64,000 nucleotides of DNA from Thermotoga caldifontis AZM44c09. GTDB taxonomy: Bacteria; Thermotogota; Thermotogae; Thermotogales; DSM-5069. The stretch's first letter is position 1. Each line of letters starts with the position of its first letter. The position numbers were made by a program, and so were the translations under genes. The notes under the pieces are model-generated. The model was given only the letters and a program-made list of their open reading frames with translations, did no database searches and was not told the origin of the DNA. This document shows, piece by piece, positions 1 to 64,000 of the stretch. Location of the stretch: assembly GCF_000828655.1 (NCBI RefSeq), contig NZ_AP014509.1:1178001-1242000 (forward strand), given 5' to 3'.

Positions 1-963
1 GACCTTTTCAGACCAGGTGATACCGTGCTCGTCAAACCCAACATGCTTTCGGCTCGAAGACCGGAAGAAGCCGTGACAACGCATCCGGCGATCGTGAGAG
101 CCGTTCTATCCTTCCTCAAGGAGATCAGATGCAACGCGATGGTGGCGGACAGCCCCGCTTCGGGTAACTTTCAAAGAATAGCTGAAAAGACGGGAATGAA
201 GGACGTGTGTGAAGAATTCGACGTGCCCATTTTCGAGCTCGATCAACCGGTTCCGGTGAACGGAGAGGTCTACAAGAAGATAAACATCGACAGGAGGATC
301 TTCGAGGTCGATAAGATCGTGAACGTGGCCAAACTGAAGACCCATTCTCAGATGGTGCTCACGCTCGCGGTCAAGAACACCTTCGGTTGCGTGCCGGGTC
401 TGGAGAAGTCTGGATGGCACATGAGGTGTGGAACGAACGAGAATTTCGCCGCGCTGCTCGTCGACATTCACAAACTGGTCAAGCCCACATTGAACATCGT
501 CGACGGTGTTGTCGGGATGGAGGGCAACGGCCCGGCGAACGGAAAGATAAAACGTTTCGGTGTGATTGCGCTCAGCACCGACGGGTTCACACTCGATTTT
601 GTGCTGTGCAAGAGAATGAGCGTTGATCCACTGATCATCTACACCGTGCGTGAATCCCTCGAAAGGGGTCTGATCGTCGATCACGATGTTGAAGGAGACT
701 GGACGTCCCGCATCGAACTTCCCGTCACCGCTCCCGTACTCCCGGTCCCGGAGGCGCTCAGATCGCTCGCGAGGCGTCTGGCCCGATCGCCCAGGATTTC
801 CAGAACGAAGTGTGTTCGCTGTAGAATATGTGAAGAGAGATGCCCTGCGAAGGCGATAGACATAGACAGGTTGAAGATCGATTATGAAAAATGCATAAAG
901 TGCTACGTGTGCCACGAGGTGTGTCCACAGGGAGCCATAAGTCTGGTGAGGCGCATCTTCTGA
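1..963 (+). CDS. DUF362 protein with C-terminal 2x[4Fe-4S] ferredoxin domain (5' truncated)
   Basis: The reading frame is open from base 1 and the first residues (DLFRPGDTVLVKPNML) match the interior of the DUF362 fold, so the true start lies upstream of the window. The body is a DUF362 domain (GVVGMEGNGPANG is typical). The last 60 residues hold two ferredoxin motifs, CVRCRICEERCP and CIKCYVCHEVCP, enough for two [4Fe-4S] clusters. Family members are uncharacterised cytoplasmic iron-sulfur proteins, so the substrate is unknown. It ends 15 bases before the SAH hydrolase gene and is probably cotranscribed with it. Confidence 0.85.
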   Translation, partial: DLFRPGDTVLVKPNMLSARRPEEAVTTHPAIVRAVLSFLKEIRCNAMVADSPASGNFQRIAEKTGMKDVCEEFDVPIFELDQPVPVNGEVYKKINIDRRIFEVDKIVNVAKLKTHSQMVLTLAVKNTFGCVPGLEKSGWHMRCGTNENFAALLVDIHKLVKPTLNIVDGVVGMEGNGPANGKIKRFGVIALSTDGFTLDFVLCKRMSVDPLIIYTVRESLERGLIVDHDVEGDWTSRIELPVTAPVLPVPEALRSLARRLARSPRISRTKCVRCRICEERCPAKAIDIDRLKIDYEKCIKCYVCHEVCPQGAISLVRRIF

Positions 964-978
964 AAGGAGTGAACGAGT

Positions 979-2184
979 TTGAAATCGGGACACGTGAAGA
1001 TCGAGTGGGTCTACAGGTTCATGCCGATACTGAGATCGATCGAGGAGGAATACGGACCGAAGAAACCTTTGAAGGGTCTGCGCATAGGCATGTCGATCCA
1101 CCTCGAGGCGAAGACCGCGAGGTTTGCACTCCTGCTCAGAGACCTTGGCGCGGAAGTCATAGTGACCGGGAGCAATCCTTTGAGCACGCAGGACGACGTC
1201 GCGGAGGCGCTGAGAGAAAGAGGGTTAACGGTGTACGCCAAACGCACCGAGGATGAGCGAGTGTACGTGGAGAACTTGAAGAAGGTGTTGATGACCCAAC
1301 CGCACCTGATCCTGGACGACGGTGCCGATCTGACGGTGATGGCACACACGGAACTCCAGGAAGCTTTGAAGAACCTGCGCGGAGTCACGGAGGAGACCAC
1401 GACCGGTGTGAGAAGACTGCGCGCTCTGCACAGGAAAAACCTTTTGAAAGTTCCTGTGATCGCCGTGAACGATGCGTTCACCAAGCACCTGTTCGACAAC
1501 CGCTACGGCACGGGACAGTCCACGTGGGACGGCATCATGAGGAACACGAACCTGACGATCGCCGGCAAGGTCGTCGTGGTGTGCGGTTACGGCTGGTGTG
1601 GCAAAGGCATCGCGATGCGCGCCAGGGGGCTTGGGGCGAGGGTCATCGTCACCGAAGTGGATCCGGTGAAGGCGCTTGAGGCGGTCATGGAAGGTTTTGA
1701 AGTGATGAAGATCTCTCAGGCTGCGAAGCTTGGAGATTTCTTCATCACGGCCACGGGGAACACGAAGGTGATAAGCGAAAAAGAATTCCTTCAGATGAAA
1801 GACGGTGCGATCTTGGCGAACGCGGGGCACTTCGACGTCGAGGTGGACGTGAGAGCGCTGGAGAGAATGTGCGTGGAGAAGTACGAGGCGAGGCCCAACG
1901 TTACAGCCTACAGGCTCGCAGATGGTAGAACGCTCTATCTACTCGCTCAGGGAAGGCTGGTGAACCTGGCGGCCGCGGACGGTCATCCCGCGGAGATAAT
2001 GGATCTGTCCTTCGCGGTGCAGGCGCTGTCTTTGATCCATCTCGCGACGAACGAGCTGCCCGCTGGAGTGTACGCCGTGCCTGCTCACATCGACGAGAAG
2101 ATAGCCAGGCTCAAGCTGGCGAGCATGGGTATCGAGATAGACACGCTCACCGAAGAGCAGAAGAACTATCTGGAAGAGTACTGA
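979..2184 (+). CDS. ahcY: S-adenosylhomocysteine hydrolase
   Basis: 401 residues, the normal length for the short thermophile form of adenosylhomocysteinase. It reversibly splits S-adenosylhomocysteine to adenosine and homocysteine, clearing the by-product of methylation. Seen: an N-terminal substrate segment with DDGADL and [10 protein letters not shown], the NAD-site motif [12 protein letters not shown] near residue 195, and a C-terminal end LEEY. The start is TTG at 979, with AAAGGAGTG just upstream. Some archaeal relatives act on S-inosylhomocysteine instead, and sequence alone does not exclude that. It sits tightly between the DUF362 gene and a GH13-like gene. Confidence 0.93.
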
Positions 2185-2194
2185 GGTGATCGGT

Positions 2195-4201
2195 GTGATC
2201 TTCGAAATGCTCTCGAGTGTGCGTTCGAGAGGAAAACTCGATTACTGCGTGCCTAACGTGTGGATCGAAGGTTGGTACGCAGGACCGCGCAGGATGGAGA
2301 ACGACAGGGCGTTCGTCGATCCTGCGGTGCTCTTCTCAGAACTCAGAGAATGGCTCAAGCAGAACAAACTCGTCGATGCGGAAGCGGGAAAATCTCTGAG
2401 CCTGCAGGAGAACCAATCGGGCAGGAACTGGGTCAGAAGGGCAGTTCTCTATAGCAGTTTGGTGCGCACGAACAGCGCGTACAACCACAAAGGCTTCGGC
2501 AGGTTCGAGCAGGACGATGTGCTCGGATACAGAGAGAGTGGAACGTTTCTGAAGATGACGTTGCTGCTGCCACACCTCAAAAGGCTTGGAATCGACGTGC
2601 TCTACTTGCTACCGATCACGCAGTCGAGCGAGATGTTCAAGAAGGGAGAGATCGGTTCACCTTACGCGGTGAAGGACTTTTTGAAGATAGATGAAAGGTA
2701 CCACGATCCTTTGCTCGACGGCTGGAAGGTTTCGGACGAGTTCGCAGCCTTCGTTCAGGCCTGCCACATGCTCAAAATCAGGGTGGTCCTCGATTTCATC
2801 CCGAGAACCGCCGCGCGCGATTGCAACCTCATCCTCGAACATCCAGACTGGTTCTACTGGGTCAAGCTCGAAGAACTGGCAGGTTACGCACCTCCCAAGA
2901 TCGAGCATCTGGGTTTCTGCCAGCCGACCTTCGAGCAGATGAGGGAGCTGTACGATCTCGAAGTGGTTCGAACGCACCTGAAGAAGTTCTCGTTCGACCC
3001 TTCCAGGCTCGATCCACAGAAGTGGGAAAACTTCGTGAAGCATTGTGAGGAAGAGAATTTCATGTACCAGATCGCGAAAGAGTTCGGAGTCGTAACGGCG
3101 CCGGGCTTCTCCGACTGGGTCAACGATCCACAACCCACCTGGGACGACGTGACGTTCTTCAGGCTCTATCTGGACCATCCACTCACCGCGAAGGGAAAGG
3201 TCTCGAAAGACCAGCCACCGTACGTGCTCTTCGATGTCATCAAGGCGAGCCGCTTCCCTGGAGAGGTGAAGAACGCCCAGCTCTGGGAATACATAGCGTC
3301 CGTGCTGCCACAGTTCCAGAAGAAGTACGGAATCGACGGCGTGAGGCTGGACATGGGCCACGCGCTGCCGCAGGAACTCCAGAAGATGATCATGGACAAC
3401 GCACGTTCTGTAGATCCTTCGTTCGTCTTCATCGCGGAAGAGCTCGAGCCGCACAGGGCAACCGAGGCGAAACAGGCCGGTTACGATGCGATCGTCGGAA
3501 ACAGCTGGTGGATGCTCCCGAGGTTCCCCGACAAAACCTACGAATTCTTCCAGAACCTTTCTGGCAGCATACAGCTTCCGTTCCTGGCGGCTTGCGAAAC
3601 TCCCGACACCCCCAGAACCGTCACGAGGAACGAGGGACAGAGGCTCAAATACCTTCTGCCGTTCCTGTGCGCGTTCGTGAGGAACGGCATCTTCGCGATC
3701 AACTGTGGGCAGGAAATAGAAGAAAGCCAGCCCATGAACCTCGGACTCGACAACGATGCGTGTGGCAGGTTCACTCTGAAGTGCGACGATGAATTCCAGG
3801 GAAAGCTTGCGTTCTTCGATCATTACGTTCTTCACTGGAAGAAGACGGAGCTCATCGATTTTCTCTCGGAGCTCTCCAGCACAAGGAACAGATTTCTGGA
3901 CGTGTTGCTCGAAGGAGAGTACAGACCGGTTTATTTGAGCTGGCAGGATGGAACGGTCTGTAACGCGTCTTACTGGAAGGACGATCTCGCGCTGATCGTG
4001 CTGGCCAACTTGAAACTGAGTGAATGCAGCGTGGATGTGCTGTTGGAAAACACGCGTGGTCGAAAGGTCGAAGTACTCGAAGCCACAAGCTGGGATGGAA
4101 ATCGCTGGAAGCAGGAGAAGGTCTCTGACGTGATAACGTGCCAGCTCGGACCGCTCGGTTTCAAACTCTACGTTCTGAAGCTCGGGGTGAAGGAAGGTTG
4201 A
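2195..4201 (+). CDS. GH13-like (alpha-amylase superfamily) protein with altered active-site histidines
   Basis: About 668 residues with a (beta/alpha)8 GH13-type core. The three catalytic acids can be placed: the nucleophile Asp in GIDGVRLDMGHALP, the acid/base Glu in FIAEELE and the stabiliser Asp in ETPDTPR. The two usual substrate-binding histidines are changed: region I reads LDFIPRTAARD where DVVPNH is expected, and region IV has TPD where NHD is expected. The TPD form recalls GlgE-type maltosyltransferases, so it could be a transferase or phosphorolytic enzyme on alpha-glucans rather than an amylase. No signal peptide, so cytoplasmic. GTG 2195 is preferred over GTG 2186 because GAGGTGAT lies 4 bases upstream of it. 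Confidence 0.7.
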   Translation: MIFEMLSSVRSRGKLDYCVPNVWIEGWYAGPRRMENDRAFVDPAVLFSELREWLKQNKLVDAEAGKSLSLQENQSGRNWVRRAVLYSSLVRTNSAYNHKGFGRFEQDDVLGYRESGTFLKMTLLLPHLKRLGIDVLYLLPITQSSEMFKKGEIGSPYAVKDFLKIDERYHDPLLDGWKVSDEFAAFVQACHMLKIRVVLDFIPRTAARDCNLILEHPDWFYWVKLEELAGYAPPKIEHLGFCQPTFEQMRELYDLEVVRTHLKKFSFDPSRLDPQKWENFVKHCEEENFMYQIAKEFGVVTAPGFSDWVNDPQPTWDDVTFFRLYLDHPLTAKGKVSKDQPPYVLFDVIKASRFPGEVKNAQLWEYIASVLPQFQKKYGIDGVRLDMGHALPQELQKMIMDNARSVDPSFVFIAEELEPHRATEAKQAGYDAIVGNSWWMLPRFPDKTYEFFQNLSGSIQLPFLAACETPDTPRTVTRNEGQRLKYLLPFLCAFVRNGIFAINCGQEIEESQPMNLGLDNDACGRFTLKCDDEFQGKLAFFDHYVLHWKKTELIDFLSELSSTRNRFLDVLLEGEYRPVYLSWQDGTVCNASYWKDDLALIVLANLKLSECSVDVLLENTRGRKVEVLEATSWDGNRWKQEKVSDVITCQLGPLGFKLYVLKLGVKEG

Positions 4202-4821
4202 AGAGAGCGTACCTTTTGAATCTGAAGCTGTACGATTCTGCCGACGCGCGCTTTCCACTCGATTTTGACCAGGTACAGAAAAGGAAGAAGTCCATACTGG
4301 CCGAGTTTCTCAGCCTGGATGCGGATGAATTTTTCATGGTGAATCTGTTCGGAGATCTCGCGTTGCCGAAGCATGTTGCCGAGATTCTGTCCCTGCTGCC
4401 GTGGAAGGGAAAGTTCAGGCTGAAAGACGAGAACGTTCCGCTGGAACAATTTTCTCTCCCATCGCACGTTTCGCTGCTTGATGAGCTAACGATCGAATTC
4501 ATGAGTTTCTCTTCCAATCCCGTCGAGGCGGAGCTTCCATCTTTTCTCATAGAAGAAGATGGACAACTGCTTTTGAAGAGGGCTTCAACGAAGGGTTGCA
4601 GGCCAATCCAGAAAGAGACGCTGTCTTTGCCGGAGGAGGGACAGATCGCTTACACGCTCGAACCGGTTCAGGAAGAAAGGCTCGAGCAGGTCTCTCAGCT
4701 GCAGATCCACGTGCTTGAGTCTTACCGGTCAGTGGAAAAGGAGACGGTGAGGAAGCTGTTCGAGAGGGCTCCGGAAAAGCTGAAGGCACTGCTTGTGGAA
4801 ACCTTGAATCTGCAGGGGTGA
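4198..4821 (+). CDS. Hypothetical protein upstream of the YhaN-like ATPase
   Basis: About 207 residues, not recognised. It is soluble and acidic, with no signal peptide or membrane segment; the C-terminal third (ERLEQVSQLQIHVLESYR) looks helical. The likely start is TTG at 4198, sharing TTGA with the stop of the GH13-like gene, which implies translational coupling. It lies 9 bases before the SMC-like ATPase. In other bacteria that position often holds a metallophosphoesterase (SbcD/YhaO type), but no phosphoesterase motifs are visible here. It may be a partner of the ATPase; this rests on position alone. Confidence 0.6.
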   Translation: MKRAYLLNLKLYDSADARFPLDFDQVQKRKKSILAEFLSLDADEFFMVNLFGDLALPKHVAEILSLLPWKGKFRLKDENVPLEQFSLPSHVSLLDELTIEFMSFSSNPVEAELPSFLIEEDGQLLLKRASTKGCRPIQKETLSLPEEGQIAYTLEPVQEERLEQVSQLQIHVLESYRSVEKETVRKLFERAPEKLKALLVETLNLQG

Positions 4822-4830
4822 AGTGAGACC

Positions 4831-7341
4831 GTGCACATCCGCAGGCTGTACATAAAAGGATTTGGAAAATTGAAGTCATTCGAACTCGAGCTGAAACCAG
4901 GTTTGAACGTCGTCTACGGTCCAAACGAGTCCGGCAAAACGACGCTGTACAATTTCATCAGATCGTGCATCTGCGGTCTGTCCGAAGAGGAATTGGAGAA
5001 GTATCGACCCTGGGATGGTTCCGAACTCGACGGCGGGATCGTTGTTCTTCATGGAGGAAAAGAGCTCAAATTGTTCAGCACCTTTGGTGAGAAGCCGTTC
5101 GAAAGAAACTTCGCAGACAGTCTGATCTTCCTGAGCGATGAAGAAGATCTGACACTCAGAAAGGCAGAGGATCACCTCATCGCACGGATGAAGAGCAACC
5201 TTCAGCGCGTGGAAGAAGCTCAGCTGATCGAGGATGCCCTGAAGAAGATTCCGCGCTACGCGGAAGAACTCCTCTCTCAAAGGAAACAGCTCGAGGAGCA
5301 ACTGAACCGGCTCGACGAGCAGATCGAAGCATTCTACCGGGCGAGAAAACAGCAGTTTTCTAATTTCGTGGAAATTTCCAGGCTCAAGCAGGAGCTTTCG
5401 TTGCTTCAGGAAGAGAAGACCAAGTTGCAGGCTCAGATCGCGAGGCTGAACGAAAAGATCGAAGAATTCCTGAGACAACGACTCGAAGAACTCGATCGAA
5501 GATTGAGAGAAGTTCTTCAAACACTCGAAAGAGAGAAAAAGCTTACGATTTTGAACGGGGCGCAGTACGAGCAAATTTCGAACGTGAAAGCCCAGCTGGA
5601 TCGACTGAACACGATCATCGAACAGCGTCGGAGCAGAGTCGAAGAAGTCTCAAAATTGCTCGAAGAAACGGTGAAACAGCGTGACGAACTCATGCACACG
5701 ATCAGAAGTGAAGACGTCGAGACGTTCAAGTTGAAACTGAAGAACCTGCGTCTCACGTACAGGCTTCTGGAATCGAACTTCCAGAAGTTGAAGGAATTCG
5801 AATCCAGGTACGAAGCTTCCTGGAAAGCGTTCGAGGGACTCCGTGAAGATTTTCTGGAAGAAGTGATGAAAGAAACTGTGAATTTTCAAGAACAGGAAGA
5901 GGCGCGGTTGCAGAGCAGGTTGAAACTGCTCGAAGAGAACGTCTCTGAGAGTAGAAAGAAGATCAGCAGGTCTCGCATCATCGCGATCGTTTCCGCCTTA
6001 GCGGCTGTGGCTTCGACGATCCTCGGGTTCGTGGTGGCGAGCTGGTGGTTCTTCCTCACGGGAGGGCTCGGTGCGATCACTCTGATTTTCCTGACGAACG
6101 TGTGGAGGTTGGACAAGCAGCTGTCACGCGACGAAGAAGAGATGTTGAAGTACCAGCTGGAGCTGCGCGCGATAGAGAAAAGGAAAAGCTCAGCCACGCA
6201 GAGACTGCTCGCGAACTTTGGCGTCAAGGACGTATCGCAACTGAGACAGCTCTACCAGCGTTACAGAGACTGGCTCAGCGAAAAGGACAGGTTCGAAAGG
6301 TTGAAACAAGAACTCGAAATGGAAACGAAGAACATGCTGGAACAGCTCAGACCATACGGGGCAGAAGAACTGTCCGACGTCCCGAGTGTGATTCTCAGGC
6401 TCGAGGAAATCGTTTCTTCGATCGACGACAAGAGCCTGAAGATAGCACAGCTCAAGGAAGTTTCACAGCGTCTGCAGGATGAACTCTCAGATCTGCAGAG
6501 ACAGAAACTGTCGCTGGAAGGCGAACTGAGAGAACTGCTCGAAAGGTTCGGTCTGGAAAGCTTCGAGGAGGTCAGTGGGGCGTACGAAAGGTACCGTCGC
6601 GTTGAGGAGTTCGAGGCCGAAAGATCGAAGTTGGAACGAACGAAGCAGTGCCTGCAAGAGCGCAACTTCGAATGTCTGTTGAGACAGTACCAGACCCTTT
6701 CGACCCTTTTGGACGAAAAGGCCGGGTTCGAAAACCTCTCGAAAGATGTGGACAGGCAGATCGAAAGTTTACAAACGCGTCTCAGCGAACTGGAGTCGAC
6801 TCTGAACGAAGGGACGTTGCTCGAGAGAGTGGTCGAGCTGTTGAAGGAAAAATCGCTGATCGAACTGCGGAGCCGAATCGTTGAAATGAAGCTCGAAAGG
6901 TTACCATCACTTTCGCAATTTCTGCACTCCGAACTTGAGAGATTGACGGGATCTTATGTGAAGAAGTTTGCGAACCTTTTCGTGCCAACTTTCAGGATGT
7001 TCTCAAAGCTGGCAGAGAACGTGGTTGTGGATAAGGATCTCTCCGTGAGGATCGTGGCTGGGAACGATCTGCATCTTTCCACCGATGTGCTGAGCAGGGC
7101 GACGATCGACCAGTTGATCTTATCCTACAAGACGGCGCTTCACGATACGCTCGAGCTCTCTGAACCCCTCCCCCTGATCGTGGATAACTTCCTGATAAGG
7201 TTCGACGAAGAACGGCTGAAAGTGGCCGCGGAACTTCTGAAGGAAATTTCGCAGACGCGACAGGTACTGATAATGACGAGCGATCGAAGGCTGATAGATC
7301 TTCTGGGCGTGCAGCCCGTGGCTCGACTGAACGCGACTTAG
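4831..7341 (+). CDS. YhaN-like SMC/Rad50-type ATPase with central membrane hairpin
   Basis: 836 residues. Walker A (GPNESGKT, residues 30-37) is at the N terminus, followed by long coiled coil (about 120-380 and 430-690), and a C-terminal half-domain with the Walker B-like LIVDNFLIRFD near residue 785. This is the Rad50/SbcC architecture. Between the coiled coils, residues about 384-430 form two hydrophobic segments, as in Bacillus YhaN, in place of a zinc hook. It is therefore probably a membrane-tethered coiled-coil ATPase involved in DNA or nuclease function. The GTG start lies behind GTGAAGTGAG. The end overlaps the convergent GGDEF gene by 4 bases. Confidence 0.8.
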   Translation: MHIRRLYIKGFGKLKSFELELKPGLNVVYGPNESGKTTLYNFIRSCICGLSEEELEKYRPWDGSELDGGIVVLHGGKELKLFSTFGEKPFERNFADSLIFLSDEEDLTLRKAEDHLIARMKSNLQRVEEAQLIEDALKKIPRYAEELLSQRKQLEEQLNRLDEQIEAFYRARKQQFSNFVEISRLKQELSLLQEEKTKLQAQIARLNEKIEEFLRQRLEELDRRLREVLQTLEREKKLTILNGAQYEQISNVKAQLDRLNTIIEQRRSRVEEVSKLLEETVKQRDELMHTIRSEDVETFKLKLKNLRLTYRLLESNFQKLKEFESRYEASWKAFEGLREDFLEEVMKETVNFQEQEEARLQSRLKLLEENVSESRKKISRSRIIAIVSALAAVASTILGFVVASWWFFLTGGLGAITLIFLTNVWRLDKQLSRDEEEMLKYQLELRAIEKRKSSATQRLLANFGVKDVSQLRQLYQRYRDWLSEKDRFERLKQELEMETKNMLEQLRPYGAEELSDVPSVILRLEEIVSSIDDKSLKIAQLKEVSQRLQDELSDLQRQKLSLEGELRELLERFGLESFEEVSGAYERYRRVEEFEAERSKLERTKQCLQERNFECLLRQYQTLSTLLDEKAGFENLSKDVDRQIESLQTRLSELESTLNEGTLLERVVELLKEKSLIELRSRIVEMKLERLPSLSQFLHSELERLTGSYVKKFANLFVPTFRMFSKLAENVVVDKDLSVRIVAGNDLHLSTDVLSRATIDQLILSYKTALHDTLELSEPLPLIVDNFLIRFDEERLKVAAELLKEISQTRQVLIMTSDRRLIDLLGVQPVARLNAT

Positions 7342-8936
7342 AAGACCATGAGCCTGTCTTTTCCGGAAATCTTGGCGATCTGGAGCGCTTGAAGGGCTGC
7401 CTTTGTGAGCTCCTGTGAAGTCCTACCGTGGTCGGGAAACATGGCGATGCCTGCGCTCACCGACACCTTCGTCTGGAAATCGATCCTGCGAACTTCCTGA
7501 AGGAGTCTGTCGGTGATCTCGATCGCCTTGGACTTGGTCACGTTCCTCAGAAGCAGTGCGAACTCTTCGCCACCGAACCTTGCAGCCACGTCGGTTTTCC
7601 TCGTTTTCGTGCGCAGTATGTCCGCGATCTTTTCGAGTAGACGGTCTCCCGCTTCGTGTCCGAAGCGCTGGTTTATGAGAGACAGATCGTCCACGTCCAG
7701 GATCACGACGGCGAAACGGTTCCCCTTCGCGATCTCCGCATCGACGTAGCTGAGGAAAGCGGAGTGCGTCAGCAGGAGCGTGTGAGAATCGTAGGATTGT
7801 CTCGAGACGATGTCTCGATACAGTTCCGATCTTTCCAAGAGCTTGTATACCTGGTTCGCTACAAGTTCCATCAGCTGAACGTCTTCGATCCGCGGCCTTT
7901 TTCCACTCTCCGGCGCGTCCACGCTGATGTAACCGACCATCTCCCCGAGGGGACTGTATATTGGGACTATCAGAAAATCTTCGGGACGCCAGGCGTCAGG
8001 CTCGTCACCTGCTGCCCGGTCGATCAATACCGCGCTGTACTGCGACGGCACTTCGATCGTGCCTTCGGGTATGAAATAAGAGTTGCTCACCCTGAACCGC
8101 TCCTGTGTGAAACGCAGAAGATGTTCGATCGGTGGCGGGTTTTCTTTCAGCCTTGAGAATTCTTCCTCGCTCATCCCATGGTGCGCCACGCGCTGGATCA
8201 CCCCGAGCTCTCTGTTCAGAACGCTGATCAACACGTATCTGAACCCTGTGATGTCGCTCACGACTTTGGCAAAATGTCTCAGAGTGTCGGCGATCGAGGC
8301 ACTCGGAGGATGGTTCACCAGCTGTACCACCGTGGCGAGCTTCTTTCTGAAATCTGTGTAAGTCTGCTGGAACTTTTCCAGTTCCTTCACCTTGGATTTG
8401 TAGCCGAGTAGAAGGTTGTAAATCAGAAAGCTCAGCATGAAGGCCAGAACGATCCACAGGCTCTGAAGCTGCTGAGCGAACATATAAAGACACACCAGGC
8501 TGGTGACGAACAGAACATCTTCAATGAAGGACCAGCGTGACTTTTCAAGTTCTACGAGCACAGTCAGAAGGAAAGCGGTAGAGCTAAACAGAAGTGTTTT
8601 AAAGAAAACATTACCTGCCAAGCTGGACAAGAAGTGGGCCAGGGCGTAGATGCTGTATCGCTTCAGAAAATCGTGGAACCTGTTCGAGAAAGTACTCTTT
8701 TCAAAACGCAACGAAGATCCGAGCGCCACGATCAATGGCGTGAAGCTACCGTTACCGAACGCGGCGTGTGGCAGGGCAACGAAGAGACCAGTCGCAGCCG
8801 TTCGTCGATTTTTTTGAAGGTTGAAAACCGCGACGCTGTAGACGAGGAAGGCTGCATCGAGCAGGGTGAACCTGAAGGGTTTGAGCAAGTATGTGAGCAG
8901 AGCTGCGAGAGCGATCAGAAGCAGCGATTTTTTCAA
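7338..8936 (-). CDS. Membrane-anchored GAF-GGDEF diguanylate cyclase
   Basis: About 532 residues: five or six hydrophobic segments in the first 190 residues, a GAF-like domain (about 210-360) and a C-terminal GGDEF domain. The active-site loop is RFGGEEF, the catalytically competent form, so it should make cyclic di-GMP from two GTP. An RKTD inhibitory I-site sits five residues before it, implying product feedback. The GAF domain presumably senses a small ligand or redox state. The TTG start at 8936 shares TTGA with the stop of the upstream oxidoreductase and has AAGGAG 8 bases upstream. An earlier GTG (8945) is poorly placed relative to that ribosome site. Confidence 0.88.
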   Translation of the reverse strand: MKKSLLLIALAALLTYLLKPFRFTLLDAAFLVYSVAVFNLQKNRRTAATGLFVALPHAAFGNGSFTPLIVALGSSLRFEKSTFSNRFHDFLKRYSIYALAHFLSSLAGNVFFKTLLFSSTAFLLTVLVELEKSRWSFIEDVLFVTSLVCLYMFAQQLQSLWIVLAFMLSFLIYNLLLGYKSKVKELEKFQQTYTDFRKKLATVVQLVNHPPSASIADTLRHFAKVVSDITGFRYVLISVLNRELGVIQRVAHHGMSEEEFSRLKENPPPIEHLLRFTQERFRVSNSYFIPEGTIEVPSQYSAVLIDRAAGDEPDAWRPEDFLIVPIYSPLGEMVGYISVDAPESGKRPRIEDVQLMELVANQVYKLLERSELYRDIVSRQSYDSHTLLLTHSAFLSYVDAEIAKGNRFAVVILDVDDLSLINQRFGHEAGDRLLEKIADILRTKTRKTDVAARFGGEEFALLLRNVTKSKAIEITDRLLQEVRRIDFQTKVSVSAGIAMFPDHGRTSQELTKAALQALQIAKISGKDRLMVF

Positions 8937-10009
8937 CCTCTCCACTCCTTCATCTCTGTGGTGGAAAAGTCGAACGGGAACTCGACCCACCTGTTTTCCA
9001 GAGAGGATTTGTAGATTGCCAGCACGATCTGTACAGCTTTAGAACCTGATTCTGCGTCGATGTACGGTTCTCTGTCCTCTACGATGGCCTTGCAGAAATC
9101 TTCGTACAGCGGCCCGTGGCCATGGCCGTACACCGTCTCTGGATCTGGCAGGCTCATGAAGGGATGTGAATCTTCGTTTGGAAATCTCCATACGAGTATC
9201 CTGTTGACGGCGAGTCCTCCTATCTTAACTGTGCCTCTCTCGCCGAAGATCGTCAGAACTTCCTCAAGGTTCCTGTCGAACACGTTCGACGTGGCCTCTA
9301 CGATCCCCACACAACCAGATTCGAACTCGACTATGCCCGCAGCCAGATCTTCCACAGGGATGTAAGGATGGTTCAGATTCTTTATCAGTCCGAAGACGCG
9401 TTTGGGTTTCTCTCCCAGCATCCACTGCAGCAGATCGATCCCGTGGATCGACTGGTTCATGAGCACGCCCCCGTCCTGTTCCCAGGTTCCGCGCCAGGCG
9501 TCCTGTCTGTAGTACGATTCGTTCCTGTTCCAGCGCACGCTCACGACACCGTGAAACAGCTTACCGAAAGCTCCACTTTCTATTTTCTTGCGGAGCTCTT
9601 GAACTGGTGGGTTGAACCTGTTCTGGTGGCACACCCCAACCTTCAGTTTCTTCCGTTTGGACGTATCGACGATCTCTCTCAAATGTTTCGTGTCGAGGGC
9701 GAGAGGCTTTTCCACCAGCACGTGCTTGCCGAACTCCATCGCCTGCATCGTCATTTCGTGGTGCAAACCACTCGGTGTGGCGATGGAAACGAAGTCCACA
9801 TCGGAGCGCCGCAGCACGTCAACGTAGTTCGTGTAAACTTCTGGTTTCACACCGAGCTTCTGTTCGAGAATGTCTGCGGTTCTCTGTGCCCTCTCTTCAA
9901 CGATGTCACACACCGCGACTGGTTCCAGAAGATGACGATTTCGCTCGATGGCTTCCACGTGCTTCGAAGAGATCCTGCCGCAGCCGACCAGCGCCATCCT
10001 CAGTTTCAC
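8933..10009 (-). CDS. Gfo/Idh/MocA oxidoreductase, WbpB/WlbA-like UDP-sugar oxidase
   Basis: 358 residues. The N-terminal Rossmann motif is ALVGCGRISSKHVEAI, the hallmark EKP motif is in HVLVEKPLALD, and the C-terminal half is the Gfo/Idh/MocA barrel-sheet domain. It is most like WbpB/WlbA enzymes, which oxidise C3 of UDP-N-acetylglucosaminuronate on the way to diacetamido-mannuronic acid. The call leans on context: the gene overlaps a UDP-GlcNAc-type 2-epimerase by GTGA, the same pairing as wbpB/wbpI. The other pathway steps (6-dehydrogenase, aminotransferase, acetyltransferase) are not in the window. Another sugar substrate is possible. Confidence 0.75.
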   Translation of the reverse strand: MKLRMALVGCGRISSKHVEAIERNRHLLEPVAVCDIVEERAQRTADILEQKLGVKPEVYTNYVDVLRRSDVDFVSIATPSGLHHEMTMQAMEFGKHVLVEKPLALDTKHLREIVDTSKRKKLKVGVCHQNRFNPPVQELRKKIESGAFGKLFHGVVSVRWNRNESYYRQDAWRGTWEQDGGVLMNQSIHGIDLLQWMLGEKPKRVFGLIKNLNHPYIPVEDLAAGIVEFESGCVGIVEATSNVFDRNLEEVLTIFGERGTVKIGGLAVNRILVWRFPNEDSHPFMSLPDPETVYGHGHGPLYEDFCKAIVEDREPYIDAESGSKAVQIVLAIYKSSLENRWVEFPFDFSTTEMKEWRG

Positions 10010-11085
10010 GTCCGAACACCCCTCATGATCTTCCAGATCCGCTCAGAAGTTTTCCCATCACCGAATGGATTCTCAGAAGGATCCAATCTTTTCTCGCTCG
10101 CGAGCACCATGGCACTGTAGACCGAATCCTTGTCAGTGCCAGCCAATGTTCCAAAACCAGATTCTATGAGTTCAGGTCTCTCCGTGGTCTTTCTCGCGAC
10201 CACGACGAACTTGCCGAAAGACGGTGCCTCTTCCTGCACACCACCTGAGTCGGTCACAACGAACCAGCAACCTTCGAGCAACGCCAGAAAGGAAATATAA
10301 TCGAGCGGTTCTATCAGGAAGAAATGCCGGTTGGATCCCACGGTGTCGAAAACGATCTTTCTGACGTTGGGATTCTTGTGGACGGGCAGAACCACTGGAA
10401 CGTTCCTTTCTTCCGCGAATTTCGCGATCCCGGAGAGTATCGAAACCATCTTCTCACCTATGTTCTCTCGCCTGTGCAGAGTCAGAAGTACGTAAGTGTC
10501 GAAGGGCACGATCTGCGATCTTATTCGAGACAGTTCGAACCTGCTTCTTATCATGTTCAGCGCATCGACGACGCTGTTACCGACCACGTGGATGCGTTGT
10601 TCTTCGATGCCTTCCTTCAGCAGATTTTCCTTGGCCTTCGTCGTCGGTGCGAACAGATAAGTGCTGACGACGTCCACGACCCTTCTGTTCATCTCTTCGG
10701 GGAAAGGATCGTAAAGATCGTGACTCCTCAAGCCCGCCTCGATGTGGGCAACCTCGACTTTCGAATGGAATGCACAGATCGCGCAGGCCATCGCCGTGGT
10801 GGTATCACCCTGCACGAAGAGCACCTCCGGCTTTTCTCGTTGCAGGATGGGTGGCAGTTTCTGCATGATGCTGGCGACGACGCTGTCGAGAGTCTGATCG
10901 TGCGTCATGATGTTCAAATCGTGCTTCGCCTCTATGTTGAAAACGTTCATCATCATGTCCATCATTTCCCTGTGCTGTGCCGTCGCGACTATGAACGCCT
11001 CTTCGCCTTTCTCCACGAAGAATTTGTAGACGGGGGCAACCTTTATGACCTCCGGACGGGTGCCGAACACGAAACAGTACCTCAC
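10006..11085 (-). CDS. wecB: UDP-N-acetylglucosamine 2-epimerase family protein
   Basis: 359 residues, full length for WecB/WbpI. Diagnostic strings are VFGTRPEVIKVAPV at the N terminus, QGDTTTA, HIEAGLRS, LTLHRRENIG and TDSGGVQEEAP. It epimerises C2 of a UDP-N-acetyl sugar (UDP-GlcNAc to UDP-ManNAc, or the diacetamido uronate in the WbpI variant) in the cytoplasm, for surface polysaccharide. The adjacent WbpB-like oxidoreductase makes the uronate version plausible. The GTG start of the downstream gene overlaps its stop, and its own start overlaps the end of the fumarase-like gene. Confidence 0.88.
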   Translation of the reverse strand: MRYCFVFGTRPEVIKVAPVYKFFVEKGEEAFIVATAQHREMMDMMMNVFNIEAKHDLNIMTHDQTLDSVVASIMQKLPPILQREKPEVLFVQGDTTTAMACAICAFHSKVEVAHIEAGLRSHDLYDPFPEEMNRRVVDVVSTYLFAPTTKAKENLLKEGIEEQRIHVVGNSVVDALNMIRSRFELSRIRSQIVPFDTYVLLTLHRRENIGEKMVSILSGIAKFAEERNVPVVLPVHKNPNVRKIVFDTVGSNRHFFLIEPLDYISFLALLEGCWFVVTDSGGVQEEAPSFGKFVVVARKTTERPELIESGFGTLAGTDKDSVYSAMVLASEKRLDPSENPFGDGKTSERIWKIMRGVRT

Positions 11086-11573
11086 GATTGTTCGACCTCC
11101 AGCGACGTCCTGTTACCCTTGCTGTCTATGGCGACGCGCATGAACAACCTTTCCACCTCGATCTCGTACACTGCATCTTCGCCCAGGTCTGCGTAGGTGA
11201 GGATCCTCGTCGATGTGGGACGGACTTCGGACTCGACTACGAAGAGCACACGGGAAAACCTTTTGAAAGTGCTTTCATCCAGACTGGTGTCGAAGGCTAT
11301 CACGGAAACCACACCGTACAGGAACGCCTTCTCAAGGAAATTTTCGAATTTCTTTGACGGGATCGGCTTCACAAAATTGTTTTCGATCCTTCCGAAGCAT
11401 ACGAGCTCGTTCTTGATGAAATCCGGTACCAGACCCTCGGCACGCTCGTAGTTGATGATCCTCTGGAAGGCCGTATCGCTCAGGAGAACGAACCTTCCAG
11501 TGAAAACGATGGAATCCGATACTTTCAGCTTTCTGACGACGTTCAGCGACACGGGATATTTCATGAACAGCAT
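11082..11573 (-). CDS. Stand-alone fumarase beta-subunit-like domain, divergent
   Basis: 163 residues. The stretch LKVSDSIVFTGRFVLLSD and the following FQRIINYERAEGLVPDFIKN line up by eye with the start of class I fumarase/tartrate dehydratase beta subunits (LKxGDxVxxSGxIxTARDAAHKR, then LPFDLKG). The conserved AHKR and the GPT substrate motif are not kept, so catalysis is doubtful. No alpha (Fe-S) subunit is nearby. It overlaps wecB by 4 bases and has AAAGGAG upstream, so it is expressed with the UDP-sugar genes. The family call comes from one aligned region and could be wrong. Confidence 0.5.
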   Translation of the reverse strand: MLFMKYPVSLNVVRKLKVSDSIVFTGRFVLLSDTAFQRIINYERAEGLVPDFIKNELVCFGRIENNFVKPIPSKKFENFLEKAFLYGVVSVIAFDTSLDESTFKRFSRVLFVVESEVRPTSTRILTYADLGEDAVYEIEVERLFMRVAIDSKGNRTSLEVEQS

Positions 11574-11588
11574 TTCGCACTGCTCCTT

Positions 11589-12197
11589 TCAACCTGTCAG
11601 AAGTATCGTCAATTTCTCTATGAAATGGATGAATGGGTTCATTATCAACGGCATGATCCAGAGGAACAGAAGTGCCAGCATGAAGAGCACCCCGTAAACT
11701 TCGTACTTCATGTACCACTCCGTGTAACCTTCGGGGAGCAGCGCTCCGAGGATGCGGGAACCGTCGAGGGGTGGTATGGGAAAGAGAGAAAAAAGGGCGT
11801 AGGTGAGACTGAACCTCGCAGCCTTGCTGAAAGTCTCGAAGGCGAGTTCGAAGTTGCTCAAAGAGCGTGCCAGAATTCCATAAAAAAGAAAGCAGACCAT
11901 ACCTGTCGCGGGACCAATCGACGAAACCAGAAGAAAGTGTTTCTTGCCTTTCTTCAAGTTCCAGGGCCTGATCGGAACGGGTCGAGACCAGCCGAAGTTC
12001 AGGAAGATGAAGGCAACCGTCCCGATCGGATCCAGGTGCACGAAGGGATTGAGGCTGGTTCGGCCGACCTTTTGAGGTGTTTGATCGCCGAGCCTGACCG
12101 CCAGCCGGGCCTTGAAATATTCGCGTGGCACAACTGTGAGAATTACAGCCACGAACCCTGTAACGATCTGTTCCAACAACGATGACAACGTCACCAT
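11589..12197 (-). CDS. Site-2-protease (M50B)-like membrane protein lacking HExxH
   Basis: 202 residues, multi-pass membrane protein with the M50B layout: first helix, then LGDQTPQKVGRTSLNPFVHL, DPIG, WSRPVPI, and a late PPLDGSRIL that normally supplies the third zinc ligand. Where HExxH is expected the sequence reads PREYFKA (R25-E26-Y-F-K29): the glutamate remains but both zinc histidines are gone. It is therefore probably not a working intramembrane protease and may act as a binding or chaperone protein. The start ATG 12197 has GAGGTG just upstream. Confidence 0.85.
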   Translation of the reverse strand: MVTLSSLLEQIVTGFVAVILTVVPREYFKARLAVRLGDQTPQKVGRTSLNPFVHLDPIGTVAFIFLNFGWSRPVPIRPWNLKKGKKHFLLVSSIGPATGMVCFLFYGILARSLSNFELAFETFSKAARFSLTYALFSLFPIPPLDGSRILGALLPEGYTEWYMKYEVYGVLFMLALLFLWIMPLIMNPFIHFIEKLTILLTG

Positions 12198-12231
12198 GGC
12201 ACCTCGCCTAAGATTCTATCATGTGAGGGTA

Positions 12232-14010
12232 TCATTGTAGTTTCAGAAAGACCGTCTTGCCTTTGAAATCGATGGCACCGGGCTCTGGATACTGCTCGCT
12301 GACTTTCCCCACCCCTTCGATCCTCACGTCAGAGATTCCAAGTTGCTGGAGTATCAAGAGTGCATCGCGCAGGGTCAGTCCGCGAAGATCCGGCATCGCA
12401 TGCGTCGTCACGCTCAGCGGATGCTCTTTTCGCAATTGAATCAACCTTTTCACTATCGACGCGAAGATCGGTGCGGCGACCTCTCCAGCGAGGTACGCCC
12501 CCGCCGACGGTTCGTCCACGTACACCATGATCGTGTAGAGGGGATCTTCAGAGGGGAAGTAGCCAACGAAGATCGAAAAATATCTATCCTTGCCATCGGC
12601 CAGCTTCTGCGCCGTTCCGGTCTTACCAGCGACGTTCACTCCCAGGACGTTCGCCTTTTTTCCCGTCCCCTGGCTCACGACTGCCTGCAGTGCTTCGCGT
12701 ACGAACCTGCTCGTTTCTTCACTCAGAACGCGCTTTTCCACTGGTGTACTTTCTTCAACGATCGTCGGCCTGACGTATTTTCCAGAGTTGGCCAGCGTGT
12801 TGAATGCCGCCAGGAATTGCAGAGGAGGTGTTCCGATACCATGCCCGATGCTGATCATCGCGAAATCTATCTTCGACCATTGACTGGGTTTCCTCAGCAC
12901 TCCGGATATTTCTCCTGCGATCTCCACACCCGTTTTCTCTCCAAAGCCGAACTTTTTCAACCACTCGTAGTAGGCTTCCTCTCCGATTTCTTCTTTGATC
13001 AGCCTGGCGATCATGATCGTCGCGCTGTTGCAGGAGTGAACGAGCGCTTCTTTCACATCCACGGTGCCGTGTGCGTCGATGTCCCTCACAGTTATGTCCA
13101 GTTCCGGAACGGGTTTTATCTGTCCTGTACATTGAAAGACTTCATTCCCTTTGAGAACGCCACTCTCGATGGCGATCGCGTACACTATGGGCTTCAAGGC
13201 CGAACCCGGTTCGATGTAACCCAGCACCGTGTCGTTCCAGTTCCTCGTGGTGACCATGGCCCTGATCTTGCCAGTCTTGGTTTCCATCACTATGGCTCCC
13301 GCGCCGACCGCGCGGTTCTGTTCTTTGGCTTTCACGATCTCCTCATAACATATGCGCTGTAAGTCGAGGTCTATGGTCAATCGAACATCTTTTCCGTCCA
13401 CAGGATCTCTCAGAAATACGAGCTCTGGCAACAGGTTCACAAATCCAGAAAACTTTAGAAAGGCCTTCCCATCTCTTTTGCCTCTCAGCTGCGCGTCCAG
13501 CGCCTCTTCCACGCCACCAACTGCACGATCGGCGATTACCAGCCCCAAGATCTTATCCATGCCGAATTGGGTGAAGCGCTTCCTTCGTGCTTCGAGTTCT
13601 ATGGAAACGAAAGGCAGCATCTCGGTGGGAACGAGCTTGAGGATATCATCTCTCGAAGGGCCTTCACCGAGTCTGAGGAACCTGTTTCTCGATGACAGGA
13701 TCTCTTCGGCAGTTTTCTCGATTTTGAAGTTCCTCAGGAGAAGACCAAGGTACGGTTTGAGTCTGTCGGAATTGCTGTTTCTCACGTAGTCGAGATCGAG
13801 GTACGCCACGTTCACAAACTCGTCGTACGCGCAGAGTCTGCCCTGTGCGTCCAGGATCTTACCTCTCGAGGCGGGTATGCGGATCGTCCAGAGGGGTCCG
13901 ACGGTCACGTTGAAGCTTCTCAGTGAGAGCAACACAATCGCGCCCACCGAGAAACACAGGAAGGCAAAAGTCAGGAATTTCAATCGGCTCGAGATCAGCT
14001 TACTGTTCAT
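12232..14010 (-). CDS. Division/elongation class B penicillin-binding protein with C-terminal PASTA domain
   Basis: 592 residues: one N-terminal membrane helix (about 12-30), the class B dimerisation domain (RGKILDAQGRLCAYD), and a transpeptidase domain with all three motifs: SALK in EPGSALKPIVY, SCN in HSCNSATIM and KTG in AGKTGTAQK. The last 60 residues (PDLRGLTLRDALLILQQLG) form one PASTA domain. It cross-links peptidoglycan outside the membrane. Lying just after rsmH and ftsL, it is most likely the septal enzyme (FtsI/SpoVD type). Its start overlaps ftsL by 11 bases. Confidence 0.92.
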   Translation of the reverse strand: MNSKLISSRLKFLTFAFLCFSVGAIVLLSLRSFNVTVGPLWTIRIPASRGKILDAQGRLCAYDEFVNVAYLDLDYVRNSNSDRLKPYLGLLLRNFKIEKTAEEILSSRNRFLRLGEGPSRDDILKLVPTEMLPFVSIELEARRKRFTQFGMDKILGLVIADRAVGGVEEALDAQLRGKRDGKAFLKFSGFVNLLPELVFLRDPVDGKDVRLTIDLDLQRICYEEIVKAKEQNRAVGAGAIVMETKTGKIRAMVTTRNWNDTVLGYIEPGSALKPIVYAIAIESGVLKGNEVFQCTGQIKPVPELDITVRDIDAHGTVDVKEALVHSCNSATIMIARLIKEEIGEEAYYEWLKKFGFGEKTGVEIAGEISGVLRKPSQWSKIDFAMISIGHGIGTPPLQFLAAFNTLANSGKYVRPTIVEESTPVEKRVLSEETSRFVREALQAVVSQGTGKKANVLGVNVAGKTGTAQKLADGKDRYFSIFVGYFPSEDPLYTIMVYVDEPSAGAYLAGEVAAPIFASIVKRLIQLRKEHPLSVTTHAMPDLRGLTLRDALLILQQLGISDVRIEGVGKVSEQYPEPGAIDFKGKTVFLKLQ

Positions 14011-14287
14011 TAGAACCTGGGCTGATCACCTCTCGTGAGGACATCAACAGCGTTTGTTCCAACTTGAGCTGGCGAATCTGTTGCTCGAGCTCAACGATGC
14101 GCGTCTGCAGAACTTTGTTTTCTCTCGATAGGTTCGCCGTTGACTGCATCAACCTCACCAGTGGAAAGATGGATACTACCAGCACTGCGAGGAATACCAT
14201 CACGAGGGCGATCCTCACGAGGAACAGCGAAAGAACCCGTTCAACCGAGTGACTCCTCCGCTTCGCTATGGACTTTACAGGGGTCAA
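14000..14287 (-). CDS. ftsL: FtsL-like division protein
   Basis: 95 residues: a short basic cytoplasmic tail, one membrane helix (about 21-46) and an extracytoplasmic coiled coil rich in Leu/Glu/Gln (LSRENKVLQTRIVELEQQIR). This is the FtsL/DivIC layout, and its place between rsmH and a class B PBP is the standard position of ftsL. The sequence is weakly conserved across bacteria, so the call rests on architecture and synteny. TTG start at 14287, with a purine-rich GAGGAGGGGGAAGG ribosome site covering the 15-base gap after rsmH. Confidence 0.8.
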   Translation of the reverse strand: MTPVKSIAKRRSHSVERVLSLFLVRIALVMVFLAVLVVSIFPLVRLMQSTANLSRENKVLQTRIVELEQQIRQLKLEQTLLMSSREVISPGSNEQ

Positions 14288-14302
14288 CCTTCCCCCCTCC
14301 TC

Positions 14303-15175
14303 TCACACCCGCTCCGCTACCCTCAATTTCGCGCTCCTGGCTCTCGGATTCAGTCTTATCTCGGCTTCCTCAGGTGTTATCGGCTTCTTCGTTAACTGCT
14401 TTAGTTCAGAACAGGTTCTGAAAAACTCCTTGACGATCCTGTCTTCCAGCGAATGGAACGATATGACTGCAATCCTGCCGCCCGGTCGCAACATCCCTGG
14501 AACCTGGGCGAGAAATTTTTTGAGATTTTCAAGTTCATTGTTGACCACGATCCTTATCGCTTGGAACACACGCGTTGCGAAATGTCTTTTTCGAGCGTAT
14601 TTGTCCGGAATCGCTTTCGCCAGAACTTCCACCAGCTGCTTTGTGGTCTCTATGGGTCTGTTCCGAACTATGAACCTGGCGATACGCCGGGCGTACCTTT
14701 TCTCTTCACCGTATTCGAAGATTATTTTTCTGAGAGCCTCTTCGTCCCAGAAGTTCACTACATCGTACGCTGTCAGAGTCTGCTGCCTGTCCATTCTCAT
14801 GTCGAGTGGACCGTCTCTGTTGAAAGAGAAACCTCGCTCCGCTTTCTCCAGTTGCATCGATGAAACTCCAAGATCCATCAAGATTGCATCGACTTGCGAG
14901 ATTCCAAGTTCTTTCAGAACTCTGGCTGCGTCCACGTAGGAACTTTTCAACAGTTTGGCACGACCTTCTTCGATGAAACGTTCGAGCCTTTTCTTTGCAA
15001 AATCCAGAGCCTCATCGTCGATGTCCAGTCCTATTACGACGCTGTTGTCGATTCTGGTCAGAACGGCTTCGGCGTGTCCACCCAGTCCCACGGTACAGTC
15101 GAGAAACACACCGTGAATGTGTTTGAAAAACTCAACGATCTCGTTAACGAGTACAGGAACATGAACAACGTTCAT
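14303..15175 (-). CDS. rsmH: 16S rRNA (cytosine-1402-N4)-methyltransferase
   Basis: 290 residues, typical RsmH/MraW length. N-terminal HVPVLVNEIVEFF, the SAM-binding VFLDCTVGLGGHAEAVL, ILMDLGVSSMQLEKAERGFSF, the DMRMD motif, and PGGRIAVISFHSLEDRIVKEFF near the end are all hallmarks. It methylates C1402 of 16S rRNA using SAM. It is the first gene of the division cluster here; no mraZ lies upstream. A good promoter is visible at 15204-15233. Confidence 0.96.
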   Translation of the reverse strand: MNVVHVPVLVNEIVEFFKHIHGVFLDCTVGLGGHAEAVLTRIDNSVVIGLDIDDEALDFAKKRLERFIEEGRAKLLKSSYVDAARVLKELGISQVDAILMDLGVSSMQLEKAERGFSFNRDGPLDMRMDRQQTLTAYDVVNFWDEEALRKIIFEYGEEKRYARRIARFIVRNRPIETTKQLVEVLAKAIPDKYARKRHFATRVFQAIRIVVNNELENLKKFLAQVPGMLRPGGRIAVISFHSLEDRIVKEFFRTCSELKQLTKKPITPEEAEIRLNPRARSAKLRVAERV

Positions 15176-15203
15176 CCGATTCGCTCCGCTGACTTTCTGC
15201 TGT

Positions 15204-15233
15204 ATTATATGGCTAAAATCTTTAGAAAAGCAA
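15204..15233 (-). promoter_or_regulatory. Sigma-A-type promoter for rsmH-ftsL-PBP
   Basis: On the minus strand, TTGCTT, an 18-base spacer, then a perfect TATAAT, about 30 bases before the rsmH start codon. Confidence 0.65.
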
Positions 15234-15242
15234 ACTGCATCG

Positions 15243-15262
15243 TTCGTTTTGAATAAAACGAA
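15243..15262. repeat. 8-bp perfect inverted repeat upstream of the rsmH promoter
   Basis: TTCGTTTT-GAAT-AAAACGAA, starting 9 bases upstream of the -35 of the rsmH promoter. There is no T-run after it in either direction, so an operator or a weak hairpin is likelier than a terminator. The remaining 15263-15508 holds no convincing gene, and I see no clear promoter for the HAD gene there. Confidence 0.4.
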
Positions 15263-15508
15263 AAAGCTCTTTAGACGTTGAGTTCCTTAACCCACCGTAA
15301 AGGTAATCTCATGTTTACAATTTTCGATCGAAACCTGTGTACCTCTCACCAACCTGCCAGACTGTTAAAAAGAAACGGCCGCGGTTCTCGCACCAACAGG
15401 CACATGGACGTGAAAGGAGTAAAATAAACTGTGCGTTCTCGCAGAGCTCAACCGGAGGTCGAAACTGAGGACTGTTCTGCTGTGCATCGTTTCGAAGGGA
15501 AGAGAACC

Positions 15509-16096
15509 ATGACCAAGTTGAAACTTTTCATCTTCGATGTTGGCGGAGTGCTGTGCGATGGAACGTCTGTGGCTAATGCGATCGCGGAGTATCTCAGTTT
15601 GAGCCGGGAAGAATTTCTGACGCTGGCACGACTCGCTGGTCTGAGAGAACTTCAGACTGGAAAGATCAACTCTGTGCAGTTCTGGTTGAATTTTTCGAAA
15701 ATCTCTGGCAGGCGCATCGATGAAGATCTGTGGGTCAGGTTTTTCAGGCCCGTGCTCAGACATGAAGTGATCGATTTGATCAAGAGACTGAGAGCAAAAT
15801 ACAGAGTGGTTGCGGGTACGAACACGATAGAACCACACTATCAAATTCACATCGCACAGGGTCATTACAGCGTGTTTGATCAGGTGTATACGTCGCATCA
15901 GATAGGCTTTGTGAAACCAGACGTTGAGTTCTTCCTGTACATTCTCGAGAATGAAAGGGTGGAGCCTGAAGAAACGATCTTCGTGGATGACACGCCTGAG
16001 AACGTCGCGGCCGCACAACAGATTGGCATTCGCTCGGTTCTGTTCGTTAACGTTCAGGACCTTGCGGAAAGATTGTCATCGTTGAGTGAGGAATGA
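15509..16096 (+). CDS. HAD-superfamily hydrolase
   Basis: 195 residues from ATG 15509, which has GAAGGGAAG upstream; the frame extends upstream to 15431 but without a ribosome site. Motif I is FDVGGVLCD. Here the second Asp of DxD is replaced by Gly (DVGGV), as in the YihX/haloacid-type FDxGGVL group. Motif IV is FVDDTPENV. A cap-helix region lies between. Relatives are small-molecule phosphatases (for example on sugar phosphates). It is a single gene followed by a strong bidirectional terminator. Confidence 0.8.
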   Translation: MTKLKLFIFDVGGVLCDGTSVANAIAEYLSLSREEFLTLARLAGLRELQTGKINSVQFWLNFSKISGRRIDEDLWVRFFRPVLRHEVIDLIKRLRAKYRVVAGTNTIEPHYQIHIAQGHYSVFDQVYTSHQIGFVKPDVEFFLYILENERVEPEETIFVDDTPENVAAAQQIGIRSVLFVNVQDLAERLSSLSEE

Positions 16097-16120
16097 TGCG
16101 AAAAGTACGCTTCAAAACGA

Positions 16121-16140
16121 AAGCCCCCGCGTGGGGGCTT
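16121..16140. terminator. Bidirectional terminator between HAD gene and lipoprotein
   Basis: A perfect 8-bp stem AAGCCCCC-GCGT-GGGGGCTT. It is followed by TTCG on both sides, with no long T-run. It lies between two convergent genes. Confidence 0.75.
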
Positions 16141-16174
16141 CGAAGACCACGATGATAACTTTGAGCCTGTTGTC

Positions 16175-16675
16175 TTAGAAGGGAATGACCGGTGAAGGAT
16201 AAGTTCTCGTATCTGACCCTTCGTAATACACAGCGAAGAGGAATCCCTTGTTTGCAACACCCTTCACTGTGATCATTGGCCAGGTAACGCAAATGGAAGT
16301 CGCCGACGTGCTGGCAACTATTTCGACCATGTACACCTTGTCGACGAAGTCGGGTTTGCCAGTTATCAAGTAAGGTAGCCACTTCGCATCGGTTGAATAG
16401 TCCGTCACAGCTTTAACGTTCAGAGTCGGTGTGGCAGTGTGAGCATAGGTCATGATTTCTCTGAGAACATCCACGATATCAGCTGCTTCGTCGATCAGAT
16501 CAGTATCGGTCGCAGGCTTAACATAAACAAGTTCTGTGGCTGGAGCTGTGAAGAGTTTGGAAATCAGATCTTTGGCCATCGCTGTCGGAGAAGTTCCGAA
16601 GAGATCCGCACAGCCGGAGAGCGTGAGCACGATCAGGAGAGCAACCATGCTGAGCACGACGTACCTGTACTTCAC
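16175..16675 (-). CDS. Small lipoprotein of unknown function
   Basis: 166 residues. A lipoprotein signal peptide is clear: MKYR, a hydrophobic core and the lipobox LSGC with Cys at residue 22. The mature part is a single domain ending in YPSPVIPF. No domain is recognised; the size and the alternating strand/helix content resemble small NTF2-like lipoproteins, but that is only an impression. Monocistronic, bounded by the 16121 terminator. Confidence 0.75.
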   Translation of the reverse strand: MKYRYVVLSMVALLIVLTLSGCADLFGTSPTAMAKDLISKLFTAPATELVYVKPATDTDLIDEAADIVDVLREIMTYAHTATPTLNVKAVTDYSTDAKWLPYLITGKPDFVDKVYMVEIVASTSATSICVTWPMITVKGVANKGFLFAVYYEGSDTRTYPSPVIPF

Positions 16676-16762
16676 AACTATCCCCCCCTTGGATTTGGTT
16701 CAGTTCATTATACAACACCTGCAAAAACTGAGTCAAGCGAGATCAGACTGAGAACGGTCAAG

Positions 16763-17737
16763 CTATTTCTTAAAACCCTTCTCGAGCAACCTTTCAATCA
16801 CTTCACTGTTCACGACGTGTTTCGGTACCCTGCCGTTGAAAAAGTCGATGATCGATCCGGCAGCCATCATGTTCATGCGCAGGATCGCTTCGTAGGTGTG
16901 TGCGCCCACGTGCGGGGTCATTATCAAATTGGGACAGTCGAACAGGGGCGAGTCGGGTGGCAAGGGTTCGAGATCGAACACGTCCAGAGCGGCACCAGCG
17001 ATCTGACCTCTCTTGAGGGCTTCAACGAGAGCGTTTTCGTCCACAACCCCTCCACGGGCCGTGTTTATGAGATAGGCGGTCTTTCTCATCAGTGAGAGTT
17101 TCTCACGATCGATCAAATGCCTCGTCTTCTCATTCAAAGGCACGTGCAGGCTCACAAAATCGCTGCGTTTCAGCAGTTCATCCAGTTCTACACCTTCCAC
17201 CCCGAACTCTTTCAGAGCGTTCGCTTCAACGTACGGATCGTGAACCAGAACGTGCATACCGAGACAGATCGCTCTCCTTGCAACTTCCTTTCCGATCGAG
17301 CCGAAACCGACGATGCCGAGCGTCTTACCGAAAAGCTCGACCCCGACACTCGAAACGAACTGACGCTTCTCGTAAAGGGTCCTGTGCAGCTCGACAAGTT
17401 TTTTGGACAGGGCGAAGATAAAAGTCATCGTGAGTTCCGCTACAGAAACGGCGTTCGCGTTCGGTGTTATCGTTACGGGGATTCCAAATTCAGTCGCCGC
17501 GTCGAGGTCTATGTTGTCAACCCCAACGCCGTGCTTTGCTATGATTTTTACGTTAGAATTCTCCAGCATTTCACGTGTGATCTTCTGTAGCCCCACGATC
17601 ACCGCGTCGAAATGCTTCAGATCGTTTGGCTCTATCTTTTCCTTCCTTTCAATTTCAAAGCCGTTTTCCTGCAAAAGCCTCACAGGTTCGTCGGAGTACT
17701 TTCCAAAGGTCCTTGCCAAGATCAGGATCTTTTTCAC
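16763..17737 (-). CDS. D-2-hydroxyacid dehydrogenase (phosphoglycerate dehydrogenase-like)
   Basis: 324 residues, the size of a SerA-type enzyme without the ACT domain. NAD-binding motif LGIVGFGSIGKEVARRA, and the catalytic Arg in NTARGGVVDE, Glu in FDLEPL and His in MTPHVGAHTYEA. It reversibly oxidises a D-2-hydroxyacid to a 2-ketoacid. Being the last gene of a TRAP/SDR/RpiR operon, it more likely works on a sugar acid or its keto derivative (glyoxylate, hydroxypyruvate or 2-ketogluconate reductase type) than in serine synthesis. GTG start behind GGGGGCGAT. Confidence 0.85.
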   Translation of the reverse strand: MKKILILARTFGKYSDEPVRLLQENGFEIERKEKIEPNDLKHFDAVIVGLQKITREMLENSNVKIIAKHGVGVDNIDLDAATEFGIPVTITPNANAVSVAELTMTFIFALSKKLVELHRTLYEKRQFVSSVGVELFGKTLGIVGFGSIGKEVARRAICLGMHVLVHDPYVEANALKEFGVEGVELDELLKRSDFVSLHVPLNEKTRHLIDREKLSLMRKTAYLINTARGGVVDENALVEALKRGQIAGAALDVFDLEPLPPDSPLFDCPNLIMTPHVGAHTYEAILRMNMMAAGSIIDFFNGRVPKHVVNSEVIERLLEKGFKK

Positions 17738-17752
17738 CGGATCGCCCCCGTT

Positions 17753-18595
17753 TCAGTATTTCAACTCGGATATGGCCAACCTGCTCTTCTTCAGATTCTC
17801 TATGGCCTGTGGATCCTTCACGGCCAGCAACGTGTATATCGTGTCCAGTATCACCAGCTGGACTATTCGGGACGTCATCGCATCGGTTCTGATCTTCGTT
17901 TCCTTGGTGTTCGTCACGAGCACGACCGTGGCGAGTTTCGCAAGGCTCGACTTGCTGTTTCCCGTTATTGCAACGACTGGTATTCCCATCTCGATGGCTT
18001 TTTTCGAGAGTGCGACGATCGATTTGGTTTCACCCGTGTGCGAGATGGCGACGACGAGATCGTCTTTACTCGCGTTCGCGAGCAGTGTGACCATGATGTG
18101 CTCGTCGTTAGAAAAGAGGCAGTGCTTTCCGAGACGGGTGAACTTGTGAAAGGCATCGAAGGCGACGGCTGCCGAAGCTGCAAAGCCAAAGAAAAGAATT
18201 CTCTTTGCCTTCAGAAAAAGATCGGCGGCTTTTTCCAAACCTGCCACGTCAACCGTGTCGAGCGTGTCGAGGATCGCACGCACCGTTGCCTTGAAAATCT
18301 TCTGAGCTATCGTTTTTGTATCATCGCCTTCGCTGATGTCTTCGTAGACTATCTCGAGGGGAGCCTGCGAGAGTTCCTGAGCCAGCAGCACCTTGAACTG
18401 TTGAAAGCTCGTAAGACCTATTTTCCTGTAAAACTTCACGATGGACGCTTCGCTCTTGACCCCAGAAATCTGGCTCAAATCACTTATCGAACACTCAAGG
18501 ACAGTCCTGGGATTTTGGAGCACTGTGTCCGCTATCTTTCGTTCTGCTTTTGTGAAAGTCCTGTAATTCTCTCTTATCGCCTGAAGGACGCTCAT
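17753..18595 (-). CDS. RpiR-family transcriptional regulator (HTH + SIS)
   Basis: About 280 residues: an N-terminal RpiR helix-turn-helix (about 1-75, FTKAERKIADTVLQNP and CSISDLSQISGVKSEASIVKF) and a C-terminal SIS sugar-phosphate-binding domain (about 110-240, FFGFAASAAVAFDAFHKF, DDLVVAISHTGETKS). Such proteins sense phosphosugars and control neighbouring catabolic operons. It is embedded in the TRAP/SDR/dehydrogenase operon, so it is likely the local regulator. A candidate operator is the palindrome at 22264-22277. ATG 18595 is preferred (TTGGGGGGA upstream). Confidence 0.88.
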   Translation of the reverse strand: MSVLQAIRENYRTFTKAERKIADTVLQNPRTVLECSISDLSQISGVKSEASIVKFYRKIGLTSFQQFKVLLAQELSQAPLEIVYEDISEGDDTKTIAQKIFKATVRAILDTLDTVDVAGLEKAADLFLKAKRILFFGFAASAAVAFDAFHKFTRLGKHCLFSNDEHIMVTLLANASKDDLVVAISHTGETKSIVALSKKAIEMGIPVVAITGNSKSSLAKLATVVLVTNTKETKIRTDAMTSRIVQLVILDTIYTLLAVKDPQAIENLKKSRLAISELKY

Positions 18596-18612
18596 GGACC
18601 GTCCCCCCAACG

Positions 18613-19374
18613 TCAGGCTGTCGTTGCACCTCCGTCTATCACAACGTAGCTTCCTGTCATGAACGCTGCTTCATCGCACGCTGCAAATAGTATAGCAAAA
18701 GCGATCTCTTCCTCCTTTGCGAGTCGTCCTACGGGTTGTCTCGCCATCATCTCTGCAAGCACCGCGTCAGGATCTTTGGATGCTCTGACCCTTTCCGCGA
18801 GGCCCTGAGAGTAAGTCGTGCCGGGACAGACCGCGTTCACCCTTATGTTGTCCTTGACGTAGTCGATCGCGAGCGACTTCGTCAAGCCCAGCAGTGCTGC
18901 CTTGGAGACGCTGTAGACGCACCTGTTGGGTATTCCTTTCAGCGCCGCCACCGACGAAACGTTCACTATGACGCCCCCACCCACCTTCTTCATCTCCGCC
19001 ACGGCATACTTTGCCAAGAACATGGGACCTTTGACGTTGACAGCCATGGTTCTTTCGAAGTCTTCTTCGGTGAGGTCTTCTATCTTTCCAGAAGGCACGA
19101 TGCCCGCGTTGTTCACCAGTATATCCAAGCGACCGAACGCTTCAACGGTCTGTTTGACTATTTTCTCGGTTTCGGGAACTTTTGAGACATCGCCGTGCAC
19201 AAAGACGGCGGTTCCTCCATTCTTTCTGATCATCTCCACGGTTTCGTTTCCTTTCTCGGCAGATATATCATTAACAGCGACTTTGGCACCCCTTTCTGCG
19301 AACATGATTGCCGCTTTCCTTCCTATGCCGGAACCAGCTCCGGTGATCAAAACGACTTTACCCTGAAAGTTCAT
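18613..19374 (-). CDS. Short-chain dehydrogenase/reductase, classical
   Basis: 253 residues. Cofactor site TGAGSGIG, NNAG, the catalytic Ser in VSSVAAL, YSVSKAALLG (YxxxK intact), and PGTTYSQG after it. A typical NAD(P)-dependent SDR of the FabG/gluconate 5-dehydrogenase group. Its place directly after dctM in a TRAP operon, with an FGGY kinase close by, suggests oxidation or reduction of the imported sugar acid rather than fatty-acid synthesis. The exact substrate is not readable from sequence. Confidence 0.88.
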   Translation of the reverse strand: MNFQGKVVLITGAGSGIGRKAAIMFAERGAKVAVNDISAEKGNETVEMIRKNGGTAVFVHGDVSKVPETEKIVKQTVEAFGRLDILVNNAGIVPSGKIEDLTEEDFERTMAVNVKGPMFLAKYAVAEMKKVGGGVIVNVSSVAALKGIPNRCVYSVSKAALLGLTKSLAIDYVKDNIRVNAVCPGTTYSQGLAERVRASKDPDAVLAEMMARQPVGRLAKEEEIAFAILFAACDEAAFMTGSYVVIDGGATTA

Positions 19375-19387
19375 CCTTCACCCCTCC

Positions 19388-20671
19388 TCAACCAAAGATG
19401 AGTTTTGGTATCAAGAGCGACAACTGCGGGAAGAAGATGACCAGAAGGATCACGATGATGGTCGCTATCAGGAACGGCCAGGATGCCTTCACGTATTCCT
19501 CCAGAGTCGCTCCAAGAACGCTACAACCTGCGTACATCGAAGCTCCAACTGGCGGCGTCTGGTTACCCATCGCCGCGGAGAGAATGAATACGAGTCCGAA
19601 GTGTACAGGATCGATTCCGAGCCTCCTCGCCACCGGCAGAAGCACCGCCGTCGTCATCAGAATGAGTGCGGTCGCATCGATGAACAAGCCCGCGAAAACG
19701 AGAAATATCATTATGATGATCATGAGTACATACGGATTGTTCGATATGCCGAGCAGGAAATTCGCCAGAGTCTCAGGTACCCTTTCCCACACCATGCCGT
19801 AACTGAAGATGTTCGACATCGCGAGGATCGCTAAAACTGCTCCAATATCTCCCAGAGCGTTTTCCAGGGTCTCAGAAAAGAATTGTTTCAGGCTCATCTC
19901 TCTGTGTATCAGAAATCCTACGATCAAACCGTAGATCACGGCGAAGGAACCAACCTCGGACGGTGTGAAGATGCCCGTCCTCAAACCCAGTATGAGCAAC
20001 ACCGGGAATATCAACGCCCAGATACTCTTCGACAACGCATGTGCTATCTCTCTGCCCGAAGCGCGCCTTTCTCTCTCGGGCCGAAGACCCAGTCGCCTCG
20101 CGACGAAGTATATGACGAACATGTACGCAACCATCAGTAGCAGTCCTGGAATGATACCGGCAGCGAACAGTCTCCCGATGGAAACCTGGCCGATGGTACC
20201 GTAGAGAATGAAGGCTATACCGGGTGGTATTATTGGCACGATCAGGCTCGTCCACACGTTCACTGCTACAGCGAAACCTCTCGGGTAACCTCTCCTGAGC
20301 ATCTCTGGGCCGAGCATCCTGGTTTCCATAGCCGCGTCGGCGATGCTCGAACCCGAAACGCCTCCCATCAGTGTTGAAAGAACCGCCGAGACCTGACCGA
20401 GCCCCCCGCGCATGTGGCCGACAAGTGACGATGCGAAATCTAACAACCTTTGAGTGACACCGGCGGAGTTCATCACGCTGCCGGCTATGATGAACATGGG
20501 TATCGCGAGGAGCGTGAAATTGATGATCTGTGACAGAGCCTGCTGGATGGGTATCGTGATCGGTAAATACGGATGCTGCAAAAACCAGATGAAGCCCGCT
20601 ATACCTATGGCGAAAGCAACCGGCATACCCAGAAGCATGAAGACAACGAAACTCACGAGCATCCAGAACAT
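19388..20671 (-). CDS. dctM: TRAP transporter large permease, DctM family
   Basis: 427 residues with about 12 membrane segments, the DctM standard. Diagnostic pieces: LLGMPVAFAIG at the N terminus, LSTLMGGVSGSSIADAAMETRMLGPEM split over the first half, PPGIAFILYG, and NQTPPVGASMYAG near the end. It is the sodium- or proton-coupled channel that takes up substrate delivered by the periplasmic DctP. Starts one base after the dctQ stop. Most TRAP systems of this type import C4-acids, sugar acids or keto acids. Confidence 0.93.
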   Translation of the reverse strand: MFWMLVSFVVFMLLGMPVAFAIGIAGFIWFLQHPYLPITIPIQQALSQIINFTLLAIPMFIIAGSVMNSAGVTQRLLDFASSLVGHMRGGLGQVSAVLSTLMGGVSGSSIADAAMETRMLGPEMLRRGYPRGFAVAVNVWTSLIVPIIPPGIAFILYGTIGQVSIGRLFAAGIIPGLLLMVAYMFVIYFVARRLGLRPERERRASGREIAHALSKSIWALIFPVLLILGLRTGIFTPSEVGSFAVIYGLIVGFLIHREMSLKQFFSETLENALGDIGAVLAILAMSNIFSYGMVWERVPETLANFLLGISNNPYVLMIIIMIFLVFAGLFIDATALILMTTAVLLPVARRLGIDPVHFGLVFILSAAMGNQTPPVGASMYAGCSVLGATLEEYVKASWPFLIATIIVILLVIFFPQLSLLIPKLIFG

Positions 20672-20672
20672 G

Positions 20673-21155
20673 TCATTTTGCCTCCCCGGCTGGTCTATTT
20701 TTGAACTCGCTCAATATTTTTTGCAAGGTCGATCTTCCCAGAAGAGCCGCTCCGACAGGAACAGCGAGTGTCACCCAGGCGTAGCTGAAGTTCGGCATTC
20801 CCTGAAATTTTCTGAACCTCTGTGTCCATGTCAGTTGGGCGCCCCAGACAACCATGTAGATGCAGAAGGCCAGAATTATGAGCAACACGATCACTCTGAT
20901 CACTTTCTGAACTTTGACAGGTAACCTTTTCACGAAAAGATCCACGGACATCATCTTGTTTTCACGCCAGGCAACGTCCATTGCGAAGAAACACGCCCAG
21001 GCAAACAGGAAAGAACTGAAATCGACGGCCCAGTTCATGGGATTCTTCAAAAACCTTGCCACACCAGAAGCAAACACCATGACTATCATCGCCACCAAAA
21101 GCCATTTCGCCGCAACCTTTTCGAATTTCACAAGGTATTCATCGAGCTTCTTCAC
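20673..21155 (-). CDS. dctQ: TRAP transporter small permease, DctQ family
   Basis: 160 residues, four membrane segments. The conserved WAVDFSSFLFAWACFFAMDVAWRENKMMSVD pattern (split: SSFLFAWACFFAM, then REN..M..D) is typical of DctQ. It is the obligate partner of DctM. GTG start with TGAGGTGAT upstream. It lies beyond the terminator-like hairpin that follows dctP, so permease genes are probably expressed below the binding protein. Confidence 0.88.
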   Translation of the reverse strand: MKKLDEYLVKFEKVAAKWLLVAMIVMVFASGVARFLKNPMNWAVDFSSFLFAWACFFAMDVAWRENKMMSVDLFVKRLPVKVQKVIRVIVLLIILAFCIYMVVWGAQLTWTQRFRKFQGMPNFSYAWVTLAVPVGAALLGRSTLQKILSEFKNRPAGEAK

Positions 21156-21185
21156 CGTCTATCACCTCAGTAATAGTTATAGAAA

Positions 21186-21216
21186 AACCCAGTCCCCCAT
21201 TCCGAGGGACTGGGTT
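21186..21216 (-). terminator. Intra-operon hairpin between dctP and dctQ
   Basis: An 11-bp perfect stem, AACCCAGTCCC and GGGACTGGGTT, in the 66-base gap between dctP and dctQ; read on the minus strand it is followed by TTCTATAA rather than a long T-run. Best read as a partial terminator or mRNA-protecting stem that favours the binding protein over the permeases. Confidence 0.7.
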
Positions 21217-21221
21217 TGAGT

Positions 21222-22223
21222 TCACTGACCTCTGACTTCCTTGATCAGCTGTTCGAGTGCATCCATGATTCCAAGTTTTATGTAAGCTTGCTTGGCAGCT
21301 TCCATGAACGCGGCCTTGTCAACGTCGCTGATCACGGTAATACCTTTTTCGATGCATTTCTTTTTGTACTCTTCGCTGAGCTCCTTCATGATCTTCAGGG
21401 AAACTTCAATACCGGCTTTGTCGCATTCTTCCTCGATAATCTTTTGATATTCAGGTGGCAAGCTTCTGAACCATTTCGAACTGACGACTTCGAAGTTGAT
21501 CAGAAGTATGTGCCCCGTCTCAGATGCGTACTTGACGACTTCGTACAGAGAACCGTTGTAGACGTTAGCGTAAGTCAACTCTGCCCCATCACACGCTTTC
21601 GTTTGAATCGCTGTGTAGATCTCACCGAAGGCGATAGCAACGGGTTGTGCACCGAGTGCCCTGATGGATTCCTGCCAAGCGGGCGATGGAGGTGTTCTGA
21701 TCCTCAAACCACTCAGATCGGCAGGTTTCCTGACGGGTTTGTTCGTGAAGAAATGTCTGTAACCCTGGACCCAGAAGAAGGACAGGACCTTGAAGCCGTA
21801 CTTGTTTTCGAGTTCGTCGAGCCATTTCTTCATGGACGGCGATTGTTTAACTTTCTGAAGAGCTTCGATGACCTCTTCCGGAGTCTTCGCACCCATGAAG
21901 TCGATGAAGTAGGCAATGTTCATGACACCGATCGGTGGAACGTACATACCCATTCGCGCGGAGTCTGTGTTCTGGCCGATTGGTGCGCCAGCTCTGATCT
22001 GCTCTAGGATGTCCTCTTCTACACCGAGTTGAGCACTGTGGAACACTTCGATTTTAACATCCCCGTTCGTTCTCTCCTCGACCGCTTTCGCCCACTTCAA
22101 GAACGCTTGGTGGTACGGTTCTGTGGCTGCGAGAACGTGGTTGAATCTGAGCACATACTTCGGCGCGGCGAACAACGTTGCAAGGGCAACGGCAACAAAC
22201 GCAAGCACGAGGAACTTCCTCAC
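21222..22223 (-). CDS. dctP: TRAP transporter substrate-binding protein, DctP family
   Basis: 333 residues with an N-terminal signal peptide (MRKFLVLAFVAVALATLFAA). The mature protein has the DctP fold: YVLRFNHVLAATEPYH at the start, the RIRTPPSPAWQESIRALGA segment that carries the carboxylate-clamping Arg, and PVAIAFGEIYTAIQTKACDGAE. It is periplasmic and binds an organic acid through that Arg. First gene of the operon: promoter at 22293-22321 and GTG start behind AAGGGAGGGAG. Confidence 0.93.
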   Translation of the reverse strand: MRKFLVLAFVAVALATLFAAPKYVLRFNHVLAATEPYHQAFLKWAKAVEERTNGDVKIEVFHSAQLGVEEDILEQIRAGAPIGQNTDSARMGMYVPPIGVMNIAYFIDFMGAKTPEEVIEALQKVKQSPSMKKWLDELENKYGFKVLSFFWVQGYRHFFTNKPVRKPADLSGLRIRTPPSPAWQESIRALGAQPVAIAFGEIYTAIQTKACDGAELTYANVYNGSLYEVVKYASETGHILLINFEVVSSKWFRSLPPEYQKIIEEECDKAGIEVSLKIMKELSEEYKKKCIEKGITVISDVDKAAFMEAAKQAYIKLGIMDALEQLIKEVRGQ

Positions 22224-22263
22224 GGTTACTCCCTCCCTTTTGGAAAAATATTTTCACACATCT

Positions 22264-22277
22264 CACACGTTCGTGTG
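22264..22277. promoter_or_regulatory. Candidate operator in the dctP leader
   Basis: The perfect palindrome CACACGTTCGTGTG sits 15 bases downstream of the -10 of the dctP promoter, so it would overlap the start of the transcript. That is the expected place for a repressor site; the RpiR-type regulator in the operon is the natural candidate. Confidence 0.5.
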
Positions 22278-22292
22278 GGTTGTCAAAAAAAT

Positions 22293-22321
22293 TATATACG
22301 ATGGATTCGTCAAAGTGTCAA
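22293..22321 (-). promoter_or_regulatory. Sigma-A-type promoter of the TRAP operon
   Basis: On the minus strand, a perfect TTGACA, a 17-base spacer and TATATA (followed by AT), about 70 bases before the dctP start. Confidence 0.75.
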
Positions 22322-22393
22322 CGAGAAAATGACGGCCCATTCAAAAAGCTGGAACGTTGATTTCCACGCGTCAGGTGTGAGTTTCAAGCCTGG

Positions 22394-22422
22394 CCTTGAC
22401 ATCGCATGAGCCGCTGTCAAGG
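22394..22422. repeat. 8-bp inverted repeat upstream of the permease gene
   Basis: CCTTGACA, 13 bases, TGTCAAGG. It lies between the divergent dctP and permease genes. It could be a regulator site or part of a plus-strand promoter region. The plus-strand TTGACA inside it has no well-spaced -10. Confidence 0.4.
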
Positions 22423-22546
22423 TATGTTAACATTGCAGGATTGTTTCTGACGTCGTAGTGAAAGCGATGTGAAACGCGGCGCAAATTAGCATTCCAGAAA
22501 CTTGTTCCTGGTAAGATCGTGATGCGAGTCGTGAAGAGGATGACCT

Positions 22547-23887
22547 ATGGTTGATCTCGTAATCACTCTGAACATCTTTTTCGCCACGGTGTATGCAACG
22601 ATAAAGGAGCCGAAGATAAAGATAAAGAACGCAGTCATTTCGCTCGATCAAGCGAAATCTTCGTTGCTTGCCCTCATTCTCCTGATCGCCACAGGTGTGG
22701 TTCCACTCACCTTGATCAGAACCTCCCTCATGAAGCAGCTGAACATCGTGCCGTGGCAGATACTCGTGATCTTCTTTGGTTCAGCGTACATCTGTACCAG
22801 CCTGGACGCGTCTGGCCTGCTGAAAGTGATCGCTTACAAGTTTTTGTCGCTCAGCAAAGGTGATGGCAAGAAACTCTTCTTCAACACGATTCTGCTCGCA
22901 GGGATCATGACGATGTTCACATCCAACGACATAGTGACGTTGACGCTCACACCCATCATCGTCTACATGTCGCAGTATTCTGGTATGGACCCAATACCGT
23001 TGCTGATCAGTGTTTTCTTCACCTCGAACACGTGGAGCATGTTCTTCTACATAGGAAATCCAACGAACGTGATCGTTGCTCAGGCTTATTCGTTCAGCTT
23101 TTTTGAGTACGCCAGACTCATGTTCATCCCCACCATCGCGGCCATAGCAGCTTCACTGGTAGGCTTCTATGTTCAGTACAGAAAGAAGATCCCACAGCGT
23201 GTGGAAGCCAGACTCGAGCTCGATATAGACGAGGCTCTGAAAAGCAAGCTGTACGCCTGGCTTTCTGGTTTGACCTTCTGTGCTTTCTTCGTGACCGTGT
23301 CCATAGGAGATTTCATAGGTTTACCTCTGTGGAAGGCTGTCGTTCTGTACTGCGCGATCTACGCGCTGTTGAACCTCGCTTTTTCGGGCAAGATGTCGAA
23401 GGCGAATTTCGAAGACAGTCACAGCCTTTCTTTCTTCATCGATGTTTTCAAGAGAGTTCCTTGGAAGATTCTCCCCATGATCATAACTTTCTTCGTCTTC
23501 GTGCAGACCTTCTCCATGTACGGTCTCACAGATCTTGTTGGTAAGCTGTTCAATTTCAGGAACGACCTTCTCGTTTCTTTCTTCACCACGTACGTTACGG
23601 CTTTCGCCGCGAACATCATGATAAACCAGCCCATGACGATCTTCTTCGCTCACGCGCTCTGGCAGAAACCGATCAGCTACGCGTTGAGTTTGGTGGTCGG
23701 TTCGAACATCGGTGGGAACATAACTCTCATCGGAGCACTCGCCGGCATGATGTGGTCACGCATTCTCAAAAACTATGGTATAGAGATGAACAACGTCAGG
23801 TTTATCAAGAACACCTTCTTCGTCGCGATGCTGACGCTGATTGCGTCCAGCTTCGGAATCTGGATCTCCGTGAGGTTCCTTCACTGA
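22547..23887 (+). CDS. ArsB/NhaD-superfamily (ion transporter) permease
   Basis: 446 residues, about 11-12 membrane segments in two halves. SLDASGLLKVIA, TSNDIVTLTLTPI (the asparagine-rich re-entrant region) and TSNTWSMFFYIGNPTNVIVA, then SNIGGNITLIGALAGMMW in the second half, are characteristic of the ArsB/NhaD/CitM superfamily. Substrates in this group range from arsenite to sodium/proton exchange to carboxylates, and the sequence does not decide. No arsenic genes are nearby; the FGGY kinase follows 54 bases downstream. ATG start with GAGGATGA upstream. Confidence 0.82.
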   Translation: MVDLVITLNIFFATVYATIKEPKIKIKNAVISLDQAKSSLLALILLIATGVVPLTLIRTSLMKQLNIVPWQILVIFFGSAYICTSLDASGLLKVIAYKFLSLSKGDGKKLFFNTILLAGIMTMFTSNDIVTLTLTPIIVYMSQYSGMDPIPLLISVFFTSNTWSMFFYIGNPTNVIVAQAYSFSFFEYARLMFIPTIAAIAASLVGFYVQYRKKIPQRVEARLELDIDEALKSKLYAWLSGLTFCAFFVTVSIGDFIGLPLWKAVVLYCAIYALLNLAFSGKMSKANFEDSHSLSFFIDVFKRVPWKILPMIITFFVFVQTFSMYGLTDLVGKLFNFRNDLLVSFFTTYVTAFAANIMINQPMTIFFAHALWQKPISYALSLVVGSNIGGNITLIGALAGMMWSRILKNYGIEMNNVRFIKNTFFVAMLTLIASSFGIWISVRFLH

Positions 23888-23941
23888 GTCGCTGGTATCT
23901 CGTCTCAGTTGATGTAACATAAACCTGTGGAGGTGTCGCGA

Positions 23942-25384
23942 GTGGGACTGCACGTGGGAGTGGATATAGGCACGACGGCTGTGAAGGTCATCGTTTACGA
24001 TTCTGACGCGTTGAGAGTTCTGCTCGATGTGAGCGAATCTTACGATGTCTTCTCCGTTGGGCCTTCAATGTTCGAACAGGATCCTGTACAGATCGAAAAT
24101 GCGGTGTTCGAAGCGTTGAAAAAGGTTGGGGAGAAGTTCCCCCGCGTGGACAGCATCGTGCTCGACAGCATGTTGCATTCTCTTCTATTCCTCGATGAGG
24201 ATTATCGGCCCGCCAGCAACGTCGTTCCCTGGGTGGACGAAAGATCGATACCTCAGGTTCTTCAAGTGAAGAAGGACAGACAGCTCGTGAGGACCCTGCA
24301 GAACAGGGCGGGTTGTGCCGCCAACTTTGCCTATCCCATTTTCAAACTCATGTGGTTCGCACAGAATGAGCCTGAGAGGCTCAAAAAGGCTCACAAGATC
24401 GTCTCGATAAAAGACTACATGTTCTACAGATTGACCGGCACGCTGGCCAGCGACATCTCGGTGGCCTCCGGCACAGGGTTCATGGACATACGCACCAAGA
24501 CGTGGATGGCGGACTTGCTGAAAGAGCTGACAGGCGTGGGCGAAGACAAGTTAGTTGAACTCGTCCCGCCAACGTTCGCGAAGAAATTGACGAAAGAAGC
24601 AGGCGAAAGAACTAACCTTGCCAGTGGGACCGATGTGTTCATAGGCATCTCGGATGCAGCGGCCTCGAGCATAGGTTCAGGCGCGGGTATCGACGATTCG
24701 ATAACGATCTCCTCGAGCAGCAGCGCGGCGATCAGATCGATCGTGAGTGAGCCGCCAGAGCAGTACCCTTCACCCGGTGTGTGGTGCTACGTTGTGGACG
24801 AGAATTACTACATCGCCGGAGTTGCAACGAGTAACGGTGGTATCGTGTTCGACTGGTACGTGAAGCTCTTCTCAAAGTACGATCACGCCCAGATCATAAA
24901 ATTGATCGAAGAGAATTTCTACAACGTGGACGCTTCGCGAGCCGTGCTCTTTTATCCTTTCGTTTTCAGTGAGAGATTCCCTGAGCTGGATCCAAGCCTG
25001 AGCGCGAGGTTTCTGAACCTCCGCGGCGATACCACCGACTGGATGGTGGCACGAAGCGTTTTGGAGGGCATCATCTTCAACTTGAAGAGGATCTTCGATG
25101 TGGTGAAAGTTGTACCCAGAAAACTCGAAAACGTCTATTCGACGGGTGGACTGACGAGGGCGGACGTGTGGACGAAGATGCTTTCCAGCGTTATCAACGA
25201 AAAGATCATCGTACAGAGTAAGAGACAAGGTACAGCTCTGGGAACGGTATGGCACCATCTTGGAGAAGATCACAGAAAGAGAGCCATGGAAGCTTTGAAA
25301 AACGAACTTGAAGTTTACGAACCCGATCAGAGGTTGGTACCCTATTATCAGAAACTGTACGAAGCCTGGCTGGAGAAGCTCTGA
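23942..25384 (+). CDS. FGGY-family carbohydrate kinase, gluconokinase-like
   Basis: About 480 residues, full FGGY length. N-terminal phosphate loop GVDIGTTAVKVIVYD, the substrate region LDSMLHSLLFLDED, SIKDYMFYRLTGTLASD, and the C-terminal nucleotide part STGGLTRADVWTKMLSSV. The DSMLHS segment resembles gluconokinases, which phosphorylate D-gluconate with ATP. With the neighbouring TRAP importer, SDR and 2-hydroxyacid dehydrogenase this fits sugar-acid catabolism. Start GTG 23942 is chosen because GGAGGTG ends 6 bases upstream; the frame is open to 23927. Xylulose or another sugar remains possible. Confidence 0.85.
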   Translation: MGLHVGVDIGTTAVKVIVYDSDALRVLLDVSESYDVFSVGPSMFEQDPVQIENAVFEALKKVGEKFPRVDSIVLDSMLHSLLFLDEDYRPASNVVPWVDERSIPQVLQVKKDRQLVRTLQNRAGCAANFAYPIFKLMWFAQNEPERLKKAHKIVSIKDYMFYRLTGTLASDISVASGTGFMDIRTKTWMADLLKELTGVGEDKLVELVPPTFAKKLTKEAGERTNLASGTDVFIGISDAAASSIGSGAGIDDSITISSSSSAAIRSIVSEPPEQYPSPGVWCYVVDENYYIAGVATSNGGIVFDWYVKLFSKYDHAQIIKLIEENFYNVDASRAVLFYPFVFSERFPELDPSLSARFLNLRGDTTDWMVARSVLEGIIFNLKRIFDVVKVVPRKLENVYSTGGLTRADVWTKMLSSVINEKIIVQSKRQGTALGTVWHHLGEDHRKRAMEALKNELEVYEPDQRLVPYYQKLYEAWLEKL

Positions 25385-25388
25385 AGAA

Positions 25389-27116
25389 TCATGAAGCGAA
25401 CTGAATCTGATACAGCTGGTAGTACACTCCCTGTTTCGCCAAAAGCTGGGCGTGTTTTCCCTCTTCGACTATCCTGCCGTTGTGCACTACCAGTATTCTG
25501 TCGGCGTTCTTCACGGTCGAGAGCCTGTGGGCGATCATGATCATCGTCTTTTCCTTCGCGAGTTCTCTTATGGCTGTCTCGATCCGCGTTTCCGTTTCGA
25601 CATCTATGTTGCTGGTAGCCTCGTCGAGGATCAGTATCTTCGCATCGAACAGCACCGCACGAGCAAGGGCTATGAGCTGTCTCTCGCCGGCAGAGAGCGT
25701 GTAACCTCGCTCCACGATCTTGGTGTAGATTCCATCACTCAGGCGGGACACTATGTCGTACGCGTGGACTTTCTTCAGCGCTTCGATCACCTGCTCCTCG
25801 GTGTAGGTTTCGTCGAACAGTCTCACGTTGTCGAGGATTGTTCCTGTGAAGAGTATCACGTCCTGTGGGACTGCAGCTATCTGTTTTCTGATCTTCATCA
25901 GATCGTATTCGAACATGTCCTTACCGTCTATGAGGATCCGACCCTTCTGGGGTACGTACAGACCGTTGATGAGGTTCATCAGAGACGTTTTTCCTGCCCC
26001 GGTCTCGCCCACGATGGCGGTCAGCTCTCCAGGTCTGAAAACGACGTTGATGCCTTTCAGCACCCACCTGTCGGAATCGTAGCTGAACCACACGTCTTCG
26101 AACCTCAGTTCGCCTTTCTCGATCTTGAGCTGGCTGTTCGTTTTTCCAGCCGGTTCGGGCTTTTCATCCATGAGCGAGAAGATCTTCTCGCACGAAGCAA
26201 CCGTGTTCTGTACGATGTCGTACTTCTCTGAGATGTCTTCCAGAGGCCTCATGAACGTGTCTATGTAAGCTATGAATGCGTACAGCTCTCCAAACTTTAT
26301 GGTCTCCTGCAGTATCATTCTGGCGCCGAAGTAGATGATCACGCTCGTGGCCAGGTGCCTTACGAAGCTTATGAACGGTCTGAAGATTCCGAACACGTAC
26401 ATCTGTTTGATCTGCGATCTGTATAGCTCTGAACTCACCGAGTCGAACTCTTTTCTCTTGTAGTCTTCGGCGAGGAAGAGTTTTATCACACCCATTCCAC
26501 TGATGTGTTCCGCAAGGTAGGCGTTCACTTTGGCCAGGTTGGTACGAACCTCTCTGTAGACCTTCAGATCGAAGTATCTGAACAGGACCATCGCGGCCGC
26601 TATGATGGGAAAAACGAAGCTGGTCGTGGCGAAAAGTTTCGGGCTCAGTCGAATCAAGAAATATATCGTACCAGCCAGGAGGAACACGTCCTTCACCATC
26701 GCCGTTATGACGCTGGTGAAGAACTCCTGGATGTTCTGCGTGTCGTTCACGATCCTCGTCGTGATCCTTCCTGAGGGATTTCTGTCGAAGAACGACATGG
26801 GAAGACTTAAAACTTTTCTGAAGAGCTCCGTGCGCACATCGTGGACGATCCTGTTGCCCAGATACGACGTGATGAAAGTGCTGAGATAACCGAAGAGGAA
26901 CTGCGCTGCGAAGACGGCAAGCACTACCAGACTGAATCTGTAGATTCCGTTCAACCGTTCAGCAACTGGTAAGGTTTCGTTGTTCAAATAACTGTCTATG
27001 ATCGTTCTGATCAGCTGTGGTGGCAAAAGGTCCACTATGGCCGAAGCCAGGACGATCAGTATCGCCAGGACGAAGAACAGGGTATACGGTTTGGCGTATT
27101 TGAGCAATCTGTTCAA
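25389..27116 (-). CDS. ABC exporter half-transporter (membrane + ATPase fused)
   Basis: About 575 residues: six membrane helices (about 1-310) followed by an ATPase domain with Walker A GETGAGKTS, signature LSAGERQLIAL, Walker B ILILDEATS and the H-loop IAHRLST. This is the MsbA/LmrA type, acting as a dimer to export lipids, drugs or peptides; the substrate is unknown. No second half-transporter is adjacent, so a homodimer is likely unless its partner is elsewhere. Start TTG 27116 is favoured by GGGGTGGT four bases upstream; a GTG at 27143 is also in frame. Confidence 0.9.
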   Translation of the reverse strand: MNRLLKYAKPYTLFFVLAILIVLASAIVDLLPPQLIRTIIDSYLNNETLPVAERLNGIYRFSLVVLAVFAAQFLFGYLSTFITSYLGNRIVHDVRTELFRKVLSLPMSFFDRNPSGRITTRIVNDTQNIQEFFTSVITAMVKDVFLLAGTIYFLIRLSPKLFATTSFVFPIIAAAMVLFRYFDLKVYREVRTNLAKVNAYLAEHISGMGVIKLFLAEDYKRKEFDSVSSELYRSQIKQMYVFGIFRPFISFVRHLATSVIIYFGARMILQETIKFGELYAFIAYIDTFMRPLEDISEKYDIVQNTVASCEKIFSLMDEKPEPAGKTNSQLKIEKGELRFEDVWFSYDSDRWVLKGINVVFRPGELTAIVGETGAGKTSLMNLINGLYVPQKGRILIDGKDMFEYDLMKIRKQIAAVPQDVILFTGTILDNVRLFDETYTEEQVIEALKKVHAYDIVSRLSDGIYTKIVERGYTLSAGERQLIALARAVLFDAKILILDEATSNIDVETETRIETAIRELAKEKTMIMIAHRLSTVKNADRILVVHNGRIVEEGKHAQLLAKQGVYYQLYQIQFAS

Positions 27117-27154
27117 GGTGACCACCCCAAAAGTTAGTTCCACGAATTATTTTA

Positions 27155-27973
27155 TCACTCCATCTCGAGTTTGAAAAACCTGGTTCTGTTGAACTGATCT
27201 TTAAAAAAGCTGAGCTTTCCAAGGTTCTGAAGCAATTCTCTCAGACCACTTTCCTGTTCCGGTGACATCTCCATGATTATGGTCTTTCCTCTGAGCAGAG
27301 AAGGAACGGAGAAAAAGTTTCTGTAGAAATCGAGACCGTCCTCGCCCGCGAAGAGTGCCTCCGAGGGTTCTTTCTGAACATCGGCGGGAAGTTGCGCGAG
27401 GGAGGAAACGTACGGTGGGTTGGAGACGATCAACTGCACACGGTCCAGAAAATGTAAGAGTGGCTCGAGGTACGGACCTTTCAGAAGCCCTATCTGAACT
27501 TGGTACTTCTCGGCGTTCTTTTTTGCAACCTGGAGAGCTTTTTCACTGATGTCGGTTGCGAAGACCTCACACTGCGAATTCAGAGCGATTGCTATAGCGA
27601 TGCAGCCGGTTCCGGTGCCGACGTCTGCAACCAGCTCGATATTCTTTTCCTCGATCACTTGCAAAGATAAGTCCACCAGAACCTCTGTCTCCATTCTCGG
27701 AATGAATACTCCTTCACACACGTACAGTTCCAGACCGTAGAAATAGCATTTTTCCGTGATGTACTGAAGAGGATAGCCACTCGCACGTTTTCGCGCCAGC
27801 GAAACGGCGAGCTGACACTGCGCTTCGGAAACTTCTTCTTCGAAATCCATCAACAGGCCTTCACGACTTCTGCCTGTAACTTTGCTCAATATAGAAAGAG
27901 CCTCCGAACCGCTCGATTCGGAGGCTTCCTTGAGAATATCTTTGATCTTTGTGTAGAGATCTCTGAGCTTCAT
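27155..27973 (-). CDS. prmC: Release factor glutamine N5-methyltransferase
   Basis: 272 residues, normal PrmC/HemK length. N-terminal helical domain, then RKRASGYPLQYITEKCYFYG, the PRMETEVLVD segment, the SAM loop VADVGTGTGCIAIAIA and the catalytic NPPYVSS. It methylates the GGQ glutamine of peptide release factors with SAM. Overlaps the DUF59 gene start by 4 bases. Confidence 0.95.
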   Translation of the reverse strand: MKLRDLYTKIKDILKEASESSGSEALSILSKVTGRSREGLLMDFEEEVSEAQCQLAVSLARKRASGYPLQYITEKCYFYGLELYVCEGVFIPRMETEVLVDLSLQVIEEKNIELVADVGTGTGCIAIAIALNSQCEVFATDISEKALQVAKKNAEKYQVQIGLLKGPYLEPLLHFLDRVQLIVSNPPYVSSLAQLPADVQKEPSEALFAGEDGLDFYRNFFSVPSLLRGKTIIMEMSPEQESGLRELLQNLGKLSFFKDQFNRTRFFKLEME

Positions 27974-28269
27974 ATGCCGAACTTTTTCCTTACTTCCTCA
28001 CTCATCCTGTCTGGCGTCCAGGGTGGATCGAAGGTGAGGTTGATCTTCACGTCCTTGACGCCTTCGATCTGTCTGACCTTGTCCTCCGCGTCCTGAAGTA
28101 TGAGTCCCGCGAGCGGGCACGCCGGGGTAGTCATCGTCATCGTTATTGTGACGTTGTTCTCCTCGTCGACAACCACATCGTACACGAGCCCCAGGCTGAC
28201 CACGTCCAGACCTATTTCGAAGTCTATGACTTCCTTCAGGGCTTCAAGAACCTTTTCCTTGGTGATCAT
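27970..28269 (-). CDS. DUF59/MIP18-family iron-sulfur assembly protein
   Basis: 99 residues, the single-domain size. VLEALKEVIDFEIGLDVVSLGLVYDV, the conserved Cys in TTPACPLAGLIL and the end LTFDPPWTPDRMSEEVRKKFGI are diagnostic (the first is given as two halves of the same motif: VLEALKEVIDFEIG and LDVVSLGLVYDV). Such proteins help load or transfer Fe-S clusters (SufT/PaaD type). Upstream lie two ferritin-like genes, an iron-handling context. Confidence 0.9.
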   Translation of the reverse strand: MITKEKVLEALKEVIDFEIGLDVVSLGLVYDVVVDEENNVTITMTMTTPACPLAGLILQDAEDKVRQIEGVKDVKINLTFDPPWTPDRMSEEVRKKFGI

Positions 28270-28284
28270 TCAAAACACTTCCTT

Positions 28285-28770
28285 TCACGAGAGCTTTTCG
28301 AGCATGTCGCTGAGCAACGCAACGTGAGACATCTCTTCGCGAACTATGAGGTCGATCTTGTCTTTGCCGAGTCCCTGTGGGATCATCTCTTTGAGACCGA
28401 GGTAGAAAATTATCGAATCCTTTTCCACGTCTATCGCTATTCTTATAACTTCTGAAACGGACCTCACCTGTTTGAACCTCGTCGTGGGATCGAGTTTCGG
28501 ATCGAACACCTTGCCACTCACCATCGCCCTCAGGTACGCTGCGGCTTCACCTTGAGGGTCGAGGAACTGCGAGATCTCGCGTTCTTTTCCGGCAAGTTCA
28601 AGCCTCATTTGGTGGAATCTCTTTTCATGTTCTTTTTCCATTTCTGCAAGCTTCAGAAAGACCGATTTCTTCGTGTACTCCGGGAACATTTCCGCCGCTC
28701 TGTTGTAGAAAGCGACTCCGTTTCTTTCGATCTGCTCTGCCATTTCAAAAACCTCATCGATGTTGAACAT
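28285..28770 (-). CDS. Ferritin-like/rubrerythrin-type diiron protein without rubredoxin domain
   Basis: About 161 residues forming one four-helix bundle. Iron-ligand patterns are visible in each half: EQIERNGVAFYNRAAE with EKEHEKRFH, and DVEKDSIIFYLGLKE with EEMSHVALL. This is the erythrin/ferritin-like family, used in peroxide reduction or iron handling. The C-terminal rubredoxin domain of rubrerythrin is absent, so an external electron donor would be needed. ATG 28770 follows GGGAGTGA by 5 bases; GTG 28779 would overlap the ferritin stop. Confidence 0.85.
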   Translation of the reverse strand: MFNIDEVFEMAEQIERNGVAFYNRAAEMFPEYTKKSVFLKLAEMEKEHEKRFHQMRLELAGKEREISQFLDPQGEAAAYLRAMVSGKVFDPKLDPTTRFKQVRSVSEVIRIAIDVEKDSIIFYLGLKEMIPQGLGKDKIDLIVREEMSHVALLSDMLEKLS

Positions 28771-28775
28771 AACGC

Positions 28776-29264
28776 TCACTCCCTCTTCCCAAGTTCCGAA
28801 TCAAGCATGATTATACCAGCGAAGTTGTCCCCGATGCGTTCCAGTAACGACATTATTTTCTGCGCGTTGGCTTCTTCTTCGATCTGTTCGTTCACGAACC
28901 AGTTCAGAAAGACGAGTGCCGCGTTATCGTTCAACTTTCGTGCCAGCTCGACCAGCGCGTTTATGCTCGCCGTGACCTTCTGCTCGTGCTCGTACGTGTG
29001 TTTGAACACCTCGAATGGGGAAGACCAATCCTTCCTCGGTTCGGCAAGGGCGAAGAGTTCCACCCTCCCTCCACGTTCGTTGATGTGCTCGAAGAACTTC
29101 ATCGCATGATTCACTTCTTCCTGTGCTTGTTTCTTCATCCAGTGCGCCATTCCTGCAAGATTCTCGTGTTCAAAGTAAGCGGCCATGGAAAGATACAGGT
29201 AAGCCGATTCGAGTTCCTTTTTGATCTGCTCGTTGAACGCCCTCTCGAGCTCCTTTGGTATCAT
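28776..29264 (-). CDS. ftn: Non-heme ferritin
   Basis: 162 residues, typical bacterial ferritin. Ferroxidase ligands: Glu in KELESAYLYL, EEVNHAMKF (ExxH), the second-half Glu in EHEQKVTASIN, and WFVNEQIEEEANAQ. No haem-binding Met of bacterioferritin is evident. It oxidises and stores iron as a 24-mer. Preceded by AGGAGGTG, and probably transcribed from the TATAAT at 29287-29292. Confidence 0.94.
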   Translation of the reverse strand: MIPKELERAFNEQIKKELESAYLYLSMAAYFEHENLAGMAHWMKKQAQEEVNHAMKFFEHINERGGRVELFALAEPRKDWSSPFEVFKHTYEHEQKVTASINALVELARKLNDNAALVFLNWFVNEQIEEEANAQKIMSLLERIGDNFAGIIMLDSELGKRE

Positions 29265-29286
29265 CGTGTAACACCTCCTGAATCGA

Positions 29287-29292
29287 ATTATA
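29287..29292 (-). promoter_or_regulatory. Putative -10 element for ferritin
   Basis: TATAAT on the minus strand, seven bases after the terminator stem of the peroxiredoxin gene and about 23 before the ferritin ATG. The -35 would fall inside the GC-rich stem and does not match consensus, so this is tentative. Confidence 0.4.
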
Positions 29293-29298
29293 CGAAAA

Positions 29299-29317
29299 AC
29301 GCCCCCAGCGGGGGCGT
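29299..29317 (-). terminator. Terminator of the peroxiredoxin gene
   Basis: Perfect 8-bp stem ACGCCCCC-GCT-GGGGGCGT (minus strand) followed by TTTTCG, just after the peroxiredoxin stop codon. Confidence 0.88.
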
Positions 29318-29322
29318 CGGTT

Positions 29323-29955
29323 TCAGACCTTCTTGTGGCAGAACCACCAGTCGTAACACTTGTACTGCTCTTTTCTCTTCTTCGCTTCCTCTATGCTCGT
29401 CGCGGGTGGAACGATGACTTCGTCGCCTATCAGTTCGTTGTTGGGCCAGTTTGCGGGTATCGCAACTTTGTGTTCGTCGGCCACTTTGAAGGCTTTCGCC
29501 ATTCGCAGTATCTCGTCCAGGTTCCTTCCAACTTCCTGCGGATAGTACAGTATCGCGCGTATGATACCGTTCGGATCGACGAAGAACACCGCCCTGACCG
29601 TGTTGCTACCCTTCGCAGGATGGATCATTCCGAGCATCTCAGCGACTTTGCCCGTGTCGGCGATGATGGGAAATTCGATCTGTACACCCGTGTTTTCCTT
29701 GATCCACTCAACCCATTTGATGTGCGAGAAAACCTGATCCACGCTGAGACCGATCAGCTCAAATCCGAGTTCCCGGAACTGGTCGTATCTCTTCTGGAAC
29801 GCGACGAACTCGGTCGTACACACAGGTGTGAAATCGGCCGGATGGCTGAACAGAACGAACCACTTACCCTTGAAAGCCTCTGGCAGCTTCATCTTACCGT
29901 GAGTCGTCATCACCTCGACCTCTGGAAACCTTTCACCTATCAGTGGAATACCCAT
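29323..29955 (-). CDS. Peroxiredoxin, thermophile Prx6-like type with C-terminal cysteine pair
   Basis: 210 residues from ATG 29955, with GGGAGGTG 5 bases upstream. The peroxidatic Cys is in [10 protein letters not shown]. The C-terminal arm ends [12 protein letters not shown], two cysteines six residues apart, as in Aeropyrum-type thioredoxin peroxidases, where they resolve the sulfenic acid. It reduces hydrogen and alkyl peroxides in the cytoplasm. Adjacent ferritins make this a peroxide/iron protection cluster. A 12-base tandem repeat sits in the leader. Confidence 0.94.
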
Positions 29956-29968
29956 AAGAACACCTCCC

Positions 29969-29992
29969 TCAGGTTCACTTTCAGGTTCACTT
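29969..29992. repeat. 12-bp tandem repeat in the peroxiredoxin leader
   Basis: TCAGGTTCACTT occurs twice with no gap (29969-29980 and 29981-29992), directly before the ribosome site on the minus strand. A TATAAT (minus strand) lies 10 bases further upstream at 30003-30008. It could be a regulator-binding site or a recent duplication. Confidence 0.6.
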
Positions 29993-30159
29993 TTGCGTTC
30001 CAATTATAGTTTATCATATGCTATGGAGTGGTTTCATATTGTAACATCAACATTCTCATACTTTTTCATACTGTGCTTGGACCGTCACCAACGATCCCTG
30101 CCGAGAAAGCCTACCCTGAGACAAGACAACGCAGAGAAACCCGAAGACCTGTTGTGTAA

Positions 30160-30710
30160 AGGTTGAAGTTCCGGAACCTTTCCAAAAGGAAATCCGAGTT
30201 GCTCGAGAAAGCATTTCTGGAAGCGAAGTGACTGTACAACTGGCTGGTATCGGATACGGAACGGCTGGCTATACTGCTAACAAGTTAAGCGTGGTAAGTC
30301 GATGTGAGGGACGCTTATGAGAAAAGGGAACTGACCGTCCAAACTGAAAGAAAACGCTACAAAGTTTTTGGATTGAAGCACGAAAGGCTCGGCCACACGA
30401 TACCGCTCCAGCAGTACGGCGTGATGTACAGCTTAGACTTTGCCCGGAACAGAGTGACGATACAGAAACTTGGAAAGTTCCGTGCTGGGCCTGCAACAGA
30501 TACCTGCCGAGGCAGAGACAGCGAACGCCGTGCTTGTACGTAAGTCAAAAGGATCGGTTACTTCATAATAGCGTTTCTGAAGATGCACCGGAAGGCGGTA
30601 TTTCAGAACGACTGCGTTAAGGAATGATCGACGCTTTTTCGGCAGACAAGTTTACTCTGTAAGTTTCCCCGGTGAAAGAAAAAGCCCACCCCTTTAGTGG
30701 AGGAAGTCAC
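30160..30710 (+). pseudogene. tnpB: Decayed IS200/IS605-family TnpB (OrfB) with right-end hairpin remnant
   Basis: Three reading frames carry successive TnpB pieces. From 30160: LKFRNLSKRKSELLEKAFLE, a stop at 30229, then LYNWLVSDTERLAILLTS, further stops, and from 30304 YSLDFARNRVTIQKLGKFR. A shift at about 30482 gives VLGLQQIPAEAETANAVLVR; another near 30555 gives GYFIIAFLKMHRKAVFQ. The catalytic RuvC half is missing. At 30682-30710 the sequence AAGCCCACCCCTTTAG followed by GGAGGAAGTCAC resembles the IS605 right-end/omega-RNA hairpin. So this is a relic with a large internal deletion, not active. No TnpA is present. Confidence 0.78.
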
Positions 30711-30826
30711 GGACGAACCTTTCCCACGCGGTCTTTGCGCCGAAGGCGTTACAACAGCGAACCTTTTCGTTCGAAGAAGAAGGGAATGAAACCGTGCAAC
30801 GATGCAGGGTGGTGGGTTGATCTGCT
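30711..30826. other. Non-coding stretch beyond the IS relic
   Basis: With the segment 30009-30159 on the other side, this flanks the tnpB relic. Neither holds a credible gene or RNA; short open frames there have no ribosome sites. Confidence 0.5.
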
Positions 30827-31627
30827 TCACTGTTTCAGTTCGTTCAAGTATTTCTCTTCAGGGTTAACGACAGCGCCCGAACCAAATATGGCGGACACGA
30901 ACGCGTTGGAAGCCAGCATTCGCTGGTGTTCTTGCATCGATAGTCCCCTGACACCCGCGTACGGTTTTGTCCTCCTGGCGAGAAGGTTGGCATCCTTCAA
31001 ATAATGCACGAACAGGCCCAGCCACATGCCTGCTATGGCTGCGTCGTGATGTTTTTTGGCAAAGTCCAGCACGGCTCTCAGAAATTCGGATCTCGGTGTG
31101 TATCCACGCTTTTCGGATTCTGTTACGAGTGCTACGAGGAACCTCACGATGAACTCGAGAGTCAGACCGAGAAGCACAGTGTGGGTGAAGATGTTTCTGT
31201 GCTTTCCCACTCCAAAGGTGAGATCCGTATCGGGTAGGCCACCTTCGAAATCGAGACCTCCGCCGACCAGGAAAAGGGTGAGAACGATTATCACGAAATC
31301 GATCAGCGTGTCCACCCTCTGCTCCGGGCTCATCTGTTCCCAAACGGTTTCGATCTGCTCGAGCTTTTTCTTAAAACTCTCCTTCGTATCCTTCCACCAT
31401 GTACGCGGTGCATTCCATCCTTCCTGCTTTATGGTTCTGTACAGATAGCTTACGAGCCTGGAGGAGCCTACGACCACGAACTTCACAAAGTTAAAGATGT
31501 CCCTGATTTTCATCTGGAACGTTATTCTTGCCGCTTCCTTAAGGGCGCTCAGTGCGATGTCACTTATTTCTCTGTCGGAGATGGTCTTGCGCAGCCCTGT
31601 CAGATCTTGTTTCAATTCTTCCAGCAC
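30827..31627 (-). CDS. Membrane protein with YdjM-like PD-x-D...HR-x-x-FTH motif
   Basis: 266 residues. A helical N-terminal region (1-110), a hydrophobic segment (about 120-140), then GGLDFEGGLPDTDL followed by GKHRNIFTHTVLLG, a second hydrophobic region and a helical C terminus with KKHHDAAIAGMWLGLFVHYLKD. The Asp/His pattern recalls the YdjM/DUF457 membrane-bound metal-dependent hydrolases, but the match is to motifs only. GTG start behind GGGGAGATAGAG. Monocistronic, next to an IS relic. Confidence 0.65.
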   Translation of the reverse strand: MLEELKQDLTGLRKTISDREISDIALSALKEAARITFQMKIRDIFNFVKFVVVGSSRLVSYLYRTIKQEGWNAPRTWWKDTKESFKKKLEQIETVWEQMSPEQRVDTLIDFVIIVLTLFLVGGGLDFEGGLPDTDLTFGVGKHRNIFTHTVLLGLTLEFIVRFLVALVTESEKRGYTPRSEFLRAVLDFAKKHHDAAIAGMWLGLFVHYLKDANLLARRTKPYAGVRGLSMQEHQRMLASNAFVSAIFGSGAVVNPEEKYLNELKQ

Positions 31628-31679
31628 TTTCTCTATCTCCCCACCACTTTCAATTTATCATACAGCGTGTCGAAAATCT

Positions 31680-32816
31680 TCACCGTGGGGATGAAAGCAA
31701 AAGCTTTGGAAGAAACTTGCGTACCGCGGCGAGCGCCACGCCTTCTTCCCATTCCGCGACCGCTCTCTGGAAGGTGGTATCACCGATGAATTCCGAATTG
31801 AACCTTTCTTTCACAAGTGTCTGAAGCATTTGCACCATATCGTCGTTCACAATACCCTCGCCGAGGAAGAACACGTTGCGTGGTTTGAGCACCATGATCA
31901 GGTTACCGAGAACGAGTGAGAATCTTCTGAACGGTTCAAAATAATACGTCTTCACCGAGTCAAAGTTCGATCGAGCACAGCTTCTGATCTCTTCCACGAC
32001 TGGCCTGTACTTTTCTTCTTCGTTCATCACGAAATCTTCAAAGTCCACGTCTTTTTGAAGATACCGTTTGAGCACGGCGTACTCCGACGAATGGTACTCA
32101 AGACACCCAGTCTGTCCACAGTAACATCTTCCCTCGCCCGCAACGATCGAATGGCCTATTTCGAAATGCCTGGCATGTCCCCCGCTCCAGAAGCTGGCCC
32201 CGATACCAGTTCCGTAGCTGATCACCAGGAACTCTTCTCTTCGACGGTTCGAAAGAGAGTATGCGAGTGCATCGACGTCGTTCATGAGCAGAACGCGGTT
32301 GATTCCAAGATTCTGCCCCAAAATTTTCTGAATGTCGAGCTGTCGAACGTTCATGAGGTGCGATACTACGACCTTTTCCTCGGACACTATTCCGGAAGAG
32401 CACACGCCGATGCCGAGCAACTTCTCAGTTTTCAACGTTTCAACGACGTTCAGCAACGCGAACGTGTAACCTTCGTTGCTACGCATGTGCGAGAGGATTC
32501 GAACAGACCGTTTCTTCACCGGGCGCATCTTTGCGTCGAACAGAACCCCGCGAACTTCTTCACGACCCATCTTCACTCCGATGACGTACCAGGCGTTTGG
32601 ATCGATGCTCAACAGCTGTGAGGGTCTACCTCTGCCTGGCTCGGTTTCGGTCACGTCGATGAGCCCTTCTGTTGAGAGTTCCCGCACGATGTAACTCAGA
32701 GTGCTCAGCGAAAGCTCTGTCAGGTTTGAAAGCTGTACTCTGGACATGGGACCGTGTTCGAACAGGCATTTCAAGACGCGTAGTTTGTTTTCTCTCCTCA
32801 ACGCTGGTGCCGGCAA
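31680..32816 (-). CDS. ROK-family transcriptional regulator (NagC/XylR type)
   Basis: 378 residues: a winged-helix N terminus (MSRVQLSNLTELSLSTLSYI) and a ROK sugar-kinase-like domain. The ROK zinc motif is intact, GRCYCGQTGCLE, with the preceding EIGHSIV His. The sugar site is likely functional, so it probably senses the imported sugar and represses the operon of which it is the last gene (binding protein, two permeases, TreT). Start TTG 32816, with GGGGTGA upstream. Candidate operators flank the operon promoter at 36977-37025. Confidence 0.9.
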   Translation of the reverse strand: MPAPALRRENKLRVLKCLFEHGPMSRVQLSNLTELSLSTLSYIVRELSTEGLIDVTETEPGRGRPSQLLSIDPNAWYVIGVKMGREEVRGVLFDAKMRPVKKRSVRILSHMRSNEGYTFALLNVVETLKTEKLLGIGVCSSGIVSEEKVVVSHLMNVRQLDIQKILGQNLGINRVLLMNDVDALAYSLSNRRREEFLVISYGTGIGASFWSGGHARHFEIGHSIVAGEGRCYCGQTGCLEYHSSEYAVLKRYLQKDVDFEDFVMNEEEKYRPVVEEIRSCARSNFDSVKTYYFEPFRRFSLVLGNLIMVLKPRNVFFLGEGIVNDDMVQMLQTLVKERFNSEFIGDTTFQRAVAEWEEGVALAAVRKFLPKLLLSSPR

Positions 32817-32820
32817 TTTC

Positions 32821-34053
32821 TCACCCCAGAACCTGGAGGAAAGTTCTGAGATAGTTCATCAAATTCACAGTGGAAATGAACTTCTCCAGAACGGTTTTTC
32901 TTCCAAGCTCTCCCATCCGTTTTCTCAAGCTTTCGTTCCTCACCAGTTCGAGTATATACTCCGCGAGCGCTTCTTTCTCCCACGCCAGATAACCATTCTC
33001 GCCGTGCTGAATCTGGATCTTGACGCCACCAACGGGCCTGGCCACGACGGGCACTCTTTTGTACAGAGCTTCGCTGATCACCAGTCCGAAACCTTCCCTC
33101 GTGGCGGTGTGAAGGGCCACCGTGCTGGCGCGCTGTATCACGTTCACTTCCTTGCTTCCAACACCTCTCAGGTTGGTGCAGAACTTTATATCCTCGTCCA
33201 TCCCCGCGTACCGCAAGACCTTTTCGAAAAATATCCAGCCCTCCGGATCGTCCAGCGCCATGGCGGAGACGATCGCGAGCTGGATCGATCCAAGCTCCCG
33301 CTTGATGATCCTGTAGACGTCGATTGCGGAGAAGAGGTCTTTCCAAGGATCGAACCTGGCGACTACAGTTACCAAAGGTTTCTCCATATCGATACCGAGT
33401 TTCTTTAAAGTCTCCGCGATGAAGCTCGGTTCCAGTTCGACGTTCTTCTCGCTCAACGGATCGATGCTGGGTGGGAACGCCGTACATTTCCCTCTCAAGC
33501 CTTTGTCCTTCGGAAAGTATTCTTCCAGATGGAAGATCATCCTGTCGTAGTTCGAAACGTACTGAGAAAATCTGCTCCAAACGTTTTCGTTCGGTGTCGA
33601 CAGGTCTACGTGGCACCTCCAGATCCATTTCGTGTCGCTCCTGGCTCTGGCAAAGTTGCGTATCGCGGCTGGCTGTGGATCGTGTATCACAACGATGTCT
33701 TCGTCTCCTTCGATGAGTTCGGCATTCTTTTTGCAGATTTCCTCGTAGAACTTCCACTCTTCTTCCGTTATCTCAATGCCTGCCCCCTGCAGGGTGTTGT
33801 GAAACTTCTTCGTGATGTTGAAAAACTCCACAGGTGCTTCTATCACACGCCATTCAGCATCTAAACCGATCGATCTCATCAACGGAACGAGCGTCTGCAG
33901 TATCTCAGCCACACCACCACCGTAAGGAGTCGCGTTGATGTGAACCACCTTCAACCCCTGCAAAGGCTTCGCGAGTTCCTTGATCTGTTCAACCTGTTCG
34001 CCGACCAGGTTCCTGTACTCTTCGACGGACTTCTCTTGAAGTTTCACCCTCAT
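32821..34053 (-). CDS. treT: Trehalose synthase, glycosyltransferase GT4 (TreT)
   Basis: 410 residues. HINATPYGGGVAEILQTLVP at the N terminus, VIHDPQPAA, WRCHVDLS, ARFDPWKD, and the GT-B signature TREGFGLVISEALYKRVPVV are shared with archaeal/Thermotogae TreT. TreT reversibly joins NDP-glucose and glucose to trehalose; in vivo it may run toward breakdown of imported trehalose to NDP-glucose and glucose. Its place after sugar ABC permeases supports a trehalose uptake role. Overlaps nothing; 4 bases before the ROK start. Confidence 0.9.
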   Translation of the reverse strand: MRVKLQEKSVEEYRNLVGEQVEQIKELAKPLQGLKVVHINATPYGGGVAEILQTLVPLMRSIGLDAEWRVIEAPVEFFNITKKFHNTLQGAGIEITEEEWKFYEEICKKNAELIEGDEDIVVIHDPQPAAIRNFARARSDTKWIWRCHVDLSTPNENVWSRFSQYVSNYDRMIFHLEEYFPKDKGLRGKCTAFPPSIDPLSEKNVELEPSFIAETLKKLGIDMEKPLVTVVARFDPWKDLFSAIDVYRIIKRELGSIQLAIVSAMALDDPEGWIFFEKVLRYAGMDEDIKFCTNLRGVGSKEVNVIQRASTVALHTATREGFGLVISEALYKRVPVVARPVGGVKIQIQHGENGYLAWEKEALAEYILELVRNESLRKRMGELGRKTVLEKFISTVNLMNYLRTFLQVLG

Positions 34054-34066
34054 AGGTTTCCTCCTT

Positions 34067-34891
34067 TCACTTGAGCGACCAGCCGATCATGCCTTTGATG
34101 TAGTAGCGTTGCAGCAGCAGATAGACTGAAATCGGAACCACCATCACCATGATCGCCGCCGATGAGAGCAGACCCCAATCGACGTGATAAACACCTCTCA
34201 TGAGCGGTATACGCTGAGTCGCGAGCAGTTTGTTGGGTGAATACACCAATATCAATGCCAGGAAGAAATCGCTCCAAACCCAGGTGAACTGCAGCGCGAA
34301 AGCCGAACCCACTGCCGGCATGGCGAGTGGAAACGCTACCTTGAAGAATATCGTTATATCGCTGGCACCATCTATCCTCGCAGCTTCTTCCATCGATTTC
34401 GGAATCGTCGTGAAGAAGTTCCTCATGAAGAACGTGATCCACGGTATACCCCACGCGGTGTGAACGATGATCAGTCCGAGGTACGTGTCCACGAGGTTCA
34501 ACGCGTTCATCATCTGAAAGATCGGAACGGCGATCGTCTGCTGAGGTAGTGCGAGTGCCACGACTATCAGTGCGAGTAGAGGCGTTCTCAGTTTGAATCG
34601 GTACCTCGAAAGGCCGTAACCTGCCATCGTGGCAAGAAAAAGGGGGAGAAACGTTGCGGGAACTGCGACCATGAGAGAATTCAGCATGCCTTTTGAAAGC
34701 GACGCCGTTGGATGGTTCCATGCACCCACGAAGTTGTTCAGGGTCGGCCGAAACGTCGAAAAGTTCCACCATCCTTTCAGCAGTTCATCGAGTGGTCTTA
34801 TTGCCGTCATGAAAACGCCCACGAACGGTAGGATCCAGATCAGTGCCAGAAGCCAGCCAACGAGAGAGACCAAGAGCGTTTTCGTTTTCAT
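34067..34891 (-). CDS. Sugar ABC transporter permease, MalG-like
   Basis: 274 residues, six membrane helices, with the EAA loop EEAARIDGASDITIFFKVAFPL contacting the ATPase (shown as EEAARIDGAS, then FKVAFPL). Class CUT1 permease, the second of a pair. No ATPase subunit is in the operon, so a shared MsmK/MalK-type ATPase elsewhere must power it. ATG start overlaps the previous permease by 4 bases. Confidence 0.92.
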   Translation of the reverse strand: MKTKTLLVSLVGWLLALIWILPFVGVFMTAIRPLDELLKGWWNFSTFRPTLNNFVGAWNHPTASLSKGMLNSLMVAVPATFLPLFLATMAGYGLSRYRFKLRTPLLALIVVALALPQQTIAVPIFQMMNALNLVDTYLGLIIVHTAWGIPWITFFMRNFFTTIPKSMEEAARIDGASDITIFFKVAFPLAMPAVGSAFALQFTWVWSDFFLALILVYSPNKLLATQRIPLMRGVYHVDWGLLSSAAIMVMVVPISVYLLLQRYYIKGMIGWSLK

Positions 34892-35766
34892 GTCTGGTCC
34901 TCCTTCAGGGTTCTGAGCAGCGGAAGGCTCACCAGCAAAGTTGAAACCGTCATCAGAACGGCGACAACAGCCGACCTGTTGAAGTCCATGGCCCGGAACG
35001 CGTACAGGTACATCTGCAACGCCAGCACGTTCGACGCGCCACCTGGTCCACCCATCGTCGCCACATACACGATGTCGAAAACTTTCAGTTCCCAGAGCAA
35101 CGTCATGGTGATGACGACGATCGTGATGGGTCTAAGCATGGGAACGGTTATCTTCGTGAAAATTTTGAACGGTGACGCCCCATCGAGTTGTGCTGCCTCA
35201 TAGAGATCCTTCGGAATGGTCTCGAGACCGGCCGAGTAAAGGACAGTGGAAAAACCTGTCCAGAGCCACACAGAACCGGAGATCAAAGAAAGCAGGGCCG
35301 TGTCGGGATGGGCAGTCCACGTTTTAGGTTGTACACCAAACAGCTTGATGAACGCGTTGAAGATGCCGAGATTCCGATCGAAGATGAAGTTGATCATGAC
35401 GCCACCAACGATCATCGGCATGACCATTCCAAGAAAGATGATCGATTTGATTATGGAACCTCCACGTACGTTTTTCAGAAGAACGGCCAGCAGAAGCCCC
35501 AGTGAAAGCGTCACAGGAAGGTGGATCGCGATCCACAAGAGGTTATGAACGAGGGCTCCGAGGGGAAAGCCCCTCCGGAAGCCCTCAACGTTGATGATTT
35601 CCCTGCTCGACAGTACCCTGACATAGTTGGCAAAGCCGACGAATTTGCCGCTTTCGTTGAAGAAGCTCAGCGTGACGGTCCTTGCGACCGGATAAACGAC
35701 GAACACAGCTATCAGCGTGAAAGCCGGTAGCAGAAAGAACGCAACGTACTTTGTCCTGGCTTTCAT
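34888..35766 (-). CDS. Sugar ABC transporter permease, MalF-like
   Basis: About 292 residues from ATG 35766, which follows GAAGTGAT. Six helices with EAA loop LYEAAQLDGASPFKIF. CUT1 family, forming the channel with the MalG-like protein. The frame extends to 35814, but that region overlaps the upstream gene and lacks a ribosome site. Confidence 0.92.
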   Translation of the reverse strand: MKARTKYVAFFLLPAFTLIAVFVVYPVARTVTLSFFNESGKFVGFANYVRVLSSREIINVEGFRRGFPLGALVHNLLWIAIHLPVTLSLGLLLAVLLKNVRGGSIIKSIIFLGMVMPMIVGGVMINFIFDRNLGIFNAFIKLFGVQPKTWTAHPDTALLSLISGSVWLWTGFSTVLYSAGLETIPKDLYEAAQLDGASPFKIFTKITVPMLRPITIVVITMTLLWELKVFDIVYVATMGGPGGASNVLALQMYLYAFRAMDFNRSAVVAVLMTVSTLLVSLPLLRTLKEDQT

Positions 35767-35770
35767 CCGA

Positions 35771-36943
35771 TCACTTCTTTGGTGCCTTCTCCTGCAACGC
35801 TTTGATAACTTCACTCAACCTGTCCGGAGCTACCCAGAGCAATTTGAGCTGATCCCAGAACGCAGGCTGGAACTCTCCACCGATCGAATCGTCCAGATCT
35901 GGCAGCACGGTCACACCCTGCACGATCTTCGCAACCTCTCTGTCGACCGGTGGATACACCGACAGATCGATGCCGACGGCAGTGGCGATGTGCCCACCTT
36001 GTTTCACCTGCATTGCCTGTCCTTCCGGACCGCAGAGCCAGGCGATCAGCTTCTTCGCTTCCTCAGGATACTGCGTGTACTTCGGAACGAACGCGTAATC
36101 CGCTCCAAACACCACGCCGGCCGCTCCCGGTAGGGCGAACACACCGAGGTCGTTCGGATCGTCGACCATACCCGTGATCCAGCTTCCCATGAAGTAAAGT
36201 GCGTAATCACCGTTCCACCACTGTTTCAATACGAGTGTCCATTCTGTAGGCTCACCGAAGTATTTGTTCTTGAGGAGCGTGACAAGCCTGCTCATACCCT
36301 TCATGACCAGGTTGCTGTCCCAGCGCACTTTACCCTCGATGAGATCGAGCTGCAGTTCGGGACCACCGAACGTGATCAAGAAATGTTCCGTGACGTCCGA
36401 CAGAGGCCAGCCAACACCGTCACCACTCGCAATGGGTGCTTTGATGTTCGGAATCCTCTTGATCTTTTCGAGCAGCTCCACAAACTCATCCCACGTTCTC
36501 GGTGGTGTCAGGTTGTACTTTTCGAAGAAGGATTTTCTGTACCAAAAACCTGGCTTGACCTTTCCAGTGTACGCAGCTCCGTAGAGCTGGTTGCCAACCT
36601 TCACCGCATCCAGTGCACCGGGCAGATACTTGGATTCATCGATGACACCGTTGAGCGGGAGGATGTGACCTCTCTGACCATATTCCCTTATGAAGCTGGC
36701 CCACATGAATATGACATCTCCTGGCGCTTTCTTCGCGGCGAATTGAGCTGGTAACAGATTCGCCAGATCTTCCGCCCTGTAGATCTTGTACTCGATCTTT
36801 ATACCCGTTTGTTTCTCGAACTCCTGAAGCACGGGCATGAACTTTTCCATTTCTGGACCGGCCCATGGACCTATGACGGTGAGTGTTTTGGCACTCAGGA
36901 TAACGGCGAAGAGTAGGATTGATACGATCAACAGCCTTTTCAT
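35771..36943 (-). CDS. Sugar ABC transporter substrate-binding protein (trehalose/maltose type)
   Basis: 390 residues from ATG 36943, which has GGAGGGGGTG 5 bases upstream; the open frame further upstream to 37138 is non-coding. Signal peptide MKRLLIVSILLFAVILSA without a lipobox. The mature part is a family 1 solute-binding protein (VIGPWAGPEMEKFMPVLQEF, GDYALYFMGSWITG). With TreT in the operon, trehalose or a related alpha-glucoside is the likely ligand. First gene after the promoter at 37001-37029. Confidence 0.93.
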   Translation of the reverse strand: MKRLLIVSILLFAVILSAKTLTVIGPWAGPEMEKFMPVLQEFEKQTGIKIEYKIYRAEDLANLLPAQFAAKKAPGDVIFMWASFIREYGQRGHILPLNGVIDESKYLPGALDAVKVGNQLYGAAYTGKVKPGFWYRKSFFEKYNLTPPRTWDEFVELLEKIKRIPNIKAPIASGDGVGWPLSDVTEHFLITFGGPELQLDLIEGKVRWDSNLVMKGMSRLVTLLKNKYFGEPTEWTLVLKQWWNGDYALYFMGSWITGMVDDPNDLGVFALPGAAGVVFGADYAFVPKYTQYPEEAKKLIAWLCGPEGQAMQVKQGGHIATAVGIDLSVYPPVDREVAKIVQGVTVLPDLDDSIGGEFQPAFWDQLKLLWVAPDRLSEVIKALQEKAPKK

Positions 36944-36976
36944 ACCAGCACCCCCTCCAGTTTGGGTATTTTCTTC

Positions 36977-37025
36977 GTAACATGAATTAAGTCTACAGAA
37001 ATAATACCACCTTACCTGTAACATG
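36977..37025. promoter_or_regulatory. Two CATGTTAC direct repeats flanking the promoter
   Basis: GTAACATG (CATGTTAC on the minus strand) at 36977-36984 and 37018-37025. The start points are 41 bases apart, about four DNA turns. One copy overlaps the -35, the other lies just downstream of the start site. Likely paired operators for the ROK repressor at the end of the operon. Confidence 0.5.
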
Positions 37026-37029
37026 TCAA
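37001..37029 (-). promoter_or_regulatory. Sigma-A-type promoter of the treT/ABC operon
   Basis: Minus strand TTGACA, 17-base spacer, TATTAT, 58 bases before the binding-protein start. Confidence 0.8.
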
Positions 37030-37235
37030 GCCAGTGGGTACTCACACGAATCTGACCATGGCTTTTCTCGTGCATCAATCCAAATCTTTGCTGAACGAAG
37101 ATGAAAATTGTCTTCGATTCTGGAATCTTCACAGCCATCGTTTTCTACTTAGGAAACTGGATTCCGCAAGGGAACAAAAGTCACCTTAGCTTGAGGAGAT
37201 GTAAAATACTATGGAATCGCCTGGGGGATGAAAGT

Positions 37236-38480
37236 ATGAACCGAAGGGGATGGCTCATCAATCTTTTTCTCATAGCGGGAATACTGGTGGTGTTCATCGC
37301 GTCTGGTTCGCTTCGAGAGCGTGAAGATGAAATTGTCTGGTCACGTTTCGTTGGGACGATGAACAGGGATATAGCCTATGATCTCGCCCTGCTGGACGAC
37401 GGCATCGTGATGGTCGGTTGGACATCCACGAGGGACACGAGCGATCAAAATATCATGATCGTGAAGTTCTCGAAAGATGGAAAACTTTCCTGGAACAGAG
37501 TGGTAGGTTCAACGGGCACCGAAGGTGGTAACTGTGTTGAGAAGACCAGCGATGGTGGATTCATCGTGGGTGCGATCAGTAACTCTCACGATGGTGAAAC
37601 CCCCGCGCAATTTGGCGCTCAGGATGTATGGCTCATGAAGTACGATTCACAGGGAAATTTGCTGTGGAAACGTTGTTACGGAACGCAGGCTTACGAATCG
37701 GTCTTCGATGTGCTGGAAGATGATGGTTACGTTTTCGTTGGATACACCACCTCTGCAGGCGATGAAGATGTCTGGGTGGTGAGAGTGAGCAGAGATGGAG
37801 AATTTCTGTGGCAGAGAACTTTTGACGGCGGCGGCTGGGACTGCGCATTCGCCATCGATAAGGCGCAAGATGCTTACTACGTTGCTGGCCTCACGAAATC
37901 GAGCGAAACCAGCGTTGACACTGCCAGTACCTCCGCCGACATGTGGATCCTGAAGCTGTCAAAAGACGGTGAATTGCTCTGGCAGAGAAAGCTTGGTGGT
38001 ACAGATTGGGATCAGGCAAGCGATCTTCTGGTCACTGAAGATGGCAAAGTTGTGGTGCTCGGAATGAGCTGGTCGAAAGAAATCGCACAGCATGGTCGAG
38101 CAGATTTCGTGATCTTCGTGCTCGATCCTGACGGTGAGGTGATATTGCAAAAGAGCTACGGTGGCAGCCAGGATGATATAGCACAAAAGATCGCCAGGCT
38201 CGATGACGGATATCTTCTGGTTGGAACGACGTGGTCCGATGACGTGTACGGTGCGAAAAGGAACGGCGGAAGTGATTATTTGGTGATGAAAATAGACAAA
38301 AGCGGCGAACTCATCTGGTCGAAATGCTTTGGATCGACCATGGACGAAATCGGTTACGCCGTCGCTGTTGACAAGACAAACTACTACGTTGCCGGCGTTT
38401 CTTATTCGTACTTTTTTGGATTGCGGTTGCGCTCACACGGTGGTGGAGATGCGCTGCTTTTGAAGCTCAGATTGAAGTGA
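37236..38480 (+). CDS. Membrane-anchored seven-bladed beta-propeller protein
   Basis: 414 residues from ATG 37236, which follows GGGGGATGA. One N-terminal membrane helix (WLINLFLIAGILVVFIASG) anchors it. The rest is seven repeats of about 50-58 residues, each with a pattern like (L/I)W-x-(R/K)-x-(Y/F)G ... DGGYLLVG ... D-x-W-(L/V)-(M/V)-K-(L/I)-x-x-DG. Seven copies make a closed propeller. No enzyme motif is seen; binding or scaffold function outside the membrane is likely. Monocistronic, ending at a strong terminator. Confidence 0.8.
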   Translation: MNRRGWLINLFLIAGILVVFIASGSLREREDEIVWSRFVGTMNRDIAYDLALLDDGIVMVGWTSTRDTSDQNIMIVKFSKDGKLSWNRVVGSTGTEGGNCVEKTSDGGFIVGAISNSHDGETPAQFGAQDVWLMKYDSQGNLLWKRCYGTQAYESVFDVLEDDGYVFVGYTTSAGDEDVWVVRVSRDGEFLWQRTFDGGGWDCAFAIDKAQDAYYVAGLTKSSETSVDTASTSADMWILKLSKDGELLWQRKLGGTDWDQASDLLVTEDGKVVVLGMSWSKEIAQHGRADFVIFVLDPDGEVILQKSYGGSQDDIAQKIARLDDGYLLVGTTWSDDVYGAKRNGGSDYLVMKIDKSGELIWSKCFGSTMDEIGYAVAVDKTNYYVAGVSYSYFFGLRLRSHGGGDALLLKLRLK

Positions 38481-38482
38481 AA

Positions 38483-38506
38483 AAGGGCCCGCAGATCTGG
38501 GCCCTT
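38483..38506. terminator. Bidirectional terminator between propeller and OsmC genes
   Basis: Stem AAGGGCCC / GGGCCCTT with loop GCAGATCT, flanked by A-run and CTTT, serving two convergent genes. Confidence 0.85.
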
Positions 38507-38509
38507 CTT

Positions 38510-38947
38510 TCAAGCTCTGGTAACGTTGAATTTTACAGGCGTTGGATTCGCTATGTTGTCTGAAACTGGACATCTGCTCTCAACGATCTGCAACCACTTC
38601 TTGAGAACATCCTCCGAAGCGTTCGTTTTTGCTTTGATCGTGACGTTTATCTCTTTGTAGCCAGCTCTTTCTGCGTTCGGCTTCCCCTGAAACTTTGCGG
38701 GATTGAGAACGCCTTCGATCTCTATCGCGAGGCCATCCAATTTCATGTTGAGCTCTTTGGCCACCATGTGCCCTACAACGTTCAAACAACCCGCAAGCGC
38801 CGCAAGCAAGTATTCAACGGGGTTGGCTCCCTTGTCTTCTCCTCCAAGCTGTGGTGGCTCGTCGACGTACATCGTGAAATTCCTTGTTTTCACCTGTACC
38901 CTGGTGGGAGTTTCAGAAACCGCACTCACGGAAAACTTGAGATCCAT
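38510..38947 (-). CDS. OsmC/Ohr-family protein
   Basis: 145 residues from ATG 38947 (GGAGGTGA four bases upstream). NPVEYLLAALAGCLNVVGHMVAK carries one reactive Cys (AGC), and SRCPVSDNIANPTPV the second, the pair that reduces organic hydroperoxides in OsmC proteins (first motif split: NPVEYLLAALAGC, NVVGHMVAK). The spacing fits the OsmC/YhfA-like group rather than Ohr. A cytoplasmic stress enzyme. Confidence 0.9.
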   Translation of the reverse strand: MDLKFSVSAVSETPTRVQVKTRNFTMYVDEPPQLGGEDKGANPVEYLLAALAGCLNVVGHMVAKELNMKLDGLAIEIEGVLNPAKFQGKPNAERAGYKEINVTIKAKTNASEDVLKKWLQIVESRCPVSDNIANPTPVKFNVTRA

Positions 38948-39153
38948 AGGTTCACCTCCAATTTTCATGGTACCATGTAAATATTCCGATTAATTGACTC
39001 AAGTATTGCATCTTGTGTTTTTCTCCCACTCGATACCTTGTGACGGCAGATGGGTAGAGAAAGACTTCGTGTTGGAAAGTAGAGGCAAACACGACAAAAC
39101 TAGGGGTCTATTACCGGAGTGATTGGCCCCGGAAGAGGTTCTGGCGAGTGAGT

Positions 39154-40086
39154 TCAAATCTTGAGATCCAGTTGGTGAACGGTTCCGATGCGCCCGTCCT
39201 CTGTTAAATAGATACCAGTAGAGTTGATTTTTCCGACAATTTCAGCGCCATCGTAAAAGCTGAATGGAGTTCTCACAAAGCCGAGGAATATGGCTCCAAC
39301 GTTCGCTTCCAAAAGAGGTACGAGCCTCACGTTGCTGGCATCAGCTATCAACAGTTTCAACTTGGCGAAAACAACGTCGTTTTCATCGATCCAATTGTTT
39401 CTGTCTGCATCGTATCCGGCGAGCTCCAAAAATCCTTGCCCAGTCGACGGTCCGAACAACTCGTGGGCATCGTCCAGCTTACCATTTTCATTCAGATCGA
39501 GCACCAACAGTGCGGCATTCCTCGGGAGCCTTATCTCGTCCACAGCACCGTCGAAATTGATATCCAGCGTCAGTTTCCTGTTAAAGAGTTCCAGCGGTGC
39601 ATCGTCTAACTTCAGCACTAAAGGATCCTGTAGATTCCCGACCACGAGCCGCACGAACTCGCTTCGTTCGAAGCTTCTGCTCAGATGGAAATTGATTTCG
39701 AACTCTATTCTTCTTCCGTCTTTTGTTTCAACATAACCGTGTGTGGAGAAGCTGGCAGTCTCAGACTCTCTTTCGTAATCGCTCCGCTCGTACACCACTC
39801 CAACCTGAACGCTACCGCTGTCTGTTCGCTCAACACTTTCGTGTGATTCGCTGATCTCGAGCAGCAGCAACTTCACTTTGCGTCCCGTGAGCTTTTCGAG
39901 GATCGCCTTGATCAGCTTCAACTTGGCTTTGTCTTTTTCACTCATTTTGATCTCGAATTTCGCTTGCTGTACTCTCACCGGTTCGAAGACCGGCGTCCGA
40001 GTAATCTGGATCCGTTCCTGCGTTCGTTTCACGTGTTCTCTGCTGTAACTTGACACCATCGCCACGTGATAGTTCTCTATCTTCAC
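39154..40086 (-). CDS. EF-hand-like calcium-loop protein of unknown function
   Basis: 310 residues, no signal peptide. The first half is charged and helical. The second half has three Asp-rich loops resembling EF-hand/dockerin calcium sites: DINFDGAVDEI, DLNENGKLDDAHELFG and DADRNNWIDENDVVF, the last two in the arrangement common in bacterial EF-hand proteins (LDLNGDGxxDxxxELFG...DxDxNGWIDxxD). It lies after the TAXI-TRAP operon but beyond its terminator. The role is unknown. GTG start. Confidence 0.7.
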   Translation of the reverse strand: MKIENYHVAMVSSYSREHVKRTQERIQITRTPVFEPVRVQQAKFEIKMSEKDKAKLKLIKAILEKLTGRKVKLLLLEISESHESVERTDSGSVQVGVVYERSDYERESETASFSTHGYVETKDGRRIEFEINFHLSRSFERSEFVRLVVGNLQDPLVLKLDDAPLELFNRKLTLDINFDGAVDEIRLPRNAALLVLDLNENGKLDDAHELFGPSTGQGFLELAGYDADRNNWIDENDVVFAKLKLLIADASNVRLVPLLEANVGAIFLGFVRTPFSFYDGAEIVGKINSTGIYLTEDGRIGTVHQLDLKI

Positions 40087-40121
40087 CGTATCAACTCCGA
40101 ATCTCTTATCGGCAAAGAGGC

Positions 40122-40147
40122 AAAAAAATTTGGCGGCAGCGCCGCCA
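40122..40147 (-). terminator. Terminator of the TAXI-TRAP operon
   Basis: Minus-strand stem TGGCGGC-GCT-GCCGCCA followed by AATTTTTTT, 22 bases after the permease stop. Confidence 0.9.
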
Positions 40148-40168
40148 GGCTATAGAACCGTCTCAGAA

Positions 40169-42103
40169 TCAGCTTTTCTTGACCAACCGAGTTCTTGCAA
40201 ACTGCAGCAGGAAAGCGATCGCGATCAGGCCAAAGCCGATCAAGTCCGTAACACCTCTTGGCTCGATGAGCAGGATTCCACCGAGCCCGTACAAAAATCT
40301 TTCCCACAGGGAAAGGTTGCCCATGAGGTAACCTGCAAGCCCTCCAGAGAGCACGAACAATCCTGCAACGCACGTGAACAGCGGCCAGAGGACCTGCAAA
40401 GGATTGGTCACATTGACCAGGAGCAACTGTGGCGAAAGCACGAACGCGTACGGAACGAGGAACGCGGCAATCGCGAGTCTCGACGCGGTCAGACCCGTTC
40501 TCATCGGGTTTGCCCTCGCTATTCCGGCACCGGCCATGGCCGCAAGGGCGACCGGGGGTGTGACGTCCGCGATGATGCCGAAGTAGAATGCGAACATGTG
40601 CGCAGCCAAAACTGGTACACCCAGCCTGAGCAAGGCCGGGGCTGCGATCGTCGAGGTGATCACGTAGTTGGCGGTCGTCGGCACTCCCATGCCGAGCACC
40701 AGAGAAGTGAGCATGGTGAAGAAGAGAGTGATCAAAAGATTCCCGCGCGCCAGATCGACTAAAGCTGTGCCGAGCTTCAACCCTATGCCTGTCAACGTCA
40801 CCACACCGATGATGATTCCAGCACACGCCGTAGCAGCGACAACGCTCAGAGCGCCTCGCGCTCCCGCTTCGAGTGCTGCCGGAATGTCAGAAAGCTTTAT
40901 CCTTGTGCTCTTCCTTATGAGAGACGAAGCCACAGAAAAGACAATCGCGTACAGTGCAGCTTTCATGGGTGTGAAACCTGTGACGAGCAGGTATATGATG
41001 GCAACCAGAGGAAACAGAAGATGACCGCGCTCCAGAAGGATCTTCTTCATCTTCGGAAGCTCTTCTTTCGAAAGGCCCCTGAGTCCGAGTTTCTTCGCCT
41101 CCCAGTGCACGCCCATCCAGACGCCAAAATAATACAGTGCAGCAGGTATGGCGGCGGAGATTATTATCTTCGAATATGCGATTCCGGTGAACTCGGCCAT
41201 CAGAAAAGCTGCGGCACCCATTATAGGTGGCATCAGTTGCCCACCTGTGGATGCCGTGGCCTCTACCGCACCTGCGAACTCCGGTTTGTAACCGAGCTTC
41301 TTCATCATGGGTATCGTGAACGTCCCGGTACCAACAACGTTGGCGACGCTGCTACCACTTATCATGCCCATCAAGCCACTTGAAAACACCGCGACTTTCG
41401 CTGGCCCACCGGTGGCCCACCCGGCGAGGGCGTTGGCGATGTCGATGAACAGCTGTCCGAGTCCCGTTCTCTCAAGAAAGGCGCCGAGGAGTATGAACAG
41501 GAAAACGAACGTAGAAGAAACACCGAGAGGAATACCGAAAATGCCTTCGGTCGTGTAGAAAAGATGCCCAACGAGTCTTCGCAACGAAACTCCTCGATGG
41601 GCCATTATGCCCGGAATGTACCTTCCATAGAGTGCGTACAGGATGAAACATATCGCCACGATGGTGATGGGTAAACCGACGATCCTGCGCGCCGCCTCCA
41701 GGACCAAGACGATGCCCAGAATTCCAACGATGAGATCCATCCTCGTGACGGTACCCGCGCGCAGGACCAATTCTTTGTAGTTCGCAACGATGTAAATGGT
41801 GGTGAACGGTGCCAGAATGGCGAGCAGAAGGTCAAACCAGTGAATTCTGTCTCTTGGCCATCTTTTACTGGCCGGATAGAGTAGGAAGATCAAACAAGAA
41901 CCGAACGCCAGGTGGACAGAACGCTGTATCATCGCGTCCAGCACGCCGAAAGCGGCCGTGTAAAGCTGAAAAACCGAAAACGTTATCGCTATTGCGGTAA
42001 CGATCCTGGCAAAAAATCCCTTGAAAGTTCTGTAGCGTGCCTCCCTGTCGTACTTTTCAAGAACCTCCTGAGCCTGACTGGCAACGTTCCTGTCGCTGCT
42101 CAC
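40169..42103 (-). CDS. TRAP transporter fused permease (4TM+12TM, TAXI type)
   Basis: 644 residues, about 17 membrane segments. The N-terminal quarter equals a DctQ-like domain; the rest is DctM-like, with FSSGLMGMISGSSVANVVGT, GGQLMPPIMGAAAFLMAE (split forms of the family motifs) and GMGVPTTANYVITS. Fused permeases go with TAXI binding proteins, and one is two genes upstream. Imports an organic anion (glutamate, 2-oxoglutarate or similar in known cases) with sodium or protons. Confidence 0.93.
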   Translation of the reverse strand: MSSDRNVASQAQEVLEKYDREARYRTFKGFFARIVTAIAITFSVFQLYTAAFGVLDAMIQRSVHLAFGSCLIFLLYPASKRWPRDRIHWFDLLLAILAPFTTIYIVANYKELVLRAGTVTRMDLIVGILGIVLVLEAARRIVGLPITIVAICFILYALYGRYIPGIMAHRGVSLRRLVGHLFYTTEGIFGIPLGVSSTFVFLFILLGAFLERTGLGQLFIDIANALAGWATGGPAKVAVFSSGLMGMISGSSVANVVGTGTFTIPMMKKLGYKPEFAGAVEATASTGGQLMPPIMGAAAFLMAEFTGIAYSKIIISAAIPAALYYFGVWMGVHWEAKKLGLRGLSKEELPKMKKILLERGHLLFPLVAIIYLLVTGFTPMKAALYAIVFSVASSLIRKSTRIKLSDIPAALEAGARGALSVVAATACAGIIIGVVTLTGIGLKLGTALVDLARGNLLITLFFTMLTSLVLGMGVPTTANYVITSTIAAPALLRLGVPVLAAHMFAFYFGIIADVTPPVALAAMAGAGIARANPMRTGLTASRLAIAAFLVPYAFVLSPQLLLVNVTNPLQVLWPLFTCVAGLFVLSGGLAGYLMGNLSLWERFLYGLGGILLIEPRGVTDLIGFGLIAIAFLLQFARTRLVKKS

Positions 42104-42564
42104 GGTGATTCCTCCTCGAAAGATTTTTCTTCGAAAGAACGTTGTCTTTTCACATAGATCGTCAATGGGTCGTTGACGTTCGCTATGTCCTTGAACCAGA
42201 TCGTCCCATCACTGAACACGATGCCGTGTCCATCGATATGAGAAACGCGGAGGGTGATCCGCTCGAACTTTCTTTCAAGTTTCAGTACGAATCTTCCATT
42301 TTCGAGAGCGAATCCTCCCTCCGCGTCCGAAGGCAACCCTGCCCCGTAAGAGCTGTACCGTGTTTCGTACAGAACCATGGAACCGTCTGGCTCGACTCTG
42401 AAACACTCTTCAACGAGCGTTTTTTCCACCGAATGAACGAACACAATTCTGAACTTGTCGTCCTGCAAGACTTTTTTGAAGATCACCTGGCCTTGCTTTT
42501 CAACGACGATTACGTAACGGAACACCAACGGGTTCAGCAAGAAGCATAGCAAAAGTAATTTCAC
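42100..42564 (-). CDS. DUF1850 protein of TAXI-TRAP operon
   Basis: 154 residues with an N-terminal hydrophobic segment (signal or anchor). FVHSVEKTLVEECFRV and YSSYGAGLPSDAEGG are the DUF1850 signature. The family is nearly always found between TAXI binding proteins and fused permeases, as here, and is presumed an accessory of the transporter. Overlaps the permease start by 4 bases. Confidence 0.88.
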   Translation of the reverse strand: MKLLLLCFLLNPLVFRYVIVVEKQGQVIFKKVLQDDKFRIVFVHSVEKTLVEECFRVEPDGSMVLYETRYSSYGAGLPSDAEGGFALENGRFVLKLERKFERITLRVSHIDGHGIVFSDGTIWFKDIANVNDPLTIYVKRQRSFEEKSFEEESP

Positions 42565-42567
42565 AGT

Positions 42568-43494
42568 TCAGAGTCCCATCTCCTTGAAGAATTTTTCCGC
42601 ACCAGGATGCAGCGGTATGGACATACCTTCTTTACCTGTCTCTGGGATGATGAGCTCACCTTTTGCGTGAGCTTCGATCAACCTCTTCTGGTTCGCGTAC
42701 ATGGTCTTGAGCAGTTGATAGGCCAGATCTTCTGGCATTTCTTCTCTGACCGCAAGCATCGCTTTCACAGCCACGGTGACAACGTCCGTGTCAACACCCT
42801 TGTAGGTCCCGGCCGGAACGACGATCTTAACGTAGAACGGATAGTCTTTCTGCAGAGCCTTGATGATCTCTTCTGCAATCGGAACAAGAACGATCTTTCT
42901 CACAGCCGCGAGATCAACGATGGCCGCCGTGGGGTGACCTGCCGTGACGAACGCAGCGTCGATGTTTCCGTCCTTCAAATTGTTCGCAGCCTCTGCGAAG
43001 CTCAGGTACTGCACCGTGATGTCCTTGTACGTGATGCCAGCAGCTGCCAGGATCTGTCTCGCGTTGACCTCGGTTCCACTTCCCGCAGCACCGACCGCGA
43101 CCCTCTTGCCTTTCAGATCGTACACACTGTTGATACCTCTGTCTGCGAGTGCGACGATCTGTACCGTCTCAGGATACAGCGTTGCGAGACCTCTGAGCTG
43201 CAGGAAGGGTTCTTTGAAGAGTTCTACTCCGTTGTAAGCGTAGTAAGCTACGTCGTTCTGAACAAATATGACGTCCACTTCCTTGCTCTTCAACAGGTTG
43301 ATGTTCGCGACGGATGCACCCGTTGACTGAACCATGGCGTTCATACCCTTGATGTTCTTGTTCCAGATATCGGCCATAGCGGCACCCAGTGGGTAGTACG
43401 TTCCAGCAGTGCCTCCTGTGCCGATGGTTAAGAACGTCGCAGCCTGCATTGTCACGAACAAAGTCATGAGTGCGACAACCAGCAACCTTTTCAT
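42568..43494 (-). CDS. TAXI-family TRAP substrate-binding protein
   Basis: 308 residues from ATG 43494 behind GAGGGGGTG. Signal peptide MKRLLVVALMTLFVTMQAA. FLTIGTGGTAGTYYPLGAAMA is the TAXI signature (given as two parts: TIGTGGTAGTYYPLG, AAMA), followed by VQSTGASVANINLL and VGAAGSGTEVNA. Periplasmic receptor for the fused permease. A possible -10 lies about 35 bases upstream, with no strong -35. Confidence 0.93.
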   Translation of the reverse strand: MKRLLVVALMTLFVTMQAATFLTIGTGGTAGTYYPLGAAMADIWNKNIKGMNAMVQSTGASVANINLLKSKEVDVIFVQNDVAYYAYNGVELFKEPFLQLRGLATLYPETVQIVALADRGINSVYDLKGKRVAVGAAGSGTEVNARQILAAAGITYKDITVQYLSFAEAANNLKDGNIDAAFVTAGHPTAAIVDLAAVRKIVLVPIAEEIIKALQKDYPFYVKIVVPAGTYKGVDTDVVTVAVKAMLAVREEMPEDLAYQLLKTMYANQKRLIEAHAKGELIIPETGKEGMSIPLHPGAEKFFKEMGL

Positions 43495-43796
43495 GCACAC
43501 ACCCCCTCTCGAGATGGTAACGCTAAATCTATTCTAACATGATCGTCAAAAATATTCACACTCACTTCACCCCCGAGATTCGCGATACCACGATGGATCG
43601 CGTGAAAAATAGACCAACCCCCAAAGCTGAAACACATCGTGGCTGGAGGATCGTTTCATTTCAAACTGCTTCGAGAACACGCTGCAATGAACTGGCTGTA
43701 AACGAAACTTGCGCAACGAGCAAACAACACACAACTTTCCCTGTGTGGATTAGGGACAAAATAGGCCGGGAAAAGTGACGATCGGAACTGTTCAAC
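43495..43796. other. Intergenic region upstream of the TAXI-TRAP operon
   Basis: About 300 bases. Near the operon end, minus-strand TTGACG and TAGAAT occur but are badly spaced. A plus-strand open frame (43539-43778) has no ribosome site and no recognisable content. I see no RNA. Confidence 0.5.
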
Positions 43797-44075
43797 TCAT
43801 TCTTTGTCGAACGAAAGCTCCATGTAGTTCGCTTTCACACCTGGAAGTTTGTTGAGCTTGTCGCACAGCTCTTTGTGCTGTTCGGGACTTCCCACAAGTT
43901 CGAGCACTATCAAACCAACGTCGGAACAATTGTTGAGAACACCGTCATGAAGTCCGAGTCTCGTCTTGATCAGACATCCCCAGGCTGTGAGGATTTTCTG
44001 AACCTTCTCTGCCGTTTCTTTTCTGTTTTCCACAAGGATAGCCATGATGGTCTTCACAGGAATTTTTTCGGCCAC
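43797..44075 (-). CDS. TM1266-like small ACT-fold regulator (iron-only hydrogenase system regulator family)
   Basis: 92 residues from GTG 44075, which follows GGGGGTGA; the frame also allows TTG 44117, overlapping the DegV stop. KTIMAILVENRKETAEKVQKIL, then LIKTRLGLHD and GLIVLELVGSPEQHKELCDKL resemble the TM1266/NikR-C-like ferredoxin fold family (first motif split: KTIMAILVENRKET, AEKVQKIL). Family members sit near Fe-Fe hydrogenase genes but their ligand is unknown; no hydrogenase gene is in this window. Confidence 0.75.
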   Translation of the reverse strand: MAEKIPVKTIMAILVENRKETAEKVQKILTAWGCLIKTRLGLHDGVLNNCSDVGLIVLELVGSPEQHKELCDKLNKLPGVKANYMELSFDKE

Positions 44076-44113
44076 AAAATCACCCCCGCTTTTCAGCCGA
44101 TCTTTGAATTCCT

Positions 44114-44947
44114 TCAAAAGCCTTCACCTACAAGGACTCCGATCACTTCTGGGCCCGTGTGCGCGAGGATCGTTGCACCCACCCTTGCGAGACCGTCACA
44201 CTTTGGAAAATTCGAAAGTACCTGTTCGAGCGTCCCTTTCACACGAACTGAGCCGTAACCGCCGTACAGCAGATAGTTAGAAAATTTCTCTGCGGAAGAC
44301 TTAACCAGAGCGATCAACTTAGCAATGGCATCGTGCTGGTTCATTCCAACGGCTGCTTTTGCAACTTCACCTTCTCTATTTATCTTCAGCACTGGTCTGA
44401 CATGCAAAAGCTTTCCCAGCAAAAGCGATAACTTTCCGATCCTTCCACCTTTCTTCAAATAATCCAGAGAACCCAGCAGGAAAAACATCTCACAGTGTTT
44501 CCCATACTCGGCCACACTCTGCTGGGAAATTCTCCTCCCTTCCATTGCATCTTTCATCAGTCTTGAGAGAATGTAGAAGATCTTGCCGCTGACAGCCTTA
44601 GAATCGAGCAGGAGGAAGTTCTTTAAACCCAAGTTTTCAATGACCATCCTCACCGCGTTGAAGGTTCCGCTCAACTTTTGCGATACTGTGAGCACGAAGA
44701 TCTGTTCGTATTTGTCCTTGATTTCTTTGAACAACCTGATTATGTCCTCCATGCTCGGTAGAGACGTCGAAACGCTGTGACCCTGGCTCATGAGTTCACA
44801 CAATCTGTCTGAATCTATGTCTATTCCGTCACGGTACTCTTTACCGTTGACGATCAACCGCAGCGGCAGTTTGTAGAGATCGAGCGGGGGTTTCCAGCCT
44901 ATAGGAAAGTCCGCTGTGGAATCCACGATGAAAGCCACCGAGTCCAC
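44114..44947 (-). CDS. DegV-family fatty-acid-binding protein
   Basis: 277 residues, standard DegV length. VAFIVDSTADFP, LPLRLIVNGKEYRDGIDID (split motif: LPLRLIVNGKEYRDG), VSTSLPSMEDII and a C-terminal GPEVIGVLVGEGF are characteristic. DegV proteins bind a fatty acid (FakB type) and hand it to the FakA kinase for phospholipid synthesis. GTG start with GGGAGG upstream. Confidence 0.93.
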   Translation of the reverse strand: MDSVAFIVDSTADFPIGWKPPLDLYKLPLRLIVNGKEYRDGIDIDSDRLCELMSQGHSVSTSLPSMEDIIRLFKEIKDKYEQIFVLTVSQKLSGTFNAVRMVIENLGLKNFLLLDSKAVSGKIFYILSRLMKDAMEGRRISQQSVAEYGKHCEMFFLLGSLDYLKKGGRIGKLSLLLGKLLHVRPVLKINREGEVAKAAVGMNQHDAIAKLIALVKSSAEKFSNYLLYGGYGSVRVKGTLEQVLSNFPKCDGLARVGATILAHTGPEVIGVLVGEGF

Positions 44948-45017
44948 GAGTTGAATTCCCTCCCAGAATTCGCTTTCTAAACTGATTCTATCATGTTCCG
45001 TTCACTCAAAAAGGATA

Positions 45018-45060
45018 CTCGTACCGCGAAAGTGAGTTCAAAACTTCGAAAGTACGAGTT
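45018..45060. repeat. Long inverted repeat between degV and ROK genes
   Basis: ACTCGTAC (45018-45025) and GTACGAGT (45053-45060) form an 8-bp stem; inside, GAAAGT and ACTTCG can partly pair. The spacer also carries repeated AGTTCAAA. It sits in a 334-base gap between divergent genes. Operator or folded leader. Confidence 0.4.
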
Positions 45061-45179
45061 CAAAGGAGCAAACAGGCAAGACAGTGAGTTACAGGGAGTT
45101 AGAGTTCGAAAAAATGAAAACAGGATCTCAAAACTGCCAAAATCCAGCGTTTGGAGTTGGCATTCAGTTTCCAGACAAC

Positions 45180-45209
45180 TTGCAAGTGTATGTCGATTAG
45201 TTTTAAAAT
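45180..45209 (+). promoter_or_regulatory. Promoter for the ROK/ABC operon
   Basis: TTGCAA, 18-base spacer, TAAAAT, 73 bases before the ROK start codon. Confidence 0.6.
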
Positions 45210-45281
45210 AATTCCTGGAAATATCTTCGAAAGAAAGATCAGCTTTTACTGACCTCACTCCAAGTTTGCGAGGCGTTCCTC

Positions 45282-46451
45282 ATGAAGACTGTAAAGAAGG
45301 TTGATCCAAAGCTCATGAAGAAAATGAACAAGCAACTGATCCTTCGCTATCTGATCGAGCATGGCCCAACCAGCAGAACAGAGTTGGTGTCAAAAACCGG
45401 TCTTGCCAGCAGCGCTGTCTGGCGTATGGTAGATGAGCTTGTGGAAGAGGGATTCGTAGAACAGAAGGAGTATTTCGCGAGAACCAACACCAAGAAAGCT
45501 GCTGTTTATGGCATTGCGAGGAACTTCGTAACGTCACTGCTGATGGATGTTCAGGTACTCCAAACTACAGTGGCTCTGGGTTTTCTCGACGGTAGTTGCA
45601 AAATCCTGGAAACTTTTCCAACAGGAAGTTTCGACGATTTTTCGAAGAGAATAAGGAGCTTTTTGAGCGAGAAGACCCTGAACGAATTGTTTGGCAAAGG
45701 GGAAAACATAAGGGTAATTTTCTCTCTTCCAGGCATTGTAGACACAATTAAACGTGTGCTGCTGTACGCGCCGAATTTGAATTGGCACGATATAGATTTC
45801 AAAGAGGCGTTCGCCAGAAAAAGTAACGTTGAAGTAATAGTCGAGAACGATTCGAACCTTTCCTTGCTTGCAGAGTCATTCTATGCGAGAGATATTAAGA
45901 ATTCTTCGAATGCCTTTTTCCTCTACCTTGGAGAAGGTGTGGGTGGGGCGATCTTCATAAACGGCAGGATAGTCATAGGTTCGAGTTTCGCGGCTGGCGA
46001 GATCGGTCACACACTAATTCAGTTGAACGGAACACTGACCGAGGTGGAAAAATTGTTGTCCATATCGAAATTGGTTGATGAGTTCGAGAGCAGGAAGAAT
46101 CTGGAAAGGGTCGGTACTTTGAGAGAAAGGTTCGTCCGGTTGCAGAGGGCGTGGCTTTCGTCCGACGAGGTTGCAAAAGAACTCATACAGGAATTCATCA
46201 AGAATCTTGCGATCGTTATCAGGAATGTAGGTTACACACTCAATCCGGAGATAATCGTTTTCGGTGGTTCTGTGAGCAATCTGTGGGAAACTTTTGGTGC
46301 TTCGTTGCAGAGGGAGATAATCAGACTCGATGAGTACGGTTTTCTCAAAAATACACTTTTCAGAGACACACTGTTCAAAGAAACTTCGGCTTCCTTGCTC
46401 GGTTGCAATGTACTGGCAATAAACAAGTTTCTGGAAGATATGATGTGTTGA
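45282..46451 (+). CDS. ROK-family regulator lacking the zinc motif
   Basis: 389 residues: winged helix (TSRTELVSKTGLASSAVWRM) then a ROK domain (FLYLGEGVGGAIFINGRIVIG, given in part; AAGEIGHTLIQLNG). The Cys-rich CxCGxxGCxE zinc loop that normally follows EIGH is absent. It precedes a CUT1 sugar ABC operon by 31 bases and is likely cotranscribed and its repressor. The missing zinc site may alter inducer response. Confidence 0.88.
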   Translation: MKTVKKVDPKLMKKMNKQLILRYLIEHGPTSRTELVSKTGLASSAVWRMVDELVEEGFVEQKEYFARTNTKKAAVYGIARNFVTSLLMDVQVLQTTVALGFLDGSCKILETFPTGSFDDFSKRIRSFLSEKTLNELFGKGENIRVIFSLPGIVDTIKRVLLYAPNLNWHDIDFKEAFARKSNVEVIVENDSNLSLLAESFYARDIKNSSNAFFLYLGEGVGGAIFINGRIVIGSSFAAGEIGHTLIQLNGTLTEVEKLLSISKLVDEFESRKNLERVGTLRERFVRLQRAWLSSDEVAKELIQEFIKNLAIVIRNVGYTLNPEIIVFGGSVSNLWETFGASLQREIIRLDEYGFLKNTLFRDTLFKETSASLLGCNVLAINKFLEDMMC

Positions 46452-46482
46452 AAACCTTCTATTCTGAGGGGGAGGTGTGATT

Positions 46483-47712
46483 ATGTGGCGCAAGCTTGCT
46501 CTGATCATCGCTGTGGTTTCAGCCGTGGTAGCCTTCGCGTCAAAGATCGAGATATTCAGCTGGTGGACAGCCGGTGGTGAGGCTGAAGGGCTCCAGGAAC
46601 TCTTCAACATCTACAGCAAACTCTATCCAGGTGTCGAGATCATCAACGCAACCGTTGCTGGCGGTGCTGGTGCGCAGGCCAAGGCTGTGCTCAAAACCAG
46701 AATGCTTGGAGGAGATCCACCCGACACGTTCCAGGTGCACGCCGGTCACGAACTCATCGACACGTGGGTCAAGACAGGCTTCATGGAACCGATCACGTTC
46801 CTGTACAAAGAAGAGGGCTGGGACAAGGTGATGCCAAAAGGAATTCTTGACATCGTTTCTTACAACGGAGAGTACTGGTCTGTGCCAGTCAACATCCACA
46901 GGGCGAACGTGCTTTGGTACAACAAAAAGATTTTCGAAAAATACGGTTTGAAGCCACCCAAGACGTTTGAGGAATTCTTCCAGGTTGCCGAGATTCTGAA
47001 ATCCCACGGAATCATCCCGCTCGCCCTCGGAACCAAGGATGGTTGGGAAGCGGCCCATGCCTTTGAGACCGTGCTCATCGGGAAACTCGGTGCGGAGGGT
47101 TACAAGGGTCTGTGGAACGGTAAGACGAAGTGGTCAGATCCGAGAGTCACCGACGCTCTCGAAACATTTGCGAAGATGCTACAGTACGTGAACTCTGACC
47201 ATGCAGCGCGAACCTGGGACGAGGCGTGCGCGCTGATCGTTGAAGGTAAGGCTGCGATGAACATCATGGGCGACTGGGCCGTTGGTTACTTCTACGCTAA
47301 GAACTTCTACGATTTCGGCTGGGTCCTGGCGCCGGGCAACGAAGGAATATTCGACGCCCTGTCTGACAGCTTCGGTTTGCCGAAAGGTGCGAAGAACAGA
47401 GAGAACGTCATCAACTTCCTGAGAGTGCTCGGTTCGAAAGAAGGACAGCTCGCGTTCAACATCAAGAAAGGCTCCATACCGGCCAGGACGGACATCGACA
47501 GAAACCTGTTCCCCGAATACCAGAGGTCTGCCATGGAAGACTGGCTCAGGCACGAGATCGTTCCGAGCGTCATGCACGGAGCGGCTGCATCTGAAAGCTG
47601 GGTGACCGAGTTCAAAGACGTCATTTCACTGTTCGTTGCCCGTCCTGACGTCAAGACAACGCAGAGGGCCCTCGTGAATATAGCCATAGCGCAGGGCGTT
47701 CCACAGCAGTGA
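46483..47712 (+). CDS. Sugar ABC transporter substrate-binding protein
   Basis: 409 residues from ATG 46483, which follows GGGGGAGGTG. Signal peptide MWRKLALIIAVVSAVVAFA. Mature start KIEIFSWWTAGGEAEGLQEL is a family 1 solute-binding protein of the glucose/mannose or oligosaccharide CUT1 group (GGDPPDTFQVHAGHELID and FNIKKGSIPARTDID are typical of the glucose/mannose-type receptors). A ligand such as glucose or a disaccharide is plausible. Confidence 0.92.
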   Translation: MWRKLALIIAVVSAVVAFASKIEIFSWWTAGGEAEGLQELFNIYSKLYPGVEIINATVAGGAGAQAKAVLKTRMLGGDPPDTFQVHAGHELIDTWVKTGFMEPITFLYKEEGWDKVMPKGILDIVSYNGEYWSVPVNIHRANVLWYNKKIFEKYGLKPPKTFEEFFQVAEILKSHGIIPLALGTKDGWEAAHAFETVLIGKLGAEGYKGLWNGKTKWSDPRVTDALETFAKMLQYVNSDHAARTWDEACALIVEGKAAMNIMGDWAVGYFYAKNFYDFGWVLAPGNEGIFDALSDSFGLPKGAKNRENVINFLRVLGSKEGQLAFNIKKGSIPARTDIDRNLFPEYQRSAMEDWLRHEIVPSVMHGAAASESWVTEFKDVISLFVARPDVKTTQRALVNIAIAQGVPQQ

Positions 47713-47716
47713 TGTT

Positions 47717-47743
47717 GAGGGGTGGGGTGTTCCCCCACCCCTC
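47717..47743 (+). terminator. Intercistronic stem-loop after the binding-protein gene
   Basis: Perfect 11-bp stem GAGGGGTGGGG / CCCCACCCCTC with a 5-base loop, no T-run. Probably protects the binding-protein mRNA and lowers permease expression. Confidence 0.75.
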
Positions 47744-47766
47744 GTTCCCTGGAGGGTTGATGAACT

Positions 47767-48654
47767 GTGAAAACAGACAGGATCTTGTCGATCCTTTTTA
47801 TTCTTCCATCGTTGATCCTTGTGGGCATTTTCATCTACGGATTCATCGGCTGGACCGGCTGGGTTTCGATGGTGAACTGGCGCGACGTGTTTCCCGATTT
47901 CACCTTCGTCGGTCTGCGGAACTATGCCAGGCTCTTTCAGCATTTCAGGTTCGTTATATCCATGAAGAACACGCTGGTCTTTACGGTGCTTTTCCTTCTC
48001 TTCAGCATAAGCATAGGTTTGTTGCTCGCGATCCTGCTCGACAGAAAGGTTCGATTTGAGGGTTTCTTCAGAACCGTTTATCTTTTCCCCATGGCGGTGT
48101 CGTTCGTGGTCACTGGTGTTGCCTGGCGTTGGATTCTGAACCCCGGAACCGGTGGGGAGAGTGTGGGATTGAACTGGTTGCTGGAAAGAATGGGACTGGG
48201 TTTTTTGAAGAGCGGCTGGTACACCGATCCCAACATCGGTATCAAAGCGGTCGTGATCGCAGCCGTATGGCAGATGTCCGGTTACGTGATGGCGCTCTAC
48301 CTTGCTGGGATAAGGTCCATTCCCAACGAGCTGTACGAAGCCGCTCAACTTGATGGTGCAAACGTTTTTCAACTGTACAGGCACATCGTGCTTCCTCTCC
48401 TCAGGCCCGTCACTCTGAGCGCGGTCATCATACTGGGACACATTTCCCTGAAGATATTCGATCTGGTCTTCGCCATGACCGGCAGTGGGATCGGTTTTTC
48501 GTGTGACGTACCCGCACTCTTCATGTACGATACGACCTTCAGGGGTAACTACTTTTCTCAGGGTGCGGCGATAGCGATGATACTGCTCATGTGCGTGGCC
48601 GCGTTGATAGTCCCGTATCTGACGTACAGCATAAGAACGGAGGTTAGAAGATGA
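47767..48654 (+). CDS. Sugar ABC transporter permease, MalF-like
   Basis: 295 residues, six helices, EAA loop LYEAAQLDGANVFQLYRHI. GTG start behind GGAGGG. Resembles glucose/mannose-type CUT1 permeases (GWTGWVSMVNW). Overlaps the next permease by 4 bases. Confidence 0.92.
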   Translation: MKTDRILSILFILPSLILVGIFIYGFIGWTGWVSMVNWRDVFPDFTFVGLRNYARLFQHFRFVISMKNTLVFTVLFLLFSISIGLLLAILLDRKVRFEGFFRTVYLFPMAVSFVVTGVAWRWILNPGTGGESVGLNWLLERMGLGFLKSGWYTDPNIGIKAVVIAAVWQMSGYVMALYLAGIRSIPNELYEAAQLDGANVFQLYRHIVLPLLRPVTLSAVIILGHISLKIFDLVFAMTGSGIGFSCDVPALFMYDTTFRGNYFSQGAAIAMILLMCVAALIVPYLTYSIRTEVRR

Positions 48655-49493
48655 GGCTGGGCAGATTTTTCCTGTACCTGGTGCTCATTATCTTCGTACT
48701 CTTTTACCTCATGCCGGTTTATGTCCTCGTTGTGACCAGCCTGAAGAGCTTTAAGGAAATCAGTTTGAGGACGATGTGGATCCCGCCGAAGGAGATCGGT
48801 TTTTCCAGTTTTGTAAGAGCCTGGTATGGTGATAAGTCCAGAGGTTTGAGGGGACTCTCAGGGAACTTCATGAACAGCGTTTATCTGACTGTCCCCGCCA
48901 CTCTGATCTCCTCAGTGCTCGGCTCGATGAACGGTTATGTTCTCACGAAGTGGAAGTTCAAGAGGGCAAACCTCGTTTTCGCCTTGCTCCTTTTTGGCAT
49001 GTTCATTCCTTACCAGAGCATCTTGATACCCCTCGTGCAGGTTCTGCAAAAGACGAAGCTTTACGGAAGCATACCGGGCCTGATACTGGTTCACTGCGTC
49101 TATGGGATTCCCATCACGACCCTGATTTTCAGAAACTACTACTCGACCATTCCTTCAGACATCGTCGAGGCTGCGAAGATAGACGGCGCTGGATTTGTGA
49201 AAATATTCGCCAAGGTGATACTGCCCCTCTCAGGCCCGGCGTTCGCCGTCACTGCAATCTGGCAGTTCACTTCCATCTGGAACGACTTCCTCTTCGGCCT
49301 CGTCGTTACGCCCAATCCATCGGTACAGCCAATAACCGTGGCGCTCAACAACCTGGCAGGAAGTTACTTCGTCGAGTGGAACGTGCAGATGGCCGGAGCC
49401 TTGATAACGGCGCTTCCAACGCTCATCGTTTATATCTTCCTCGGAAAGTTATTCATGAGAGGCCTGCTCTCGGGAAGCCTGTCTGGAATGTGA
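48651..49493 (+). CDS. Sugar ABC transporter permease, MalG-like
   Basis: 280 residues, six helices, EAA loop VEAAKIDGAGFVKIFAKVIL. Second CUT1 permease of the operon. As in the first sugar operon, no ATPase gene is present. Confidence 0.92.
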   Translation: MRLGRFFLYLVLIIFVLFYLMPVYVLVVTSLKSFKEISLRTMWIPPKEIGFSSFVRAWYGDKSRGLRGLSGNFMNSVYLTVPATLISSVLGSMNGYVLTKWKFKRANLVFALLLFGMFIPYQSILIPLVQVLQKTKLYGSIPGLILVHCVYGIPITTLIFRNYYSTIPSDIVEAAKIDGAGFVKIFAKVILPLSGPAFAVTAIWQFTSIWNDFLFGLVVTPNPSVQPITVALNNLAGSYFVEWNVQMAGALITALPTLIVYIFLGKLFMRGLLSGSLSGM

Positions 49494-49565
49494 TTCAATC
49501 TGCGAGCTTAAATGGGAAAATAGTCGTGAACTTCGAGGGGCGTTCGGAAAGCCCATTCCATACTT

Positions 49566-49594
49566 TTATTGCATCTCACGGCAGATTGTACAAT
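49566..49594 (+). promoter_or_regulatory. Possible promoter for the SDR gene
   Basis: TTATTG, 17-base spacer, TACAAT, 73 bases before the SDR start. The -35 is weak. Confidence 0.4.
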
Positions 49595-49666
49595 AACATT
49601 GGAAAACCAACGGAGCCTTCTCCACAAAAGTTCGTGAATTTTTCTACGCAACAGGGAGGTGAACCC

Positions 49667-50440
49667 ATGGATCTGAAACTGTCTGACAAGAGAGTGCTCG
49701 TTTGTGGTGGTACGCGCGGCATCGGTCGGGCGATCGCAGAAGAGTTCGCGAAGGAAGGTGCCACAGTTTTCATAGTCGCGAGGCACCAGTCCAAGGAGAT
49801 CGCCAAACAGATAGCTGCCCAGTATTCTGGAAAGGTTTTCGGATTCGATGCGGACCTGTCGAAGGCTGAAGACGTAGACCAGATCAAAAAAGCGGTGGGA
49901 CAGGTGGACGTGCTGATCATCAACTCGGGTGGGCCGAAGACCGGCGACTTTCTTGAACTGAGAGACGAAGATTGGTATCTGTCCTTCGATTTGCTCGTGA
50001 TGAGCACGGTGAGGTTGATCAGACATTTCCTGCCCGAAATGATCGAAAGGAAATGGGGAAGGGTGATCGCTGTAACCTCGACTTCAGTGTACGAGCCTTT
50101 ACCGAGGCTTTTGCTCTCCAATTCGCTCAGAATGAGTGTCGTTGGACTCATGAGATCGCTCTCGAAAGAATACGCGAGGTACAACATCACCTTCAACTGT
50201 GTTGCACCGGGTCACACCATGACCGAACGTCTGGAGCAGTTGATCCGTGAAGCATCAACGAGAATGCAGAAAAGCCAGGAAGAGGTCATGAGACAGATGG
50301 CTGAAGAAAACGACATGAAGCGTTTCGCGAAACCCGAAGAGATCGCGGCCGCAGTTGTGTTCCTTGCCAGCGAGCGGGCTTCGTACATAACCGGTGTGAC
50401 GCTGAGGGTGGATGGAGGTTTCGTGCGCTCATCACTTTGA
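49667..50440 (+). CDS. SDR-family protein with non-canonical catalytic residues
   Basis: 257 residues from ATG 49667 (GGAGGTGA four bases upstream); the open frame extends far upstream but overlaps the permease in another frame. NAD(P) motif CGGTRGIGRAIAE, NSGGPKTG in place of NNAG, and FNCVAPGHTMTERL. Where YxxxK is expected the sequence reads SNSLR, so the catalytic Tyr and Lys are replaced. This matches a known FabG-like subgroup of unclear activity. The C terminus overlaps the convergent ispD by 9 bases. Confidence 0.85.
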   Translation: MDLKLSDKRVLVCGGTRGIGRAIAEEFAKEGATVFIVARHQSKEIAKQIAAQYSGKVFGFDADLSKAEDVDQIKKAVGQVDVLIINSGGPKTGDFLELRDEDWYLSFDLLVMSTVRLIRHFLPEMIERKWGRVIAVTSTSVYEPLPRLLLSNSLRMSVVGLMRSLSKEYARYNITFNCVAPGHTMTERLEQLIREASTRMQKSQEEVMRQMAEENDMKRFAKPEEIAAAVVFLASERASYITGVTLRVDGGFVRSSL

Positions 50441-51133
50441 AAGAAGCTCAGCGATCGTTTCTGCTATGGTGAGATCGAATTCTGTGGTCACCTTGACGTT
50501 CGTGGGATCACCTTCGACGATCGCCACCGGTTGACCGTTCAGGATGAAAACTCCTGTTGCATCCGTCAAGCTCGCTCTCTGATCTTCCGCCAGCCGTTCG
50601 TAGAGTTCCAGAAATGCCTTTATTTTGAAAGTTTGCGGGGTTTGAACTATGAAAGTACGGCTTCGATCGGTCAAACTGACCAGTTTCTCGCCGTCCGAAA
50701 CACCAACGGTGTCGGTTGCGGGCAGTGCGAGTGTTGCAGCCCACGATTTTTCACACAGCTCAATGCTGCGTACGATGTGGTCCTTTCTGACGAATGGGCG
50801 AGCCGCATCGTGCGTGACAGCCATGTCCTCGTCTTTCAAACCGTAACTTTCCTGCACGAAGTGTAGCGCTCTCAGCAGAGATTCTGTCCTCGTGGCACCA
50901 CCACTGACGAACTGCAGCTTATCGGTTCTAACGTTCGACAGCACCAGGTGTTTTCCGAATTCGAACCATTCTTCTGGAAGCACGATCACGATCTTCGCGA
51001 TTTCAGCGACTTCCAGGAAGGTCGAGACGCTCCAGAGAAGAAGGGCCTTCTTCCCAACCTGCACGAACTGCTTTGGAAGAGTTTTTCCAAATCTCTTCGA
51101 TGTTCCACCAGCTAAGATGACGGCGTAGATCAA
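50432..51133 (-). CDS. ispD: 2-C-methyl-D-erythritol 4-phosphate cytidylyltransferase
   Basis: 233 residues, normal for IspD. VILAGGTSKRFGKTLPKQFV is the nucleotide-binding signature (split: ILAGGTSKRFG, PKQF), followed by THDAARPFV and SLTDRSRTFIVQTPQTF. It adds CMP to methylerythritol phosphate in the non-mevalonate isoprenoid pathway. TTG start behind AGGAGGGGG. Confidence 0.95.
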   Translation of the reverse strand: MIYAVILAGGTSKRFGKTLPKQFVQVGKKALLLWSVSTFLEVAEIAKIVIVLPEEWFEFGKHLVLSNVRTDKLQFVSGGATRTESLLRALHFVQESYGLKDEDMAVTHDAARPFVRKDHIVRSIELCEKSWAATLALPATDTVGVSDGEKLVSLTDRSRTFIVQTPQTFKIKAFLELYERLAEDQRASLTDATGVFILNGQPVAIVEGDPTNVKVTTEFDLTIAETIAELLSK

Positions 51134-51234
51134 GCGTGACCCCCTCCTGAGACATTATAGAACCGTCCACGTGTTGCTGAGAAGAACCTTTTCGTGTAAA
51201 ATCTTCTCACCAGGCACACCGGGAGTGTCGGTAC

Positions 51235-52179
51235 ATGTGGTGGTACGTTTTGCCGTCCTTGTTCCTGGGCTGGTCACTGGGTGCAAACGATGCGGCGAAC
51301 GTTTTTGGCCCGACTGTGGCTTCCGGTTTGATCCCACACAGAAGAGCCATGATCGTGGGTTCTTTGTTCGTCATGATCGGCGCTCTGGTGGGAGGTTCAC
51401 ACGGCCTTCTGAACGTTTCCACCATCACCACCGGTATCGCTCTCGACAGCGCCATCGCGGTCCTATCGGCGGCCGTAACGGTGACCGTGATGACGTTTTT
51501 CAAATTTCCTGTGTCGACGTCCCAGGCCGTCTTTGGAGGCATCCTCGGTACGAACGTGTTCAGGTTCGGCTTCGAGAACATCAACTGGTCCCCGATGGCG
51601 AAGTTCGTCATCGTTTGGTTGCTGACGCCCACTGGTGCGGCGCTGATAGGTTTTCTATTGTACAAAGTTTTAGCCGTGTTTTTCAGACGAATTCGATCCG
51701 TCCAGTATCAGGACAGATTCATAAAGATCGGTTCTTGGCTGGTTGGTTTGTACGGTTGTTACGCACTCGGTGCGAACAACGTTGCGAACGTGACGGGTGC
51801 TCTGGTTGGAAACCTTATGAGCGTCGAAGAAGCCGCGTTGCTTGGAAGTCTGAGCATCGCACTTGGAATGGTTAGTTTCAGCAAAGGCGTGATAATGACG
51901 GTGGGAAAAGGCATAGTAGCACTGGATCACTTCTCCGGCATGATCGCGGTGCTGGCACATTCGATCACGCTGTGGATCTACAGTCTCGTTGGAATACCGG
52001 TATCTTCTTCGCAGGCGATCGTTGGTTCGGTCATTGGGCTGGGATACGCCAGAGGTGCGAAACTTGCCAATACGAGACTCGTTATGAATATCGTACTTGT
52101 CTGGATCATGACGCCCTTCACGGCAGCGGTGGTTTCTTACCTTCTCACAGCGATGGTGAAGTTCTTTTTCAGTTCATGA
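51235..52179 (+). CDS. pit: PiT-family inorganic phosphate transporter
   Basis: 314 residues, about ten helices with the inverted repeat of PiT: GANDAANVFGPTVASG in the first half and GANNVANVTGALVG in the second, each followed by SQA motifs (VSTSQAVFGGILG, VSSSQAIVGSVIG). A low-affinity phosphate/cation symporter, complementing the Pst system at 58-62 kb. Convergent with the next gene, overlapping by 6 bases. Confidence 0.94.
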   Translation: MWWYVLPSLFLGWSLGANDAANVFGPTVASGLIPHRRAMIVGSLFVMIGALVGGSHGLLNVSTITTGIALDSAIAVLSAAVTVTVMTFFKFPVSTSQAVFGGILGTNVFRFGFENINWSPMAKFVIVWLLTPTGAALIGFLLYKVLAVFFRRIRSVQYQDRFIKIGSWLVGLYGCYALGANNVANVTGALVGNLMSVEEAALLGSLSIALGMVSFSKGVIMTVGKGIVALDHFSGMIAVLAHSITLWIYSLVGIPVSSSQAIVGSVIGLGYARGAKLANTRLVMNIVLVWIMTPFTAAVVSYLLTAMVKFFFSS

Positions 52180-52920
52180 ATCGGAGAGATCGCGTTCATT
52201 GGTTCGGCTCGAACGAGATTCGGTGCGTCTTTTCTTAGCGATCTCAACGATGAGTTTGATTTCCTCTTGGGTCAAGTTTCTGTACTGGCCAGGTGAGAGG
52301 TTTTCGATTGTGATGTTTTCGAACCTGGTTCGCACGATCTTCTTGTAATTCAAGCCTATCGCCCTCAGTATCTTCTTGATCTCGTGGTACTTTCCTTCCG
52401 TCAGGACGATCCTCACAAGTCCATCGGCCACCTCTTCGATCTTCGCGGGTGCAAACTTTTCCTCACCCAGTTTTATCCCGGCCGCCACGAGGTGTTTCAT
52501 CTCATCCGTGAGCTTCCCATCCGTGTAGATCAGATACTCTCTTTCCAGACGCGATTTCGGATCTATCAACAGGTGTGTGAACCAGCCATCACTCGTGAGT
52601 ATGACCACACCTTCGACATCTCTATCCAACCGACCGGCCACGTGGAGCCTGTGCACCCACGGTTCGTTCAGCAGGTCAAAAACGTTCGCGTCATCGACCC
52701 TGTCGCATACGTACCCGGCGGGTTTGTGCACAACGACGTACACGTGTCTGAACGGTTCGACCCGCTGGCCTGAGCATTCAACCACATCGTTCTCTGAAAC
52801 GTTGAACGCCGGATCCTTCACGACCTGGTGGTTCACTCTCACCTGGCCGTCCCTTATAAGCCTTCTAACTTCCGTTCTGGTTCCGACACCGGAATTTGAG
52901 AGGTACCTATCGAGTCTCAA
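52174..52920 (-). CDS. RsuA/RluB-type pseudouridine synthase
   Basis: 248 residues: S4 RNA-binding domain (MRLDRYLSNSGVGTRTEVRR) then a catalytic domain with HVAGRLDRDVEGVVILTSDG, whose Asp (RLD) is the nucleophile, and EGKYHEIKKIL. It isomerises a uridine in 16S or 23S rRNA. Which site (RsuA or RluB/E/F) cannot be told from sequence alone. A charged tail ends the protein. TTG start, overlapping the sulfatase gene by 14 bases. Confidence 0.92.
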   Translation of the reverse strand: MRLDRYLSNSGVGTRTEVRRLIRDGQVRVNHQVVKDPAFNVSENDVVECSGQRVEPFRHVYVVVHKPAGYVCDRVDDANVFDLLNEPWVHRLHVAGRLDRDVEGVVILTSDGWFTHLLIDPKSRLEREYLIYTDGKLTDEMKHLVAAGIKLGEEKFAPAKIEEVADGLVRIVLTEGKYHEIKKILRAIGLNYKKIVRTRFENITIENLSPGQYRNLTQEEIKLIVEIAKKRRTESRSSRTNERDLSDS

Positions 52921-54715
52921 CTCTCTCAGTCACCCTACCTCTGAGACTTTCGAGGAAATGCCTCGAAACCTCGATCTGCTTCATCGCACGTTTGTAGCCG
53001 TCCAGAAATTCGTAATAAGGCAAGGATTCTTTCGTGTTCGCATCAAAACCTGTACTGTTCGCGATCCTTCCATCTTCCGAGACCGTGAAAAATCTCGAAC
53101 CATCCAAGAAAGAACCGTCCGGGAGGTGGTACCTGAACGCGACAAAATCATCGCCGTTGCAGAGATCTTTCCCGACACAGACTTTGAGATCGCATTTCAA
53201 GCCCAGGACGTTGAGCAACGTGGGTGTGAAGTCCACCTGTCCTCCCACGGTTGTGATCTCGTAACTTTTGCCGAGACCAGGTACGTGGATTATGAGCGGT
53301 ACGTTGAGGGCCGTGAGATAGCTGTACTCCTCCTTCAGCCATTCGCTCATCAATTGTTTGCTTTCTTTGTTGAACGGATAGAGCCCGGCATGGTCGCCGT
53401 ACACAACCACGATGGAATTCTCGTAAAGTCCTGCGGCTTTCAGAAGTTGGAGAAAGTAACCGAAAGCGCGATCGGCATAATTGATGGCTTGAAGATAGTT
53501 TCCAAACAATGTGTTTTCATGCCTGGCATCCAGTTGCAGTGTTTTCAGATTTTCCGGCAGGATGAAAGGTGTGTGACTCGACAGCGTAACCACGAAGGCG
53601 AAGAAGGGACGAGGCAACTTCTTCAGGATTTCCACAGCCTGTCTGTAAAGGGAAAAGTCGCTCAGTCCCATGCCAACGATGTCGTCAGGATTGAGATCTT
53701 CCAGACCGAAGAATTCGTCGAAACCCAGAGAAACGTAGGCCCTATCTCTGTTCCAGAAACTCTTCGTGTTGCCGTGGATCGCGACAGTGTGGTACCGTGC
53801 TCTTTTGAGCGCTCGAACCAGCCCATCCAGTTCGATGTCTCCATAAATTTCGTAGGCAGGGCGATCGCCTGGGGCGTGCAAGGAGGTCAAACTCACGAAT
53901 TCAGCGTCCGCGGTGTTCCCTGCTCCTGTTTGTTGAAAATAGTTGCTGAAGTAGATCGAATTTTTCTCGAGCAGAGCGTTCAGGTTCGGTGTGACTGGCT
54001 GGCCGTTGTAAGTTCTGCGCAGAAGTACGTTCTGCAAGGCTTCGAACTGAACAACGATCACGTTTCTGTTCTGGGCGATTCCGAAGAATTTTTTCCCAGT
54101 TTCGCGCTGAGTTTGAACAACGGGAGGATTCGGAGCAGTGGCAGTGTGCTTTTCGAATGATAGAAGGTATACGGGATCGTAAATGTGGTATGCAACCAGT
54201 CCGTACTTGTTGAAGAACTGCATTGGTTTCAAGCCTTCTGTGAAGGCTGGGAAAAACGCGAAACCTGCGCAGAGGACCATGAGAAGCGGCGGAAATTTTT
54301 CTGCTCGCTTTTCTCGCTGCGACAGTCCCTTGAGGAATCTTCTATCGAAGAAGACCACCAGCGGTATGTCCGCGACGAACGACAGCGACACGGGATTGAG
54401 GAAGTACTTTATGCTCGAACCAACCTTCGGCAGTTGCGGTAAGAGGAGCAGATGTTTGATCGATGGTAAAGACCCGAAGTTCTGAAAGTAGAGATAGTCC
54501 ACGATGAACATGCCAGACAGGACGCAGTAAAGCAGAAATTGCTGTTTTTCGAGAAACGTTGCGAACAAAACAACGAGAAGCGAGCACCAGAGAAAACTGC
54601 TGAGCATGCTCTGAATCTTGATGATGCCCACCGTGAAGAGATAGAACAAAAAGAGCTTCACACAGATGAGGACATAGAGCAAGAGGGTGTACCTTTTCTT
54701 CTTCAACTCGTTCAC
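52907..54715 (-). CDS. LtaS-like membrane sulfatase-fold enzyme
   Basis: 602 residues: five N-terminal membrane helices (to about 185) and an extracytoplasmic alkaline-phosphatase/sulfatase domain. NRNVIVVQFEALQNV with the metal Glu, the nucleophile Thr in QQTGAGNTADAEF, YGDHAGLYPF and DFTPTLLNVLGL fit the LTA synthase family. LtaS moves glycerol phosphate from phosphatidylglycerol to a glycolipid; Thermotogae are not known to make lipoteichoic acid, so it may decorate another envelope lipid or glycan. GTG start. Confidence 0.88.
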   Translation of the reverse strand: MNELKKKRYTLLLYVLICVKLFLFYLFTVGIIKIQSMLSSFLWCSLLVVLFATFLEKQQFLLYCVLSGMFIVDYLYFQNFGSLPSIKHLLLLPQLPKVGSSIKYFLNPVSLSFVADIPLVVFFDRRFLKGLSQREKRAEKFPPLLMVLCAGFAFFPAFTEGLKPMQFFNKYGLVAYHIYDPVYLLSFEKHTATAPNPPVVQTQRETGKKFFGIAQNRNVIVVQFEALQNVLLRRTYNGQPVTPNLNALLEKNSIYFSNYFQQTGAGNTADAEFVSLTSLHAPGDRPAYEIYGDIELDGLVRALKRARYHTVAIHGNTKSFWNRDRAYVSLGFDEFFGLEDLNPDDIVGMGLSDFSLYRQAVEILKKLPRPFFAFVVTLSSHTPFILPENLKTLQLDARHENTLFGNYLQAINYADRAFGYFLQLLKAAGLYENSIVVVYGDHAGLYPFNKESKQLMSEWLKEEYSYLTALNVPLIIHVPGLGKSYEITTVGGQVDFTPTLLNVLGLKCDLKVCVGKDLCNGDDFVAFRYHLPDGSFLDGSRFFTVSEDGRIANSTGFDANTKESLPYYEFLDGYKRAMKQIEVSRHFLESLRGRVTERVETR

Positions 54716-54734
54716 CCAACCTATTATAGTGGGT

Positions 54735-56099
54735 TCAAATCGCAGGAATTTGTTTCAGTTTTCGAATCACGCTTTTACCCCAGCCGAACGCGACCACCGC
54801 GTTGGTCAGATTGCCGATCACGATGCCCAACCAGACACCCTGAAGCCCGATCCTCGCGACGCTCACGAAGAGCCAGCAGAAGAAGACCTGAAGCAGAAGA
54901 GTCCTGAAGATTGTGACGATCAAGCTCTTCATACCATGGCCTATACCCTGGAACATGGCGGAGGTGAACATGCCGAAGGGAGTACCCGGCAGGAAGAGAC
55001 TGAGCACTCTCAAGGCGTTCACTATGTCGTCGAATATGACGCTGCCCTGCTCGGAGTAAGAGAAGAGAAAAGCTATCTGCTTTGAAAGTATCTGCACAAA
55101 CAACATCACAGCGATGCCTATTAGTAATCCCAATCTGACGGCGTAGAGATAGGCGTTCTCGAGTTTTTCAATGTCTTTCGCACCGTAAGTTGCTCCCACA
55201 ACGGTTGTCACTGCCGCTGCGATACCCAGCATGGGAATGGTACCGAAGTTGATGATCCTCCAGGCGCTCGTGAAGACCGCTATGCCGTTCGCACCCGCAG
55301 CGATCGATGCGAACCTGTTCAGAATGAAGATCGCTACGGACATGGAAAGCTGCGCCAGAGATGCAGGAATTCCTATAGAAAGTATCCTCCACAGATGAGA
55401 GAAGTCGAGCCGATTTTTCCTGAAGCTGAGGTCTAAGTATGAGACTTTTCGTATGAAGAACCAGTAGGCGCTCAAAAGTAAACCGACTGTCGCAGAAATC
55501 ACAGTCGCGTAAGCCGCCCCGGCGACGTTCAGCCTGAACCAGTAGATGAAGATGGGATCCAGCGCTATGTTCAGAACCGATCCGGTTGTTATCACGATCA
55601 TCGCGCGTCTGGCATCGCCTTCAGCACGGAAGATCGCGTTCGCAACGTTGGTGAGCATGAAGACGATCGTGAACGGGAGAACGATGTAGGAATATTGCAA
55701 ACAGAGTTCGAGCGCTTCGCCGGACTGACCCATAAGGACCAGGGCAGGTTTGATCAGTACCAGTGAAACGATGGTTATCGCAATGGCCATGATCGTCACG
55801 AGTAGCAGGGCCACTTTCGCCGCATTCTCAGCTCCACTTTTGTCTCTTGCACCTATTCGCTGTGAGACCACCGCGTTCGTGCCTATGCCGAGTCCCGTCG
55901 CGAGCGAAAGGATGATCATGAAGATCGGGAAGAATCCACCCACTGCAGCGAGTGCGCCGGGTCCGAGTCCCGCGACCCATATCGCGTCGACCAGATTGTA
56001 AAGCGTTTGAACGAGCATGGCGAGCATCATTGGACCAGAGAGTTTTCTTATGGCTTTTTTCGGATCTCCCAGTAACGTGGACACACTTCTGTGAGTCAT
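54735..56099 (-). CDS. MATE-family efflux transporter
   Basis: 454 residues from ATG 56099, about 12 helices in two halves (GPMMLAMLVQTLYNLVDAI, FPIFMIILSLATGLGIGTN; first motif given in part). MATE proteins export cationic drugs or metabolites using sodium or proton gradients. The frame extends to 56189 but GGAGGTG lies 15 bases before 56099, so the exact start is a little uncertain. Confidence 0.92.
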   Translation of the reverse strand: MTHRSVSTLLGDPKKAIRKLSGPMMLAMLVQTLYNLVDAIWVAGLGPGALAAVGGFFPIFMIILSLATGLGIGTNAVVSQRIGARDKSGAENAAKVALLLVTIMAIAITIVSLVLIKPALVLMGQSGEALELCLQYSYIVLPFTIVFMLTNVANAIFRAEGDARRAMIVITTGSVLNIALDPIFIYWFRLNVAGAAYATVISATVGLLLSAYWFFIRKVSYLDLSFRKNRLDFSHLWRILSIGIPASLAQLSMSVAIFILNRFASIAAGANGIAVFTSAWRIINFGTIPMLGIAAAVTTVVGATYGAKDIEKLENAYLYAVRLGLLIGIAVMLFVQILSKQIAFLFSYSEQGSVIFDDIVNALRVLSLFLPGTPFGMFTSAMFQGIGHGMKSLIVTIFRTLLLQVFFCWLFVSVARIGLQGVWLGIVIGNLTNAVVAFGWGKSVIRKLKQIPAI

Positions 56100-56197
56100 T
56101 TCCAGACCAAACACCTCCAATCGCTGCAGTACGTTCGCTAACAGAACCATTCTATCACGACCACCACGGTGAAACTCATCTTGTATCACTTACAAGT

Positions 56198-56226
56198 TTT
56201 CAAGACTAAAAAGATTGTGCTATTAT
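56198..56226 (+). promoter_or_regulatory. Promoter of the cytochrome-b5-like operon, with adjacent palindrome
   Basis: TTTCAA, 17-base spacer, TATTAT, 20 bases before the GTG start, so the leader is very short. Immediately upstream, CTTGTA-TCACT-TACAAG (56180-56196) is a possible operator. Confidence 0.5.
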
Positions 56227-56245
56227 TTGATCAGGAGGTGAAGGC

Positions 56246-57211
56246 GTGAGAAAAGTATTCATCGCTGTGATCGTTGTGGTCGCGGTTGCACTTTTCGCAC
56301 TCGATTTGAGACAGTTCAGCATCAAAGATTTCAAGGGTGAATATCCTCTGGTCAGTTTGAAAAGGTTTCTCGAAACGGAAGAGTTCGTATCCGTCGAAGG
56401 TGTTGTCTACAACGTGAAGGCAGACAAGAAATTTCTCACTGTGGAAGAAGCGAGCACGCTCAATTTGAGCGAAGACAGACTCGTGGGAATACTCGCGATC
56501 GATATCGATGAACTTTCCGGCTTCGATGGGAAGAACAAACCTGCTCTGGTGGCGGTGAACGGCATCATCTACGATGTTTCGAACTCTAACCTCTGGCGCG
56601 GTGGCGTGCACCGTGGACGACACAGCGCCGGCGAAGAGTTGACCTACGATATCGTGAAAGATTCTCCTCACGGGATTCGAAAGCTTCAGGGTTTCAGAAC
56701 TTACGGTGTACTCGTTTTCACACTCGAACAGCTCTCGAAGTTCGCCCAGGACACGAAAGCGAAACCTTACGTGGCGTTCTCAGGGGTCGTGTACGATGTG
56801 AAGGATAGCCCTGCGTACAACGGCAGGAACAGAACGTTCCATTCTTTTCCGGTGGGTCAGGAGTTGACCTACGAGCTGAGCAGAGTCGAAAACGTTCAGG
56901 CCAGTCTGTCTAAGAGTTTTCCCGTTGGTCTTCTGATTTTCGATGCGCAGACGCTTTCCAGGTTCGACGGCACACAAGTGAGAGTGTTCAATGAAGAAAC
57001 GTACAAATCTTTCATCATGGTCGCGGGGATCGTTTACGATGTGACCAATGTCCCAGATTGGCGTGCGGAGCTGAAGTTGGAAGACGATGCCCAGGCGGGA
57101 AAAGACTACACGGGTCAGTTCGAGTGTGAACTTGAAGGATCCTGCGAGCACGAACATGCAGATCCAATGGTCTTGAGAGAGTTTCTCCGCGTGGGATTTG
57201 GTACGCTGTGA
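56246..57211 (+). CDS. Secreted protein with about four tandem cytochrome-b5-like domains
   Basis: 321 residues. N-terminal signal/anchor (residues 5-18). Four repeats each carry a core like (F/Y)VAV-x-G-(V/I)-(V/I)-YDV: residues 47-57 (truncated), 100-111, 175-185 and 256-266. Repeat 2 is complete for the cytochrome-b5-like fold (DELSGFDG, LWRGGVHRGRHSAGEELT, PHG), with His122 and His126 as possible haem ligands. Repeats 3 and 4 lose most histidines, but repeat 4 ends in a Cys/His cluster (C294, C300, H302, H304). Starts GTG behind AGGAGGTGA. The stop overlaps the next gene by 4 bases. Haem binding is inferred, not shown. Confidence 0.78.
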   Translation: MRKVFIAVIVVVAVALFALDLRQFSIKDFKGEYPLVSLKRFLETEEFVSVEGVVYNVKADKKFLTVEEASTLNLSEDRLVGILAIDIDELSGFDGKNKPALVAVNGIIYDVSNSNLWRGGVHRGRHSAGEELTYDIVKDSPHGIRKLQGFRTYGVLVFTLEQLSKFAQDTKAKPYVAFSGVVYDVKDSPAYNGRNRTFHSFPVGQELTYELSRVENVQASLSKSFPVGLLIFDAQTLSRFDGTQVRVFNEETYKSFIMVAGIVYDVTNVPDWRAELKLEDDAQAGKDYTGQFECELEGSCEHEHADPMVLREFLRVGFGTL

Positions 57212-57570
57212 GCTACAAGATCTTTGCCTGGATCAGCGTAGCGTTGCTGTTCTACAATTTTTCTCTCTTCCCGCTGAGGAGAATACTCAAGAGGTTCGAA
57301 CGCGCCCGCTCTTTCTTGAAGATCGGATCCAGAATTCACAGATTCAGCGGTTTCGCGTTGCTCGTCACCGGTGCGATACATGGCTATCTGGCGCTTGGAC
57401 GGATCCAGCTTCACACCGGAACACTTCTGTGGCTCGGCGTGGTCCTGCTCTTCATCTACTATTTGCTGAGAAGGCCTTTGAAAAAGCGCTGGCTGGTTCT
57501 TCACAGATTCACGGATTTCATCGTGATCGCCTGGTTTTTCGTTCACTTCTTCTTTCCGTGGTTGATATAG
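57208..57570 (+). CDS. Four-helix membrane protein with diheme-b histidine spacing
   Basis: 120 residues, four predicted membrane helices (about 5-21, 46-64, 70-88, 101-119). Helix 2 has His44 and His58, helix 4 has His99 and His113; each pair is 14 apart, the pattern that ligates two b hemes in ferric-reductase/NarI/bc1-type cytochromes. A fifth His (69) is in the loop. So it is probably a minimal membrane cytochrome b that passes electrons between the cytoplasm or quinol pool and the secreted b5-like partner. No flavin or NAD domain is attached. GTG start coupled to the upstream stop. Confidence 0.72.
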   Translation: MSYKIFAWISVALLFYNFSLFPLRRILKRFERARSFLKIGSRIHRFSGFALLVTGAIHGYLALGRIQLHTGTLLWLGVVLLFIYYLLRRPLKKRWLVLHRFTDFIVIAWFFVHFFFPWLI

Positions 57571-57581
57571 GAGGTGAAGGT

Positions 57582-58034
57582 ATGCTGTCGATCGGATCTG
57601 TGGCACCCGATTTCAGTTTGAAAGATCAACACGGAAACACGGTACAACTTTCGAATTTGAAGGGCAAAAAGGTGCTTCTGTCTTTTCACCCACTCGCGTG
57701 GACGAGTGTGTGCTCGGAGCAGATGAAATCGCTCGAAGCGGCATACGATCAGTTCGAAGCTCTGAACGTTCTGCCGTTGGGTGTGAGCGTCGATCCCGTT
57801 CCCAGCAAGAAGGCCTGGGCCGAGGCGCTGGGACTGAAGAAGTTGCTCATACTCTCAGACTTCTGGCCCCACGGGGAAGTAGCCAAAGCCTTCGGTATAT
57901 TCAGAGAACGGGACGGTTTTTCCGAGAGGGCGAACGTACTCATCGACGAACAGGGTAAGGTTGTCTGGGTCAAGGTGTATCCAATCAAGCAGTTACCCGA
58001 TACCCACGAGATCTTGGATTTTCTGAAAGCCTGA
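57582..58034 (+). CDS. Peroxiredoxin, single-cysteine AhpE/BCP-like
   Basis: 150 residues from ATG 57582 (GGAGGTGAA just upstream); the open frame to 57198 is a shadow. AhpC/TSA fold: SVAPDFSLKDQHG and FHPLAWTSVCSEQM, with the only Cys as the peroxidatic residue and Thr retained nearby. No resolving Cys, so it needs an external thiol or other donor. Follows the membrane cytochrome by 11 bases and ends at the terminator, so it belongs to this operon. No signal peptide: it acts inside. Confidence 0.88.
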   Translation: MLSIGSVAPDFSLKDQHGNTVQLSNLKGKKVLLSFHPLAWTSVCSEQMKSLEAAYDQFEALNVLPLGVSVDPVPSKKAWAEALGLKKLLILSDFWPHGEVAKAFGIFRERDGFSERANVLIDEQGKVVWVKVYPIKQLPDTHEILDFLKA

Positions 58035-58079
58035 TCGCAATTGTCAGTAGTTGATCACTGGTGGTTATGGTCTTGATCG

Positions 58080-58118
58080 TGCGGTCCAGGGTCATTTTCT
58101 GGACCGCATGATTTTTTT
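58080..58118 (+). terminator. Terminator of the b5-like/peroxiredoxin operon
   Basis: 10-bp stem TGCGGTCCAG / CTGGACCGCA followed by TGATTTTTTT. The stem overlaps the last codons of the convergent phoU. Confidence 0.92.
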
Positions 58119-58775
58119 CAACTGCTCTCCGGTCTGCATGAAGTAAAGCTTTTCGCAGATGTTCGTCAGATGGTCCGCGATCCTCTCGAGGTGTCTTATC
58201 AGGAAAGCTTCTTCGAGGTAGATCCTCATCATCCTCGGGTTCGTTTCACGACACGCCAATTCGATGAGATTCTCGTGGCCTTCGTTGTGCAGTCTGTCGA
58301 CATCGTCATCTTTCTGCCAGGCCTTGATCGCGAGTTCGAGATCTCTATTCTTCACGGCTTCAACCGTCTGCTGCAACATCGTGTTTATGATCCTGACCAT
58401 GTCGTTGAGAGTTTCCCAACTTGTGAAACTTTCCAGGCTCCTTTGGACGTGTCTGCTGAGCTGGGCAATGTTGACACACTCGTCCGCGATCCTTTCCAGA
58501 TCTATCGAAAGACCTATCATCGCGACGACAAACCTGAGGTCTTCTGCCAGTGGCTGGTATTTTGCGATCACGTCGAACGCGGTGGACTGGATGGTCAGAT
58601 CGAGTTCGTCGAAGTAATCGTCCATCTCCTCTATTTCTCTTATGGTCTTCTCGTCGCTGGACTGAACCGCGTACAGAGTTTTCTCGAAAAGTTCCTCCAC
58701 TCCGTTCACGAATTCCATCAACTTCGCGTTCAGGAAGTTCATCTCTCTTTCGTAGTGCAGGGTTCTTTCCGTCAT
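58092..58775 (-). CDS. phoU: Phosphate uptake regulator PhoU
   Basis: 227 residues, two three-helix repeats. The metal-binding motifs EIEEMDDYFDELD and IADECVN, then HEGHENL-like and LERIADHLTNICE, are typical. PhoU links the Pst transporter to the PhoR-type kinase and keeps the regulon off when phosphate is ample. Last gene of the pst operon. Confidence 0.94.
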   Translation of the reverse strand: MTERTLHYEREMNFLNAKLMEFVNGVEELFEKTLYAVQSSDEKTIREIEEMDDYFDELDLTIQSTAFDVIAKYQPLAEDLRFVVAMIGLSIDLERIADECVNIAQLSRHVQRSLESFTSWETLNDMVRIINTMLQQTVEAVKNRDLELAIKAWQKDDDVDRLHNEGHENLIELACRETNPRMMRIYLEEAFLIRHLERIADHLTNICEKLYFMQTGEQLKKIMRSRK

Positions 58776-58787
58776 GACACTTCCTCC

Positions 58788-59543
58788 TCAACCTATTTTA
58801 CCTGTCAGGAACTGTCTGGTCACCTCGTGTTTCGGTGTTTTGGCGATGACGGATGTGTCGCCATATTCTATCAGCTTTCCTTCGTAGAGGAACACGACTT
58901 CGTCGCTGATCCTCAAAGCCTGTCCCATACTGTGCGTGACTATGACCACAGTGTACTGTTCGGCGAGCTCTTCAAGCAGTCTTTCGATCTTCGTAGTGGC
59001 GATCGGATCGAGTGCGCTCGTGGGCTCGTCAAGGAGCAACACTTCAGGTTCAACCGCCAGAGCCCTCGCGATGCACAGTCTTTGCTGCTGGCCTCCGGAA
59101 AGTTGTACCGCAGGCTTTTTGAGCTTGTCCTTCACTTCGTCCCACAGCGCGGCCTTTCTCAGCGCTTCTTCAACCTTCTCTCTCAGCACACTCTTCTTCG
59201 TGATTCCGTGTATTCTGAGCCCGTACGCGACGTTGTCGAAGATGGACATCGGGAAAGGGTTGGGTTTTTGAAAGACCATGGTCACCCTTCTTCTGTATTC
59301 TGTCAGATCGGAGATGCGGTATATGTCCTGTCCCCGAAACAGGATCTGTCCCTTCAGGGAGAAATCGGGAATCAGATCGTTGAGTCTGTTCAGGCATCTG
59401 AGCAGTGTGCTTTTACCACAGCCGGACGGTCCCATGATCGCGGTTATTCGTTTAGATCTTATCTTCAGGTTTATGTCGTTCAAAACGCAATGATCTCCGT
59501 AGTAAGCGTAAAGGTTCTTGATCTCAAAAACGACGTCACTCAC
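58788..59543 (-). CDS. pstB: Phosphate ABC transporter ATP-binding protein
   Basis: 251 residues. Walker A GPSGCGKST, signature LSGGQQQRLCIARAL, Walker B VLLLDEPTSALDP, H-loop VTHSM. NRLNDLIPDFSLKGQI is PstB-specific. Energises PstCA. Overlaps the pstA stop by 8 bases. Confidence 0.97.
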   Translation of the reverse strand: MSDVVFEIKNLYAYYGDHCVLNDINLKIRSKRITAIMGPSGCGKSTLLRCLNRLNDLIPDFSLKGQILFRGQDIYRISDLTEYRRRVTMVFQKPNPFPMSIFDNVAYGLRIHGITKKSVLREKVEEALRKAALWDEVKDKLKKPAVQLSGGQQQRLCIARALAVEPEVLLLDEPTSALDPIATTKIERLLEELAEQYTVVIVTHSMGQALRISDEVVFLYEGKLIEYGDTSVIAKTPKHEVTRQFLTGKIG

Positions 59544-60339
59544 GTTGATTCCTCCTCATCAGCTGAACGAGGAAATACACACCGATCGTGATCAGCACCA
59601 TCAAACTCGCCATACCTTTCGCCATCCACTGAGACTCCTCTCCAAGGTTCATGACGATCGCGTAGATGCTTGTGGGAAGCGTCATGACCGGATCTGTTAA
59701 TCTAACAGGAAGCTTCGTCGTGTAGAAGACAGCCCCGGTGACCAAGATGGGTGCAGTCTCACTGAAGGCTCTACCGAGTGTGAGGATCAAACTCGTCAGC
59801 ACACCGTTTCTGCTCGCCCGGAGAACCATCAGGGTGGCTTGGAGTTTACTTGCACCGAGCGCTATCACGCCTTCTCTCAGTTCCTTCGGTACTGCCCTGA
59901 GAAATTCCACCGCGCTGTTCATGAAGAAAGGTATCGACATGGTTGAAAGTGTCAGCGATGCGGAGATCAGAGAAGTACCCATCGAGAGTCTCACGCAGAA
60001 GAAAGAAAGCCCAAAGACACCGTAGACGATCGAGGGAACGCTGTTCATCGTGGCCGCAAGGGATTGAAGAACCATGGACAGCTTCCTGGGTGCTATCTCG
60101 CTCAAGAATATGGTTCCAATCAATCCGACGGGGATCGAAACCGCGAACACAAGCGCCATGAGCATGAGCGAACCGATCAACATCGGAAAGATTCCGCCTT
60201 CGCTCATCGCGCGTCTGGGCCACTCTGTGAAGAAACCGGGTCTGAAAAAGTGCGGAAGACCCGACACAACTATGATCGCGAGTGTGAGTACCATGATCGC
60301 GAAAACGGCGTAGGTGATGATCCTGAGAGTCCATCGCAA
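59536..60339 (-). CDS. pstA: Phosphate ABC transporter permease PstA
   Basis: About 267 residues, six helices, LREGVIALGASKLQATLMVL as the EAA loop, and SVPSIVYGVFGL. TTG 60339 is preferred as start because AAGGGGTGAT from the end of pstC sits four bases upstream; a start at 60360 would overlap pstC. Confidence 0.94.
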   Translation of the reverse strand: MRWTLRIITYAVFAIMVLTLAIIVVSGLPHFFRPGFFTEWPRRAMSEGGIFPMLIGSLMLMALVFAVSIPVGLIGTIFLSEIAPRKLSMVLQSLAATMNSVPSIVYGVFGLSFFCVRLSMGTSLISASLTLSTMSIPFFMNSAVEFLRAVPKELREGVIALGASKLQATLMVLRASRNGVLTSLILTLGRAFSETAPILVTGAVFYTTKLPVRLTDPVMTLPTSIYAIVMNLGEESQWMAKGMASLMVLITIGVYFLVQLMRRNQRE

Positions 60340-60344
60340 GGCTA

Positions 60345-61217
60345 TCACCCCTTGACCCATCGTTCGAGCCTTCTACAGATCACGTTGGTGAGAATGTTGA
60401 GAATTAGACAACCCGAGAGCACCAACAGTGCGATGAAGAACAGAGCGCTGTAGTGAAGACTTCCCACGGCAACTTCGCCGATCTCGCTACCCAAGGTCGC
60501 GGTGAGCGGTCTTATTGGATCGAAAAACGATCTCACCAACACGTTGGCGCCGCCTGCAACCATGAGCACTATCATCGTCTCACCGAAAATTCTGTTGAAA
60601 ACACTCAGCATCGCGTTCACTATGCCTGGTGCGGCGTATTTGAGTTCGACCAGCAGTACGTGGATATCTTTCGCACCGAGTGCCACCGCTCCATCCACGA
60701 TGTGGCTCGGAACCTTCTCGATCGATTGGAACGTCAGGCTCGTCATGAAGGGTAACGTCAGAATTGACAGTACGATCGAAGCGTTCAAAAAATTCTGCGC
60801 GGTCCATGCCCCAGCCCTTAAGAAGAGATCGCCCAGAATCAGAACACCGAAGAGTCCGAACACTACGGACGGAACGCCACTCACATATTCCAAGATTCTG
60901 AGTACGACCTGTTTCTCTCTGTCGCGCGCGTATTTGTGCAGATAAAGTGCCACAGCCAAACCAACGATCCATACCCAGACGCTCGTCCAGACAGTCAAGA
61001 TCAGCGAGTTCAGCAACATCGTCCTGACACCAAACTCCGGTTCAAGTTCCCAGACCGGATACCAGTTGGGCGAAAACAGCCCCCACCCAACCTCTCTGAT
61101 GGCCCTGAGCGATTCTGAGAATATGAAGAATACTATCGCAAAAAGAGCCGCCGCTACGAGAACGGCAGCCACACTGGTGAAAAGAACGAACATGAACGAT
61201 GCGACTCTTTTCATCAT
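60345..61217 (-). CDS. pstC: Phosphate ABC transporter permease PstC
   Basis: 290 residues, six helices; SGVPSVVFGLFGVLILG and VDGAVALGAKDIHVLLVELK carry the Pst permease and EAA motifs. Partner of PstA. ATG start overlapping the pstS stop by 4 bases. Confidence 0.95.
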   Translation of the reverse strand: MMKRVASFMFVLFTSVAAVLVAAALFAIVFFIFSESLRAIREVGWGLFSPNWYPVWELEPEFGVRTMLLNSLILTVWTSVWVWIVGLAVALYLHKYARDREKQVVLRILEYVSGVPSVVFGLFGVLILGDLFLRAGAWTAQNFLNASIVLSILTLPFMTSLTFQSIEKVPSHIVDGAVALGAKDIHVLLVELKYAAPGIVNAMLSVFNRIFGETMIVLMVAGGANVLVRSFFDPIRPLTATLGSEIGEVAVGSLHYSALFFIALLVLSGCLILNILTNVICRRLERWVKG

Positions 61218-62050
61218 TCACCCGTTCCGTACGCCGGAACGAACCCAGCCTGTCTGACTATGCTCTGACCTTTCGGTGAGACGATGAACCTTAAGTAATC
61301 GCTCACGATGCCTTCCATCGGCCAGCTGTTGTTGAATCGGCTCAGATCGATGAACACGAACAGAGGCCTGCTGATCGGATAGGTCCCTTTGATGACGTTC
61401 TGAATGCTCGGTTCGACACCGTTCACTTTGAGTGCTTTCACTTTGTCCGTCACGTAACCCATACCTGTGTAAGCTATGGCGTACGGATTCTTTGCGACGC
61501 TCTCGATTTCCGCCTGGCTCGATTCGAGCATCTGCACCCTTGGACTGAGCTTGGCACCGTGGAGAACCTTTTCTACCCAGGTTTCGAAGGTTCCACTCGC
61601 GGTGTTTCTCGAATAGACGACGATCGTTCTTTTGGGAAGTTTTGGATCGACCTGGTTCCATTCCGTGATCTCGCCGGTGTAGATCTTCTTCAGCGTTTCG
61701 ATGGATATGTCGTCGATCGGCAGACTTGGATGCACGATCACGGACAGCGCGTCGTAGGCAACGAGTATGGGAACGAAGTATCTACCGGCTTTGTGCATTT
61801 CCTCGATCTCGGACGGTTTGAGGAACCTGCTGGAGTTCGCGATGTCTGTCGTTTCGTTGAAGAGCGCCTTGATACCCGTGGTGGAACCGGCACCCTCGAG
61901 CGTGACGGTCAGATTGGGATACATCTTCTGAAACTCCTCGACCCAAAGCTGTGCGATGGGATAAACCGTGTTCGAACCCTTGATCACGAGGGTTTGTCCG
62001 TACACCACCAGTGCGGTGAAGACCAACACAAGCAAGAAGACTTTCTTCAC
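61214..62050 (-). CDS. pstS: Phosphate-binding protein PstS
   Basis: 278 residues. Signal peptide MKKVFLLVLVFTALVVYG without a lipobox, so free in the periplasm. IKGSNTVYPIAQLWVEEF and GAGSTTGIKALFNETTDIANSSR (split: GAGSTTGIKAL, TDIANSSR) and RNTASGTFETW are phosphate-binding loops. Highest-affinity step of phosphate uptake; first gene of the operon. Confidence 0.95.
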   Translation of the reverse strand: MKKVFLLVLVFTALVVYGQTLVIKGSNTVYPIAQLWVEEFQKMYPNLTVTLEGAGSTTGIKALFNETTDIANSSRFLKPSEIEEMHKAGRYFVPILVAYDALSVIVHPSLPIDDISIETLKKIYTGEITEWNQVDPKLPKRTIVVYSRNTASGTFETWVEKVLHGAKLSPRVQMLESSQAEIESVAKNPYAIAYTGMGYVTDKVKALKVNGVEPSIQNVIKGTYPISRPLFVFIDLSRFNNSWPMEGIVSDYLRFIVSPKGQSIVRQAGFVPAYGTGE

Positions 62051-62080
62051 ACTGCCACCTCCTCGAACGGTTTTTCGATC

Positions 62081-62160
62081 TTATCTGACAGGAAAAACTT
62101 TTAGAGAGTGTGTGACAGCATAAAGGTTTTTTAAAACAACCGTGGCATTATCTGAACAGG
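62081..62160. promoter_or_regulatory. pstS/response-regulator intergenic region with repeated TTATCTG(A)ACAGG box
   Basis: TTATCTGACAGG at 62081-62092 (near pstS) and TTATCTGAACAGG at 62148-62160 (just before the regulator's ribosome site), same orientation, 67 bases apart, in the divergent promoter region. A candidate site for the PhoB-like regulator. Confidence 0.45.
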
Positions 62161-62173
62161 AGGGATCAACCGC

Positions 62174-62824
62174 GTGGCGCGCGTGCTGGTTGTGGAAGAT
62201 GAGGAAGACATACTGGACGTGGTGAGTAAGTATCTGATGATGGATTCGCACGAAGTTCGAACGGCGAAAACTCTTCAGGAGATGTACGAAGAAATAGAAA
62301 AAGGTTGCTTCGATGTGATCGTGCTCGATCTACTTTTACCGGACGGAGACGCGATGGACGAAATCCCCTCGATCAAGTTGGTCTGCCCGGAAACGTTCAT
62401 AATCGTGCTGACGGCGCTACGCGAAGACAGAAACAAGATACTCGGCCTGGAGCTGGGTGCAGATGATTACATGACGAAGCCGTTCAACCCGAGAGAACTC
62501 GTGGCCAGAGTCAGGGCGGTTCTGCGGCGTCGCGGCAGCTACGAGAAAGTACTCGCTCACAAGGACATGAAGCTGATCTTGCATGAAAGGACTCTGTTGG
62601 TGAACGATGAGGTCGTAGAGCTTTCTGGCAAAGAATTCGATATAATGCTCCTTTTCTTTGAAAATCCGAAGAAGGTGTTCACAAGGTCGGAGATACTGGA
62701 CAGAGTCTGGCGCGGTTCTGAACGGAACGAACGCATAGTCGATGTTTACATCAGTACACTCAGAAAGAAGATCGGGAAAGAAAGGCTGGTGACCGTAAGG
62801 GGTGTCGGTTACAAACTGGGATGA
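62174..62824 (+). CDS. OmpR/PhoB-family response regulator
   Basis: 216 residues: receiver domain with VVEDEED, phospho-accepting Asp in VIVLDLLLP, and MTKPFNP; then a winged helix (LSGKEFDIMLLFF, VYISTLRKKIG, TVRGVGYKLG). Placement next to pstSCAB-phoU makes it the PhoB/PhoP-like activator of phosphate-starvation genes. GTG start behind AGGAGGG. Confidence 0.92.
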   Translation: MARVLVVEDEEDILDVVSKYLMMDSHEVRTAKTLQEMYEEIEKGCFDVIVLDLLLPDGDAMDEIPSIKLVCPETFIIVLTALREDRNKILGLELGADDYMTKPFNPRELVARVRAVLRRRGSYEKVLAHKDMKLILHERTLLVNDEVVELSGKEFDIMLLFFENPKKVFTRSEILDRVWRGSERNERIVDVYISTLRKKIGKERLVTVRGVGYKLG

Positions 62825-63581
62825 ACTGGTTCAGAGATACAGGCCCGTTCTCCTCATCACACCCAGAAGTTTGATCTTCTACCCTTCCTCAGGCGATCCC
62901 TCCAGTGAAAAGCAGGTGCTCTCAGATTCAAAGGTATTCTTCGTGAACGCGGTTGCCCACGAGCTGTTTTCACCGCTCAGCGCAGCTATAGGGCTTTTGG
63001 AGCTCGCCAAAGAGGGGGAAATGGTGCAGGAGCATTTGCTCAAAATAGAAAAACATTTGCTGAGAATGCACCGCATCCTCGAGCAGCTCATATTGCTCTC
63101 GAAGATCGAGCAAGACAATTACGAGCCATTCTTGAGAAAGATCGATCTGGAAGGAATTTTGAGGGAGATAGTCCACGAGTACGAACAGAGAGCGGCACAG
63201 AAAAGAGTCGCCATTTCGATGGAAGGAACGAACGTGAGGGTTGAAGCCGATGAGGAAGCGTTGAAAATAGTGTTGAGGAACCTGGTTTCCAACGCGGTGA
63301 AGTATTCAAAAGAGGGAGGTATCGTTAAGATCACGAGATCGAACCGATTGCTCGTGATTCAGGATGAGGGACTCGGCATACCCGAACAGGAATTGAAGAA
63401 CGTCACGGCTCGTTTCTACAGGGCAAAGAACGTCAGGGGAGTTTCCGGAGCCGGTCTTGGTCTCGCGATTGTCAAGCATATTCTCAGAAGATTGAACGTC
63501 ACGTGGGCCATACATTCGCGCCTAAACGTTGGAACTACCGTTTTCCTGGAACTGGTTGGCGTGGAAGAAGACAACCTGTGA
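62802..63581 (+). CDS. Soluble PhoR-like histidine kinase without membrane segment
   Basis: 259 residues with HisKA (VAHELFSPLSAAIGLLEL, phospho-His) and HATPase (NLVSNAVKYS, DEGLGIP, GAGLGLAIVK). There is no membrane helix or sensor domain; the first 35 residues are of unclear nature. The GTG start overlaps the regulator by 23 bases. An ATG at 62821 overlapping the stop opens a different frame that soon ends. Likely senses phosphate via PhoU/Pst. Confidence 0.88.
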   Translation: MSVTNWDELVQRYRPVLLITPRSLIFYPSSGDPSSEKQVLSDSKVFFVNAVAHELFSPLSAAIGLLELAKEGEMVQEHLLKIEKHLLRMHRILEQLILLSKIEQDNYEPFLRKIDLEGILREIVHEYEQRAAQKRVAISMEGTNVRVEADEEALKIVLRNLVSNAVKYSKEGGIVKITRSNRLLVIQDEGLGIPEQELKNVTARFYRAKNVRGVSGAGLGLAIVKHILRRLNVTWAIHSRLNVGTTVFLELVGVEEDNL

Positions 63582-63691
63582 ACTTTTGCGATCTTTGTGA
63601 ATGTTGAAAGAGTCTGCTGCGCAGAGCTTTGTGTAGTTTCGCAGTAATGGGGCTTTAGTTACCAGCAGGAAAGGTCTGAGGATCGGTGGCG

Positions 63692-63729
63692 GTCCCATCT
63701 TTGACTGTGTGGGCCTGTTGGTATGGGAC
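63692..63729 (+). terminator. Weak hairpin downstream of the kinase gene
   Basis: GTCCCAT, 24 bases, ATGGGAC, then TTTTTATCTTT. Possible terminator. The rest of 63582-63878 shows no gene; TAAAAT at about 63796 could be a -10 for the next gene. Confidence 0.45.
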
Positions 63730-63878
63730 TTTTTATCTTTCGTGACCTTGTTGATCGTACAGAATTGTTTATGCCCTTCGCGATTCGAGCGTGATAAAAT
63801 GGACAGTAAAGATCTCTGTTGGATTGCATAGTGCCTGATCGTCCTGTGGTCCACCGCGTTGCCGAGGGGGGTGAGTGA

Positions 63879-64000
63879 ATGAAGCGGCACTGGTTACTTT
63901 TCACCATCTTTGTGGTTCTCGGCGTCTGGACGTTGATACCTGCCAAAGCGAGCAAGCCGTGCCTCATTGGATACTACGCACACTGCAGTTTCACTCCCAT
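63879..64000 (+). CDS. Secreted protein, N-terminal fragment
   Basis: ATG 63879 follows GAGGGGGGTGAG. The visible 40 residues are a signal peptide (MKRHWLLFTIFVVLGVWTL, cleavage likely near AKA) and KPCLIGYYAHCSFTP. It runs off the end. Not recognised; two cysteines ten residues apart suggest an exported small protein. Confidence 0.7.
   Translation, partial: MKRHWLLFTIFVVLGVWTLIPAKASKPCLIGYYAHCSFTP

Follow-up and report, generated by a model that had tools for sequence, protein, structure and literature searches.

A candidate minimal dihaem b-type membrane cytochrome and its exported haem-type partners in Thermotogota

Thermotogota are usually regarded as fermenters without cytochromes. What, then, is the function of a very short membrane protein with two equally spaced pairs of histidines that is encoded in Thermotoga caldifontis AZM44c09? 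The gene lies in the window analysed here, a stretch of 64,000 nucleotides (contig NZ_AP014509.1, positions 1,178,001 to 1,242,000), and coordinates given without a locus name are positions in this window. We propose, with a probability of about 0.72, that the gene encodes a minimal dihaem b-type membrane cytochrome, which would pass electrons to an exported haem protein of b type independently of quinones. The gene has the coordinates and the length given to it in the first-pass annotation, with a GTG start at 57208 and a TAG stop at 57568-57570, and the mass of its product is 14.5 kDa.

57208-57570, plus strand: candidate dihaem b-type cytochrome, a four-helix membrane protein of 120 amino acids (open reading frame, homologues, AlphaFold2 model, dN/dS)

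Compared with its nearest relative (90% protein identity) the gene shows a dN/dS of 0.13, and thus the reading frame codes for a protein and is under purifying selection. Histidine occurs at residues 44, 58, 69, 99 and 113, and both H44/H58 and H99/H113 are separated by a step of 14 (H-x13-H). Two disjoint pairs with this step arise in about 0.3% of shuffles of a protein with five histidines in 120 residues, and the conservation of the pairs among homologues is stronger evidence than this figure of chance spacing. Homologues were searched for in 45 genomes of the order and then, with an 18-row profile, in 103 Thermotogota genomes, and were found in 43 of the 103 genomes and 14 of the 38 genera. 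The 43 copies comprise 39 that are intact and full-length, three that are broken, and one (G099) cut by a contig end. Both histidine pairs are present in 39/39 of the intact copies at identities down to about 32%, so the loss of the four histidines, which the first-pass annotation named as the result that would overturn its reading, is absent. In a 30-row alignment L14, H44, G48, H58, G71, W95, H99 and H113 are invariant; the near-invariant residues besides the four histidines are G48, G59, G71, W95 and R24, and His69 is not conserved. When the single protein was used as query against genome contigs, the sole match was one Pseudothermotoga metagenome-assembled genome, and a plasmid search with the candidate cytochrome gave no match.

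The three broken copies decayed independently. One has a frameshift just before H44 (G002), one a deletion at H58 (G009), and the third has lost helices 1-2 (G015) and, already broken, carries Asn in place of H99, the sole ligand substitution seen. The membrane cytochrome is dispensable, because its copies are broken in three species; the b5 gene described below is still open in all three genomes despite the broken membrane cytochrome.

L101:5380-5765, plus strand: broken membrane-cytochrome copy
L100:4640-5005, minus strand: broken membrane-cytochrome copy in a second species
L108:5600-5990, minus strand: broken membrane-cytochrome copy in a third species

AlphaFold2, supplied with 18 homologues, models four helices at residues 2-27, 31-63, 70-86 and 88-115 (mean pLDDT 92, pTM 0.81), and the 14-residue pairs fall on helices 2 and 4 just as had been noticed on the first pass. 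Also in line with that reading, neither the family scan nor the model contains a flavin or NAD domain. Mean net charge is +7.2 in loop 1 (between helices 1 and 2) and +4.4 in loop 3 (between helices 3 and 4), and is near 0 at the N-terminus, in loop 2 and at the C-terminus. Under the positive-inside rule, both termini would therefore lie outside and the histidine pairs would reach opposite faces of the membrane; this charge pattern puts H44/H99 at the predicted cytoplasmic face and H58/H113 at the predicted outer face.

57337-57339, plus strand: His44 codon, cytoplasmic side of helix 2, predicted to bind the inner haem together with His99, invariant in both alignments
57379-57381, plus strand: His58 codon, outer side of helix 2, predicted to bind the outer haem together with His113, invariant in both alignments
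57502-57504, plus strand: His99 codon, helix 4, cytoplasmic side, invariant in intact copies
57544-57546, plus strand: His113 codon, helix 4, outer side, invariant in both alignments

The five best PDB fold matches found with Foldseek are all of the NOX family (probability up to 0.93, TM-score up to 0.61), at E-values above 0.5 that are not significant. Since unrelated viral proteins score similarly, we treat the fold match as supportive only and do not use it as proof.

The candidate cytochrome overlaps a gene upstream for an exported protein. The first-pass annotation mentioned neither this gene, nor the replacement of b5 by DOMON, nor the lack of a haem pathway, both of which are described below.

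56246-57211, plus strand: protein of 321 amino acids, exported or N-terminally anchored, with repeated cytochrome b5-type domains (PF00173, 6nzx/6vz6, AlphaFold2, co-occurrence)
56507-56713, plus strand: sole b5 repeat with haem-ligand histidines (H122/H126, H142), aligned to 6nzx
57208-57211, plus strand: GTGA, 4 nt shared by the b5 gene (stop TGA) and the membrane-protein gene (start GTG), read from sequence

The overlap points to translational coupling of the two genes. The N-terminus of the upstream protein is hydrophobic and has no lipobox. PF00173 is recognized with 43.9 bits against a cut-off of 23.7 (E 2.5e-11), and repeat 2 matches the sequence of the Hadesarchaea cytochrome b5 6nzx with an E-value of 6e-11. 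The AlphaFold2 model (pLDDT 86) matches the fold of the same structure (E 8.8e-7), one repeat being 43% identical with an rmsd of 1.5. Four b5 repeats are discernible, and in this species repeat 2 alone keeps both ligand histidine positions; H122, H126 and H142 are invariant in 15 homologues, and most relatives of the protein keep ligand histidines in two repeats. By its PF00173 score, its b5 fold and its bis-histidine ligands the protein belongs to the cytochrome b5 family. Archaeal single-domain cytochromes b5 (6nzx from Hadesarchaea, 6vz6 from Methanococcoides) match it by both sequence and fold, whereas here several repeats, most of the others without ligands, are joined in an exported protein beside a membrane cytochrome. 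Separately, the C-terminal end of the b5 protein has a Cys-x5-Cys-x-His-x-His motif (Cys294, Cys300, His302, His304; 57125-57157), which could be a metal site; it is conserved in most of the T. caldifontis family and missing in Fervidobacterium-like homologues (Fervidobacterium-like, Petrotoga-like and Mesotoga-like are genus labels guessed from the size and gene content of the genomes).

The two genes also tend to occur together across the phylum. Among the 103 genomes 34 have both the membrane cytochrome and b5, nine the cytochrome only, six b5 only and 54 neither (Fisher P about 5e-13, a value inflated by shared ancestry). In four of the 34 genomes b5 was assigned by protein search and not by the Pfam profile; profile-only assignment leaves 30 genomes with both (P about 3e-10). 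The nine cytochrome genomes without detected b5 include one (G051) with a b5-like fragment at a contig edge, six with no detected partner, and two (G082 and G090) in which a DOMON-domain protein directly follows the membrane cytochrome gene.

L090:1548-2087, plus strand: DOMON protein after the membrane cytochrome
L089:5023-5568, plus strand: DOMON protein after the membrane cytochrome in the other genome

DOMON domains include carriers of haem b, and besides these two genomes no DOMON protein was found among the 103. Because b5 is replaced in the same slot by an unrelated DOMON protein, there is a strong hint that the job of the membrane protein is to exchange electrons with an exported haem-type partner. 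Alternatively, the four histidines might bind metal ions or serve structure, and the protein would be a haem-free membrane anchor for b5. A protein without significant family match, encoded in genomes that cannot make haem, would suit such a role. However, two 14-step pairs kept so exactly are the pattern of haem ligands and not of a metal site, and there are copies that are not adjacent to the b5 gene (G007 and the Mesotoga-like genomes) or that have DOMON instead; we regard an anchor of this kind as very improbable.

If the relay carries haem, where does the haem come from? Ferrochelatase was detected by family search in 0/103 Thermotogota genomes (8/14 controls positive), and HemC (porphobilinogen deaminase) in 4/103, T. 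caldifontis not among them (11/14 controls positive). AhbD of the sirohaem route gave nothing above cut-off in the 103 genomes; the matches to it across the phylum were general radical-SAM matches and were set aside. Thermotoga is also listed with an incomplete haem pathway in a review (PMC10740692). With the genes for its synthesis missing, haem, if carried, would have to come from outside, and is probably scavenged there. The conserved pair of genes is thus found in a phylum that apparently cannot produce the cofactor of the system. As a side observation, in G059, a genome without the membrane cytochrome, HemC lies near two AhbC/AhbD-like radical-SAM genes (contig C56, about 21700-27400), and this organism may be able to produce haem through the sirohaem route.

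The same absence of haem biosynthesis raises another explanation, in which an uptake route is needed and the system is that route: the exported b5 and DOMON proteins, both haem-type folds, would capture haem, and the membrane protein would move haem, not electrons, inward. Against this, the position of the 14-step pairs at opposite faces agrees with the fixed bis-histidine dihaem sites of cytochromes known to transfer electrons (PMC11564096), the neighbours examined include no recognized ATPase or haem-transport gene, and about 60% of the genomes have no cytochrome system. We therefore consider haem import by this pair unlikely. Petrotoga-like genomes have ABC genes near the locus, but these make up a glycine-betaine (OpuAC) set and were therefore rejected as haem transporters.

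The gene neighbourhood bears both on the electron donor and on a possible role in defence against oxidants. Immediately downstream in T. caldifontis is a peroxiredoxin gene.

57582-58034, plus strand: AhpC/TSA-type peroxiredoxin, 11 nt downstream of the membrane gene (PF00578, E 3.7e-35)

It is probably on the same transcript as the membrane cytochrome in this species. Given this neighbour, the cytochrome and b5 might reduce O2, superoxide or peroxide at the outer face of the membrane, in the manner of NOX or superoxide oxidase, together with the peroxiredoxin. The fold of the small protein resembles NOX cores, and the small dihaem b561 protein CybB is a superoxide oxidase (PMC7096707). But the peroxiredoxin, which has no recognized export signal, adjoins the membrane cytochrome only in T. 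caldifontis and one close relative (G004), and the neighbours in other lineages are Rnf genes, Nfn-like genes or unrelated ones. Adjacency in two genomes only led us to set the peroxiredoxin aside as a functional partner, and oxidant defence appears to us quite unlikely. Further downstream in the window, PhoU and phosphate ABC-transport genes (58092-62050, minus strand) together with a response regulator and a histidine kinase (62174-63581, plus strand) form an ordinary phosphate-starvation cluster.

Elsewhere the locus adjoins genes of electron metabolism. In several Fervidobacterium-like genomes it lies next to an Rnf cluster, and in G008, G009 and G010, of the T. caldifontis family, next to a gene pair of which the first has Fe-S and NAD-binding domains such as an Nfn-type transhydrogenase would have, and the name Nfn-like is our reading of these domains.

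L094:2-3542, minus strand: Rnf neighbours, Fervidobacterium-like
L096:1840-4082, minus strand: Nfn-like neighbours, T. caldifontis family

These lineage-specific neighbours are a hint of a donor linked to ferredoxin or NAD(P)H. No menaquinone pathway has been identified in Thermotogae (PMC3914697), which argues against a quinol donor.

In the electron relay that we favour, H44/H99 would hold one haem near the cytoplasmic face and H58/H113 a second near the outer face. Electrons would be supplied by a reductant in the cytoplasm, probably one based on a flavoprotein, on NAD(P)H or on ferredoxin, such a donor being favoured because no menaquinone pathway is known in the phylum. They would then cross the membrane by hopping from one haem to the other and be handed to the exported b5-type protein of the overlapping upstream gene, which in turn would carry them to an extracytoplasmic acceptor. 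We offer a broader proposal more tentatively and at somewhat less than even odds, namely that these proteins form an undescribed four-helix dihaem family that is the electron outlet of haem-auxotrophic, quinone-lacking Thermotogota to interchangeable b5 or DOMON proteins, all working on scavenged haem. If this is true, Thermotogota gain a route to extracytoplasmic acceptors and at the same time rely on haem from their neighbours or surroundings.

How does the candidate relate to known cytochromes? The protein has no significant match in Pfam, NCBIfam and PHROG scans, and profiles built from 18 and from 30 homologues matched no PDB sequence. The kinship with DUF, cytochrome b561 or ferric-reductase families that had been anticipated is thus not seen in any curated match of the protein itself, and survives as sub-cut-off scores of some relatives: Ferric_reduct at an E-value of 5.5e-4 (PF01794; best member 20.4 bits, gathering cut-off 28), DUF4405 at 3.5e-5 (PF14358; best 24.7 bits, in the L086 copy, cut-off 26.7), and b561 at 2e-3 (PF01292; best 17.3 bits among members scored singly, cut-off 30.1), T. 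caldifontis matching neither PF01794 nor PF14358. All three families consist of membrane cytochromes of b type. On the tests run, the protein appears to be related to these three families and a member of none. Similarly, of the dihaem b cytochromes named as likenesses in the first-pass annotation, the ferric-reductase/NOX core is, with DUF4405, the closest, if weakly, and bc1 and NarI drop out, as neither bc1/b6f cytochrome b nor NarI gave a Pfam or PDB sequence match.

The FRD superfamily (NOX, FRE, MsrQ/YedZ and STEAP; PF01794) shares a four-helix core with two histidine pairs on alternate helices, and pairs on helices one helix apart are found in 39/39 intact copies here. Both have H-x13-H on the first ligand helix, and inner and outer bis-histidine haem sites, predicted in the present case. 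The haem core of SpNOX consists of TM2-5; TM3 carries H69/H83 and TM5 carries H129/H142, and the inner haem is bound by H69/H129, the outer one by H83/H142 (PMC11564096). The predicted orientation and histidine layout of the 120-residue protein are those of SpNOX TM2-TM5. The differences are that FRD proteins have six transmembrane helices in place of the four modelled here, that the second pair has a step of 13 in FRD and 14 here, and that a flavin/NAD domain is lacking here. In addition, the inner-haem histidines are gone from most of the short FRD proteins of bacteria (PMC3591440), whereas this protein keeps all four. DUF4405 proteins (PF14358), one of which was purified with haem b, are likewise small membrane proteins with four central histidines, but the one studied has six helices and occurs with flavinylated proteins and apbE (PMC11334425), as opposed to four helices and b5 or DOMON partners. 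Near the candidate locus an RnfG-type FMN_bind gene is found only in Fervidobacterium-like genomes. The b561/CybB proteins (PF01292) hold dihaem b in a helix bundle, as proposed for the 120-residue protein. Eukaryotic b561 can be fused to a DOMON domain, and such DOMON-b561 proteins resemble the partner arrangement in G082 and G090. CybB is larger: its 11.1 kDa per haem is the figure for the smallest of the dihaem b cytochromes with solved structures surveyed in 2019 (PMC7096707), and the present protein, if it binds two haems, would have 7.2 kDa per haem. The first-pass suggestion that it would be among the smallest of its kind is hence reasonable when compared with structurally known cytochromes, and as a very small natural dihaem scaffold, which we predict it to be, it could serve to test how minimal a protein can be for a transmembrane haem wire.
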